From Candidatus Dojkabacteria bacterium (GTDB taxonomy: Bacteria; Patescibacteriota; Dojkabacteria; GCA-002793355), in NCBI GenBank assembly GCA_015489595.1, contig WFZK01000036.1:1-42826 (forward strand): a stretch of 42,826 nucleotides of DNA, in the 5' to 3' direction. The notes beneath the pieces are model-generated. The model had not been told where the DNA came from. It saw only the letters and a list, made by a program, of their open reading frames with translations, and searched no databases. Below, one piece after another: positions 1-42,826 of this stretch (positions are counted from its first letter, which is position 1; each line of letters begins with the position of its first letter). The position numbers were made by a program, and so were the translations under genes.

Positions 1-1
1 A

Positions 2-436
2 TACTATACCTTGTGGGTAGGCAGCAGTAACCCGTACTATAAACGGGCTCTTTGTGTTAGCTTTACAGCTCCAATGCCTGATGAAGAAGAGAAGCTAGAT
101 AAGATACATCTGTTAATAAGAAGGATTATTCCCTGCTTTAATCCTTATCTTAAGAAATCTTGTGGCCCCTTTGGGCTTGCAGCTGTATTCAGACGACATC
201 CTGAGCGCACTTATAAGAGGCTAAAAGAATGGCTAAGAAAATTTAAAGACGAAAAACACGCAGTTTGGAACATAATCACTGTTTTTTCTCAAGCCAACGC
301 CAAATATTTTCCTGACCATGCGTTAAAGATATTAAATGAGGCGGAGCAATTAGGAGTGGAGCGCATGCATCCAAGCTTAAAAAGAACCATAGAAAGCGTG
401 CGAAAGAAAGTTTTAAAGTATAGGACTGGGGCTTAG
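2..436 (+). CDS. C-terminal part of a helical-repeat (HEAT-like) protein, cut by window edge
   Basis: The reading frame is open to the left edge, so the true start lies outside the window; a TTG at 11 is probably internal. About 144 residues are visible, rich in Lys, Arg, Leu and Ala, with amphipathic helices such as HAVWNIITVFSQANAKYF and HPSLKRTIESVRKKVL. This pattern resembles C-terminal HEAT-type repeats, as in DNA-alkylation-repair-like scaffolds, but no catalytic motif is visible and the family is uncertain. The TAG stop (434-436) lies inside the 5' arm of a repeat hairpin at 431-468, so that hairpin probably ends the transcript. Confidence 0.55.
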   Translation, partial: YYTLWVGSSNPYYKRALCVSFTAPMPDEEEKLDKIHLLIRRIIPCFNPYLKKSCGPFGLAAVFRRHPERTYKRLKEWLRKFKDEKHAVWNIITVFSQANAKYFPDHALKILNEAEQLGVERMHPSLKRTIESVRKKVLKYRTGA

Positions 437-598
437 GCAAAATCGAAAAGAGTCGATTTTGTCTAAGCCATCTAAGGTTGCTTTCCTCCTAGCTGTTTTG
501 AACCAGCTGCAAACAGGCATTTTCCCACTGTCATGAGAAAGGAACTTACCCTAGGGTGTGGGGCAAGATGTGGAATGGCCTCATTTTGCCCCACACCC
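431..598 (+). repeat. Intergenic repeat, full but divergent copy (hairpin A, core, hairpin B)
   Basis: Hairpin A pairs 431-446 with 453-468 (one G-T pair) and contains the family's AAAATCGA/TCGATTTT signature. Hairpin B pairs 554-570 with 582-598 (GGGTGTGGGGCAAGATG and near-complement). The core between them is diverged from the best copies but of similar length. It overlaps the stop codon of the upstream gene. Confidence 0.8.
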
Positions 599-677
599 GA
601 TTGAGTCCGGTTAGCGCGTAAAGGGTATAGGGGTAGGCTTGGTTGATGTTTTTCTTAAGCCTTCAGCTTAGAGTCTC

Positions 678-1355
678 TTAGCGAATAAATTTTTTTATCG
701 TTGTTATTGCTTTAGGTTGATTGCGCATGCCCTGCCCTAAAGGATAGTAGGTGGGAATAAAGCTGATATTTTTGAGTTTAGGAACACGGAAGATTTTACC
801 ATTCAAGATTAATATACCCCTGGGGGTATCTAGAAAATGCGAAGTAATGCGACTTCCTAGTAAGAATGCCAACTTGGGTTTTAGGTCTAAGAGCAGCTGT
901 CTAAAAAGTGGCAGGCTCTCATTGTAAGCCTGGGTAGGTAGTGATTGAGAATAGGCTGTGGTTACTGGTACGTATTCAGCTATAAAAACCTTATGATTGG
1001 CTATGTTGTTGTAAATAGTGAGCGCATGGCGATATGTGTAGTCATCAGGTTTTAGACGAAGAATTAGTTGGAGTACGCTTCTGTGTAGAAGGCCGAGTCT
1101 ATGGAGGAATAAAAACGCTTGAGAAGTTCCGATCCAGGGAAGTGATGCATAGGGCCAACCTAAGTGTGTGGTTATATTTCTGCCAGTGGGATGCATAAAG
1201 ACTAGTACGATTTTAGGGGACTTTGTGAGGCCTCCTCCGATGACTGGTTTTAGGCTTGGATCTCCGAATCTTGTTTGTAGTGTTGCATATTGTTTGGCAA
1301 AGGCTAACATCTTTTTGGGAATAAATTTCTCTAAAGGATCCCTGGGGATGTGCAT
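678..1355 (-). CDS. Uracil-DNA glycosylase superfamily protein
   Basis: A 225-residue protein with the outline of the UDG fold. Strand KIVLVFMHPTGRN (about 48-60) sits where family 4/5 enzymes have GEAPG, LAFLLGSRITSHFL is the usual central strand-helix, and the C-terminal PTYYPLGQGMRNQP matches the place of the HPS/HPA-x-L-RNP motif. By family it would remove uracil or a related lesion from DNA. The first motif is atypical (HPTGRN) and the C-terminal His is replaced (TYYP), so substrate and activity are uncertain. No four-cysteine Fe-S pattern is seen. It follows the anchored protein by 18 nt and is probably co-transcribed with it on the minus strand. Confidence 0.6.
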   Translation of the reverse strand: MHIPRDPLEKFIPKKMLAFAKQYATLQTRFGDPSLKPVIGGGLTKSPKIVLVFMHPTGRNITTHLGWPYASLPWIGTSQAFLFLHRLGLLHRSVLQLILRLKPDDYTYRHALTIYNNIANHKVFIAEYVPVTTAYSQSLPTQAYNESLPLFRQLLLDLKPKLAFLLGSRITSHFLDTPRGILILNGKIFRVPKLKNISFIPTYYPLGQGMRNQPKAITTIKKFIR

Positions 1356-1373
1356 GGCATGCGCCTCTGGGGG

Positions 1374-1880
1374 TTATTTGTCTAGCTTATGTAATATCGG
1401 AAGAATGCTATCCTCTGGGAGAGGTTTTGTGGAGCTTATCGAGATATAGGCTGAGTTTGACACCTTTAGGTATGCTTCATGTGAAGGACCTGTCTCTACA
1501 GCGGCGAGCCGGTGAAAACCTTTTAGAGTTTTATAGGGAATCTCTAGGGTCTCTAGCGACTCTAAATGTTTGTCTAGATCTCCCAGCTCATATGCTATAA
1601 AGACGACTTTATTGCCAGGATAAGATATTTCGCAGTAGTAATTCGTGATATTGCCTTGGATTTTCGTTGTGCCATGCTTTATCGTGGTGGGGGTTGTTCC
1701 CATTGCGGAATTGATAATGTCTAAAGGAATGTCCTTACATAGGTTATCAAGGTGCCAGGATGTTGTAGGTTTAGGTGGCTGGGATTGTGCTTGGCGCGGA
1801 GATTGGTTTCTAGAAAGAGTCCAGCCAATTGTGACTATAGCTACAAGGGCTAAGACAATTAAGATTGGGGATCTTTTCAT
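1374..1880 (-). CDS. Membrane-anchored extracytoplasmic protein of unknown function
   Basis: Begins MKRSPILIVLALVAIVTIGW, a short positive end followed by one hydrophobic segment, then a Gln/Pro/Ser-rich linker and a globular domain of about 120 residues with two cysteines (near LCKD and YYCEIS). I do not recognise the domain. A GTG 18 nt upstream is also in frame, but a TATAAT (plus-strand 1887-1892) lies 6 nt before the ATG at 1880, overlapping the stretch that a GTG start would translate; the ATG is therefore preferred, as a leaderless start. No lipobox cysteine follows the hydrophobic segment, so a signal anchor is likelier than a lipoprotein. Confidence 0.65.
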   Translation of the reverse strand: MKRSPILIVLALVAIVTIGWTLSRNQSPRQAQSQPPKPTTSWHLDNLCKDIPLDIINSAMGTTPTTIKHGTTKIQGNITNYYCEISYPGNKVVFIAYELGDLDKHLESLETLEIPYKTLKGFHRLAAVETGPSHEAYLKVSNSAYISISSTKPLPEDSILPILHKLDK

Positions 1881-1886
1881 CTTTAG

Positions 1887-1892
1887 ATTATA
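1887..1892 (-). promoter_or_regulatory. -10 box of the anchored-protein gene, 6 nt before ATG
   Basis: The minus strand reads TATAAT followed by CTAAAG and ATG. The normal distance from -10 box to +1 puts transcription start at or within a base of the start codon. This decides the start codon of the gene ending at 1374. Confidence 0.55.
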
Positions 1893-1924
1893 AAACACGA
1901 GGGGAGTAGAGGCAAAATAAAAAT

Positions 1925-2042
1925 GGGCGGCCTTACTGCTCCATAAATTTAAGCAGTAAGGAGGTCGCCTTCATCGGAAGAGATTCCTCTGAAGGCTAAC
2001 CTCTAGGTAGATCCCTTGCGGGTTCTACCTAGCCGCCCTTTT
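1925..2042. ncRNA. Candidate structured RNA: perfect four-way junction (cloverleaf) followed by TTTT
   Basis: GGGCGG (1925-1930) pairs with CCGCCC (2033-2038) and encloses three directly adjoining hairpins. These are CCTTACTGCT 1931-1940 with 1952-1961; AGGT/GCCTTCA/GGAA 1962-1979 with TTCC/TGAAGGC/ACCT 1984-2002; and CTAGGTAGA-CCC 2003-2015 with GGG-TCTACCTAG 2020-2032. Every base at the junction is paired. TTTT follows at 2039-2042 on the plus strand, so a plus-strand RNA would end like an intrinsic terminator; the structure is equally good on the minus strand. It lies between the murA stop and the next minus-strand gene. It could be a stand-alone RNA, a murA 3' UTR structure or a DNA-level cruciform element. 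The pairing is seen directly; the function is unknown. Confidence 0.5.
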
Positions 2043-2141
2043 GCCACTCGTGGCATTCCCTAGGGTTTTGCTTTCCTTTTTCAAGGAAAGCAAGGCGCGC
2101 CCAGAACCGGTTCTATTTCAATGTAACATACCCTGATGGGT
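2042..2141. repeat. Run of five adjoining palindromes downstream of the cloverleaf
   Basis: In order: TGCCAC-TC-GTGGCA (2042-2055); CCCTAGGG (2058-2065); an 11-bp hairpin 2068-2078 with 2083-2093; GGCGCGCC (2094-2101); AGAACCGGTTCT (2103-2114). A shorter ACCC-TGAT-GGGT follows at 2130-2141. None resembles the common intergenic repeat. With 1925-2042 and 2156-2330 they make a gene-free block (1881-2334) in which most bases lie in an inverted repeat. Confidence 0.7.
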
Positions 2142-2155
2142 GTTGTCAAGGAGGG

Positions 2156-2330
2156 TGTGGGGCGCACGCAAAAATCGACTTTTTTCGATTTTTGCGTGCG
2201 CCCCACAAGCTTATCATTCTCCTGGCCGTCTTACGTTTCCCCGTTGTTGGCGAACGATTATTCGCTACCCCGCGTAAGATGACCTACTTCAGGGCATGGG
2301 GCGAATCGACTGTTTACGTTGGCGTAAACA
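2156..2330 (+). repeat. Intergenic repeat, copy with strong core; alternative end hairpin
   Basis: Hairpin A is a perfect 23-bp stem, 2156-2178 with 2185-2207 (TGTGGGGCGCACGCAAAAAT start). The core contains CGTTGTT, an inner GCGAA...TTCGC hairpin, and CTTACG...CGTAAG, which can pair across the core. In place of the usual hairpin B there is a remnant GGGCATGGGGCGAATCG and a different 8-bp hairpin TGTTTACG-TTGG-CGTAAACA (2311-2330), directly after the murA stop on the minus strand. Confidence 0.8.
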
Positions 2331-2334
2331 CCTT

Positions 2335-3678
2335 TTAGCTGGTGATCTCTTCGTACTCCACCCCTATTTTTCTTAATTTTTCCTGAAAGTTGGGGTGAGC
2401 TCTTTTAAGAGAATCGGCGTTTTTTATGATGCTTGTACCCTTAAGGGTCGTAGCAAAGATTAGTAGAGCAATGGTGGCCCTTATGATGTATGGAGCTTCA
2501 AAGGTGGCAGGGGTGTAGTATGGCCCCCTAGCCACTAGAACTCTGTGTGGATCAAGCATGAGCACGTTAACTCCAGCCTTCCTTAGCTCCAGGCTCCAGA
2601 ACAGGGCGCCGTCATACATCCAGTTGTGAAAAAGCACCGGAGTCGTGTGGTATGCAGCAAGTGGTATAAAAAGTGGAAGCGTGTCTACCGGGATCCCAGG
2701 CCAGGGATGTGGCTTAATAGTGGGATAGATTGCAGGATTTACAGATTTTGGGCTTTTTTCTAGCTTATAAATTTGAGTTTTAAAGCCAGGGCGGTTAAAA
2801 AGGGGCTCATTAAGGGGAGTGGTTCTTACACCGTAGCCAAAGATTTCGAATGCCTGAACAAATGGTGTAAAAAGTTGCGGCTCAAGGGTGTGCTTAACTT
2901 CTATGTTTTGGCCCGTTAGTGCACTAAGTGCAAGGAATGTTACAATTTCGTGGTGGTCGCTACGTATGCTAAATTTTATACTGTGGGGGGTATTGCCTTG
3001 GTCAGGGGAGATCCTAATCTGATTCGTACCCAGCCCTTCTACTTTGTATCCTAACTTGCTTAGGAATAGCCCTAGATCTTGCACATGAGGCTCGCAGGCT
3101 GCGTTGTAGATTGTTGTAGGGACTTTAAATGAGGCGGATACAATCATTGCAACTTCAGTGGCTGTAACAGATTGTTCTTTTTGCCAGATAAATATCTCTT
3201 TTTTATCAGGTAGTTTTGCGGCAGAAAGTTCTATGGCCTCAGGAGTGTTTTTGACACTAACTCCGAGTTTTTCTAGGTTTTTAAAATGTACGGTAAGCGG
3301 CCTAAGCCCAAGCGTGCAACCAGAGAATTGTCCTTTAAAAACCACCTTTTTAAACCGCGAGATAAGTCCCGCAAGCAATAGAATTACCGCGCGGATTTTG
3401 CTTAGTTTTCCAGGGTTCTCTATTACTAATTCTTCTTTGTTTTTAAGCTTGGAGTAATCAAGTTCTAAGATCTCTTGTTGAGGATTAAATTTCACTATGG
3501 CGCCAATTGATTCTAAAAATTCAAGAAACAACCTTACGTCTAAGATGTCAGGAATATGGTAAAGTGTAATTTTGCCGCTACTTAATATAGAAGCCGCGAT
3601 TACCGGAAGAGCCGCGTTTTTGTTTCCAGAGACCGTGACTGTACCTTTTAATATCTTTGGGTTAACCTTAATATCCAT
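2335..3678 (-). CDS. murA: UDP-N-acetylglucosamine 1-carboxyvinyltransferase
   Basis: Transfers enolpyruvate from PEP to UDP-GlcNAc, the first committed step of peptidoglycan synthesis, in the cytoplasm. The 447-residue length is normal for the EPSP synthase/MurA family. Conserved features seen are SGNKNAALP (Lys20-Asn21, matching E. coli Lys22-Asn23), and GCTLGLRP with the PEP-binding Cys at 121, so the classic fosfomycin-sensitive Cys form is predicted. Two alternating inside-out alpha/beta domains can be followed. The C-terminal half carries a longer stretch (about 290-345) rich in Pro that differs from textbook MurA. A promoter TTGACA-N17-TATATT ends 9 nt before the ATG, leaving almost no leader. 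Confidence 0.9.
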   Translation of the reverse strand: MDIKVNPKILKGTVTVSGNKNAALPVIAASILSSGKITLYHIPDILDVRLFLEFLESIGAIVKFNPQQEILELDYSKLKNKEELVIENPGKLSKIRAVILLLAGLISRFKKVVFKGQFSGCTLGLRPLTVHFKNLEKLGVSVKNTPEAIELSAAKLPDKKEIFIWQKEQSVTATEVAMIVSASFKVPTTIYNAACEPHVQDLGLFLSKLGYKVEGLGTNQIRISPDQGNTPHSIKFSIRSDHHEIVTFLALSALTGQNIEVKHTLEPQLFTPFVQAFEIFGYGVRTTPLNEPLFNRPGFKTQIYKLEKSPKSVNPAIYPTIKPHPWPGIPVDTLPLFIPLAAYHTTPVLFHNWMYDGALFWSLELRKAGVNVLMLDPHRVLVARGPYYTPATFEAPYIIRATIALLIFATTLKGTSIIKNADSLKRAHPNFQEKLRKIGVEYEEITS

Positions 3679-3687
3679 TGGCCAGGG

Positions 3688-3716
3688 AATATATTGGAGT
3701 TTTTATGGTTTGTCAA
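3688..3716 (-). promoter_or_regulatory. murA promoter
   Basis: On the minus strand TTGACA (3716-3711), a 17-nt spacer and TATATT (3693-3688) form a good sigma-70 promoter. The -10 box ends 9 nt before the murA ATG, giving a leader of only two or three bases. Confidence 0.65.
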
Positions 3717-3809
3717 GAAGGATGAGGGCGTGGGTTCTTCTTTTATGGTGGAGAGGAGTTGTCTATTCGTAAGGTCCTTCAAACCAGTTGGGGGGGAGAG
3801 CAGAGTTAG

Positions 3810-3856
3810 AGGGGAGTAGGGCAAAATCGTTTTTTCGATTTTTGAGTGAGCCCCCT
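3810..3856 (+). repeat. Degenerate hairpin A of the intergenic repeat
   Basis: GGGGAGTAGGGCAAAATCG and CGATTTTTGAGTGAGCCCCC keep the AAAATCG/CGATTTTT centre but pair imperfectly further out. No core or hairpin B follows. It lies just upstream of the ATPase gene. Confidence 0.5.
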
Positions 3857-3878
3857 AGTATGCTTGCAAACCCTGAAA

Positions 3879-3922
3879 ATTTAAAGTACACTTTAAATAT
3901 GAAGGGAAGATTTAAAGTGTAC
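3879..3922. promoter_or_regulatory. Triple ATTTAAAGT half-sites / start-codon hairpin of the ATPase gene
   Basis: ATTTAAAGT occurs forward at 3879-3887, inverted at 3890-3898 and forward again at 3910-3918. The second and third belong to a perfect 13-bp inverted repeat (3886-3898 with 3910-3922) whose 11-nt loop begins exactly with the ATG of the ATPase gene and contains AAGGGA. It could be a repressor operator or an RNA hairpin controlling translation. Confidence 0.5.
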
Positions 3923-5128
3923 CTTAGAAATTTGACGGAGATTTTAAATGAGGTTCTGGCGGAGAAGTATTCAGTTCTACTTTTGGGCCCTAGACAAACG
4001 GGCAAGACTACGTTAGTGAAAAAATTACTCCTGCCAGCCTTTCGGAACGTCTTAGAATACTCTCTCACTGACCCACAACTTCGCTTAGAATTTGAGACAG
4101 ATCCGCGTAAGCTTATAAGAGAAGTGGAGGCGCATAACTTTCCTTTGGTATTTATAGATGAGATCCAAAAGGTTCCACAATTATTAGATGCAGTTCAATA
4201 TTTAATCGATAATCAGCGAGCTTTTTTTGTGATTACAGGGTCTTCAGCAAGAAAACTCCGCCGAAAGGGCACTAATCTACTTGCTGGTAGAGTGCTTTCT
4301 TTTTATCTTACCCCGCTTACCTGGAATGAAATTGGGATCAAGCCGCAGAATTATCTTGGTCTTAAGCCTAAGCTAAAAAAACTCAACAGCGCAGATACAA
4401 GTTTGGAAGATCAGCTGATCTTTGGATCTTTACCCCCAGTCTTGTTAGCCTCAAACAGATACAAAGAATTGATTCTCAGAGCCTATGCTCAGGTATACCT
4501 TCAAGAGGAGATAAGGCAAGAAGCTTTGGTGCGAAAAATTGGGGCGTTTAGCAGATTCCTGGAGTTAACTGCGCTTGAGTCAGGCTCTTCTCCAAACTAT
4601 ACGCAGCTTTCTCAACAGTCTGGGGTAAGTGTTCCGGCTATTCGCGCGTTTTTCCAGATTCTTGAGGATACTCTTTTAGTCAGGCGCTTGGATCCTTATC
4701 TTAAAAGTCCGCGGAAGAGGTTGTTTTCTCGCCCTAAGTACTACTACTTTGACATAGGGGTAAGAAATGCACTGGCCAAGCTTGTATTCTCGGAGGAGCT
4801 TTTAAAACTTCAAAAAGGCTTGTTGTTTGAGCATTTTGTTATTTTAGAGCTTTTCAGACGGTCAAGTTTGCCAGAAGCTGACTTTAGTCTTTATTGGTGG
4901 AGAACTCTCAATGGAGCAGAGGTTGATTGTGTAATAGAGAAGGCAGATGGTTCGCTTATTCCGTTAGAGATAAAAGCTACGAATCGAATAAATCTTGCTA
5001 AGCTAAAGGGATTAATAAGCTTTCTTAAAACTCATCCTCAGGCAAAGGTGGGTTACGTCGTATCTTTGGTTGATCGTCCTGAAAAAATAAAAGAGAATAT
5101 CGTAGCGATTCCGTGGTGGATGCTTTAG
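3899..5128 (+). CDS. AAA family ATPase with DUF4143 domain
   Basis: A 409-residue protein of the AAA_14/DUF4143 family. Walker A is GPRQTGKT (30-37), Walker B is LVFIDEIQ (Asp87-Glu88), sensor-like ITGSSARKL follows, and the C-terminal part (from about 200) is the DUF4143 region with a winged-helix-like middle and a nuclease-fold-like end (LNGAEVDCVIE, PLEIKA, similar to Holliday-resolvase-like cores). The cellular role of the family is not settled. In-frame starts exist at 3788 and 3860, but homologues normally begin a few residues before the (K)xYLR segment, so the ATG at 3899 is preferred; it lies in the loop of a 13-bp hairpin. A paralogue lies at 26955. Confidence 0.8.
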   Translation: MKGRFKVYLRNLTEILNEVLAEKYSVLLLGPRQTGKTTLVKKLLLPAFRNVLEYSLTDPQLRLEFETDPRKLIREVEAHNFPLVFIDEIQKVPQLLDAVQYLIDNQRAFFVITGSSARKLRRKGTNLLAGRVLSFYLTPLTWNEIGIKPQNYLGLKPKLKKLNSADTSLEDQLIFGSLPPVLLASNRYKELILRAYAQVYLQEEIRQEALVRKIGAFSRFLELTALESGSSPNYTQLSQQSGVSVPAIRAFFQILEDTLLVRRLDPYLKSPRKRLFSRPKYYYFDIGVRNALAKLVFSEELLKLQKGLLFEHFVILELFRRSSLPEADFSLYWWRTLNGAEVDCVIEKADGSLIPLEIKATNRINLAKLKGLISFLKTHPQAKVGYVVSLVDRPEKIKENIVAIPWWML

Positions 5129-5217
5129 ACCAGTGTGAAGTTGGAGTTTTTGAGTGTAGTTAAAATGTGGTGTTGTCTGCCTCAGAGCTTTGTTAGCAAA
5201 TGGAGTAAAATCTAACA

Positions 5218-5985
5218 ATGAGATGGGGGCTGCTGGTTCTTTTCGTCCTGTTCGTTTTATCTTTGAGATTTTATTTAACTTCTCCCCGATATTCTTACCG
5301 CTCTTGGTACTGGCAGCTTACAGGCCCGCTTGATCTTAGCCGCAATGTAGATCTGTATGACGTTGATCTTTTTGAAGTTTCAAAGGATCAAATTGAAACT
5401 CTGCACAAGAAGGGAATCATAGTAATCTGTTACTTTTCAGCAGGCACATATGAACCTTATCGGCCTGATTCTGCGCACTTTCCCAACGCTGTGATTGGTA
5501 ATAGCTTAAAAGATTGGCCTGATGAAAAATGGCTTAATGTGGTCGAATATTCTAAGTTTAAAGATATAATGTTACGAAGACTTAAGCTTGCTAAGCAAAA
5601 AAAGTGCGACGGCGTAGAATTAGATAACACTGATGCATATTCTCACCGAACCGGCTTTAGTATTTCAAGGCAAGATGAGGTAAGGTACGTAAAGTGGCTC
5701 GCAGGCAGTGCGCGGAAAATGGGGCTCTTGGTGGCATTTAAGAATTCCCCTGAGATTTTGCCTAATGTTTTAGATGTGATAGATCTTGTGATAGTTGAGG
5801 AATGTATTCAATATAACGAGTGCAGCAAGTATTTAAGCGCAAGAAGGGCTAGGAAGTCTGTGCTAGATGTAGAGTACAGTGGAGACCTCGAGGTTATTTG
5901 TAAAAAAGCTGGGCAATTTGGGATAGTGGCCGCCAAAGCATGTAAAGAATTAAACGGTTGCTGGCAGTCGTGTGAAGGTAAATAG
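5218..5985 (+). CDS. GH114-like (endo-alpha-1,4-polygalactosaminidase family) glycosidase, membrane-anchored
   Basis: 255 residues. The N-terminus MRWGLLVLFVLFVLSLRFYL is a signal peptide or anchor. The rest follows the TM1410/GH114 TIM-barrel pattern: WYWQLTGPLDLS at the start, VDLYDVDLFEVS, VICYFSAGTYEPYRPD, the acidic CDGVELDNTDAY that carries the likely catalytic Asp, FKNSPE, and IVEECIQY. Family members cleave alpha-1,4-galactosamine polymers. Export suggests action at the cell surface. A TAAAAT ends 6 nt before the ATG, suggesting a leaderless transcript. Confidence 0.8.
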   Translation: MRWGLLVLFVLFVLSLRFYLTSPRYSYRSWYWQLTGPLDLSRNVDLYDVDLFEVSKDQIETLHKKGIIVICYFSAGTYEPYRPDSAHFPNAVIGNSLKDWPDEKWLNVVEYSKFKDIMLRRLKLAKQKKCDGVELDNTDAYSHRTGFSISRQDEVRYVKWLAGSARKMGLLVAFKNSPEILPNVLDVIDLVIVEECIQYNECSKYLSARRARKSVLDVEYSGDLEVICKKAGQFGIVAAKACKELNGCWQSCEGK

Positions 5986-6131
5986 AATAGGGGATAAATA
6001 AGTTTTGTCGCGCTTAGGTTTAGGATGTTTGTCACTTCATTGTAGCGGACAATTCTCCACCCTCCTGGCTTAAGACAAACCAAGAGAGCAAGGTTAGGGC
6101 ACCTGTTTTGTCTTCAGCGGAGCTTTGATTT

Positions 6132-6944
6132 TTACCCCATTACCATGCTCATGTATCCTACCACCGCGGATTTGTCAGAGGCTGAGTCGCCAGAATTTGC
6201 GTATTTAAGAAGAATAGGCTTAAGTTCTAGATCTCTTGCTATAAATGTGGCTATATTAAGTCCGAACGCTCCACAGGCCTGTTCTGGGTTTAGTAGTTTA
6301 GGTGTAGACTCTTTTTCCACAATATTTTCTGTAAGTTGGGAGATAGTGGCAGAATCTACTTCTGTGGCAAGCCCGTATGGCAGATAGTGCGACAGGTCTG
6401 TACTTACTACCAGCACAGTTTTAGGATCTTTTAGAATCTTTTTAAGCTTTTTTGCATAATATAGAAAGTCTGTTACATGACCTACTACAATCGGTGTAAT
6501 CTTTGGCAGCGTTGGTAGGTAATAAGCCAGAAATGGAAGCTGGACCTCTATGGAGTGTTCATTAATGTGAGGGACTTCAGAGACTATAAATCCTGGCTGG
6601 TCGCCTAAAGTTTCAAGGTATTTTAGGTTCTGTTTAAATACTGCCCCAGGTATTCTCCAGGTTTCGTTAGGATCAAGACTGAGGCCCGAGAAGGCTACAG
6701 TATGTGCTGGCCCCAGGATAATTATGTTTTTGACATCTTGTCTTGCCATGATTTTGTACGTGTAGACTGCTACAGGGCCGGAGTATATGTATCCTGCATG
6801 AGGAGCTATGAATATCTTGAAGTTCTTACGCGGAGTGCGTTTTATGATCTTTGGATCTATTTGAGAATCAAGCTCTTGGATTAATGCTTTAAGTCCAAAT
6901 GGGTTGGCTGGATAGAATGCTCCTGCTACTGCCGGCTCCCGCAT
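6132..6944 (-). CDS. amrB: AmmeMemoRadiSam system protein B (Memo family)
   Basis: 270 residues of the Memo fold, related to extradiol dioxygenases. REPAVAGAFYP at the start, APHAGYIYSGP (His49), LGPAHTVAFSGL (His81), STDLSHYLPY and ACGAFGL are visible; His49 and His81 sit at the same numbers as the metal-binding histidines known from human MEMO1, and the Cys near 225 is a likely counterpart of its third ligand. In many prokaryotes it is encoded beside a radical SAM enzyme and an AMMECR1 protein; here those two lie about 5.4 kb away on the opposite strand. The system's reaction is not established in bacteria of this kind. TATAAT ends 5 nt before the ATG. Confidence 0.85.
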   Translation of the reverse strand: MREPAVAGAFYPANPFGLKALIQELDSQIDPKIIKRTPRKNFKIFIAPHAGYIYSGPVAVYTYKIMARQDVKNIIILGPAHTVAFSGLSLDPNETWRIPGAVFKQNLKYLETLGDQPGFIVSEVPHINEHSIEVQLPFLAYYLPTLPKITPIVVGHVTDFLYYAKKLKKILKDPKTVLVVSTDLSHYLPYGLATEVDSATISQLTENIVEKESTPKLLNPEQACGAFGLNIATFIARDLELKPILLKYANSGDSASDKSAVVGYMSMVMG

Positions 6945-6949
6945 GTATT

Positions 6950-6955
6950 ATTATA
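6950..6955 (-). promoter_or_regulatory. -10 box of the Memo-family gene, leaderless
   Basis: The minus strand reads TATAAT, five bases, then ATG, so transcription should start at the start codon. Confidence 0.55.
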
Positions 6956-6960
6956 GCGTA

Positions 6961-7070
6961 GAGGGAGGGGCCAGAATCTACTTTTCGATTTTGGCTCCTA
7001 CCCTAAATACCCTCCCTCTCGCTATTTTGAATCGCCCTGTTAGCAGGCAACTACGTCCTATAAGGGAGGT
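6961..7070 (+). repeat. Intergenic repeat, partial (hairpin A plus diverged core)
   Basis: GGAGGGGCCAGAATC pairs imperfectly with GATTTTGGCTCCTACC around a short loop. A core relative follows (CGCCCTGTTAGCAGGCAAC), close to the core of the copy at 37809. No hairpin B is seen. The region up to 7168 holds nothing else I can name. Confidence 0.55.
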
Positions 7071-7168
7071 GATCTAGTTGAAAGGCATTGGAAAAATCTA
7101 GGAGTGCTATGTTGTGTCCCATGGTTTTTAGATTAGAGTAAATCTCCGTATCTGGTTTGCGGAGGGTA

Positions 7169-7831
7169 TTAGGAGGAGGTCAGGATCACATCTCCTAAGC
7201 AAGTGGTGCTTAAGTGTGTGCCGTGACGAGTTAAGAAGCATTGGAGGAACCATCTTCCAATTTCTTCTTTTTCCTCTGAAGGCGTGAATCTCCCGGATAC
7301 TTTGATGCGAATGAGGGGATGTTCTTTAGCTAACATTCGTTCTTCGAGTAAGGTTCCTTTTGGCACTCCTTCTGGTGTGGTAGCGGCTATAAGAGGGTAT
7401 TTGGGTACCTCTAGCCACATTGTTAGTTTAAGGGTAGGCTCTCTTCCATCATGTGGCAAAGACAATTCTAATAGTTCTGGTAGCTCCATTCGTAGGTTCA
7501 TAGGCCGCGGGAGTATAGGAGCAAAGGGGGTTAGGAATTTTGGGGGTTCTGGTAACATGTAAATTCTTGTTCGTGCAATGGTAAGTTTTGAGACCCGTTC
7601 TTGCTCTAAAACACGCACGTGGCCATGTCTAACGCCTTCTTGTATGTATCCTGGGGTCTCTAGGATAGAAATGATACCTGTTATAAATGGAAACGCGGTA
7701 TTATGAGGATATGTTAAAAATTTCTCTCTTAAGAAGAGTAGGGGGCCTAGTAGGGTAATTCTAGCGAAGTTTATAATAGGGTACTTTTCTATATGTGTTG
7801 ATTCTGGATTGGGTTCTCTGAAGGTTTCCAT
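7169..7831 (-). CDS. Conserved-looking hypothetical protein, beta-rich
   Basis: 220 residues with no recognised domain, no signal peptide and no clear membrane segment apart from a mildly hydrophobic stretch (ARITLLGPLLFL). It is rich in Pro, Leu and Glu, with segments such as PPKFLTPFAPILPRPMNL and LKLTMWLEVPKYPLIAATTPEG. Codon use looks like that of its neighbours. A TATAAT lies about 35 nt before the ATG on the minus strand, so this gene would have a short true leader. It may form a unit with the alpha/beta hydrolase gene upstream, 109 nt away. Confidence 0.55.
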   Translation of the reverse strand: METFREPNPESTHIEKYPIINFARITLLGPLLFLREKFLTYPHNTAFPFITGIISILETPGYIQEGVRHGHVRVLEQERVSKLTIARTRIYMLPEPPKFLTPFAPILPRPMNLRMELPELLELSLPHDGREPTLKLTMWLEVPKYPLIAATTPEGVPKGTLLEERMLAKEHPLIRIKVSGRFTPSEEKEEIGRWFLQCFLTRHGTHLSTTCLGDVILTSS

Positions 7832-7940
7832 CCTTTTGAGGGTTAATTGATTGGTTTGATGCAGTATTATATCCTATAGCAGAGATGTTATAGGCCCACC
7901 ATCGAGGGGATGCCTAGCAGTTGGAATGTTGAGTATGGAA

Positions 7941-8972
7941 CTACAGCAATTGGCTTAAAATCTTCAGGATCTGCTTAAGACGAGTCTTTAATATCCCAGC
8001 ATGATTGGTTTTTATTAGTATTGTTTTAAGACAGGTAAATAGGGTTGAGAAGTTAAGCTTGTAGTTGAGATCGAAGAGTTCATCATGGGTACTAAAAAGG
8101 ATAGTCGTGGGGAGGTTAATAGAATGGGGTTTTAGCCTGGGATTCCCTTCCGCCGCCAGTTTAAGGATAGAAAATATCGGCTGGTGTGTGAGTTGTGTTA
8201 GAAGCGTGTTTAAAAAATTTTCGGGAGGTTCACCGGGAGGAAGTTGTTTTTTAAGGAATTGATAAAGAAGGTCAAATGGTGTTTTATCAGTTCTAAGGCC
8301 GGCTGGGTTGAGTAAAACGAGATGTTTTAGGGGAGCTTGGGGAAATAGATAAGTGAGCGTTGTGGCTATTGCACCACCAAAAGAGTATCCTGCGAGGGTG
8401 TATCTTCTATCTCCCAGAGTACTTTGGATAAATGTATAAAGAGTACGAGCAAGGCTCTCATATGAGGTATGTTTTAAAAACAGATCTGGGATGTTCGGAG
8501 CCAGGATAAAAAATTTTCGGGCGAGCTGCTTAAGGAAAGTTAGATTACTTATAGCATTGCTTCCTAAACCATGAAGGAATACGAATGGTTCTTGACTGGG
8601 ATTACCCAAGGCAATGTAGTGTACCGTGGTATCTTTTATTTTTTGAGTTTTGTAAAGATCTTTTTTCGCCAGGTAGGCACGTTGATGGTTTCTGAGTATG
8701 ATTTTTAGCTTAGAGATAAGTTCTTCTTTTGTAAGCTTTATAGGTTTGGCACCATAGAGTCTGGCGGTTAAAAGAAAGACGTTATTTGTGGGGTTAAATG
8801 AAGGAAGATAGAGGATTAGATCGTTATGTGAAAGGGATTGAGGGGAGGTAGTAGTGAAGGTACTATTGTCGCTAAACGTGGTGAATTTTATCTGGTGATT
8901 GTCAAAATATCTCGGTACGAATTTTGGGATTTCAGGTACTCCAATCAGTAGAATGTTCAGCGAATTTTTCAT
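7941..8972 (-). CDS. Alpha/beta hydrolase with extra N-terminal domain
   Basis: 343 residues. The C-terminal two thirds is a standard alpha/beta hydrolase: oxyanion region VFLHGLGSN, nucleophile elbow GYSFGG (Ser197), acid in FSTHDELFD and a late TNHAGIL with the catalytic His. The substrate cannot be told. The first 110 residues form an extra alpha/beta segment (LNILLIGVPEIPKFV, HNDLILYLPSFN, ARLYGAKPIKLT) that is not part of the fold and resembles a small Rossmann-like or glycosyltransferase-type domain. TATACT lies 13 nt before the ATG, so only a few bases of leader are expected. Confidence 0.8.
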   Translation of the reverse strand: MKNSLNILLIGVPEIPKFVPRYFDNHQIKFTTFSDNSTFTTTSPQSLSHNDLILYLPSFNPTNNVFLLTARLYGAKPIKLTKEELISKLKIILRNHQRAYLAKKDLYKTQKIKDTTVHYIALGNPSQEPFVFLHGLGSNAISNLTFLKQLARKFFILAPNIPDLFLKHTSYESLARTLYTFIQSTLGDRRYTLAGYSFGGAIATTLTYLFPQAPLKHLVLLNPAGLRTDKTPFDLLYQFLKKQLPPGEPPENFLNTLLTQLTHQPIFSILKLAAEGNPRLKPHSINLPTTILFSTHDELFDLNYKLNFSTLFTCLKTILIKTNHAGILKTRLKQILKILSQLL

Positions 8973-9038
8973 TTTCTCTATTTAAAGTATAGCCTAGTTT
9001 AATGGAGTAGATATATTGCAATGTTCAAGGGATTAAGT

Positions 9039-9217
9039 GGGGCGCACGCAAAAATCGAAAAAAAAAGTCGATTTTTGCGTGCGCCCCCGAAGCTTATAAT
9101 TCTTCTGGTCTCTTATATTTCCCGGTTGTTGGTAAACGATTTTTCGCCACCCCGCGTAAGGCAACCTATTTTAGGGTGTGGGGGAAATGTGTCATTACCA
9201 CACTTTGCCCCGCACCC
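9039..9217 (+). repeat. Intergenic repeat, complete copy
   Basis: Hairpin A is a perfect 20-bp stem, 9039-9058 with 9068-9087. The core is 9088-9173 with CGGTTGTT, ACGATTTTTCGCCACC and CCGCGTAAGGCAACC. Hairpin B pairs 9174-9191 with 9199-9217 with a few mismatches. Core and hairpin A closely match the copy at 2156. It lies between two divergent genes, so it is not only a terminator. Confidence 0.85.
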
Positions 9218-9240
9218 TAAACTTGTGCTAAATTTACTCA

Positions 9241-10317
9241 ATGAGAGTTCTTGTCGCCTCTACTAATCCTAACAAGTTAGCTGGCACCGAACGGGCATTT
9301 GCTGAGTTCCCAGAGGTGTTTGGAGAGTCTTCTGAGGTCACTGTGGTGGGTAAAAAATTCCAGAGCGGAGTGCGTGATCAGCCGATCGGCTATGAAGAAG
9401 CCATACGGGGGGCATTTAATCGAGCTGAGTCTGCAAGAAAGAGTGATAAGAAAGGGGAGTATGATTTTTACGTTGGGATAGAGGCTTCTATTGTATTTGT
9501 AAAAAATTATCCGCATCTTGTAACCTATGCATGTGTGATGAGCAAAGGTGGCTCTTACTATTTTGGTTCGAGCAAATTGCATCCACTGCCGGCAAAGGTT
9601 GTAGAGTCTTTAGCTATTGGACAAGAGTTGGCCGCATTTGCAGAGAAGATAAGCGGAGTAAAGGATGTGCGTAGCAAGGGTGGGATCGCTGGATATCTCT
9701 TTAAGGGGACCTATACTCGAACCGATGTTAATTATCTGGCCGTCAAGGGGGCGCTGGCCGGCTTTATTAGGGTTGGAGATTTTAAAGATTCTGTTGATTT
9801 TTCTAAGCTACCTAAGTCGGTTTATGTTTCGGTCTCTATAGCTGGAGGAATAGTCAAAGATTTGCCGCTTCAACTTATGGAGTGGATAGAGCAAACAGGC
9901 GCTGTGGTAAACGATAAGCATGTGGTATATGCCGGCCACGATCAAGCAGCTAGAGAAAACTTTATACGGCAGTATGCAGCGGAGTTTTTCGGGATAAAGG
10001 CTCCTAGGGAAGGTGAACCTGGCTTTGACGAGCTTATTTATAAGCTTGATACCTATCTTGTAGATGAAGCTACTCACATGATAGTTGTTCTAGAGAAACC
10101 CTCCCATGGCGTGGGCATGGAGATAGAAAGGGCATTGAGTCGTCCTGCGCGGGGATTGCCTACTGCCAAAATTTTGGGATTGGTTAAGGATTTAAAGTTT
10201 TTGAAGTTGAGTCGGATGGTCAGAGGGGCTGCTGAGAAGTATAATAATTTTGTGCTTAGAACATATAAAACTGAAGGGGAGATAAAAGACTTGGTGATTG
10301 AATTTCTAACCGAGTAG
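9241..10317 (+). CDS. Fusion: DUF84/YjjX-type NTPase + DNPH1/Rcl-type nucleotide N-hydrolase
   Basis: 358 residues in two domains. Residues 1-178 match the non-canonical (inosine/xanthosine) NTPase family YjjX/DUF84: ASTNPNK (6-12), SGVRDQPIGYEEAIRGAFNR (42-61), YVGIEASI, RSKGGIAGYL. Residues 192-358 match 2'-deoxynucleoside 5'-monophosphate N-glycosidases (Rcl/DNPH1, nucleoside 2-deoxyribosyltransferase fold): VYVSVSIAGG, DEATHMIVVLEKPS, GVGMEIERAL with the likely catalytic Glu294, and LSRMVRGAA. The first domain would hydrolyse damaged NTPs to NMPs and the second would split off the base from a deoxynucleotide, so the fusion plausibly couples two steps of nucleotide-pool cleaning. TAAATT ends 6 nt before the ATG. 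Confidence 0.8.
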   Translation: MRVLVASTNPNKLAGTERAFAEFPEVFGESSEVTVVGKKFQSGVRDQPIGYEEAIRGAFNRAESARKSDKKGEYDFYVGIEASIVFVKNYPHLVTYACVMSKGGSYYFGSSKLHPLPAKVVESLAIGQELAAFAEKISGVKDVRSKGGIAGYLFKGTYTRTDVNYLAVKGALAGFIRVGDFKDSVDFSKLPKSVYVSVSIAGGIVKDLPLQLMEWIEQTGAVVNDKHVVYAGHDQAARENFIRQYAAEFFGIKAPREGEPGFDELIYKLDTYLVDEATHMIVVLEKPSHGVGMEIERALSRPARGLPTAKILGLVKDLKFLKLSRMVRGAAEKYNNFVLRTYKTEGEIKDLVIEFLTE

Positions 10318-10394
10318 GAGAGGGTTTTAAGCAAAGACTGATTCTGTCTTGTACAGCTCAATATGATTCCTGGCTCGGCATGGTATCATATGAT

Positions 10395-12122
10395 ATGGAG
10401 CGTAGACGTAGGCTATTCCGTAAGGTAATGGCCGTTGGGGTTCTTTGGTTAATTGCCGTCGCTGTGATTGTTTTAGCTTATTTAAGGTCAAAAAAAGTTG
10501 TAATTAGAAATTCGGCCCATATTCAGTATGCTTCGTCTCTGGATTTTAAGACATACAAAGGTAAAGCCCCAATTTATCCCTTGGATGGAGCATGTTATAA
10601 GTTTTTTAAATCTGAACCGCTATTGATCCCCGATTTGCACTCTGGGCCTAATACTTATGTTTATCTTAGACGTTTAAAACTCCATGTTGACGTGGCACCG
10701 TTTGCTAATCATAAGCTATACGGGAAAATACATCAGGTAGATATAAACATTATGGGGTCTCCCCTATGGAAATACACATATCCTAACTGGCTTTCAATCA
10801 CGGGCAGACCGTGGAAGACTTATGAGTTTAAATGGAATCCTCCTTTGCTACTTTTAAAGGGGCCTGGAAACTTACAAGCAGTTGATGCCATCTTTTGTGA
10901 TCCCTGGGATAAGGCGGATGGCAAAAAGGACATGTTTCACGAACCAGCTCAGCTTGAATGGGAGATCGAGTATGCCACATCAGAACAGCCGCTTAAGAGT
11001 TTCATGGAATGGTTTAGGTATAAAGGTACTTCTTGGGGCTGGCCCACTCCTAACGGAAAGCTTAAGCTAGGAACAATTTTAGATAATACCAGCGAGGGGA
11101 AGGGGTACAGTGTCAATACAGCTATCTACGGTTATTATTTTTATCCAACCTTGTATCAGGATGTTTGGCTAAAAATAGGTGAAAAGACGATTGTAGGTGG
11201 TAAGGGAATAAATACTGCTTCTAACCCTGACATTACTGATAATCCTGTGATTTACTTTAATCCTTTAGTTGTGGGGCGAGGAGACATCTATATTCAGTGG
11301 GGTCCAAATTTAGGCCCTGGTTCTCGGACTTTTGCAATGGTATTTGGAGTTCGCGGTGTAGAGAAGGTAACTCCGACGTCTGTTACCCCTACGTCAGCTC
11401 CAACCCCTACACCTACATTGGCGTCTCCTCCGGTGACTCCAAGTCATACTCAGACTCCTACGCCTACGAAGGCTCCTAACTCTGAGCAGGGTTTACCACT
11501 TAAGGTTCCATGTAGTATAGGGCAGCCAGTTATACTCCATACGGGGGCAGATTATGCTTCGGATTTAACGGATGTGGTTCCGCCTCCTAGTGTTCCTGAG
11601 GGTTTTGTGGCTCAAAGTCAGACGGTGTATAAAGGAAGTTGCAGGGAGGCAAAGATATATTCGTACATTCTAGATAAAGAGATAGAGCTTGTTCCTGAGA
11701 CAGGTTTAAAGAAGGTTAGTTTCAGAATTAAGTTAAGCGAAGCCTTAAGGAATGATAATCCTCTTATTAAGTTAAGTATAGGTAATAACACATTCTATAC
11801 ATTTAGCGACCAGGAAGGTACTGCCTATTTGTATGTGCCTGCTAGCTACTTTGAGAAGAAACCAGTAGAGGTAACTATTAAACCGTATAATTATCTCGCT
11901 AAGATTTTAGTTTTAGAGAGTGGGCTTTCTGAGCTAGGGGAACGGAATCTTAATTTTATATGGGGTGATTTAGATAATAAGGGGGACAGTGTCTCTCCGC
12001 AGGATTACGCAATTTTCCTTAAGTATTATTTAGGACGTTTTTTAGCTGCCGACGCTGATCTTAGCGGAAAGGTTTGGGTGAAAGATTATGCGATTATGAT
12101 TAATAATCTTGGGAAGAAGTAG
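10395..12122 (+). CDS. Membrane-anchored surface protein with dockerin-like C-terminus
   Basis: 575 residues. A basic end (MERRRRLFRK) and one membrane helix (VMAVGVLWLIAVAVIVLAYL) are followed by a large beta-rich extracellular region of about 290 residues (Trp/Tyr/Gly-rich, unrecognised), a Pro/Thr/Ser linker (TPTPTLASPPVTPSH area), a second domain of about 150 residues, and a dockerin-type I module at the end. The dockerin shows the duplicated calcium-loop/helix: GDLDNKGDSVSPQDYAIFL and DADLSGKVWVKDYAIMINNL. A cohesin-like partner is encoded at 23437. The start at 10395 is preferred over 10380 because TATCAT (10384-10389) ends 5 nt before it. The stop is followed at once by a repeat hairpin. 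Confidence 0.8.
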   Translation: MERRRRLFRKVMAVGVLWLIAVAVIVLAYLRSKKVVIRNSAHIQYASSLDFKTYKGKAPIYPLDGACYKFFKSEPLLIPDLHSGPNTYVYLRRLKLHVDVAPFANHKLYGKIHQVDINIMGSPLWKYTYPNWLSITGRPWKTYEFKWNPPLLLLKGPGNLQAVDAIFCDPWDKADGKKDMFHEPAQLEWEIEYATSEQPLKSFMEWFRYKGTSWGWPTPNGKLKLGTILDNTSEGKGYSVNTAIYGYYFYPTLYQDVWLKIGEKTIVGGKGINTASNPDITDNPVIYFNPLVVGRGDIYIQWGPNLGPGSRTFAMVFGVRGVEKVTPTSVTPTSAPTPTPTLASPPVTPSHTQTPTPTKAPNSEQGLPLKVPCSIGQPVILHTGADYASDLTDVVPPPSVPEGFVAQSQTVYKGSCREAKIYSYILDKEIELVPETGLKKVSFRIKLSEALRNDNPLIKLSIGNNTFYTFSDQEGTAYLYVPASYFEKKPVEVTIKPYNYLAKILVLESGLSELGERNLNFIWGDLDNKGDSVSPQDYAIFLKYYLGRFLAADADLSGKVWVKDYAIMINNLGKK

Positions 12123-12123
12123 G

Positions 12124-12304
12124 TTAGGGGGCTTTAAGCAAAATCAAATTTTCGCGATTTTGTTTAAAGCCCCCTAAAATCGTTCTCCTTCTAGCGTTTT
12201 GAATGATCTCTTACGGAGAGGTAACTCTCCACTGCTGGGAAGAAGAAATTTAGTTTTAAGGGCGTGAGGCAAAATGTGGTGACCACATTTTGCCTCACGC
12301 CCTT
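12124..12304 (+). repeat. Intergenic repeat, full copy with diverged core
   Basis: Hairpin A is 22 bp, 12124-12145 with 12156-12177, starting one base after the preceding stop codon. Hairpin B is a nearly loopless perfect 23-bp inverted repeat, 12258-12280 with 12282-12304. The core differs from the strong copies (TTTTGAATGATCTC, GAGAGGTAACTCTCC) but holds its own small hairpin. As a DNA palindrome hairpin B is one of the longest in the window. Confidence 0.85.
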
Positions 12305-12342
12305 GAATCCATGGATAGGGATGCGATTGTCGAGTTATAAGT

Positions 12343-12348
12343 TATAAT
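12343..12348 (+). promoter_or_regulatory. -10 box of the radical SAM gene, leaderless
   Basis: TATAAT followed by CTTAGT and the ATG at 12355. No clear -35 box is seen. Spacing implies a leaderless mRNA. Confidence 0.5.
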
Positions 12349-12354
12349 CTTAGT

Positions 12355-13389
12355 ATGAGAGAGGCACTTCTGTATCACAAGCTTAAGAACAAGAATGTTC
12401 GATGCAATGTGTGTAACCACCGCTGCGTAATAGCCCCCGGCAAGACCGGCATTTGCGGAATAAGACGCAACTTAGATGGTACACTATATCTTTTAGCGTA
12501 TGGGAAGGGTTTTGCTCACATTGATCCTATGGAGAAAAAACCGCTGTATCATTTCTATCCTGGTAAGCTTATCTATTCAATAGGTACGATTGGATGTAAT
12601 TTCAGGTGTTTATTCTGTCAAAACTATGACATAGCTCAGATAACACATTACGCCGACGCCGAAAAAATCCTAGAACATCTAGAAGATCTACCTCCTGAGA
12701 AGATAATAGAAAATGTCAAAAGACGCGGCATTGAGTTTATAGCTTACACATACAACGAACCTACAGTTTATTTTGAATACACCTATGACACTGCTAAGCT
12801 TGCTAAAAAAGAGGGTTTTAAAAACGTATATGTCTCTAACGGTTTTATGACTAAAGAGATGCTTAATAAACTTATTCCCTACTTAGATGCAGTCAACATC
12901 GATATAAAATCTTTCTCGGAGGAGTTTTATTTGAAGGTCATTGGGGGAAGATTAAAACCGGTACTAGAGAACGTAAAGTATCTCTGGGAGAAAAACGTAT
13001 GGGTAGAAGTTACCACTCTCGTTATACCAGGGCACAATGATTCCGAAAAGGAGCTTACCCAGATTGCTGAATTTGTTAGGTCTGTCTCTCCTGACCTACC
13101 TTGGCACATCTCTAGATTTTTCCCAGCATACAAGATGCTGGATACACCTCCAACACCGATAGAGACACTTATCAAAGCTTATGAGATTGGCAAAAAGGTT
13201 GGATTAAATTACGTTTACATAGGCAATATTCCTCCTACAGAAGATCTAATCAAGTACAACAACACTTATTGCCCTAAGTGCGGGAGATTGCTAATTGAAC
13301 GGATCGGATACGATACTCGTGTCATAGGCATTACATCAGAGGGGAAGTGTGAAAAGTGTGGGGCTCAGATCTCTGGGAGATGGGGCTAG
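12355..13389 (+). CDS. amrS: AmmeMemoRadiSam system radical SAM enzyme
   Basis: 344 residues. The radical SAM cluster motif is GCNFRCLFCQN (Cys81, Cys85, Cys88). It is preceded by a cysteine-rich head (Cys17, Cys20, Cys24, Cys34) and the family signature FAHIDPMEKKPLYHFYPG. The TIM-barrel strands include YTYNEPTVYFEY and VNIDIKSF. The C-terminus carries two CxxC pairs (CPKCG, CEKCG), a probable zinc ribbon. This family groups with Memo and AMMECR1 proteins and is related to pyruvate-formate-lyase activating enzymes; its substrate is unknown. The AMMECR1 gene follows 266 nt downstream after a repeat. The stop codon abuts hairpin A of that repeat. Confidence 0.9.
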   Translation: MREALLYHKLKNKNVRCNVCNHRCVIAPGKTGICGIRRNLDGTLYLLAYGKGFAHIDPMEKKPLYHFYPGKLIYSIGTIGCNFRCLFCQNYDIAQITHYADAEKILEHLEDLPPEKIIENVKRRGIEFIAYTYNEPTVYFEYTYDTAKLAKKEGFKNVYVSNGFMTKEMLNKLIPYLDAVNIDIKSFSEEFYLKVIGGRLKPVLENVKYLWEKNVWVEVTTLVIPGHNDSEKELTQIAEFVRSVSPDLPWHISRFFPAYKMLDTPPTPIETLIKAYEIGKKVGLNYVYIGNIPPTEDLIKYNNTYCPKCGRLLIERIGYDTRVIGITSEGKCEKCGAQISGRWG

Positions 13390-13617
13390 GGGGCTTACGC
13401 AATAATCGCCGCTTTTTTCGATTATTGCGTAAGCCCCCCTAATTGCCGTTCCTCCGATCGTTTTTAAATTACCCTGGTGGCAGGTGGCTTTTCGATACTA
13501 CAATACAGAAAGAATTCATCAATCGTTGGACTATAGGACACCTTTACAATACTTGTTAGAGAAGTTGGGAGGCTCTAAAGTTATCGCAACTTTTTGATTT
13601 TTGCCCCAGCCCCACAC
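13388..13617 (+). repeat. Intergenic repeat, hairpin A, diverged core, half hairpin
   Basis: Hairpin A GGGGGCTTACGCAATAATCG pairs with CGATTATTGCGTAAGCCCCC (to 13438), starting at the stop codon of the radical SAM gene. A diverged core follows (CCCTGGTGGCAGGTGGC). At 13593-13617 a lone 3' arm of another hairpin A (GATTTTTGCCCCAGCCCC) remains. The stretch between shows no gene. Confidence 0.65.
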
Positions 13618-13622
13618 CTTCA

Positions 13623-13650
13623 TTGATTTTTATCTCTTAGTCGTTATAAT
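13623..13650 (+). promoter_or_regulatory. Promoter of the AMMECR1 gene
   Basis: TTGATT (13623-13628), a 16-nt spacer and TATAAT (13645-13650). The ATG begins 5 nt later at 13656. This is one of the clearest examples of a promoter placed to give a leaderless mRNA. Confidence 0.65.
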
Positions 13651-13655
13651 CTAGT

Positions 13656-14249
13656 ATGAAAAGACTCTCTCCTAAAGCCAGACACTTTTTACTTGGTTTA
13701 TCCAGAAAAGCCCTTGAGCACTATTTTGCAACGGGAGATTTTTTAAAACCTACAGAGATAGATGTACCAGAAGATATAGAGCCAGAAGTGAATGCCATTC
13801 GGGGTACTTTTGTAACTCTGAATTCAATTGCAGGCAATCGACTTAGTCTGCGGGGATGTATAGGACACATCCTGCCTGTTAATCCAATATATAAAGATGT
13901 TATTGAAAATACTTACGCAGCAGCATTTAACGACCCTCGCTTTCCTCCTTTAACTAAAGAGGAATTAGATAACATAAAAATTGAGATCTCAATCTTAAGT
14001 GAGCCCAAGAGGTATAAGTATAGAGAAGTAGATCAGCTTCTGGATTATTTAGACAAGAAGCGGCCAGGCGTAGTTTTAAAATATGGCCCATATAACGCGA
14101 CTTTTCTGCCACAGGTATGGGAGCAAATTAAAGATCCCGCTGAGTTTTTGTCTCATTTGTGCCTTAAGGCAGGGTTATCCTCTGATTGCTGGCTTTCTTT
14201 ACGCCCTGCGATATTTACCTACACTGTGGATGAATTTTCAGAGAAATAA
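13656..14249 (+). CDS. amrA: AmmeMemoRadiSam system protein A (AMMECR1 domain)
   Basis: 197 residues, the whole an AMMECR1 domain. The family hallmark LRGCIG is present (about 68-73), followed by the typical VIENTYAAAFNDPRFPPLTKEEL and IEISILSEP. The molecular role of AMMECR1 proteins is not settled. It is the third member of the AmmeMemoRadiSam set, next to the radical SAM gene and 6.7 kb from the Memo gene. No export signal. Strong promoter at 13623. Confidence 0.9.
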   Translation: MKRLSPKARHFLLGLSRKALEHYFATGDFLKPTEIDVPEDIEPEVNAIRGTFVTLNSIAGNRLSLRGCIGHILPVNPIYKDVIENTYAAAFNDPRFPPLTKEELDNIKIEISILSEPKRYKYREVDQLLDYLDKKRPGVVLKYGPYNATFLPQVWEQIKDPAEFLSHLCLKAGLSSDCWLSLRPAIFTYTVDEFSEK

Positions 14250-14339
14250 CTTATAAAATTTTATCCCTCTTCGCCTACATATACTGCAGTATGGTTTGCC
14301 CACGCTTGAGTAAAACTCTTCCTAGCTTAAGAATTGTAG

Positions 14340-14345
14340 TAAAAT
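14340..14345 (+). promoter_or_regulatory. -10 box of the DUF1003 gene, leaderless
   Basis: TAAAAT followed by six bases and the ATG at 14352. No convincing -35 box. Confidence 0.4.
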
Positions 14346-14351
14346 AGGTTA

Positions 14352-14822
14352 ATGAAGAACCAAATACAGCAAGAGTATCTAAGCTTTAAGGCAAAGGTCG
14401 ATAGAGAGAGAACTACGCTTGAGCGTTTGGCTGATTGGCTCACCGTGAAACTTGGTTCAATCGAGGCGTTGGTAATACATTTAATTGTATTTGTTGCTTG
14501 GATTGTTATAAATCTAGGTTTCACGCCAATTCAGGTGTTTGATCCGTATCCTTTTGGACTCTTGACAATGCTTGTTTCACTGGAGGCTATATTTTTAAGC
14601 CTTTTTGTGTTGATCTCTGAGAACCGAGAGCAGAGGATAAATGACGTGCGAGAGGAGCTTAACCTTGTTTTGACCAAAATCATTGAGAAAAAGATTGACG
14701 CATTAACCCTTTTGGTTGCGCGTTCAATTAGGGGAAGGAAGAGTCGTCAAGTAAAGGAGGCTTTAGAGCCCGTAGATATAGAAACGCTTGAGGTTACGTT
14801 AAAAGAGGAGGTTGGGAAGTAG
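14352..14822 (+). CDS. DUF1003 family two-helix membrane protein
   Basis: 156 residues. A charged N-terminal helix containing LERLADWLTVKLGS leads into two membrane segments, ALVIHLIVFVAWIVINLGF and LLTMLVSLEAIFLSLFVLI, joined by the family's VFDPYPFG turn. A charged cytoplasmic tail with coiled-coil character (NREQRINDVREELNLVL) follows. The DUF1003 family has no assigned function. Likely a single-gene unit ended by the inverted repeat copy at 14873. Confidence 0.85.
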   Translation: MKNQIQQEYLSFKAKVDRERTTLERLADWLTVKLGSIEALVIHLIVFVAWIVINLGFTPIQVFDPYPFGLLTMLVSLEAIFLSLFVLISENREQRINDVREELNLVLTKIIEKKIDALTLLVARSIRGRKSRQVKEALEPVDIETLEVTLKEEVGK

Positions 14823-14872
14823 CCGATATTTAGGGGAGTGTGCGGTAATTTAGTTTTGTATCGAGCCATTTT

Positions 14873-15047
14873 GGGCGTGGGGCAAAATGTAGAAACACCA
14901 CATTTTGCCCCACGCCCTAAAGTAGGTTGCCTTACGCGGGGTAGTGAAAAATCGTCCGTTAACAACGGGGGATTTACCACGGCCAGAAGAATGATGAGTT
15001 TAGGGGGCTGGGGCAAAAATCGACTTTTTGATTTTTGCCCCAGCCCC
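14873..15047 (-). repeat. Intergenic repeat, complete copy in reverse orientation
   Basis: Read on the plus strand, hairpin B comes first (GGGCGTGGGGCAAAATGT, 14873-14890 with 14900-14917). The reversed core follows, 14918-15002, with GGTAGTGAAAAATCGTCCG and CTTACGCGG. Hairpin A is last, 15003-15021 with 15030-15047. It lies between convergent genes (DUF1003 and uppS) and could terminate both. Confidence 0.85.
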
Positions 15048-15117
15048 TTTATGCTTTGATCTTGGCACTTGGTGGGACGCTGGGCGAAAATCGGTTTTGG
15101 ATTTTTGTATAAAGTCC

Positions 15118-15828
15118 TCAGTTACCTCCGAAGCGCCTGTGGCGGCGGTTATAGTCGTTTATCGCCTTTTCAAGTTCGGCTTCCGTAAAATCCGGGAAGG
15201 GTACTTTGGTGAAGTAGAGTTCTGCGTAGACTCCCTGGAAGGGGTAAAGTCCGCTAAGACGTTGTTCCCCTGAGGTCCTAACTATGAGGTCAGGAGGAGG
15301 GATATTAGGAGTGTCGGTGTAGTTGTAGAAAAGCTCCGGAGTGATCTGGTCAATTTTAAGTTTCCCCTCTTTCACTAGCTTAGCGATCTTTCGTGTAGCT
15401 CTAATTATTTCATCTTGGCCGCCGTAGTCAAAGCCTATTAAGAGGTGCCAGCCAGAAAACTTTAAGGTAAGCTTCTCGGTCTCTGTTATCACTTTTACAA
15501 ATCGTCTAGGAAGCCTGTCTTTCCTGCCTATGTGGATAAATCTTATTTTGTGCTCTATGAGATCTTTTTGTGAGTCCTTCAGGAATCGAGAGAAGAGTTC
15601 AATCAGGAATTTGACCTCGGTTTTTGGCCTTTTGATCCAGTTCTCTGTTGAAAGTCCCCAGAGGGTGAGGTATTTGATGTTAAACTTCTTAATTGATTTA
15701 AGGAGTGATTTGGCTCTCTCTGCCCCTTTTTGGTGTCCGGCCATGGGGGGAAATCCGTGCTCTTTGGCCCATCTTCTGTTACCGTCAGGAATAATGGCGA
15801 GGTGTTTTAGTGGATATTGGTGTTTCAT
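15118..15828 (-). CDS. uppS: Isoprenyl (undecaprenyl) diphosphate synthase
   Basis: Cis-prenyltransferase that condenses isopentenyl diphosphate onto farnesyl diphosphate to make the lipid carrier for wall polymers. 236 residues. Signature motifs are all there: AIIPDGNRRWAKEHG (Asp15 catalytic), HQKGAERAK, LWGLSTENW, IGFDYGGQDEI, DLIVRTSGEQRLSG and YAELYFTKVPFPDF. The usual FLLWQ stretch reads GLYPFQ here. TATAAT lies about 20 nt before the ATG, leaving a short leader. Supports the wall genes murA, murB and ddl in the same window. Confidence 0.92.
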   Translation of the reverse strand: MKHQYPLKHLAIIPDGNRRWAKEHGFPPMAGHQKGAERAKSLLKSIKKFNIKYLTLWGLSTENWIKRPKTEVKFLIELFSRFLKDSQKDLIEHKIRFIHIGRKDRLPRRFVKVITETEKLTLKFSGWHLLIGFDYGGQDEIIRATRKIAKLVKEGKLKIDQITPELFYNYTDTPNIPPPDLIVRTSGEQRLSGLYPFQGVYAELYFTKVPFPDFTEAELEKAINDYNRRHRRFGGN

Positions 15829-15886
15829 GGTTGAAATAGGGTATTTGTATTATAAGATGTTTGATTAGGAGGGTAAAGGAGCTGCA

Positions 15887-16027
15887 GGGCGTGGGGCAAA
15901 ATGCGGACTTAGCGCATTTTGCCCCACGCCCCAAAGCAGATTGTTTACGCAGGGTAGCGAAAAATCGTTTGTCAACGACGGGGAAATGTAAGACGGCCAG
16001 AAGCGTTGTAAGCTTAGGGGGCTGGGG
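15887..16027 (-). repeat. Intergenic repeat, reverse copy lacking most of hairpin A
   Basis: Hairpin B pairs 15887-15905 with 15913-15931 perfectly (GGGCGTGGGGCAAAATGCG). The reversed core runs to about 16016 with GGTAGCGAAAAATCG. Only the 5' arm start of hairpin A remains (GGGGGCTGGGG to 16027); the sequence then changes to unrelated bases, a clean truncation. Confidence 0.8.
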
Positions 16028-16101
16028 AGATACCTATTCTGAAATTCACTTTGGTTTAGTTTATAAATACTCCTTTGGATCTTTAGCATGCGACGGGATA
16101 C

Positions 16102-18423
16102 CTACATTTTTCTCCACTCTTCCTCCCACGGGCTGGGTGGTAATTTTTCTGGATGAACGAGTAAGCGGACAATACTGCTTACACATAAGAAGCAATTAAT
16201 TATTTTTGATGGTTCTATATAATCCTGTTTCACATTTGTGACTATTTCGTACAAGATAAAGATTAGCTCGTTAAATAGTCTCTTTTCAGCTTTTTCCTTG
16301 GGCAGATGCCCCGTGGAGGATTTTACCTGAAAGTCAGCTATCTCATAGAGTCTTTCTAAAACATTTTTTCCGTCTTTGGTTCGGGTAGCTTGTACCGTGT
16401 TTAACATCTCTTCCAGTACCTTTTTCCACTGCTCAGGGGTATAGCTATTCTTTTGCTGAACGGATTCTACTACTCTTTCTCTAAGTTCTTTGTTTGCTAG
16501 CAAGGGTTGGAGCTCTTCAATAAACATGTTTAATCTGTCCCATAGGCTTGCTAATTTTTCGGGAGTGTTAAGAAGCTGTTCTATCTCTTTTTCATCTTCT
16601 AGCCACTCCCTGAAGCGCAGATAATAAAATGGATCAACTATGTGGTGATCATCTGGGTTCCTAGGGTCTGAGCTAAGTACGAAGATTTTATCTGGAGGAT
16701 AGAAACGCAGGAGGTCATATATAACTGAAAATATCCCATCCCATAAGATCGATCCGGTAGAGAGTAGTAGAGGCCAATATTTTTTGATGTTTTCTGGGTT
16801 GCTTGTTATAAGGTTGATCAAGTGTTTAAACCGCTTAGCCACTTTATCTCCTTGCATTTCGGATATAATTAGTAAAATTTCTCGATCTTGAAGAATCTTT
16901 AGAGCTTCTATAAAATCAGACATTCCTTCACTATTACCCCACGACAGCGTAGATACCACTTTAGCAGCGTTGTTAAGCGTGGCCACCTTATCTGGGGAGA
17001 GCTTAGCAAGCCATTCCTGTATTTTCCTTACAGGATAATCATAGTAAGTCTCTCCAGCCACTTCAACTTTATATTTGGAGGACTCCCAAGGTGGTGCAGT
17101 TGTCAGCCATATGGCGAGTTTATCGACCCACACTCCTACTTCCCACATCTCTTGTGTTAAGGCTTCTATTAAATTTTGTTTGGTATTTTGGTTTTGTAAT
17201 TGTGTGACTCTGTTAATAAAATCGATAGGACTATAGTGGTATAAGAGGTAACCGAGGGTGTATAAAGATAGTTCATCTCCCTTCGAGGCGATAGCCTTGT
17301 CTTTTTTGAGAAGATAGTCTTTTACGTCCTCTCTGAGCTTTCTTAGGATAGGGTGGCTTGAAGGTCCATCTATCATTCTTAGCCGAGCGAGGAATAAGAG
17401 GAGACCAAACGCCATGGAGCTTGCGGCATCCGTGCGTTCTATAGTAAGGGGGACAGGGGTCAAGATTAGAGGAATCTCCTCATTTGGCGTTTCTCTTAAG
17501 GGTAGGATCATAATCCGAGCCACTTGTGGTGGGATTCCTCTCCTCAAAGGTACAGACATACATGGTTCTGAGTTTTGGGAGCAGGTAACTTCTTGGGAAT
17601 ATTTAGGAGGAAAGACAGCTGTTGGTCCGTCTTCATGTGTTGCGACGTGTGTTCCATGTAGTCCAGAGTACTGTCCGCGGCACAGATTCTCTATAAAGCA
17701 TAGAGCGTAAAGGACCTCTTTTGGTATGCCACTTACTTGAGAGAGTTCATTGATTAGAGCTTCCATTTCTTCGACAGTAGGGTCCAGCATAATTTCTTCT
17801 GGGTGGTAGTAGAGAGTAATATATCTACGTATTAGCCAGTTATATAATTCTTCACCTTTTTCTCCTAATATTTCTCTAATCTCTTTAGGTTGTGCTATAC
17901 GGTAGTTGTTGGGAAGAAATTCATTAACCAGGTGAAAATTGATCTTTTCAAGAGATAGTGTCCAGGGAGTAGATTCCGTTAGCCTAGGTGGGGGAGTAAT
18001 GTAAGTGTCGCCCCCAAAAAGATCATTTATTAAGAGTTGTCTTGTTTCATCTCTAATCCTTTCGAAGGTGGATTCCATTTTTGGAGCGACTTTAAGCCAT
18101 CTTGAAAAGCGTTCTAATCGTCTGAGGCGTTTTTCGACTGATTGCTGAACATATTTTATTACCCACAGATTCGAAAGGATTGCCCCTCGGATGGGATACC
18201 AATCCTCCGGAAGGGGGGATTTAGTTTCCTTATTCCGAGTTGGAGATTTATGAGCAGTAGGTAGCTCTGGCCATGGCATGAGGAATTGAGAAGCTACTAA
18301 TCCAGTAGAGAATAAAAACTGTCTGCGGGTCATTTCCCTTTGGAGTAGAGGGTCGATAGGATTTGGGTGAGGTTCATTAGTGGGGTTTCCCTTACCTTGG
18401 CGGGTTTCTCTCACGGTCTCCAT
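16102..18423 (-). CDS. Large Tat-exported protein, unknown (possible lytic-transglycosylase-like region)
   Basis: 773 residues. MTRRQFLFSTGLVASQFLMPW (31-51) is a twin-arginine signal (TRRQFL plus hydrophobic stretch), preceded by 30 polar residues; a start at Met31 is possible. The mature part is mostly helical and charged. Around residues 230-400 the order VSGIPKEVLYALCFIEN, DAASSMAFG and LYTLGYLLYHYSP loosely recalls SLT-type transglycosylases (helix with catalytic Glu, AxxxMQ-type loop, YNxG-type helix), but key residues do not match well, so no enzyme activity is assigned. Two close cysteines (TCSQNSEPC) may form a disulfide. TATTTT lies 7 nt before the first ATG. Confidence 0.6.
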   Translation of the reverse strand: METVRETRQGKGNPTNEPHPNPIDPLLQREMTRRQFLFSTGLVASQFLMPWPELPTAHKSPTRNKETKSPLPEDWYPIRGAILSNLWVIKYVQQSVEKRLRRLERFSRWLKVAPKMESTFERIRDETRQLLINDLFGGDTYITPPPRLTESTPWTLSLEKINFHLVNEFLPNNYRIAQPKEIREILGEKGEELYNWLIRRYITLYYHPEEIMLDPTVEEMEALINELSQVSGIPKEVLYALCFIENLCRGQYSGLHGTHVATHEDGPTAVFPPKYSQEVTCSQNSEPCMSVPLRRGIPPQVARIMILPLRETPNEEIPLILTPVPLTIERTDAASSMAFGLLLFLARLRMIDGPSSHPILRKLREDVKDYLLKKDKAIASKGDELSLYTLGYLLYHYSPIDFINRVTQLQNQNTKQNLIEALTQEMWEVGVWVDKLAIWLTTAPPWESSKYKVEVAGETYYDYPVRKIQEWLAKLSPDKVATLNNAAKVVSTLSWGNSEGMSDFIEALKILQDREILLIISEMQGDKVAKRFKHLINLITSNPENIKKYWPLLLSTGSILWDGIFSVIYDLLRFYPPDKIFVLSSDPRNPDDHHIVDPFYYLRFREWLEDEKEIEQLLNTPEKLASLWDRLNMFIEELQPLLANKELRERVVESVQQKNSYTPEQWKKVLEEMLNTVQATRTKDGKNVLERLYEIADFQVKSSTGHLPKEKAEKRLFNELIFILYEIVTNVKQDYIEPSKIINCFLCVSSIVRLLVHPEKLPPSPWEEEWRKM

Positions 18424-18474
18424 GCTACTAAAATATTGTAAAGATATTGGCGAATAAATACAATGTTGCGGAGG

Positions 18475-18515
18475 ACTAAAATCGGCTTTTTAAGATTTTG
18501 ACTCCAGCCCCAGAA
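18475..18515 (+). repeat. Degenerate hairpin A
   Basis: GGACTAAAATCGG and AAGATTTTGACTCCAGCCCC keep the AAAATCG/GATTTT centre of the repeat family with mismatched outer arms. It is upstream of the next gene, between two divergent genes. Confidence 0.45.
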
Positions 18516-18559
18516 ATAGTTGAGGTTGAAGCAGACTCCTACTATCATTAAATAATTCT

Positions 18560-19315
18560 ATGAGTTGTGAAATACTCTTTGTAGCAGTTGATCTGGCTCG
18601 TCTTAATCAAGAAGAATTCACCGGGTTAGTTAAGCGTCTAGAATTCTTCAGGATTGACTGCGTGGTTTTACTCGATGGATTAGTTTCATTCGGCTATGAT
18701 TACCTGGAAAGTTTAGGCCTTAGCCGGCTTAGATCTCTTAAGGCTGTGGTAAAGCGCGTCATAACGCTACCAGGGATTATAGAGTTTATAGTATTTAGAC
18801 CTTCACTTAGGTTGAAACTTCCTAAGAAAATAGAAGCAAGGCTGCACCTGGTAAAGGAATCCTTGAAAAAAGATCTAGTACCTATCGCCAATCTCGTAGA
18901 CTCATTTAGCTTTACCTTGTTTGAGCCTGGCCTGGAATTGGTGTTTACTAGTTCTTTGTTCTGGCTTCAGCCAGATACTTTAAAGTGCATCAAGTTTGAT
19001 GATCCTGCCACAAGTCCCATTACCTCTACGTCTGAATGTATTGATCTTAATCTTTATCAGTATTTTCCGGATGAGTATATTATCTCGAGCATAAGTGGAA
19101 GAAAGAAAAAACGGCAGGGAATAAAGCGAATGTGGTTTCTGCCCGCTTTAGACGTGAATTTTGACATTCTTTATGCAGGGGATGATCTCGTGGTGAATGT
19201 TCCTAAAACCCGTAGACTTAGTACGAGTAGAAGAGAAGAAGGTTATTCAGGCTGTTTTGTTCATCCTTTAAAAGACGCAACGAAAATCTATCCAGAGTTT
19301 CACCTCTTTGTGTAG
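18560..19315 (+). CDS. Hypothetical protein, unrecognised
   Basis: 251 residues with alternating strands and helices (EILFVAVDLARL, DCVVLLDGLVSFGYDYL, ELVFTSSLFWLQ), a Lys/Arg-rich stretch SGRKKKRQGIKR near residue 187 and DILYAGDDLVVNVPKTRR near 212. No signal peptide and no membrane helix. Not assignable to a family by eye. A possible promoter TTGAGG-N17-TATCAT (18520-18548) leaves about five leader bases. The ileS leader begins directly after its stop. Confidence 0.5.
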   Translation: MSCEILFVAVDLARLNQEEFTGLVKRLEFFRIDCVVLLDGLVSFGYDYLESLGLSRLRSLKAVVKRVITLPGIIEFIVFRPSLRLKLPKKIEARLHLVKESLKKDLVPIANLVDSFSFTLFEPGLELVFTSSLFWLQPDTLKCIKFDDPATSPITSTSECIDLNLYQYFPDEYIISSISGRKKKRQGIKRMWFLPALDVNFDILYAGDDLVVNVPKTRRLSTSRREEGYSGCFVHPLKDATKIYPEFHLFV

Positions 19316-19540
19316 CGATGAGCTAGCTTTATTCCGAGAGCCTTGTTCTTCGGAGGTGTAGTCTGTGACGTAACGAGTCCCTTCGCCGTGTAATTGCAGA
19401 AAGCTTTCTGCTTTAAGGAGGAATTCGAGCGCTGCCGAGTTGGTTGGAAGCAGGCTCAGAGGAAATCGAACTTTCTTCGTGCCTCCGCAAATTTGCATCT
19501 TTTCTGCTAAAATACTACAAACTAATTTCATAGGTTAAGT
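19316..19540 (+). promoter_or_regulatory. Structured leader / possible RNA element upstream of ileS
   Basis: 225 gene-free nt with several paired elements: GCGA (19316-19319) with UCGC (19382-19386 area), the 16-bp palindrome GCAGAAAGCTTTCTGC (19396-19411), and GAGC-G-CTGC (19427-19435) with GCAG-GCTC (19450-19457) around CGAGTTGGTTGGAA. The order of elements, the CGATGAGC start and GTG-N3-CCGC near 19479-19488 recall a T-box leader, and the GAGTTGGTTGGAAGC part also recalls a serine-tRNA D arm, but the TGGN bulge needed to bind tRNA CCA is missing. A TAAAAT at 19508-19513 could start ileS transcription after this element. Confidence 0.3.
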
Positions 19541-22500
19541 ATGACTGCACGGGATAAAGCAGAGCTTTCTACTACATTTATCAAGGATGTATTCAACCAA
19601 GTAGAGGAGCCTATTATTAAGTTTTGGAAGCAGAACAAGATTTTTGAAAAATCTGTAGAGTCTAGGCCAGAAGATAATAGGTTCGTGTTTTATGACGGGC
19701 CTCCGTTTGTAACTGGTACTCCGCATTATGGTAGTCTGCTCCCTAGCGTACTTAAAGACATAATACCCAGGTTTCAGACCATGCTTGGAAAGAGAGTAGA
19801 GAGGCGCTGGGGCTGGGACTGCCATGGTATTCCCATAGAGGAGAAAGTAGAGAGAAAATTAGGCACAAAAAACAGAAGAGACATAGAGGAAAAGATAGGC
19901 CTTGAGCGTTTTATAAAGGAGTGTTTCAACTACGTACAAGAAACCTCTGCTGCCTGGCCCTGGTATATAGAACACGTTGGCCGCTGGGTTGATATGGAGA
20001 ATCCTTACCGAACTATGGACATGTCGTACATGGAGACTGTTATGTGGGTATTTAAACAGATGTATGATAAGGGGCTGGTATACTACGGCAAAAGGATCTC
20101 TCTTTATTGCCCCAGATGCGGAACTCCGCTTTCTAGGTTTGAGATACAGATGGATAATTCGTATAGGGATCTAGAGGATCCTTCAATAATTGTAAAATTC
20201 CCGCTGAACTATTCTAAAACAGGCAACGGTGTTGGAGCTGTTATTGAGAACGAGAAAGGTCAGATCTTAATGGCAGTAAGAAATGAGAAGGGTAGGAAAA
20301 AACTTTGGGGGATAGTAGGCGGCAAGATGGATCCAGAGGATAAAGATCTTTACGAGACGGTAAAGCGTGAGGTAAAAGAAGAGACCGGAGCAGAGGTGAC
20401 GGATATAGAGTATTATGGGTTTCACGTTGACATCTTCGAGGGTAGGCTGTTTAAAACCCACCACTTTAAGGCAAGGATAAAAGGAGAGGTTAGGCGTACT
20501 GCTCCATCTGAGTTAAAAGAGTTTGTGTGGGTAGATAAGGATAAGATTCCGTGGGATAAGATTCACATCCCTACACGCAATTGTTTAAAAAATGTGCTAG
20601 ATGGCAAGCCTGTAACTACTAAGCCTGATACTAAGCTTGTGCCTGTGTATCTGCTTGTTTGGACCACAACCCCATGGACTTTGCCTGAGAATGCAGCCGT
20701 CGCTGTTGATAAAGATAGCTTATATGTAACAGTTAAAAAAGGCGATGAGCTTTTAGTTTTAGCAAAAGACAGACTCGAAGAGGTTTTGGGAGAAGAAGAC
20801 TACAAAATTTACGATGAGTACAAGGGCGAGGAATTAGTAGGCCTTTCGTATAAACCGCTTTTTGATTACTTTGCTTCACAGGCCAAAGAGGCGGATTTCC
20901 ATGTATACGCTGCTGATTTTGTAAGTATGGATGAAGGTACAGGGCTTGTGCATATGGCTCCAGCTTATGGAGAGGATGATTTTAATTTGGGCAAGGAATT
21001 AGGGCTTAGTTTGTTTGAAGCAATAGATGATCTGGGCCTGTTTACGGATCCGGTTTCAGATTATAAGGGAATGTACTTTAAAGAAGCGGATCCTAAAATA
21101 ATTGACAATTTGAAAAAAAGAGGCCTTTTGTTTAAAGAGGGCAAGATAGTGCACAGTTATCCAGTTTGTTATCGCTGTGGAACACCACTTCTTTACAAGG
21201 CTCAAGAGGCTTGGTATGTGAACATTCAGAAGGTTAAGAAAGACATGCTCAAAAACAATGAGAATATCAACTGGGTACCACCCCACTTTAAGCATGGTCT
21301 TTTCAAACACGTAATAGAGACTGCACCAGATTGGTGTATCTCGAGAACTCGCTTTTGGGCTACCCCTCTGCCTATATGGCAGTGCGACAAGTGCGGTTAT
21401 ACAGAGGTTTTAGGCTCAATCAAGGAGATTGAAGAGAGATCGGGCAAAAAGGTAACTGACCTTCACAGACCTTATATTGATGAACACACCTGGAGCTGTC
21501 CTAAGTGTAAAAAGGGTACATTAAAGAGGGTTCCTGAAGTAGTTGATGTTTGGCTAGAGTCAGGCTCTATGCCTTATGCTCAGTATCACTACCCGTTTGA
21601 GAATAAAGAGCAATTCGAGAAGAACTTTCCAGGTGATTTCATAGTTGAGTACGTGGCTCAGGTTAGGGCCTGGTTTAATATGCTTCATCGTGTGGCTACT
21701 ATCGTTTCGAATTCTAATGCCTTTAAGAATGTAATAGTTACTGGGGTTATAAAGGGTACGGATGGAAGAAAAATGAGTAAATCCTACGGGAATTATCCAG
21801 ATCCCAAGGCTACACTAGAGAAGTACGGAGGCGAGGCTTTTAGGCTGTACGTTAGTGGAAGTCCTTTGGTAGTAGGCGAAGATATGAATATCTCCGAAGA
21901 AGGCATAGCTGACCAGGTAAAAGAGATAATCCTTCCGTATTTGAATATTTATCGATACTTTGCCATGTATGCTAATCAGTTTGGATTTAAGCCTGATGAG
22001 AATTTTGAGCCTACGAGTTTACTTGATCGTTGGGTTCTTGCGCGAGTTGGTAGATCAGTAAGAAGTATAAAGAAGTGGCTTTCTAAGTACTATATTAACA
22101 AAGCTACCGCTGAGATAAAGCCTCTTATCGAGGATGTTTCTACTTGGTATATCAGAAGGTCAAGAGATAGATTCGTAGCAGGGGATCGCGATGCTCTAAA
22201 CACATTGTACAAGGTCATTAAACTGATGTCTCTTGCCTTTGCTCCGATAATGCCGTTTAGTACAGAGTATGTTTATTTACAGATTCGTAAGCTAGAGAAA
22301 GATCCATGTGAATCCATTCATCTTTGTTACTGGCCTACTGTCAAGAAATTAAGTAGCGATGATAAGGCGATGCTCGAAAAGATGGAGATTGTGAGAAAGC
22401 TGGCTTCTCTTGCCCACAACATAAGGGTATCGGAGCGACTTCCTGTAAAACAGCCTTTAAGCAAGCTCGTGGTAAGTGTAGACGGAGTAAAACTTGAGCC

Positions 22501-22942
22501 AGAGTACCTGGATCTTTTAAAGGATGAGGTAAACGTTCTTGAGGTAACAGAGGGTAATTTGGATAACCTTCCTGAGACTTACAAAGTGGTAAAACAGGAT
22601 AATTTAGGGGTAGCGCTTGATACTCAAATCACCAGGGTGTTGTTAAAGGAGCGTTTAACCCGCGAGATCATAAGATCAATTCAGGTGGTAAGAAAACAGG
22701 CAGGGCTTTCAATTGGCACTAAAACCAAGGCCAAGATTTACTTTAGCGATCCTATAATTCAAGAAGTTCTCGACGAGTCGTATCAGAAGATAGGGGAAAG
22801 AACCAATCTACTGGAGCTTTTAAGCGAGCAGCGTTACTCGTTGGATGATATTGAGGAACAGCAGAAGAAGAACATTACCTTCTTTACCATAGGTCCTGAC
22901 AAGATAAAAATAGGGGTAGAGGTCGGCGACAATCTGATATAA
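19541..22942 (+). CDS. ileS: Isoleucyl-tRNA synthetase with Nudix domain inserted in the editing domain
   Basis: Charges tRNA-Ile. 1133 residues, class I core: HIGH-type motif GTPHYGS (His62-Gly64), WGWDCHG, KMSKS at 744-748, several CxxC zinc pairs (CPRCG, CYRCG, CDKCG, CPKCK) and the anticodon-binding C-terminus. The editing (CP1) domain starts normally (SIIVKFPL, to 222), is then interrupted by about 145 residues (223-367), and resumes at VYLLVWTTTPWTLPEN (369-384), the Thr-rich editing motif. The insert is a complete Nudix fold: VGAVIENEKGQILMAVRN, LWGIVGGKMDP, Nudix box 261-283 ending REVKEETG, then FVWVDKDKIP. Its catalytic Glu residues are kept; the box is one residue longer than consensus. 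Frame and codon use run smoothly through the insert. Likely co-transcribed with the next two genes. Confidence 0.92.
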   Translation: MTARDKAELSTTFIKDVFNQVEEPIIKFWKQNKIFEKSVESRPEDNRFVFYDGPPFVTGTPHYGSLLPSVLKDIIPRFQTMLGKRVERRWGWDCHGIPIEEKVERKLGTKNRRDIEEKIGLERFIKECFNYVQETSAAWPWYIEHVGRWVDMENPYRTMDMSYMETVMWVFKQMYDKGLVYYGKRISLYCPRCGTPLSRFEIQMDNSYRDLEDPSIIVKFPLNYSKTGNGVGAVIENEKGQILMAVRNEKGRKKLWGIVGGKMDPEDKDLYETVKREVKEETGAEVTDIEYYGFHVDIFEGRLFKTHHFKARIKGEVRRTAPSELKEFVWVDKDKIPWDKIHIPTRNCLKNVLDGKPVTTKPDTKLVPVYLLVWTTTPWTLPENAAVAVDKDSLYVTVKKGDELLVLAKDRLEEVLGEEDYKIYDEYKGEELVGLSYKPLFDYFASQAKEADFHVYAADFVSMDEGTGLVHMAPAYGEDDFNLGKELGLSLFEAIDDLGLFTDPVSDYKGMYFKEADPKIIDNLKKRGLLFKEGKIVHSYPVCYRCGTPLLYKAQEAWYVNIQKVKKDMLKNNENINWVPPHFKHGLFKHVIETAPDWCISRTRFWATPLPIWQCDKCGYTEVLGSIKEIEERSGKKVTDLHRPYIDEHTWSCPKCKKGTLKRVPEVVDVWLESGSMPYAQYHYPFENKEQFEKNFPGDFIVEYVAQVRAWFNMLHRVATIVSNSNAFKNVIVTGVIKGTDGRKMSKSYGNYPDPKATLEKYGGEAFRLYVSGSPLVVGEDMNISEEGIADQVKEIILPYLNIYRYFAMYANQFGFKPDENFEPTSLLDRWVLARVGRSVRSIKKWLSKYYINKATAEIKPLIEDVSTWYIRRSRDRFVAGDRDALNTLYKVIKLMSLAFAPIMPFSTEYVYLQIRKLEKDPCESIHLCYWPTVKKLSSDDKAMLEKMEIVRKLASLAHNIRVSERLPVKQPLSKLVVSVDGVKLEPEYLDLLKDEVNVLEVTEGNLDNLPETYKVVKQDNLGVALDTQITRVLLKERLTREIIRSIQVVRKQAGLSIGTKTKAKIYFSDPIIQEVLDESYQKIGERTNLLELLSEQRYSLDDIEEQQKKNITFFTIGPDKIKIGVEVGDNLI

Positions 22943-22951
22943 TGAGTTAGT

Positions 22952-23440
22952 ATGGCCGACAATACGAGGTGGAGTATAGTTTTGGTGTTGTCAGTTTTTG
23001 TAATTGTTGCTAATGTTTTTTATTTCTCGCGGCTGGTAACAAAGTATTTAAAGGCAAAAAATGCCCAGCCAACGCAAGAGATTACTGCCATTTCGCGGTT
23101 TGCAGCAACTCCTACTGTATCTGTTACGCCTACGCAAGTTCTACCAACGGCAGAGATTGCAGTAATAAGGCAAAATGGGTGCGATGTCATAGAATTGACA
23201 TATACAAAAAAGAAGCTTGGTTCAATGGAGATTAAGTTAAACAAATCGAGTGGGGTTAAGGTTTATTCCCTTGATAAAAACATAGGCTTTAAGCAGATAG
23301 AGGATACATTGCTTGTATTGCCCATAAAGCCTCTTGAGACAAGAGGTAAGTTGCTAAAGATTTGTGGGGCTGAGCCTGTAGAGGTGGTAGGTTATGAATT
23401 TGGCACAGGGGCTAAGATTCAGGTCTCACTTAAGCAATGA
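22952..23440 (+). CDS. Single-pass membrane protein, unknown, Pro/Thr linker
   Basis: 162 residues. One N-terminal membrane segment (IVLVLSVFVIVANVFYFSRLV) is followed by a Thr/Pro/Val linker (TPTVSVTPTQVLPT) and a small beta-rich outer domain with two cysteines (NGCDVIEL, LKICGAEP). It starts 9 nt after ileS; a TATAAT (22938-22943) overlaps the ileS stop codon and could also drive it. Its stop overlaps the start of the cohesin-like gene (ATGA), so the two are translationally coupled and probably act together at the cell surface. Confidence 0.7.
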   Translation: MADNTRWSIVLVLSVFVIVANVFYFSRLVTKYLKAKNAQPTQEITAISRFAATPTVSVTPTQVLPTAEIAVIRQNGCDVIELTYTKKKLGSMEIKLNKSSGVKVYSLDKNIGFKQIEDTLLVLPIKPLETRGKLLKICGAEPVEVVGYEFGTGAKIQVSLKQ

Positions 23441-24243
23441 AAAGATACGTAGCTTTTTTGCTCTTAGTAATAATCTTGTTTTTAAGCTTTACAATCCCCA
23501 GAGTTTATGCGGATGATTCAGGTACTGTGGATTTTATATTTGACACCTATAGCAAGACCATTCAGGTAGCTGACAATTTCGATCTTACAATAAGTGTTCA
23601 GTCAGAATCAGCTACTCAGAATATCAGTGCTTTAGGATTTGCAGTGGTGTATGACTCTGCTAAGTTGCAATTCGTAGGGCGGTCTATTCTGGAAGATTCT
23701 TTAACTTGGAGTGATGTTTCTGAGCAGGCTGTGTCAGGAACTTTAAAAAAGATCCTGTTTACGGCCAACGCCTCTTCAGGGGGCTACGCTCTAGGGACCT
23801 CGCCAGTTAATATGGTTAAGCTAACATTTAAAGGTCTAACTTCTGGGACTACGAATGTGTATCTTATATACAGTGACGACCGAAACTCATATGACAATTA
23901 CACCTCAGCAGTACTTTTAGGTGAGACAACGGATGTATCTGACCATACCTTTAGTGATCAGAACAGTCCGTTGGTGGTGACTATTAATTCTAACAGCTCT
24001 GGGGACAATGGCAGCGGTGGTAATAATAATGGCGGGGACAACGGCAGCAGTGGCTCTGGTTCAAACTCTGGAAGTGGCAGCCCTTACCCTAAGACGGGCA
24101 TATTTGACAATCTAGTAGTGGCAGTCGGTTTAGGTAGTGCGTTTGTATTGTTCGGTTTTCTGGCTTCCTGGTACTATAGAAAAAGCGGGGAGTATTTCTT
24201 GGACAGGGCTTATAGGAGTATTTATGGGAAAGAGGAGAATTAG
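23437..24243 (+). CDS. Cohesin-domain surface protein with YPKTG sorting-like tail
   Basis: 268 residues. A signal peptide (MKRYVAFLLLVIILFLSFTIPRVYA) is followed by a cohesin-type beta-sandwich (about 27-185): VDFIFDTYSKTIQVADNFDLTIS, ISALGFAVVYDSAKLQFV, NMVKLTFKGLTSGTTNVYL. Then come a Gly/Ser/Asn linker, the pentapeptide YPKTG, one membrane helix (VVAVGLGSAFVLFGFLASWYY) and a basic RK tail. The end has the layout of a sortase substrate, though no sortase is in the window, so it may simply be membrane-held. It could bind the dockerin protein encoded at 10395. The stop codon abuts a repeat-type hairpin. Confidence 0.82.
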   Translation: MKRYVAFLLLVIILFLSFTIPRVYADDSGTVDFIFDTYSKTIQVADNFDLTISVQSESATQNISALGFAVVYDSAKLQFVGRSILEDSLTWSDVSEQAVSGTLKKILFTANASSGGYALGTSPVNMVKLTFKGLTSGTTNVYLIYSDDRNSYDNYTSAVLLGETTDVSDHTFSDQNSPLVVTINSNSSGDNGSGGNNNGGDNGSSGSGSNSGSGSPYPKTGIFDNLVVAVGLGSAFVLFGFLASWYYRKSGEYFLDRAYRSIYGKEEN

Positions 24244-24274
24244 GGGAGAAAATTGACTTTTTACAATTTTCCCC
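24243..24274 (+). terminator. Hairpin A-type stem at the end of the ileS-cohesin unit
   Basis: GGGGAGAAAATTG (24243-24255) pairs with CAATTTTCCCC (24264-24274) around ACTTTTTA. It starts on the last base of the stop codon. The stretch up to 24381 may hold a faded core (GCGTAAGGAGAC) but no hairpin B. Confidence 0.5.
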
Positions 24275-24381
24275 ACCCCCCTAAAACCCCCTGAAATCAG
24301 GTTTAGCGTAAGGAGACTATTTGCTCAGTTTCCGTCGAATTTTCGCCTCTGGAGGTGGGAGTGAAGGTGGGGGCAGTAAAG

Positions 24382-24744
24382 TTAGAACCAGTGAATGTTG
24401 TTACTATTTTTTAGTTGATTTCTATCTATCCATTCGATTTCTAGAATTTTACCGGGCTCTCTAATGCGTGGTGTACCGGATATGATGCGGGCTTCGTAGA
24501 AGATGAATACCCAGAATTCGTCCCCGTATTGTTCCTCGGAGATTCCCGCCAATCGGAGGATTTCGATTTTGATGCCTAGCTCTTCTTCAACTTCTCGAAT
24601 AATGGACTCTCTTAAAGTCTCTCCCTCTTCTAGTTTACCTCCGGGGGGTACCCACACTCCACCTTTTTTCTCTTTATTAAGGCGGACCGCTAATATCTTT
24701 CCTTTCGAGTCTTTGATGATGGCGGAGCCTACTACCTTGTTCAT
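24382..24744 (-). CDS. Nudix hydrolase
   Basis: 120 residues, a single Nudix domain. The box GGKLEEGETLRESIIREVEE (35-54) continuing LGI fits the GX5EX7REUXEEXGU consensus exactly; VVGSAIIKDSKGKILAVRL is the first strand pair. The substrate cannot be read from sequence; members hydrolyse nucleoside diphosphates linked to another moiety. It is a stand-alone relative of the domain inserted in IleRS 1.4 kb away, but sequence similarity between the two is only at family level. TATAAT lies 9 nt before the ATG. Confidence 0.85.
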   Translation of the reverse strand: MNKVVGSAIIKDSKGKILAVRLNKEKKGGVWVPPGGKLEEGETLRESIIREVEEELGIKIEILRLAGISEEQYGDEFWVFIFYEARIISGTPRIREPGKILEIEWIDRNQLKNSNNIHWF

Positions 24745-24862
24745 GTTGAGGATATTATAGCACTTATTTTATTCGTCATATCTTGTAAAAGGAGCATCTT
24801 ATTGGCGTTTGTGGGATTTTGGGGTTGCTGTTTCTTAGAAAGGGGGCCTATCGGTAGGGACT

Positions 24863-24890
24863 AGGGGAAATTTGATCAAATTTCCCCTCA
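24863..24890. repeat. Small AT-rich hairpin, possible terminator or repeat relic
   Basis: AGGGGAAATTTG/CAAATTTCCCCT surround TGAT as a nearly perfect palindrome. It resembles the outer layout of hairpin A but lacks the ATCGA centre. It lies between the Nudix gene and the ligase gene, which are divergent. Confidence 0.45.
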
Positions 24891-24918
24891 CCGAGTGGCA
24901 ACTTAGCCTATCTAGTCA

Positions 24919-24924
24919 TATAAT
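24919..24924 (+). promoter_or_regulatory. -10 box of the ligase gene, leaderless
   Basis: TATAAT, then ATACT and the ATG at 24930. No Shine-Dalgarno sequence is possible in this spacing. Confidence 0.5.
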
Positions 24925-24929
24925 ATACT

Positions 24930-26744
24930 ATGCTCTTTTCAGAACTTGCCCAGGCTTTCGATCAGTTAGAACAGATAAGCTCCAGAATAGCCCTAAGAGA
25001 TACCCTTGCAGCTTTGTATAAAAAATTAAGCCCAAAAGAGGCTGCTATCACTTCCTATTTTATTGTAGGTAGGCTAGCTCCAAAGTTTATTAATGCAGAG
25101 TTTAATATCTCTAAAAAGACCATAGAAAAGATAATCCAGGAACTTTTCTCTATTGACCGTAGAGAGGTTAGAGAGTTGCTGCTTAAATACAACGATTACG
25201 GCGGAATCTTCGCCAATCTTTCTAAAAACACCAACAATACATCGCTTCAAATTGAAGACCTCTACGAGCGCTTATGGGATATAGCTCTTATCTCAGGAGC
25301 AGGCTCTCAGACCCAGAAGTTTGAGAAGCTTTACAGACTGTTAGCTTCTGCTTCTGCTGCAGAAGGTAAATACATAATTAGGATTATTCTAGGAAGAACT
25401 AGATTAGGTGTAAGCGAAAGAACAATAATAGAATCCTTAGCCTATACAAGAGATCCGAAAGATAAGAAAGCAATTGAGAAGTCGCTTGGATATACCAGTG
25501 ATGTGGGTTATGTGGCTTTCCTTTATGTGTCTGCAGGATTAGAGGGACTTAAGAAAGCCGTTTTTACTCCTGGGGTGCCGATTGCGCCCAAGCTAGTAGA
25601 AAGAGAAGTAAGTATAGAGAAGATCTTTAAGAGGATCCCTAATCCGTACGAGGAGCCTAAATATGATGGATTAAGGTGCCAGGCTCACATTTTTAAGGCA
25701 AACGATTCGCAGAATCTGAGTGATAGAGTTTGGGCCAAATTTGTGCAAGATCATACCTCCTCTGCAGAAGGTTCCCAGCAAGGCTTAGTGGTGAAACTTT
25801 TCTCAAGGAATCTAGAAGATATGACTGCAATGTTTCCAGAGATAAAAGAGGGGTATCTAGCAGTAGGTAAAGAGCTGTTTAAAAAATATCATGAGGCCCG
25901 AGCTTTTGTTTTTGATGGTGAGATAGTGGGTTACAACGAAAACACAGGTGAATTTTTGCCATTCCAGGAGACAATGACTCGAAAGCGTAAATACAATGTA
26001 GAAGAAGCAGCTGCCCAAACTCCTGTCAAAATTTTTACATTCGATGTATTGTTTTTTATAGATTCTCCTTTGCTTGATTTTAAGCTAGAACAAAGAAAAG
26101 AAAAGCTTTCAGAGATAAAAGGGGTTCACGAAGATATATTACCTACACCGTTGCACAAACCTAAAGACGCTAAAGAGGCGGAGAAATTGTTCTTAGAGTA
26201 CGTGTCAGAAGGACTGGAGGGAGTTATATTTAAAGATCCCCAGACTCTGTATACACCAGGGCTTAGGAATTTCGATTGGATTAAATTTAAGCGTGCTATG
26301 AAGCATGAGCTAGCAGACACCATCGATGTTGTAGTTGTAGGGTATTACTATGGTACTGGTAGACTAGCAAAACTAGGCATAGGAGCACTCTTGGGAGCAG
26401 TTTATGATAAAGAAAATGACAGATATGTGACAATCACCAAAATAGGCACAGGGATTACAGAAGATCAATGGAAGATGCTGAAAAATCTAGCTGATCAGTA
26501 CAAAATAGACCGTCAGCTGCCTAATGTAGAGATTCCAAAAGAATTAAGGCCTGATGTGTTTTTAGAACCTGGTCTGGTAATAGAGATAGAGGCAGATGAG
26601 ATTACAAAGAGTCCGGTACATACCGCAGGATACGCTTTAAGATTCCCGAGGTTTAAGAGGGTAAGAGATAAGGCTCCAACCGATTCTACCTCTTTGCAGG
26701 AGATTTTAGAGATGGTTAAAGAGAAGACTTCTGCAGGTAACTAA
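24930..26744 (+). CDS. lig: ATP-dependent DNA ligase, archaeal/LigI type
   Basis: Seals nicks in duplex DNA using ATP. 604 residues in the three-part layout of archaeal and eukaryotic replicative ligases: an N-terminal helical DNA-binding domain (1-220), the adenylation domain with active-site EPKYDGLRCQ (Lys244 forms the AMP adduct), FDGEIVGY, FTFDVLFF and EGVIFK further on, and an OB-fold domain with DVVVVGYYYGTGRLAKLG and the end motif. NAD-dependent LigA is the normal bacterial replicative ligase; whether this organism also has it cannot be seen here. TATAAT ends 5 nt before the ATG. Confidence 0.93.
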   Translation: MLFSELAQAFDQLEQISSRIALRDTLAALYKKLSPKEAAITSYFIVGRLAPKFINAEFNISKKTIEKIIQELFSIDRREVRELLLKYNDYGGIFANLSKNTNNTSLQIEDLYERLWDIALISGAGSQTQKFEKLYRLLASASAAEGKYIIRIILGRTRLGVSERTIIESLAYTRDPKDKKAIEKSLGYTSDVGYVAFLYVSAGLEGLKKAVFTPGVPIAPKLVEREVSIEKIFKRIPNPYEEPKYDGLRCQAHIFKANDSQNLSDRVWAKFVQDHTSSAEGSQQGLVVKLFSRNLEDMTAMFPEIKEGYLAVGKELFKKYHEARAFVFDGEIVGYNENTGEFLPFQETMTRKRKYNVEEAAAQTPVKIFTFDVLFFIDSPLLDFKLEQRKEKLSEIKGVHEDILPTPLHKPKDAKEAEKLFLEYVSEGLEGVIFKDPQTLYTPGLRNFDWIKFKRAMKHELADTIDVVVVGYYYGTGRLAKLGIGALLGAVYDKENDRYVTITKIGTGITEDQWKMLKNLADQYKIDRQLPNVEIPKELRPDVFLEPGLVIEIEADEITKSPVHTAGYALRFPRFKRVRDKAPTDSTSLQEILEMVKEKTSAGN

Positions 26745-26769
26745 GTGGAGTATTTATTTTGAGGGAGTC

Positions 26770-26907
26770 CTACCCTAGAATTATTAGCGTTATTCCCACT
26801 ATCCCAGTTATTACTGAAGTTATACGGAGCGTGAGCATTTGACGTTCTTTAAGAAGTACTGCAGCCAGTAGGGTGTTAAGAAGTTGCGTGCTTGAGATTA
26901 TTTTTGC
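26770..26907 (-). pseudogene. C-terminal remnant of an EamA/DMT-family transporter
   Basis: On the minus strand one frame reads 45 residues without a start codon and ends at TAG (26770-26772). It includes AKIISSTQLLNTLLAAVL, then LLKERQMLTLRI and ITGIVGITLIILG. This is the typical last two helices of an EamA-type transporter, with the LxxLLAxxLLKE motif and final hydrophobic helix. The rest of the gene is absent: upstream the frame runs straight into a lone hairpin A arm (26897-26918). The gene was probably lost by a deletion or rearrangement ending in the repeat. Confidence 0.6.
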
Positions 26908-26918
26908 CCCAGCCCCCT
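26897..26918. repeat. Lone arm of hairpin A
   Basis: ATTATTTTTGCCCCAGCCCC matches the 3' arm of hairpin A of the copy at 14873, but its partner arm is missing. It marks the break point of the transporter remnant. Confidence 0.6.
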
Positions 26919-26954
26919 TGTATCGCTTCTGTACATTTTTTGCTATACTTAGCT

Positions 26955-28466
26955 ATGCAGGATTTTTATATTCCGCGCATTGTTGAGAAGAAGCTCTTTG
27001 AGTCAATGAATTCTCCTATAGTCACCATGATTACGGGTGCTCGTCAGGTTGGTAAGAGTACTTTAATGCAGAAGCTTAAAGATTATGTTGAAGAGCGCTA
27101 CTCAATCTCAGAAACCCAAGGAGGCGTCCAGATTTTTAAAAATGTCTTCGAGTATACCTTAGATGATATCCAGCTTAGAAGTACATTGCGGAAAGATTCC
27201 AGATACTTAGAAAAAGATATCAACTTAGCCCTTGGAGAGAATCTGTACACAACATCTAAGAAGGTTTTTGTATTTATTGATGAGGTGCAAAAGTTTCCAG
27301 CCCTGCTTGATTGGATAAAACAGGTTTTTGATAAAAATGGGAAAAATGTAAAGTTTGTAATTACTGGTTCAAGCGCACTTTCTTCATCTAAGTCTATCGG
27401 TGAGACCCTGGCAGGTCGAATCGAGTATATTCATGTGTATCCGATTATTTATCCGGAGTTAACTAATAGTAGATTAGACCTGCAGCTTTTATGGTTAAAT
27501 GAGTTGCTTACTAAGCTAGGAAAATTAGAGCAAAAAGAAAGCGGAGGAGGTGAGAACGACAGTCAGAGCCCCACCGATATTATTTTAGGACAGCTAGAGG
27601 GTCAAAACGCAAGTAAGAGGTCCCTAGAGACTCTGTCACAGAATTTACAGTCTATTTTTGAAAAGGCGTACGCGCTAACTAGGGAATTTGACAGAGATTT
27701 GACGGCTCTCGTTTTAGAAAGCATGTTTTACGGAGGGTTGCCACGACTCTACAATGTAAAGATTAGCGAGAGAGTAAAGCTTTTGAGAAACTATATCTCT
27801 GTTTATTTAGAGAAAGAAATCGGTTTTATAGCTAGGAATATAGATCTAGAACTTTTTGGCTTAAGCTTGCAGTCTTTTGCTGCTCAGAACGGAGATCCTT
27901 TAAACATTAATCAAGTTTCTAAAGAGGTCGGCGTAGGTAGACCTAGCCTTTATCGATACTTAGATCTTTTAGAGAACACATTTTTGATCAAGCGACTTTA
28001 TCCTTATAAAGGGAAGGCTCAGGAGAAGGTGACCAAGAGCGTAGCGCTGTACTACCTAGATACCGGAATTTTAAATACACTGCTTTTTGTCTCGTCTATT
28101 CCTGAGATGCTTAAGCCTGAGGTTTATACCCGTAATCTTGGAAGCTTTATACTGCTTAATATCTTGGTTCAGCTAAGTTTACTTGATAATCCATTACCAG
28201 TTTACTACTGGCAAGATTATCATGAGCATAAAGTCGATTTCGTGGTAGACCTTGATGAGGTGGTGTTGGCTTTCGTTATTAGTCAATACTCTGACAAGAG
28301 AAAGCTTGAGAAGACCAAAGAGAAGTTTTCTCAGATTGCAACAAAACCAGCGATTTATGTACACCCTATTTTCGATCCTAAAAAGATAGATTTACGTTTT
28401 AGGATAGAGGAAGAGCCAGAATTTAATGCCGTATCTGTCTGGGTGCCGCTTCAACTTTTAGTTTAG
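26955..28466 (+). CDS. AAA family ATPase with DUF4143 domain (second copy)
   Basis: 503 residues from the ATG at 26955. Walker A GARQVGKS (28-35), Walker B VFVFIDEVQ (Asp109-Glu110), ITGSSALSSS as sensor region, helical/winged-helix part with VSKEVGVGRPSLYRYLDLLE, and the DUF4143 end with YYWQDYHEHKVDFVVD. It is longer than the first copy because of an acidic, low-complexity insert (about 175-225, GGGENDSQSPTD). An upstream in-frame start is rejected because it reads through the repeat relic and the promoter. TATACT (26944-26949) ends 5 nt before the ATG. RelA/SpoT follows after 4 nt, so the two genes are one operon. Confidence 0.82.
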   Translation: MQDFYIPRIVEKKLFESMNSPIVTMITGARQVGKSTLMQKLKDYVEERYSISETQGGVQIFKNVFEYTLDDIQLRSTLRKDSRYLEKDINLALGENLYTTSKKVFVFIDEVQKFPALLDWIKQVFDKNGKNVKFVITGSSALSSSKSIGETLAGRIEYIHVYPIIYPELTNSRLDLQLLWLNELLTKLGKLEQKESGGGENDSQSPTDIILGQLEGQNASKRSLETLSQNLQSIFEKAYALTREFDRDLTALVLESMFYGGLPRLYNVKISERVKLLRNYISVYLEKEIGFIARNIDLELFGLSLQSFAAQNGDPLNINQVSKEVGVGRPSLYRYLDLLENTFLIKRLYPYKGKAQEKVTKSVALYYLDTGILNTLLFVSSIPEMLKPEVYTRNLGSFILLNILVQLSLLDNPLPVYYWQDYHEHKVDFVVDLDEVVLAFVISQYSDKRKLEKTKEKFSQIATKPAIYVHPIFDPKKIDLRFRIEEEPEFNAVSVWVPLQLLV

Positions 28467-28470
28467 CGCT

Positions 28471-30081
28471 ATGTTGTTGCCAGTAAGTAGCGTAAAACAA
28501 CCGGGTCAGATATATAGACAGAGTAATTTACGAAGAATTTTTAAGGTACCTTTGGTCGTACGATGGAGTCATCTGAAGCGAATTCTACCTTCTGATGTGG
28601 ACGTGGGCGTAGTCAAAAAGGCATATGACTTTGCGAAGTTTCTGCACCGTGGTCAGAAGCGCTACTCTGGAGAAGATTTCATTCATCATCCGCTAGCAGT
28701 GGCATATTTAGTGACTAAATTAGGGCTTGATCAGAACGCTATTGTAGCGGCTCTGCTACATGATGTCTTAGAGGATAACACAGTTGGAGTAACAAAGGAT
28801 ACCCTTAAGCGTTATTTTGGGAGCACAGTAACCTTCTTAGTATGTGGATTAACAAACTTTAAAGGAATAACTGCTAGGTTTAGCGGAAATCAGGATTCCA
28901 TTCCGGATCTTCGTAAACTCCTTCTGGCATCAGCCTCTGATGTGAGGATTGTGATCTTAAGACTCGCTGATAAGGTGCATAATGCATGGACTGCATTTTC
29001 TCTTCCCGTTGAGAAGCAGATTAGATTAGCTAAAAGAGCTTTGACTATTTATGCTCCTATTGCACACTTTATAGGCCTTTCTGCGTTTAGAAGAGAGCTG
29101 GAAGAAGCTGCTTTTTATATTCTTTACCCTGAAACTTTTGATTGGCTCCAGGCGCGAATGAGTTTTGTTTACGACGTAAATCTTGACTCAGTGATTGAGG
29201 ATCTTAAAAAGACAGTTGAGGATTTGGGGGAATTTAAAATTGTGGGCAGACGTAAGTCGTTGTGGAGTACTTATCAGAAGATATTAAGATACCTTAAGGA
29301 AGAGAAGGGGGAGGAAGGGTTTCTTAATATTATGCAGAAACCGTTGAGTCAGAGGCTTTACCATTTAGATTTAAGCTTTCAGAAGATCAGAGATATTATT
29401 GGAGTGATGATACTAACCAAGACGGTTGATGAGGTCTATGCTGTTGTTAGGCGGCTAAAGGGAGCCTACGGGCATAGACCTGAATACTACGATGACTATA
29501 TTAAAAACCCTAAGCCTTCAGGTTATAGAAGTATACATATGGTTATCCCTATGCATACACGTTCAAAAGGGAGAGTACGTCAGATCGAAGTAGAGGTACA
29601 GGTTAAGACTGAACTTATGCACGAGTACAATGAATTTGGTCCAGCTTCACATTTAGCTTATAAGTGGGGTTCTTTGAGCTCGGGCATAAAAGAGGATTAT
29701 TCTTGGGTTAAAGATCTTGTGAGATGGACAAAAGATAAAAAAAGGTACAAACTTCAGATCTTTAAGGATTATGTATTTGTGCTTACTCCTGAGGGTGAAG
29801 TTGTTAAACTCCCTGCGGGAGCGTCTCCGGTGGATATGTTGTTTATGATAGATAAAACCAGTCTTTCTAAAATGCAAGGAGTTTATATCAACGGGAAAAA
29901 ACGGGAGCTTTCCGCCAAGTTAAAAACAGGTGATGTGGTTTCATTTTTACTTGACCCGTTTGGGGTTTTTATTTCGGGAGATTTGCTAAAAGCAGCTCGT
30001 TTGCCACACACTCGGGAGTATTTGAAGAGGCTTTTAGAGGTACCTATTGCTACGGGAAGGATCTCTAAGAGGGACGTCTAA
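28471..30081 (+). CDS. rsh: RelA/SpoT-type (p)ppGpp synthetase/hydrolase
   Basis: 536 residues. The HD hydrolase domain (about 45-190) keeps its metal ligands: FLHRGQKRY (His59), FIHHPLAVA, LLHDVLED (His97-Asp98, Glu101-Asp102). The synthetase domain (about 235-385) has GRRKSLWSTYQKI, IRDIIGVMIL, KPSGYRSIHM and the late VEVQVKTELMHEYNEFGPASH. A TGS domain (about 415-490, YVFVLTPEGEVVKLPAGASPVD) closes the protein. The ACT/zinc-finger end of long Rel proteins is missing, so this is a short bifunctional form. It sets (p)ppGpp levels in starvation. Translation follows the ATPase gene by 4 nt with no Shine-Dalgarno sequence. Confidence 0.9.
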   Translation: MLLPVSSVKQPGQIYRQSNLRRIFKVPLVVRWSHLKRILPSDVDVGVVKKAYDFAKFLHRGQKRYSGEDFIHHPLAVAYLVTKLGLDQNAIVAALLHDVLEDNTVGVTKDTLKRYFGSTVTFLVCGLTNFKGITARFSGNQDSIPDLRKLLLASASDVRIVILRLADKVHNAWTAFSLPVEKQIRLAKRALTIYAPIAHFIGLSAFRRELEEAAFYILYPETFDWLQARMSFVYDVNLDSVIEDLKKTVEDLGEFKIVGRRKSLWSTYQKILRYLKEEKGEEGFLNIMQKPLSQRLYHLDLSFQKIRDIIGVMILTKTVDEVYAVVRRLKGAYGHRPEYYDDYIKNPKPSGYRSIHMVIPMHTRSKGRVRQIEVEVQVKTELMHEYNEFGPASHLAYKWGSLSSGIKEDYSWVKDLVRWTKDKKRYKLQIFKDYVFVLTPEGEVVKLPAGASPVDMLFMIDKTSLSKMQGVYINGKKRELSAKLKTGDVVSFLLDPFGVFISGDLLKAARLPHTREYLKRLLEVPIATGRISKRDV

Positions 30082-30109
30082 CATTTAAGGGAAAGAGGTG
30101 CCTTACTAA

Positions 30110-30649
30110 CTAAAATTCTACCTTAACATTCTTTTGCTCTTCCTCTGTGGCCTTAAAGAACTCTGCCGGTTTAAAACCGAAGATAGAGGCAATTATATTG
30201 TTAGGGAAGACCATAAGGGCGTTGTTGTACTCTTTTACTACAGCGTTGTAGTATCTCCGCGATTTTTGGATCTCGGTTTCTAATTGTTTAAGGGTTTCTT
30301 GTAGGTGGAGAAAATTCTCGTTGGCTTTAAGTTCAGGATAGTTTTCGGCTACTGCAAATAGGGTCTTTAGCACCTGTTGAATTTGGTTTTCAGCTTCTTC
30401 TATTTCCGCGGGTGTCTTGGCCGATGCTACAGAAGCTCGAAGCTGAGTGACCTTTTCAAAAACCTCCTTCTCGTGTTTTGCATAGCCCTTTACCGTATTT
30501 ACTATGTTTGGGATCATATCGTAGCGTTGCTTAAGCAGTGTAAGCACGTCTGAGAAAGCTTCTTGCACTTCGTTGCGTTTTTTTACGAGGTTGTTGTAGA
30601 GGCCTATAATAATAAGAACGATTATGAGAAGAATACCTGCAATGATCAT
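30110..30649 (-). CDS. lemA: LemA family protein
   Basis: 179 residues. One N-terminal membrane helix (IIAGILLIIVLIIIGLY) followed by the LemA four-helix region: NNLVKKRNEVQEAFSDVLTL, KQRYDMIPNIVNTVKGYAKHE, YPELKANENFLHLQ, RRYYNAVVKEYNN, FPNNIIASIFGF. The family's function is unclear; it is common and conserved in CPR genomes. The gene converges with rsh (29 nt between stops). Confidence 0.92.
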   Translation of the reverse strand: MIIAGILLIIVLIIIGLYNNLVKKRNEVQEAFSDVLTLLKQRYDMIPNIVNTVKGYAKHEKEVFEKVTQLRASVASAKTPAEIEEAENQIQQVLKTLFAVAENYPELKANENFLHLQETLKQLETEIQKSRRYYNAVVKEYNNALMVFPNNIIASIFGFKPAEFFKATEEEQKNVKVEF

Positions 30650-30689
30650 ATGTTTTTAAATCAGCTTAGTAATATAAGATAGCATATTT

Positions 30690-30875
30690 GGGAGCTGTTG
30701 GCAAAGTAAAGGGGTAAAAATAGAAAAAGTCAATTTTTGCGTAAGCTCCCTACAGTTGCTCTTCCCCCAGCCACTTTGGATGATCCTAAGGATGGGCGAC
30801 TTCTTCCTACGAGGAAAAAAGAATCTACTTTAGGGGCGGAGTAAAGTGCACCAGTTCCGCATTTTACCTCACCCC
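30690..30875 (+). repeat. Intergenic repeat, diverged full copy
   Basis: Outer arms GGGAGCT (30690-30696) and AGCTCCC (30744-30750) enclose AAAAAT...AATTTTT, a worn hairpin A. The core holds CCACTTTGGATGATCC and TCCTACGAGGA. Hairpin B is GGGGCGGAGTAAAGTGC with CGCATTTTACCTCACCCC (30833-30875), with mismatches. It lies upstream of lemA and downstream of murB. Confidence 0.6.
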
Positions 30876-30884
30876 TCGGGAGTT

Positions 30885-31934
30885 TTAGATTACCCGTACC
30901 TCTCTTGATAGTTTTATTCCGAAGTTTTTATATACGTCTTCTTTCATTTTATTTGTAAAATTTATGACTTCTTCAGGAGTAGCACCTGGTTTTGTAACGA
31001 CGTGTTGAGCGTGGCCAAGGGTTCCTACATTGCCTCTCCATTTGTCTTTGTAGCCTAAGATATCTAACAGCTGGCCTGCGGGTAGCTTTACTTTTTTAAA
31101 TTTATGTGCAGTGTCCTCAGTGATAGCCTCAGCGTGCATCCCAGTGGGGGGATATGCTTTTAAATTGGGTATTTCTTTTCTCAGCTCTAGGAATGTGGGA
31201 GTAGGAACTATCGGATTTTTGAAATGGCTTCCGCAGGTTCCGTAATATCCACGTATTGCGTCTGTAAATTTACTCGTTCTTATTTTAGTAAGAGCGTATA
31301 CAACTTTCTCTGGCGTGAGTGGGGGCCGCGTATATTTAAAGACCTGTGGTTTGAGGGATTCTGGGATGTACAGCTGAGGCTTTAAAGATAGTTTGAGCGT
31401 AGCTTCTATTATTAATAAATCGGGTTTTTGTTGAAAAATCGAACTCCTGTAGCTAAATTTGCACGAGGCGTTGTTGATGTCATAGACCTTATAGTTTTTC
31501 AAATTTAGCACTGTCACGCCTGTGACAAATTCGCTTATTTGTCTACCATATGCTCCAGCATTTGAGACTATAGCCCCACCAAGGGATCCGTAGATCAAAG
31601 TTAAGTTCTCAAGGCCATAGTATCCGAGTTTTATGGTGTTTCTTACCAGTTTAGGGAAGTCGTAACCAGCTGGGATTTTAAGATAAGCATAAGCCTTGTC
31701 TCTTTTTATCTCTTGTATGGTGTTCCTGTCTTTGAGCTTGACAACGAGGCCGGAGACGTTGCCTCTGGGCAGGGTGTTGAAACCTTTACCCCAGAAAGTA
31801 ACTCTCTCGTAATCTTGGACAAGATCTAGAAGGTGCTCTAGATTCGAAATCTCTGTAAAATATTGGGCATTTACTCTCAGTCTGTATCCATTAAGATGAG
31901 TAAGTGGGAAATTCTTGCGGATTTGTGGTATCAT
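30885..31934 (-). CDS. murB: UDP-N-acetylenolpyruvoylglucosamine reductase
   Basis: FAD- and NADPH-dependent reduction of the MurA product to UDP-MurNAc. 349 residues, type I MurB: FAD-binding YGSLGGAIVSNAGAYGRQIS, CKFSYRSSIF (SYR motif with the catalytic-site Arg), GTCGSHFKNP (the Ser of the proton donor region), PAGQLLDILGYK, HAQHVVTKPGATPEEV. Works directly after murA, encoded 27 kb away. TATAAT ends 5 nt before the ATG, suggesting a leaderless mRNA; the upstream gene is divergent. Confidence 0.92.
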   Translation of the reverse strand: MIPQIRKNFPLTHLNGYRLRVNAQYFTEISNLEHLLDLVQDYERVTFWGKGFNTLPRGNVSGLVVKLKDRNTIQEIKRDKAYAYLKIPAGYDFPKLVRNTIKLGYYGLENLTLIYGSLGGAIVSNAGAYGRQISEFVTGVTVLNLKNYKVYDINNASCKFSYRSSIFQQKPDLLIIEATLKLSLKPQLYIPESLKPQVFKYTRPPLTPEKVVYALTKIRTSKFTDAIRGYYGTCGSHFKNPIVPTPTFLELRKEIPNLKAYPPTGMHAEAITEDTAHKFKKVKLPAGQLLDILGYKDKWRGNVGTLGHAQHVVTKPGATPEEVINFTNKMKEDVYKNFGIKLSREVRVI

Positions 31935-31939
31935 GAAAT

Positions 31940-31945
31940 ATTATA
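31940..31945 (-). promoter_or_regulatory. -10 box of murB, leaderless
   Basis: The minus strand reads TATAAT, ATTTC, ATG. It lies in a 30-nt divergent gap shared with the membrane-protein gene at 31965. Confidence 0.5.
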
Positions 31946-31964
31946 ACTTGTTATTAGTTTTAAA

Positions 31965-32834
31965 ATGTCTGAGGCTCATATTGAAGCTTCTCAAACGGTA
32001 GAGGGTTCCAAAAATTTTGCATCTCTTGAGGAGCTCCTTAAGAGGGGCTGGGAAAGGGCCAAAAGGATCTTTGTACCGTGGCTTATCTCTCTTGGCATAT
32101 CTACGATTGTTTTTGTGGCTTTATTTTTTGTGGCACTATTTTTAGTTGGTGGGGCTATTTTGGCTAAATCATGGATGTTAGCAATTATTGGAATTTTGAT
32201 CATCATAGTATTAGCTCTAATTTTGGCTGGCTTTCTTAATGCCTTGACAGTAGGGATTGTGATTCATGGTGGTCAAAAACCTTTCGAAGAGATTTTTAAG
32301 CTGGCAAAGGCTAAGACTGGAAAGTTTGTGGTTACCTCGATTATAGTTCTTTTGTTTTTTATAGGTCTTGCTGTTTTCTTTGTTATCCCTCTCTTGCCCT
32401 GGATTGTCTGGGCACTTTTCTTAAACTTTGTCATTTTTGAATACGACGTGAGTGGTTTTAAGGCGTTAGCAAAAAGTAAAGCGATCACATCAGGGAAGTT
32501 CTGGAAAGTTTTGGGTTATTTTCTACTTGTCTACATTGTCTCTCAGCTGTTTTTGGGGTTCTTCAATAAGTGGACCTTTGGAGGCTGGCACCTAAGAACG
32601 GCTACCGTAACTGAGCTAAGGAACCTTCATATTTCACCATTAGGAGGGTTGTATTGGCCACTTTCTATGCTCGTGGGGCTGTATATAAGTTCATTCTTGT
32701 ATGAGCTGTATCTTGAAGCCAAAAAGTTTGCTAAAGAGCAAGAAGAAAGGGTAGGAGCAGCGTGGCTTATACTTTCAGCGTTGGGCTGGTTACTTTTAAC
32801 GTATCTGGTTTTGCGGATTTTAAAAATTATGTGA
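31965..32834 (+). CDS. Multi-pass membrane protein of unknown function
   Basis: 289 residues. A polar N-terminus with LEELLKRGWERAKRIFVPW is followed by about six hydrophobic segments (WLISLGISTIVFVALFFVALF, LAIIGILIIIVLALILAGFL, VTSIIVLLFFIGLAVFFV, LPWIVWALFLNFVIFEY, YFLLVYIVSQLFLGFF, AWLILSALGWLLLTYLVL). The layout is like the glycerophosphodiester-phosphodiesterase membrane-domain/DUF975-type integral proteins, without catalytic residues. Function not assignable. Divergent from murB. Confidence 0.65.
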   Translation: MSEAHIEASQTVEGSKNFASLEELLKRGWERAKRIFVPWLISLGISTIVFVALFFVALFLVGGAILAKSWMLAIIGILIIIVLALILAGFLNALTVGIVIHGGQKPFEEIFKLAKAKTGKFVVTSIIVLLFFIGLAVFFVIPLLPWIVWALFLNFVIFEYDVSGFKALAKSKAITSGKFWKVLGYFLLVYIVSQLFLGFFNKWTFGGWHLRTATVTELRNLHISPLGGLYWPLSMLVGLYISSFLYELYLEAKKFAKEQEERVGAAWLILSALGWLLLTYLVLRILKIM

Positions 32835-32987
32835 AGAGCAGGAAAGAGTTGTTTATGAGGAGGTGAGTATAGGATTTGCAAGTTATAGATTGCGTTTTCG
32901 CATCTGAGCGTGGGGTAAAATTAGAGCCTGTTTTGTGTCGCAGGGAAGTGGCTTGTTGTGGCATGTTGAGGGCTGTGATGTGAGTCC

Positions 32988-33033
32988 CCGGCGTGGGGCG
33001 AAAATCGACTTTTCGATTTTCGCCCCACGCCGG
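32988..33033. repeat. Perfect 21-bp hairpin A, isolated
   Basis: CCGGCGTGGGGCGAAAATCG (from 32988) pairs with 33013-33033 around CTTT. It combines the GCGTGGGGC of hairpin B with the AAAATCGA centre of hairpin A, a hybrid arm. A worn fragment GAGCGTGGGGTAAAATTAGA lies 80 nt upstream. The -35 box of the next gene starts 5 nt after it. Confidence 0.75.
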
Positions 33034-33038
33034 TAAAC

Positions 33039-33067
33039 TTGAAAATAACCCTGTTTTTAAGTAAAAT
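33039..33067 (+). promoter_or_regulatory. Promoter of the glutamine amidotransferase gene
   Basis: TTGAAA (33039-33044), 17-nt spacer, TAAAAT (33062-33067); the ATG is 8 nt further on at 33076. Only one or two leader bases are expected. Confidence 0.55.
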
Positions 33068-33075
33068 GAAAGCTA

Positions 33076-33837
33076 ATGAAGCCGGTGCTGATAATACAAT
33101 TAAGGCCCGAACATAAGGGAGCGGAGAGTGAATTTGCTGCTATCTTAAGAACAGCCAGGCTTAATAAGTCAGACGTAGAGCGGTTAAGAGGCGAAGCCGT
33201 TTCTTTCGCGGATTTAAATTTAGCTAAGTATTCGGCAATTATAGTGGGGGGAAGTCCGTTTGATGTTACCACCCCTGAAGATAAAAAGTCTGATACACAG
33301 AAAAGGATTGAAGACGACTTTAGAACTATAGTTTCTCAAATAATTAAGCTAGATTTTCCATTTATAGGAGCATGTTCTGGGAATGGTTTATTGACAATGG
33401 CAGCGGGTGGCAAGATGAGCAGAAAGTACGCTGAGCCTGTAAGTGGAGTAGATATCTTTATAACCGATGAAGGTCGAGAGGATAAACTTTTAGCCGGGTT
33501 GCCTTCCCCTTTTAGAGCGCTGGTAGGGCATAAAGAGGCCTGCGAGATGCCTCCAAAAGAGGCTAAAGTATTGGCATATTCTAATACTTGCCCTACCCAA
33601 ATGATGCGTATTGGAGAAAATGTATATGCCACACAATTTCATCCTGAAGCCGACGCTGCTGAGTTTAAGCTTAGGATAGAAATTTATAAAAATTATGGTT
33701 ACTTTAAGCCAGAAGACGCAGAGTATTTAAAAGCCCAGGTAGAAGGGGAGGATACGAGGTGGGCTCATGAGATTTTGAAGCGGTTTGCAGACTACTATTA
33801 TCGTAAGCAAAAGCTCACCTTGCCTTCTGCGGTATAA
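33076..33837 (+). CDS. Class I glutamine amidotransferase-like protein
   Basis: 253 residues of the GMP-synthase-type GATase fold. Nucleophile elbow FIGACSGNG (Cys100) and TQFHPEAD (His189, Glu191) give a complete catalytic triad. IIVGGSPFDV near 55-64 is the early loop. No synthetase domain is attached, so it may supply ammonia to an unknown partner or act as a peptidase-like relative. C-terminal 50 residues are charged and helical. Glutamate dehydrogenase follows after 29 nt, suggesting a shared role in nitrogen handling. Confidence 0.85.
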   Translation: MKPVLIIQLRPEHKGAESEFAAILRTARLNKSDVERLRGEAVSFADLNLAKYSAIIVGGSPFDVTTPEDKKSDTQKRIEDDFRTIVSQIIKLDFPFIGACSGNGLLTMAAGGKMSRKYAEPVSGVDIFITDEGREDKLLAGLPSPFRALVGHKEACEMPPKEAKVLAYSNTCPTQMMRIGENVYATQFHPEADAAEFKLRIEIYKNYGYFKPEDAEYLKAQVEGEDTRWAHEILKRFADYYYRKQKLTLPSAV

Positions 33838-33866
33838 TAATAAACCTTACCTAAGATAATCAGTCT

Positions 33867-35096
33867 GTGAGTATGCAGAATCCCTATCAGAACGCTGTTA
33901 AACAATTAGAGCATGTTGCGAGGTTGATCGATCTTTCTGATGATAAGCTAGAAAAATTAAGAGTTCCTGATCGTTTTGTAGAGGTTTCATTCGGGATCAG
34001 ACTAGACAGCGGCGAGTATAGAACCTTCATAGGCTACAGAAGCCAGCACAACAATGCTTTAGGGCCATACAAGGGTGGTTTGCGCTTTAGCCCCTTTGTG
34101 ACAGCTGATGAGGTAAAGGCTCTATCTATGTGGATGACTTGGAAGACCGCAGTTGTCAATTTGCCATTTGGTGGTGGTAAGGGCGGTGTAGTAGTTGATA
34201 CCAAGAAGCTTTCTGAGGCTGAACTTGAGCGGCTCTCCCGTGCATTTATTCGCAGCATCGCAGACATTATTGGACCTGATAAGGATGTACCAGCTCCGGA
34301 TATGTATACTAACCCCACAGTAATGGGGTGGATGGTGGATGAATATTCAAAGATTGTAGGAAAACCAACTCCAGCAGTAATAACAGGTAAGAAGATTGAA
34401 GATGGGGGAAGCCAGGGTAGAGTTGAGGCTACAGGGCTTGGAGGCTTTTATATTCTTGAGGCTCTAGTTGAAAAGTTTAAGCTAAGCAAGAACGATATAA
34501 AGATCGCTGTTCAGGGCTTCGGCAACGTTGGATACTATTTTGCTAAGTTTGCCTCAGATGCTGGATTTAAGGTGGTCGCTGTAAGTGACTCTAAGGGTGG
34601 TATCTACAATTCAGCTGGCCTTGATATCGATAAGGTGTACCAGGTTAAGCAAAAGACAGGGAGTGTTGTAAATACAGAGGATACAGACTCTATTACCAAT
34701 GAAGAGATTCTGACTTTAGATGTAGATGTGTTAGCTCCAGCAGCAGTTGAGAATGTGATTACAGAGCAGAACGCTGAAGATATTAAAGCTAAGTACATAA
34801 TCGAGCTTGCGAATGGTCCTACAACCCCAGAGGCTGATAAGATTCTATTCGAAAGAGAGGTGGTAGTTGTACCTGACATTCTTGCAAATGCTGGTGGTGT
34901 GACTGTTTCGTACTTTGAGTGGTATCAGAACCTGCACAATGAAACCTGGTCAAAAGAGGAGGTGTTTGAAAAGCTTAAGCAGAAGATAAAGCCAGCATTT
35001 GAACAGGTGTATAAGAAAGCTTCAGAGCTTAGCTCTGATCTTAGAATGGGAGCCTATGCTTTGGCAGTAGGCAGAGTGGCTGAGAAGATGGAGTAG
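33867..35096 (+). CDS. gdhA: Glu/Leu/Phe/Val dehydrogenase (glutamate dehydrogenase)
   Basis: Reversible oxidative deamination of glutamate (or a branched-chain amino acid) with NAD(P). 409 residues, standard hexameric GDH length. N-terminal domain: GYRSQHNNALGPYKGGLRFS and NLPFGGGKGGVVVD with catalytic Lys, PAPDMYTNP. Rossmann domain: VAVQGFGNVGYYFAKFASDA and VVAVSDSKGG. The GTG at 33867 is favoured because GATAAT (33855-33860) ends 6 nt before it; an ATG two codons on is possible. GDH could give this organism a link between amino acids and energy metabolism. Confidence 0.92.
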   Translation: MSMQNPYQNAVKQLEHVARLIDLSDDKLEKLRVPDRFVEVSFGIRLDSGEYRTFIGYRSQHNNALGPYKGGLRFSPFVTADEVKALSMWMTWKTAVVNLPFGGGKGGVVVDTKKLSEAELERLSRAFIRSIADIIGPDKDVPAPDMYTNPTVMGWMVDEYSKIVGKPTPAVITGKKIEDGGSQGRVEATGLGGFYILEALVEKFKLSKNDIKIAVQGFGNVGYYFAKFASDAGFKVVAVSDSKGGIYNSAGLDIDKVYQVKQKTGSVVNTEDTDSITNEEILTLDVDVLAPAAVENVITEQNAEDIKAKYIIELANGPTTPEADKILFEREVVVVPDILANAGGVTVSYFEWYQNLHNETWSKEEVFEKLKQKIKPAFEQVYKKASELSSDLRMGAYALAVGRVAEKME

Positions 35097-35102
35097 TTGT
35101 GC

Positions 35103-35108
35103 TATAAT
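35103..35108 (+). promoter_or_regulatory. -10 box of tRNA-Ala
   Basis: TATAAT, then nine bases to the mature 5' end of the tRNA, so the precursor has almost no 5' leader. It starts 6 nt after the gdhA stop. Confidence 0.55.
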
Positions 35109-35117
35109 TTAGCCGCA

Positions 35118-35191
35118 GGGCCCGTAGCTCAGCTGGCTAGAGCACACGCATGGCATGCGTGGGGTCGCGGGTTCGAGTCCCGCCGGGTCCA
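35118..35191 (+). tRNA. tRNA-Ala(GGC)
   Basis: Acceptor GGGCCCG pairs with CGGGTCC (one G-U). Anticodon stem CACGC/GCGTG with loop ATGGCAT gives anticodon GGC. T arm GCGGG-TTCGAGT-CCCGC is perfect. Discriminator A at 35191; no CCA is encoded. GGGGCTGTTCCTTTTTT about 25 nt later may be a weak terminator. Confidence 0.95.
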
Positions 35192-35250
35192 GGGGGTAAT
35201 ATGTAACGAATACTAGGGGCTGTTCCTTTTTTCTGGTGGTAGCAGTCTCT

Positions 35251-35808
35251 TCAGCGGTTCTGGTCCTTGGTCTTTCCTATTATACCGGCATCTTGGAGCG
35301 TTTCGTGGGTTGTGAAGGTACTATGCAGTATTACAAATTCTGGGATTAATAAGAGAATGGGACCTGTGATTGGGTTGGCTAATATCCAGGGTCTAGAGGG
35401 TTTAGAAAGTTCGGTTAGTGTGAGGGGTATCAAGGCGAAGGTTAGGAAATTTGTTAGGGCGTTGACGAATAATGCGGAGAGGTAGAATATCTTGTCACTT
35501 CCTCTCATTTCGGCATCTAGGATTCGCTTGGTGCGCCTACCCAAATTAAAGCTCCCTGGCAGGAGAAGAGCCACTGCAATCGTGCTCAATAGAGGGTCTA
35601 ACTGGTGTAAGGGAATCTCCTTATTTATAACCCACAGTAGGCCGGATAAAGCTAAGGGTGGTTCTACAGTCTTGAAGAAGGTTTGGATATCTCTGACCGC
35701 GTTTTTTAGTGTTCGACCAGAAGACTCGAGAGCGTGAGAGAGTGTAGTTTCTAATCTTTCTCTACGGACTCCAGGGAAGTCATATAGTTCGGGCCTTTTT
35801 AAGTACAC
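35251..35808 (-). CDS. Small multi-pass membrane protein, unknown
   Basis: 185 residues starting with GTG. A polar N-terminal 50 residues (helical, with RRERLETTLSHALESSGRTL) is followed by hydrophobic segments PLALSGLLWVI, LLSTIAVALLLPGSF, FYLSALFVNALTNFLTFALIPLT and ITGPILLLIPEFVIL. No family recognised. AGGAA about 11 nt before the GTG is one of the few Shine-Dalgarno-like sequences in the window, and a TATAAA lies further upstream, so this gene probably has a true leader. The 186 nt between it and the ABC gene show nothing else. Confidence 0.55.
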   Translation of the reverse strand: MYLKRPELYDFPGVRRERLETTLSHALESSGRTLKNAVRDIQTFFKTVEPPLALSGLLWVINKEIPLHQLDPLLSTIAVALLLPGSFNLGRRTKRILDAEMRGSDKIFYLSALFVNALTNFLTFALIPLTLTELSKPSRPWILANPITGPILLLIPEFVILHSTFTTHETLQDAGIIGKTKDQNR

Positions 35809-35994
35809 GATAGCGGTTCCTGTAATCTTATTTTATAGGGTATTTTATCAAATTGTTGCATCTAGATCAAGTTCGGGGTAAGGGCACTCATACGTTTCTA
35901 TTATACCTTTCAGCATTGAGCTTGTCGGTGCGGTGAAAAGTTCGGTGTCTATGGCGCAGTAGCACGGCCTGGAGAGGTGTACTATCTATTGCCT

Positions 35995-37770
35995 CTACCT
36001 AAGTTTCCATTTCTTCTTAAGATCTCTTACTTTAGCTATTGTTCCGTCTTTGAATTTTTCATATATTGAATCAAAATAGTGAGCGAATTTAACGTCTTCA
36101 CCGATGTAGATTAGGGTTTTGCCGGTTTTGTTTATAAACTCTATCAGTTTCTTGAAAATATAGTTAGAAGAGGCATCATCTATGTATGTAAAAGGCTGAT
36201 CTAAAACAAATATCGGGCGGTTTCTGTAGATTGCTCTTGCGATTGCAATCCTTTGCCAGTGGCCTGAGGAGATTTCATACCCAGGGTAAAAATATGTGCC
36301 TAAAGGTATCCTGGTTGTGTCTATATTTTCTTGTTTGATCCACTTATCAAGCCCGGTGATTAAGAGGGCAAGTTCGTAGAGTTCTTTGTCAAAGTGTTTT
36401 AATGGGTCGCCTAAAATTATATTGGTTTTCAGCGGTAGATAATATCGACTGAAGTCTTCCGGAACAATTGAGAATAGATTTTTGATTTGAAACCTTTCAT
36501 ACTTTTCAGCCGGAGTGTTGTTTATAAAATATGTGTTGTGAGGGACTGGGAAAAGTGCTGTCAAAATTTTGACAAGGGCTGTTTTACCGCTTCCATCTTC
36601 GCCTAATATAAGGACTTTTTCTCCTGGTTTTACAGTTAAGTTGAAGTTTTTGAAAACGTATCCTGATCGTTCAGAGAATTTGAAGTTGAGGTTTTTGATA
36701 GTAAGAAGAGGAGGGGTTGATGCCTCTTTAATTTTAATATGTCCAGAATGAGCTGCTGCGAAACCTTTCATATCGTATATGTCGTAAAGGTCTTTTACGT
36801 ATCTTAGGCTGTTTACTAGATTTACTCCCGTAGCCATAAAAAGTTGGGATTTGTTATAAAAGTTAGCGATGTAGGTGACATTGGCCCAGATCACACCTAC
36901 TTTTAGATGTTTAATTAACCCTAAGCTTGCTACATAGAATTGCAAAAGCGACAGCAGAATCATATCGTAGAGTTTCCAGAATCCCGTGTTTAGCTCCTTT
37001 TGGGTCATGAATTTAATGTACGCCTTCTTTAAGCGGTTTTCTGTCTGTTGTAGCAGTTTATTTAGATATTGATAAACTGCATTGACTTTGCGCTCCATAA
37101 AGGTCCTTATGTCTGTTAGAACATTTATAAAGTAGCTACGCTTGCGGAGAAGTAAGGCCTTTTTCTCTACGAATTCTCGATATCTTTTATCGTCGATAAA
37201 TTTTGCAACCACGTAGATTACAGGTAAGCCTGTGGCTATAATGATGGCCCAGAGGGGGATCTTTTGAATTGTTAGAAAGGTAATTATTAGAGATACTAAA
37301 GCTCCTATAAGATCAATGGTTTGATACAGTACGTTAGTGGCGTTGTTCCACCAGTACAGTTTGAAAGTTTCGAGCTTGTTATACAGTGAGTTCTTTTCTA
37401 GCTCTTTTAGGTTAAGATCGTGAATTTTAGGAACTAGGTCTTTGTTTATAAAGCTAAAATACACTTTATTTCTTAAGCTATAATCTATGGTTGTCTTTAG
37501 GATGTTTACGATTTCTTTGGCGATAATAAGCGTCAGCCAGCCACCTACAAAGATAAGAGGATAGGGAATAGTTAGATTAAATACTCGGATGAACGTAGGA
37601 CTCGAATAATATTCTACTATAGAGTCTACGGATTTGGCTCTAACAAGGATCTTTAAAGGATAGAACACGTAGGAGATAACTCCTAAGGTTAATACAGCAA
37701 AAAATTCAAGTGGAGCAAATGATGCGTAGTATTTGAGATGAGTAAAATATAGCTTGATTATGCGTTTCAT
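35995..37770 (-). CDS. ABC exporter-type protein with degenerate ATPase motifs
   Basis: 591 residues: a six-helix membrane domain (about 1-310) fused to a nucleotide-binding domain. Walker A is intact (GEDGSGKT, Lys396). Other motifs are altered: Q-loop VPED (Glu438 for Gln), signature SSGHWQR for LSGGQxQR, Walker B FVLDQPF with Gln525 where the catalytic Glu should be, and IGED (Glu558) where the switch His belongs. The protein should still bind ATP but may hydrolyse it poorly, or it may pair with another half-transporter. Substrate unknown. Promoter TTGACA-N18-TACAAT ends 7 nt before the ATG. Confidence 0.85.
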   Translation of the reverse strand: MKRIIKLYFTHLKYYASFAPLEFFAVLTLGVISYVFYPLKILVRAKSVDSIVEYYSSPTFIRVFNLTIPYPLIFVGGWLTLIIAKEIVNILKTTIDYSLRNKVYFSFINKDLVPKIHDLNLKELEKNSLYNKLETFKLYWWNNATNVLYQTIDLIGALVSLIITFLTIQKIPLWAIIIATGLPVIYVVAKFIDDKRYREFVEKKALLLRKRSYFINVLTDIRTFMERKVNAVYQYLNKLLQQTENRLKKAYIKFMTQKELNTGFWKLYDMILLSLLQFYVASLGLIKHLKVGVIWANVTYIANFYNKSQLFMATGVNLVNSLRYVKDLYDIYDMKGFAAAHSGHIKIKEASTPPLLTIKNLNFKFSERSGYVFKNFNLTVKPGEKVLILGEDGSGKTALVKILTALFPVPHNTYFINNTPAEKYERFQIKNLFSIVPEDFSRYYLPLKTNIILGDPLKHFDKELYELALLITGLDKWIKQENIDTTRIPLGTYFYPGYEISSGHWQRIAIARAIYRNRPIFVLDQPFTYIDDASSNYIFKKLIEFINKTGKTLIYIGEDVKFAHYFDSIYEKFKDGTIAKVRDLKKKWKLR

Positions 37771-37777
37771 GTAAATT

Positions 37778-37807
37778 ATTGTAAGGGCCGGTGATAAATC
37801 TTGTCAA
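37778..37807 (-). promoter_or_regulatory. Promoter of the ABC gene, leaderless
   Basis: On the minus strand TTGACA (37807-37802), 18-nt spacer, TACAAT (37783-37778), then seven bases and the ATG at 37770. A near-consensus promoter whose start point falls on the start codon. Confidence 0.7.
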
Positions 37808-37808
37808 A

Positions 37809-37945
37809 GGGAGCTCACGGAAAAATCGAAAAAATCGATTTTCCCGTGAGCTCCCTACATGCCATTACTCTGGTTGTTTTAGACCCGCTTGCTGGTAGGC
37901 AATTTCCGGCTATCATCCTTACGGGGGCCCTTATATTGGGAGGGG
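37809..37945 (+). repeat. Intergenic repeat, hairpin A and diverged core
   Basis: Hairpin A: 37809-37829 with 37835-37855, 20 of 21 positions paired (GGGAGCTCACGG outer arm). Core contains CCCGCTTGCTGGTAGGC and CCTTACGGGGGCCC, close to the copy at 6961. Its first bases overlap the -35 region of the ABC gene. Confidence 0.75.
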
Positions 37946-37996
37946 TTTTGTTTTAGCATACGGTGAATTATTTTTCTCGGTGGGAAGAATCGTTTA

Positions 37997-38046
37997 AGAG
38001 TCAGGAGGCCAAAATCGACTTTTTACAATTTTGGCCCCCTGACTCT
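37997..38046. repeat. Isolated hairpin A-type stem upstream of the 38113 gene
   Basis: AGAGTCAGGAGGCCAAAAT (37997-38015) pairs with ATTTTGGCCCCCTGACTCT (38028-38046) with a single A-C mismatch; the loop contains CGACTTTTTACA. It lies 10 nt before the -35 box of the next promoter. Confidence 0.75.
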
Positions 38047-38055
38047 GTAATATAT

Positions 38056-38085
38056 TTGACAAGCTCGTCTGAATATGCCTATAAT
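38056..38085 (+). promoter_or_regulatory. Consensus sigma-70 promoter
   Basis: TTGACA (38056-38061), 18-nt spacer, TATAAT (38080-38085). Start predicted near 38092, giving a leader of about 20 nt before the ATG at 38113, unlike most genes here. Confidence 0.75.
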
Positions 38086-38112
38086 TGATATATAAGCTTA
38101 ATATGCTGAAAT

Positions 38113-38751
38113 ATGGTCAAAAAATTGTCTATCCATTCAATTGTAAAAGAGATTTTAAGCCGCGATCCGGTGGCCTTAGAGAGCCTAAGGTTAAATATTT
38201 TAAACACCAATGCATATGCTAAAAAGATAAAAGCTAAAGTTGAAAAGCGTCTTAAGAAAAAGGTAAAAGTAAATACAATTACTGTGGCGATTAATAGGTT
38301 TAAATCAAAGGTCGCAGAGCTTAGCAAGAGTTCTAAGACAGAGATAGTTAAGCCTCCTCAGGTGACGAACCTTGAGGTAAACACTCCTATAATCGTAACG
38401 GCTTTTGCCCCTGAGCAGAAGATCCTTGTAGCAGTACTTAATTTGGTATCTGATCCTAAATATAAGGAAAAGATAGTCTATCTCCAGTATACCCAAGAAG
38501 AGCTTGTAATAGCTTATGAGCAAGTAGTTGCTAAGGTGATAAATCGTTGGAATGCTCAGGTACTGTGGGAGAACAAGGCCGCGATAGCGGACATCGAGCT
38601 TGCTAAAGGGGAAGATTTTGATGAGTTTTTAAAGTTTCTTGAGTGTAAAGGGATTAAGCCTTATATTGTTTCTAAAAAATCGGCCTCAAACGCTGGACTT
38701 TTGATTTTGAGCAATGAAGATATGGTCAAGGTAATTACTGCCTTGGCGTGA
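38113..38751 (+). CDS. Hypothetical protein, possible ACT-like domain
   Basis: 212 residues. An N-terminal helical, Lys-rich third (SIHSIVKEILSRDPVALESL, KKIKAKVEKRLKKKVKVNTI) looks like a small DNA-binding or winged-helix unit. The rest has a strand-helix order (TPIIVTAFAPEQKILVAVLNLV, KIVYLQYTQEELVIAYEQ, KGIKPYIVSKKSASNAGLLIL) that vaguely recalls tandem ACT-like folds. No family assigned with confidence. It has the strongest promoter in the window and is followed after 11 nt by the MscS gene, which also has its own -10 box overlapping this stop. Confidence 0.6.
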   Translation: MVKKLSIHSIVKEILSRDPVALESLRLNILNTNAYAKKIKAKVEKRLKKKVKVNTITVAINRFKSKVAELSKSSKTEIVKPPQVTNLEVNTPIIVTAFAPEQKILVAVLNLVSDPKYKEKIVYLQYTQEELVIAYEQVVAKVINRWNAQVLWENKAAIADIELAKGEDFDEFLKFLECKGIKPYIVSKKSASNAGLLILSNEDMVKVITALA

Positions 38752-38757
38752 TATAAT
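38752..38757 (+). promoter_or_regulatory. -10 box of the mscS-type gene, leaderless
   Basis: TATAAT directly after the preceding TGA stop, then ACCCC and the ATG at 38763. Confidence 0.45.
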
Positions 38758-38762
38758 ACCCC

Positions 38763-39293
38763 ATGTCTTCTACTGTATATGGAATTGCAAAAGGGGTTGG
38801 TGTAGTCATTGGAGCTTTTATTGTTAATAAGCTCATAAGAAAGGTTTTAGATAAAGCATTAGCAAAGGGAGTTAAGCGAACTAAAGGGCTTAAAAAAGTT
38901 AAAGCGAGGGTTGAGACAGTATCAAAGGTTGTGGAGGACGCTTTCAGCACGCTGCTGTGGGGAATCGTAGTACTGACACTTTTGTCAATGATAGGAATAG
39001 ACATTACCCCTTTACTTACAGGCGCTGGAATTATCGGCCTTGCTATTGGATTTGGTTCAAAAGAGCTTGTAAAAGATCTTGTTTCTGGCTTTTTTATACT
39101 TTTTGATGGCTATATTAATAAAGGTGACTATGTAGAGTTAGCTGGAGTAAAAGGTAGGGTAGAGAAGATAGGTATTAGAACCACAGTGATTAAGGGTGAG
39201 GAAGGTGTGACCTACATAGTTCCTAACGGTCAGATTACCAAGATAGCTCGCTACGCTAAGCCCCCCTCTGGGGGCGCTATTAAGCAGAAGTAA
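38763..39293 (+). CDS. MscS family mechanosensitive channel, short form
   Basis: 176 residues. Membrane helices GVGVVIGAFIVNKLI and LLWGIVVLTLLSMIGI precede the pore helix GAGIIGLAIGFGSKELVKDL, the conserved MscS TM3, and the beta domain FILFDGYINKGDYVELAGVKGRVEKIGIRTT with VPNGQI. The large C-terminal alpha/beta cage of MscS is missing, ending soon after the beta domain, so this is a minimal channel. It would release solutes during osmotic downshock. Confidence 0.88.
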   Translation: MSSTVYGIAKGVGVVIGAFIVNKLIRKVLDKALAKGVKRTKGLKKVKARVETVSKVVEDAFSTLLWGIVVLTLLSMIGIDITPLLTGAGIIGLAIGFGSKELVKDLVSGFFILFDGYINKGDYVELAGVKGRVEKIGIRTTVIKGEEGVTYIVPNGQITKIARYAKPPSGGAIKQK

Positions 39294-39338
39294 TTTACTT
39301 TTGCGCATTAGAATATCTAAAATAATCCTAAGCTAGTC

Positions 39339-40916
39339 ATGAAACAGGATCTTGAATATCTAAGAAAAATTAGATTAGAAAAAGTTCAGAAACTACGAGA
39401 GCTAGGGATTGACCCCTATCCTCCTGATGCTCATAGGACCCACATGGCTGCTGAGATCAAGAAGCAATTCTCTTCGCTTGAGGGGAAAGTCGTTACAGTA
39501 GTGGGCAGACTTATGGCCTTTAGAGATTTTTCCAAGATAGCTTTTGGTAAGCTAAGAGATGACTCTGGAGATATTCAGATATTTTTAAAGCATGATGTTT
39601 TGAGCCCTACTGATGTGAAAGCTCAGACTTTAGGATGGGAGCATCTTAAGCTTATTGATGTAGGTGATTTCTTAGAGGCTACAGGAGAAGTTATGAAGAC
39701 TAAAACCGGTGAGATTTCAGTGTTGGTCCAGAAATTAAGGATAGTTGGTAAATCTATAAGGCCGCTGCCAGATAAATGGCATGGGATAAAAGATCCCGAG
39801 CTAAGGTTAAGAAGAAGGTATCTTGATATGTTGATGAATCCCGAAATCAGAGAGCGTTTCAAGAGGCGTTCTCTTTTCTGGAGGGCTGTAAGAGATTTCT
39901 TAAATGAGCGAGGATTCTGGGAGATAAATGTCCCGGTTCTAGAGCATGTTCCTGGCGGTGGTGATGCTAGACCGTTCGTAACATACTACAACGCCTTAGA
40001 TCAGCACTTTTATCTCCGTATAGCTCACGAGCTACAGCTGAAAAGACTTTTAGGAGCAGGGTTTGAAAAGGTGTACGACATAGGTCCTAGATTTAGAAAT
40101 GAAGGTTTTAGTCCTGAGCATCTTCCAGAACATGTGGCTGTGGAGTGGTATTGGGCCTACGCTGATCATAATCAAGGGATGGAGATGTTAAAAGAGATGT
40201 TCAGGTATATAGTTGAAAGCGTATACAAAAAAACAAAATTTAAAATCAGAGGTTTCACGGTTGATTTTGCGGATGAGTGGGAGATGATAGATTTTGCTAG
40301 CATCATAAAGGAGCGTTTTGACATAGATGTTTTTGAAACCCCGGTTGAGAAAATGGTAGAGGTTCTAAAAGCAAACGGTGTTGAGCTTGAAAACCCTAAC
40401 CGCAATAGAGCTGTTGATTCTTTATGGAAGTTAATAAGGAAAAAGATTGCAGGCCCGGCCTTTTTGGTTGGAGTACCCAAGTTTTTGTCCCCCCTTGCGA
40501 AGGCTGATCCTGCTGACAAGAGGGTAGTTCTTAGATTCCAGCCTATTATCGCTGGAAGCGAGCTTGCTAATGCTTGGGCTGAGCTTAATGATCCTGTCGA
40601 TCAGCTAGAGAGGTTTGTAGAACAGGCTAAATTGCGGGCAGCTGGCGATGAAGAGGCTCAGTTTTTGGACATAGATTTTGTTGAAATGCTTGAGTGGGGT
40701 ATGCCTCCTGCAGTTGGGTTTGGTTTCACAGAGAGGGTGTTCTGGTTTTTGGAGGATATCCCAGCAAGAGAAGGGGTGCCATTCCCACCGCTTAGGTTTG
40801 AGCTTGATCCTATGACGAAGAAGATTTACAGGGATATCTTGCCCTACATTGCAGCCGCTCGGGACTTTGGGACAGGTAATAAGGCCGAGCCCAAGAAAGG
40901 GAAGAAAGCTGAGTAG
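39339..40916 (+). CDS. lysS: Lysyl-tRNA synthetase, class II
   Basis: Charges tRNA-Lys. 525 residues. OB-fold anticodon domain (VTVVGRLMAFRDFSKIAFGKL), motif 1 region FWEINVPVLEHVPGGGDARPF, DQHFYLRIAHELQLKRLL, motif 2 GPRFRNEGFSPEHLPEH, and motif 3 VGFGFTERVFWFLEDIPAREG. Motif 2 has HLPEH where E. coli LysRS has HNPEF, and about 40 residues with a Lys/Glu-rich end (GNKAEPKKGKKAE) follow motif 3, where most LysRS stop soon after FP. TAAAAT lies about 18 nt before the ATG. Confidence 0.9.
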   Translation: MKQDLEYLRKIRLEKVQKLRELGIDPYPPDAHRTHMAAEIKKQFSSLEGKVVTVVGRLMAFRDFSKIAFGKLRDDSGDIQIFLKHDVLSPTDVKAQTLGWEHLKLIDVGDFLEATGEVMKTKTGEISVLVQKLRIVGKSIRPLPDKWHGIKDPELRLRRRYLDMLMNPEIRERFKRRSLFWRAVRDFLNERGFWEINVPVLEHVPGGGDARPFVTYYNALDQHFYLRIAHELQLKRLLGAGFEKVYDIGPRFRNEGFSPEHLPEHVAVEWYWAYADHNQGMEMLKEMFRYIVESVYKKTKFKIRGFTVDFADEWEMIDFASIIKERFDIDVFETPVEKMVEVLKANGVELENPNRNRAVDSLWKLIRKKIAGPAFLVGVPKFLSPLAKADPADKRVVLRFQPIIAGSELANAWAELNDPVDQLERFVEQAKLRAAGDEEAQFLDIDFVEMLEWGMPPAVGFGFTERVFWFLEDIPAREGVPFPPLRFELDPMTKKIYRDILPYIAAARDFGTGNKAEPKKGKKAE

Positions 40917-40920
40917 AGTT

Positions 40921-40970
40921 AAGGGCGTGGGGCGAAAATCGATTTTTTCCGATTTTTGGCTCAGCCCCTT
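40921..40970 (+). repeat. Hairpin A-type stem after lysS
   Basis: AAGGGCGTGGGGCGAAAATC and GATTTTTGGCTCAGCCCCTT form an imperfect stem starting 4 nt after the lysS stop. Likely terminator. 40971-41110 shows no gene or clear structure. Confidence 0.6.
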
Positions 40971-41115
40971 AGAGGGGATAGGGTAACGTCTGAAGGTGTT
41001 GAGGTTGTTTTGAATTTTGGTGAATATGTTTTGCTTTAATTGTTTATTTTCACTTGGGGGCGGTGAGAATGCGTACGTGTTTAAGCTTCAGCGCTGTTAA
41101 TAATTTTTGTTTTTG

Positions 41116-41157
41116 GGCGGGGGCCGGATTTGTTAACTAACAAATCCGGCCCCCGCC
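41116..41157. repeat. 20-bp GC-rich palindrome directly beside tRNA-Pro
   Basis: GGCGGGGGCCGGATTTGTTA (41116-41135) and its exact complement (41138-41157) with a two-base loop. It begins one base after the tRNA discriminator on the minus strand. A-rich, not T-rich, sequence follows on that strand, so it is not a normal intrinsic terminator; it may protect or define the tRNA 3' end. Confidence 0.7.
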
Positions 41158-41231
41158 TCGGGGTGGCGGGACTCGAACCCGCGACCTCACGCACCCGAAG
41201 CGTGCGCACTAGCCAACTGTGCTACACCCCG
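41158..41231 (-). tRNA. tRNA-Pro(CGG)
   Basis: Acceptor CGGGGTG pairs perfectly with CACCCCG. Anticodon stem CACGC/GCGTG with loop TTCGGGT gives anticodon CGG. T arm GCGGG-TTCGAGT-CCCGC. Discriminator A; no CCA encoded. A TAAAAT lies about 10 nt upstream on the minus strand as a -10 box. Confidence 0.95.
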
Positions 41232-41264
41232 TGTTATGTATTTTAGCATGAGGGGGGGGTGATG

Positions 41265-41520
41265 GGGCGTGGGGCAAAATGTGGTGATGGCACATTTTGC
41301 CCCACGCCCTAAAGTAGGTTGCCTTACCCGTGGTAGCGAAAAATCGTCCGTTAACGGGGAGATTTAAAACGGCCAGAAGAATGATAAGTTTAGGGGGCTC
41401 CCGCAAAAATCGAAAAAAGTTGATTTTTGAGCTATTTAAATGTCGTTTCCCCAGCCTTTTTAAGTCTTCCTGTTGACGGGCGATCTCTTGCTACCACGGG
41501 TAAGGTAACCCCCTAATTTC
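41265..41520. repeat. Two intergenic repeats sharing one hairpin A, in opposite orientation
   Basis: Read left to right: hairpin B (41265-41283 with 41291-41309, perfect), reversed core (41310-41393, GGTAGCGAAAAATCGTCCG), a worn hairpin A (GGGGGCTCCCGCAAAAATCG to 41440), then a second core in forward orientation (41460-41513, CTGTTGACGGGCGATC, GGGTAAGG). The unit is B'-core'-A-core. It fills the gap between tRNA-Pro and ddl (41232-41540). Confidence 0.75.
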
Positions 41521-41532
41521 TGTATGCTATCA

Positions 41533-41538
41533 TATAAT
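41533..41538 (+). promoter_or_regulatory. -10 box of ddl
   Basis: TATAAT two bases before the ATG at 41541; a TATCAT just upstream (41528-41533) ends 7 nt before it and fits a leaderless start better. Confidence 0.4.
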
Positions 41539-41540
41539 AA

Positions 41541-42506
41541 ATGTCAAAGTTTAGAGTTGTTGTTTTAAGAGGTGGGCCTTCATCTGAGCATGAAGTCTCG
41601 CTTAAAACCGGTGAGAGTGTATTAAAACACATTCGGCGGGATAAATATTCTGTCTCAGACGTTGTGATCTCTAAAGCTGGAGACTGGCTTTATAATGGGG
41701 TAAAAGTCGATCCAGAAGAGATGTTAAAACAGCATGATGTTGTGTTTAATGCCCTCCATGGTGAATATGGTGAAGATGGCCAGATTCAGGCATTCTTAGA
41801 CAGGATAGGGATTCCATATACTGGGTCAAGGGCTCATGCTTCTGCTGTGGCAATGGATAAGGTCAGCACTAAAAGACTCGTCTATCCGTTAAGTGGGGTG
41901 AAAGAGCAGGAATTTATGGTAATCAAACAGGGGGATCGAGATGTTATAGAGCAGAGGTTCAAAGAGGTAAAACGTAGGTTTAAGCCTCCATATATAGTTA
42001 AGCTTGCGAACAAAGGCTCCTCTGTAGGGTTAAAGCTCGCCAGGGGCCATCAAGAGGCTCTAGATCATATTTTAAGCTGGATAAAAGAAGGCCCTATACT
42101 TATAGAGGAGTACATACAAGGAGTCGAGGCTACATGCGGTGTGGTGGAAAACTTGCGTGGAGAAAGACTATACGCGCTCCCGGTCGTAGAGATTCGTCCT
42201 AAAGGCGAATTGTTTGATTATGAAGCTAAGTATAGTGGAGAAACTCAAGAGATCTGCCCTAGTACTTTTAGTAAGAAGATACAAGAGATCATACAGAATG
42301 CTGCGGTAGAGGTACATAGAAAGTTGGGGCTTAGGCACTATTCGCGTTCCGATTTTATTGTAGCGCCCGACGGGATTTATTTTCTAGAGGTCAATACCTT
42401 ACCTGGGCTTACTCCCCAGTCTTTGTTACCCAAGTCCCTTGCTGCGATCGGGGTTTCATTTGAGGAGTTCGTGGATCATTTGATCGGGTTGGCTCTTGGA
42501 GAATGA
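41541..42506 (+). CDS. ddl: D-alanine--D-alanine ligase
   Basis: ATP-dependent joining of two D-Ala for the peptidoglycan stem peptide. 321 residues, ATP-grasp fold. VLRGGPSSEHEVSLKTG (N-terminal Gly-rich loop), NALHGEYGEDGQIQAFLD, YTGSRAHASAVAMDKVSTK, VKLANKGSSVGL, LIEEYIQGVEATCGV and the metal-binding end DFIVAPDGIYFLEVNTLPGLT are all present. Completes the set of wall precursor genes in this window together with murA and murB. Confidence 0.93.
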   Translation: MSKFRVVVLRGGPSSEHEVSLKTGESVLKHIRRDKYSVSDVVISKAGDWLYNGVKVDPEEMLKQHDVVFNALHGEYGEDGQIQAFLDRIGIPYTGSRAHASAVAMDKVSTKRLVYPLSGVKEQEFMVIKQGDRDVIEQRFKEVKRRFKPPYIVKLANKGSSVGLKLARGHQEALDHILSWIKEGPILIEEYIQGVEATCGVVENLRGERLYALPVVEIRPKGELFDYEAKYSGETQEICPSTFSKKIQEIIQNAAVEVHRKLGLRHYSRSDFIVAPDGIYFLEVNTLPGLTPQSLLPKSLAAIGVSFEEFVDHLIGLALGE

Positions 42507-42625
42507 TATAAAGGTTAGAAGTGGCACAATACGGTCATCGTTCATGTTATTGTGTTTGATAGGTTTTGGACGATGTTTTTCTCAAGTCATGCAGCATATC
42601 TTTGGTAGGGAGTGGGATTATCCGC

Positions 42626-42671
42626 TGGGCATGGGGTTAAATGTGGTAATGACACATTTAACCCCAGCTCC
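42626..42671. repeat. Isolated hairpin B of the intergenic repeat
   Basis: TGGGCATGGGGTTAAATGTG pairs with CACATTTAACCCCAGCTC around GTAATGA, with minor mismatches at the base. No core or hairpin A is attached. Confidence 0.65.
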
Positions 42672-42718
42672 CGCTATCTGTACCGGTCCAAAAAGAGTTG
42701 AGACAAAATAAAAAATAG

Positions 42719-42771
42719 GTGTGGTTCCCGCTACAATAATTTAAGGAGATAAATTGTTAGGGGAACCACAC
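42719..42771 (+). promoter_or_regulatory. Inverted repeat and SD-containing leader of the last gene
   Basis: GTGTGGTTCCC (42719-42729) and GGGAACCACAC (42761-42771) are perfect complements that flank TACAAT, AAGGAGAT and AGGGGA and end directly at the ATG. As RNA, the second arm would hide the AGGGGA ribosome site. It could instead be the left inverted repeat of a mobile element. Confidence 0.45.
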
Positions 42772-42826
42772 ATGAAAGAATACAAATTCAGAATATTATA
42801 CGAAAAATTCTCTAACAATGCATACG
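42772..42826 (+). CDS. Start of a gene cut by the window edge
   Basis: ATG at 42772 opens a frame MKEYKFRILYEKFSNNAY that runs to the last base. Eighteen residues are too few to name a family. AGGGGA lies 8 nt before the ATG. The perfect inverted repeat just upstream and the charged start would fit either a regulated gene or an insertion-sequence transposase. Confidence 0.45.
   Translation, partial: MKEYKFRILYEKFSNNAY

Follow-up and report, generated by a model that had tools for sequence, protein, structure and literature searches.

A Nudix hydrolase domain within CP1 of an isoleucyl-tRNA synthetase of Candidatus Dojkabacteria, and other enzyme domains nested in related synthetases

Results and Discussion

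An IleRS gene carrying an extra domain

The window, a stretch of 42,826 nucleotides from a Candidatus Dojkabacteria genome, contains an isoleucyl-tRNA synthetase (IleRS) gene that forms a single unbroken frame (Table 1). Its product matched the TIGR00392 ileS equivalog model with 831.5 bits (cut-off, 621.4), the match being split in two around an insert. The Pfam layout was tRNA-synt_1 (aa 25-783), Anticodon_1 and DUF5915, with NUDIX nested within tRNA-synt_1. The AlphaFold2 model of the full protein, made from a 16-sequence alignment, had a mean pLDDT of 87.1 and a pTM of 0.74, and its best structural matches were Priestia megaterium IleRS2 and yeast IleRS. The protein shares the overall architecture of these Type-2 IleRSs (8c8v, 8wnd), with a synthetic site, CP1 and an anticodon region, but their CP1 hairpin loop lacks a Nudix domain.

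Table 1. Features of the IleRS gene in the window (aa, residue of the IleRS).
Feature	Position	Strand	Basis
IleRS, type-2-like, with nested Nudix, 1133 aa	19541..22942	+	TIGR00392 and AlphaFold2 model; ORF translation
HIGH-equivalent (HYGS), aa 62-65	19724..19735	+	sequence
Nudix insert, aa 221-367, first beta-hairpin loop of CP1	20201..20641	+	alignment with insert-free relatives; AlphaFold2
PF00293 NUDIX match, aa 228-336	20222..20548	+	hmmscan, E 2e-18
Nudix box GGKMDPEDKDLYETVKREVKEETG, aa 260-283; putative metal-binding R-E-x-x-E-E, aa 276-281	20318..20389	+	alignment of six carriers
CP1 Thr-rich editing motif WTTTPWTLP, aa 374-382, one strand past the insert	20660..20686	+	alignment
CP1 Asp 480 (GEDDF)	20978..20980	+	invariant in 16 IleRSs
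KMSKS, synthetic site, aa 744-748	21770..21784	+	sequence; conserved in the IleRS alignment

KMSKS and the CP1 editing residues of the host enzyme were retained. At the HIGH position, where changes in other IleRSs affect ATP binding and the response to mupirocin, relatives of the HYGS-bearing window protein have HFGS, HWGS, HFGH or HYGH. In the Thr-rich editing motif, W374-T377, P378, W379 and T380 were invariant in 16 IleRSs with and without the insert. D480 lies where the editing aspartate is expected, and we take it to have the role known for IleRS. Judged from these residues, the host should still charge and proofread.

The insertion point is the loop that joins strand VKF(P) to strand YxLAWTTTPWTLP; in the window, strand VKFP flanks the insert upstream and strand YLLVWTTTPWTLP downstream. 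This loop has 5-10 amino acids in insert-free relatives, such as VKDEKNT or TGQDKT among the short loops of genomes G002, G003 and G006, versus about 148 in the window and 147-154 in carriers generally. PF00293 scored 67.1 bits in the full protein and 71.7 bits in the insert alone, against a gathering cut-off of 21.1. The metal-ligand motif reads REVKEE in the window. The Nudix box, GX5EX7REUXEEXG, has its canonical spacing in the carrier G085. In the window protein and those closely related to it the spacing ahead of RE is longer by one or two residues, by one in the window itself.

The insert by itself was also predicted to fold (AlphaFold2 pLDDT 84.0, pTM 0.81). In the full-protein model, the elements at aa 229-354 come in the order of a Nudix fold and residues 270-282 form the box helix, and the model together with Foldseek placed the insert in the alpha/beta/alpha Nudix fold. 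The best 50 Foldseek matches of the insert model in the PDB were Nudix enzymes throughout. The top match was ADP-ribose pyrophosphatase MutT of Rickettsia felis (4kyx; E 8.7e-10, TM 0.76), followed by NUDT15, Escherichia coli Orf135 (2rrk, a CTP pyrophosphohydrolase), MutT1 and NudC; a profile search of PDB sequences agreed that ADP-ribose/NTP-type Nudix enzymes are nearest. These MutT/ADP-ribose-type enzymes resemble the insert in fold (TM about 0.7-0.76) and in the Nudix box, but they are free-standing, and at about 20-28% identity their substrates cannot be transferred to it.

An earlier note on this DNA, made from the letters alone, had proposed a full Nudix fold with its box residues inside CP1 of IleRS. 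The profile match, the aligned loop and the predicted fold bear this out. The extent it gave, 20207-20644 (aa 223-368), was correct to within a few residues, and its placing of REVKEETG at aa 276-283 was right. It had named three findings that would count against its reading: confinement to one assembly, a structure prediction lacking a Nudix fold, and loss of metal binding. The first two did not apply, as the insert occurs in six genomes and its model is a Nudix fold; as to the third, the putative metal-ligand residues are conserved.

Distribution and history of the insert

When the insert with short flanks was used as a query, carriers were found in five of the eight genomes of the order (G000, which is the window's own genome, G001, G004, G005 and G007) and in G085, from another family of the class. 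The six carriers represent six genera and two families, and in each the insert lies within an open frame of 1116-1163 amino acids. In the other five, the domain occupies this loop too, at 52-66% identity. Among 380 genomes across the phylum, the same search found a Nudix domain in IleRS solely in the family already known; the two remaining matches were free-standing Nudix genes. Viral contigs scanned with the insert gave no match. An artefact of assembly or frame has a negligible probability and was rejected, since the same loop is occupied, at the identities above, in six independent assemblies, including the single-contig G001 and G004.

GGK and RExxEE were invariant in all six IleRS carriers, as were D(I/V/L)FEGRLF, downstream, and (I/L)PW..(I/M/L)HIPT. 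Identity in the insert compared with neighbouring CP1 was, for example, 65% versus 75% for G000/G005 and 72% versus 71% for G005/G007. Where present, the insert is conserved about as well as adjacent CP1, and it seems to be kept as an enzyme.

A tree of 49 IleRSs from the class was built with the inserts removed. With + for presence and - for absence of the insert, the family splits into ((G000+,G005+),(G007+,G006-)) and (G001+,(G004+,(G002-,G003-))), with supports of 96-100; G085+ pairs with G028- in a different clade. On the simplest history, the domain was gained once, in the ancestor of the family, was apparently lost cleanly at least twice, and reached G085 separately. The patchy distribution on a well-supported host tree, with short-loop relatives of carriers, indicates that the Nudix domain is dispensable for IleRS. 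The 0.6-Mb genome of G006 (91% complete) gave no Nudix match anywhere; its congener G007 has three Nudix matches, one of them within IleRS. Tandem Nudix proteins of 334-354 amino acids, with two matches per frame, occur in G002, G003 and G004.

Other enzymes nested in Ile/Val/LeuRS

For the remaining long synthetases in the class, unedited translations were scanned for domains. Two further IleRSs had a nested domain: His_Phos_1 in G010 (2.5e-16) and, in G009, a domain matching the NE1496 protein (2fbl/3typ; about 7e-12, phmmer), which we take to be CYTH-type like that protein. The long IleRSs of G106, G358, G088, G295 and G108 had, by eye, short or repetitive expansions with no recognisable enzyme domain.

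In ValRS, ASCH was found in G000 and G014, Ham1 in G005, and His_Phos_1 in G010 and G015 (about 1e-42). ValRSs of G016 and G017 had a weak pyrophosphatase-like match, over the cut-off as a segment and just under it in the full protein. The site of the ASCH, Ham1 and pyrophosphatase-like domains is the loop directly ahead of TTRPET, the counterpart of the Nudix site in IleRS. The window genome's own ValRS (L087, on contig 24) is one of these, with ASCH in the matching CP1 hairpin loop. By eye, the CP1 inserts of the G026 and G018 ValRSs (L096 and L097) look like degenerate forms of the pyrophosphatase-like insert of G016 and G017.

LeuRSs of the class had GNAT in G023, Nudix in G009 and G024, a nucleotidyltransferase in G024, Ham1 in G017, and a serine (alpha/beta) hydrolase in G010, G016, G017, G020 and G021. 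Many LeuRS open frames of 930-1800 amino acids were seen in a sample of 80 genomes from outside the class. Ten of these LeuRSs were scanned: six had Nudix, one of them together with a HAD domain, one had an alpha/beta hydrolase and one a nucleotidyltransferase. LeuRS loci with nested domains are L111, L113, L114, L119, L120 and L121 in the class and L130, L132, L136, L139-L142 and L144 in the phylum. Some LeuRSs bear two or three nested domains, such as that of G017 (1342 aa), and by eye the 1795-aa LeuRS of G088 (L128) has HAD-like, two Ham1-like and nucleotidyltransferase-like nested domains. The LeuRSs of G019 and G018 (L117 and L118) have in common a CP1-region insert of 119 aa that matched no Pfam family.

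AlaRS and UvrA, taken as controls from the same class, had no domain-sized inserts; nesting is therefore not a general property of these proteomes. Of the nested superfamilies, about ten in all, six have phosphate or nucleotide substrates. We read the IleRS Nudix domain as one case of a habit of the lineage, the loops of Ile/Val/LeuRS being used as landing sites for small enzymes.

The Nudix domains of IleRS and LeuRS fell into separate groups, and that of IleRS was closer to free-standing Nudix proteins (G338, G191) than to that of LeuRS. A common origin of the two was accordingly rejected in favour of independent acquisition by LeuRS. The LeuRS cases (G094, G138, G154, G218, G308, G322, G009 and G024) resemble the window protein in having Nudix in the CP1 region with a conserved catalytic box but differ in the synthetase, the CP1 loop and the Nudix group. 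In these eight domains, only 9 of 132 gapless columns were invariant, nearly all of them within the Nudix box, the mark of selection for catalysis.

What the nested Nudix domain might do

We favour, at a probability of roughly 0.6, the reading that an active, self-contained Nudix enzyme is carried as a passenger in a working IleRS. The first CP1 hairpin loop would hold a complete and probably active hydrolase acting on a small nucleotide of its own, most likely a (d)NTP or a nucleoside-diphosphate derivative of the MutT/NudG/ADP-ribose type. Being carried by a host that is essential and presumably abundant may bring it co-expression, abundance and stability, and neither isoleucylation nor editing would require it. 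The Ile/Val/LeuRS loops of the lineage would act as landing sites for such small domains. Two observations stand against this reading. The share of nested superfamilies with phosphate or nucleotide substrates might point to coupling with the host. A common function could also lie behind the finding that nested domains concentrate in editing synthetases while AlaRS and UvrA have none.

It is because of that share that we keep a coupled function open. On this alternative, which we consider possible with a distinctly lower probability, the loops of editing synthetases would be selected docking sites for mostly phosphate- or nucleotide-cleaving enzymes that are functionally coupled to the host. 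They might, for example, clear products or inhibitors at the synthetase, or regulate charging through nucleotide chemistry, and the set would include the IleRS Nudix. A narrower form, in which the Nudix domain touches the pocket of CP1 or the acceptor end of the tRNA and, in answer to a nucleotide ligand, modulates editing or aminoacylation, seems unlikely. The end of the insert does lie one beta-strand ahead of the TTTPW editing motif, and nested domains cluster in the three class I synthetases with editing, AlaRS having none. However, G002, G003 and G006 are cleanly without the domain and have an ordinary short loop, aminoacyl-AMP and aminoacyl-ester bonds are not of the Nudix type, and the nested families are too diverse for a single coupling. 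The second proofreading step suggested in the earlier note gained no support, given the domain-free close relatives and the unrelated chemistry nested in the same synthetases.

The same note had also suggested that the insert destroys Ap4A or other adenylylated by-products released by the synthetic site of its own protein. Synthetases produce Ap4A, some Nudix enzymes cleave it, and phosphate/nucleotide hydrolases are repeatedly nested in Ile/Val/LeuRS. Yet PRK00714 (RppH/Ap4A type) models scored 17.6-19.9 bits against cut-offs of 116-139, with no other Ap4A model among the matches listed, and the nearest structures were of ADP-ribose, NTP and NADH types. Closely related IleRSs do without the domain, and GNAT, alpha/beta hydrolase and ASCH do not fit such a role as nested domains. 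We regard this specific clearance as unsupported and unlikely. Loss of catalysis, leaving a structural spacer that binds tRNA or protein, is improbable: some Nudix domains elsewhere are non-catalytic readers, but here the catalytic residues were invariant in 6/6 nested Nudix domains of IleRS and 8/8 of LeuRS, against drift at most other positions. Built-in detoxification, in which nested enzymes inactivate nucleotide-like or other inhibitors aimed at the host synthetase, would suit the repertoire that just the Ile/Val/Leu group shows, namely GNAT, nucleotidyltransferase, Nudix, phosphatases and hydrolases, and natural inhibitors of LeuRS and IleRS exist. No link to an inhibitor, a producer or resistance was found, and we consider this explanation very improbable.

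Precedents and implications

Synthetase editing domains are thought to stem from insertion of hydrolases into the catalytic core, and ProRS INS and CP1 itself are precedents for hydrolases inserted in synthetases. Those domains are ancient and act on the synthetase's own mischarged tRNA, whereas the IleRS Nudix is patchy among close relatives and gives no sign of such a role. A survey of ECOD domains noted synthetases as preferred hosts for domain insertion (PMC13114784). In the open-licence literature searched, we found no description of Nudix in IleRS or LeuRS or of repeated nesting in Ile/Val/LeuRS, which is weak evidence of absence. To that extent the statement of the earlier note that no described synthetase has this arrangement held. 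However, LeuRS with Nudix is frequent in the phylum, and NCBIfam records an isoleucine--tRNA ligase containing an N-acetyltransferase domain (NF040702, ileS_w_GNAT) as an exception to the normal family. That entry is like the window protein in being an IleRS with an added enzyme domain, but the enzyme is GNAT rather than Nudix, and the window IleRS scored 296 bits, below the cut-off of 1999.

The pattern of nesting across the phylum is a more interesting result than the IleRS Nudix domain alone. Insertions have occurred repeatedly in this lineage, related hosts show the states before and after, and at least two losses were apparently clean, so the process is open to study with living intermediates. 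The nested domains also form a natural catalogue of positions at which an essential synthetase can take up a whole enzyme and not be destroyed by it. Some caution is needed, as annotation by domains will, in these small genomes, give a wrong name to either the synthetase or the enzyme nested in it.

The neighbourhood of the gene

In the window, 1.4 kb downstream of IleRS, lies a free-standing Nudix gene (24382-24744, minus strand). It was rejected as the origin of the insert, to which it has 29% identity; it is nearer to a free Nudix of G005 (76%). Two large ORFs, 10380-12122 (plus strand, 580 aa) and 16102-18423 (minus strand, 773 aa), had no Pfam match. An ATP-dependent DNA ligase of the archaeal/eukaryotic three-domain type (PF04675, PF01068, PF04679) is encoded at 24930-26744, and a RelA/SpoT-type protein (HD, RelA_SpoT, TGS) lies near IleRS at 28471-30081.
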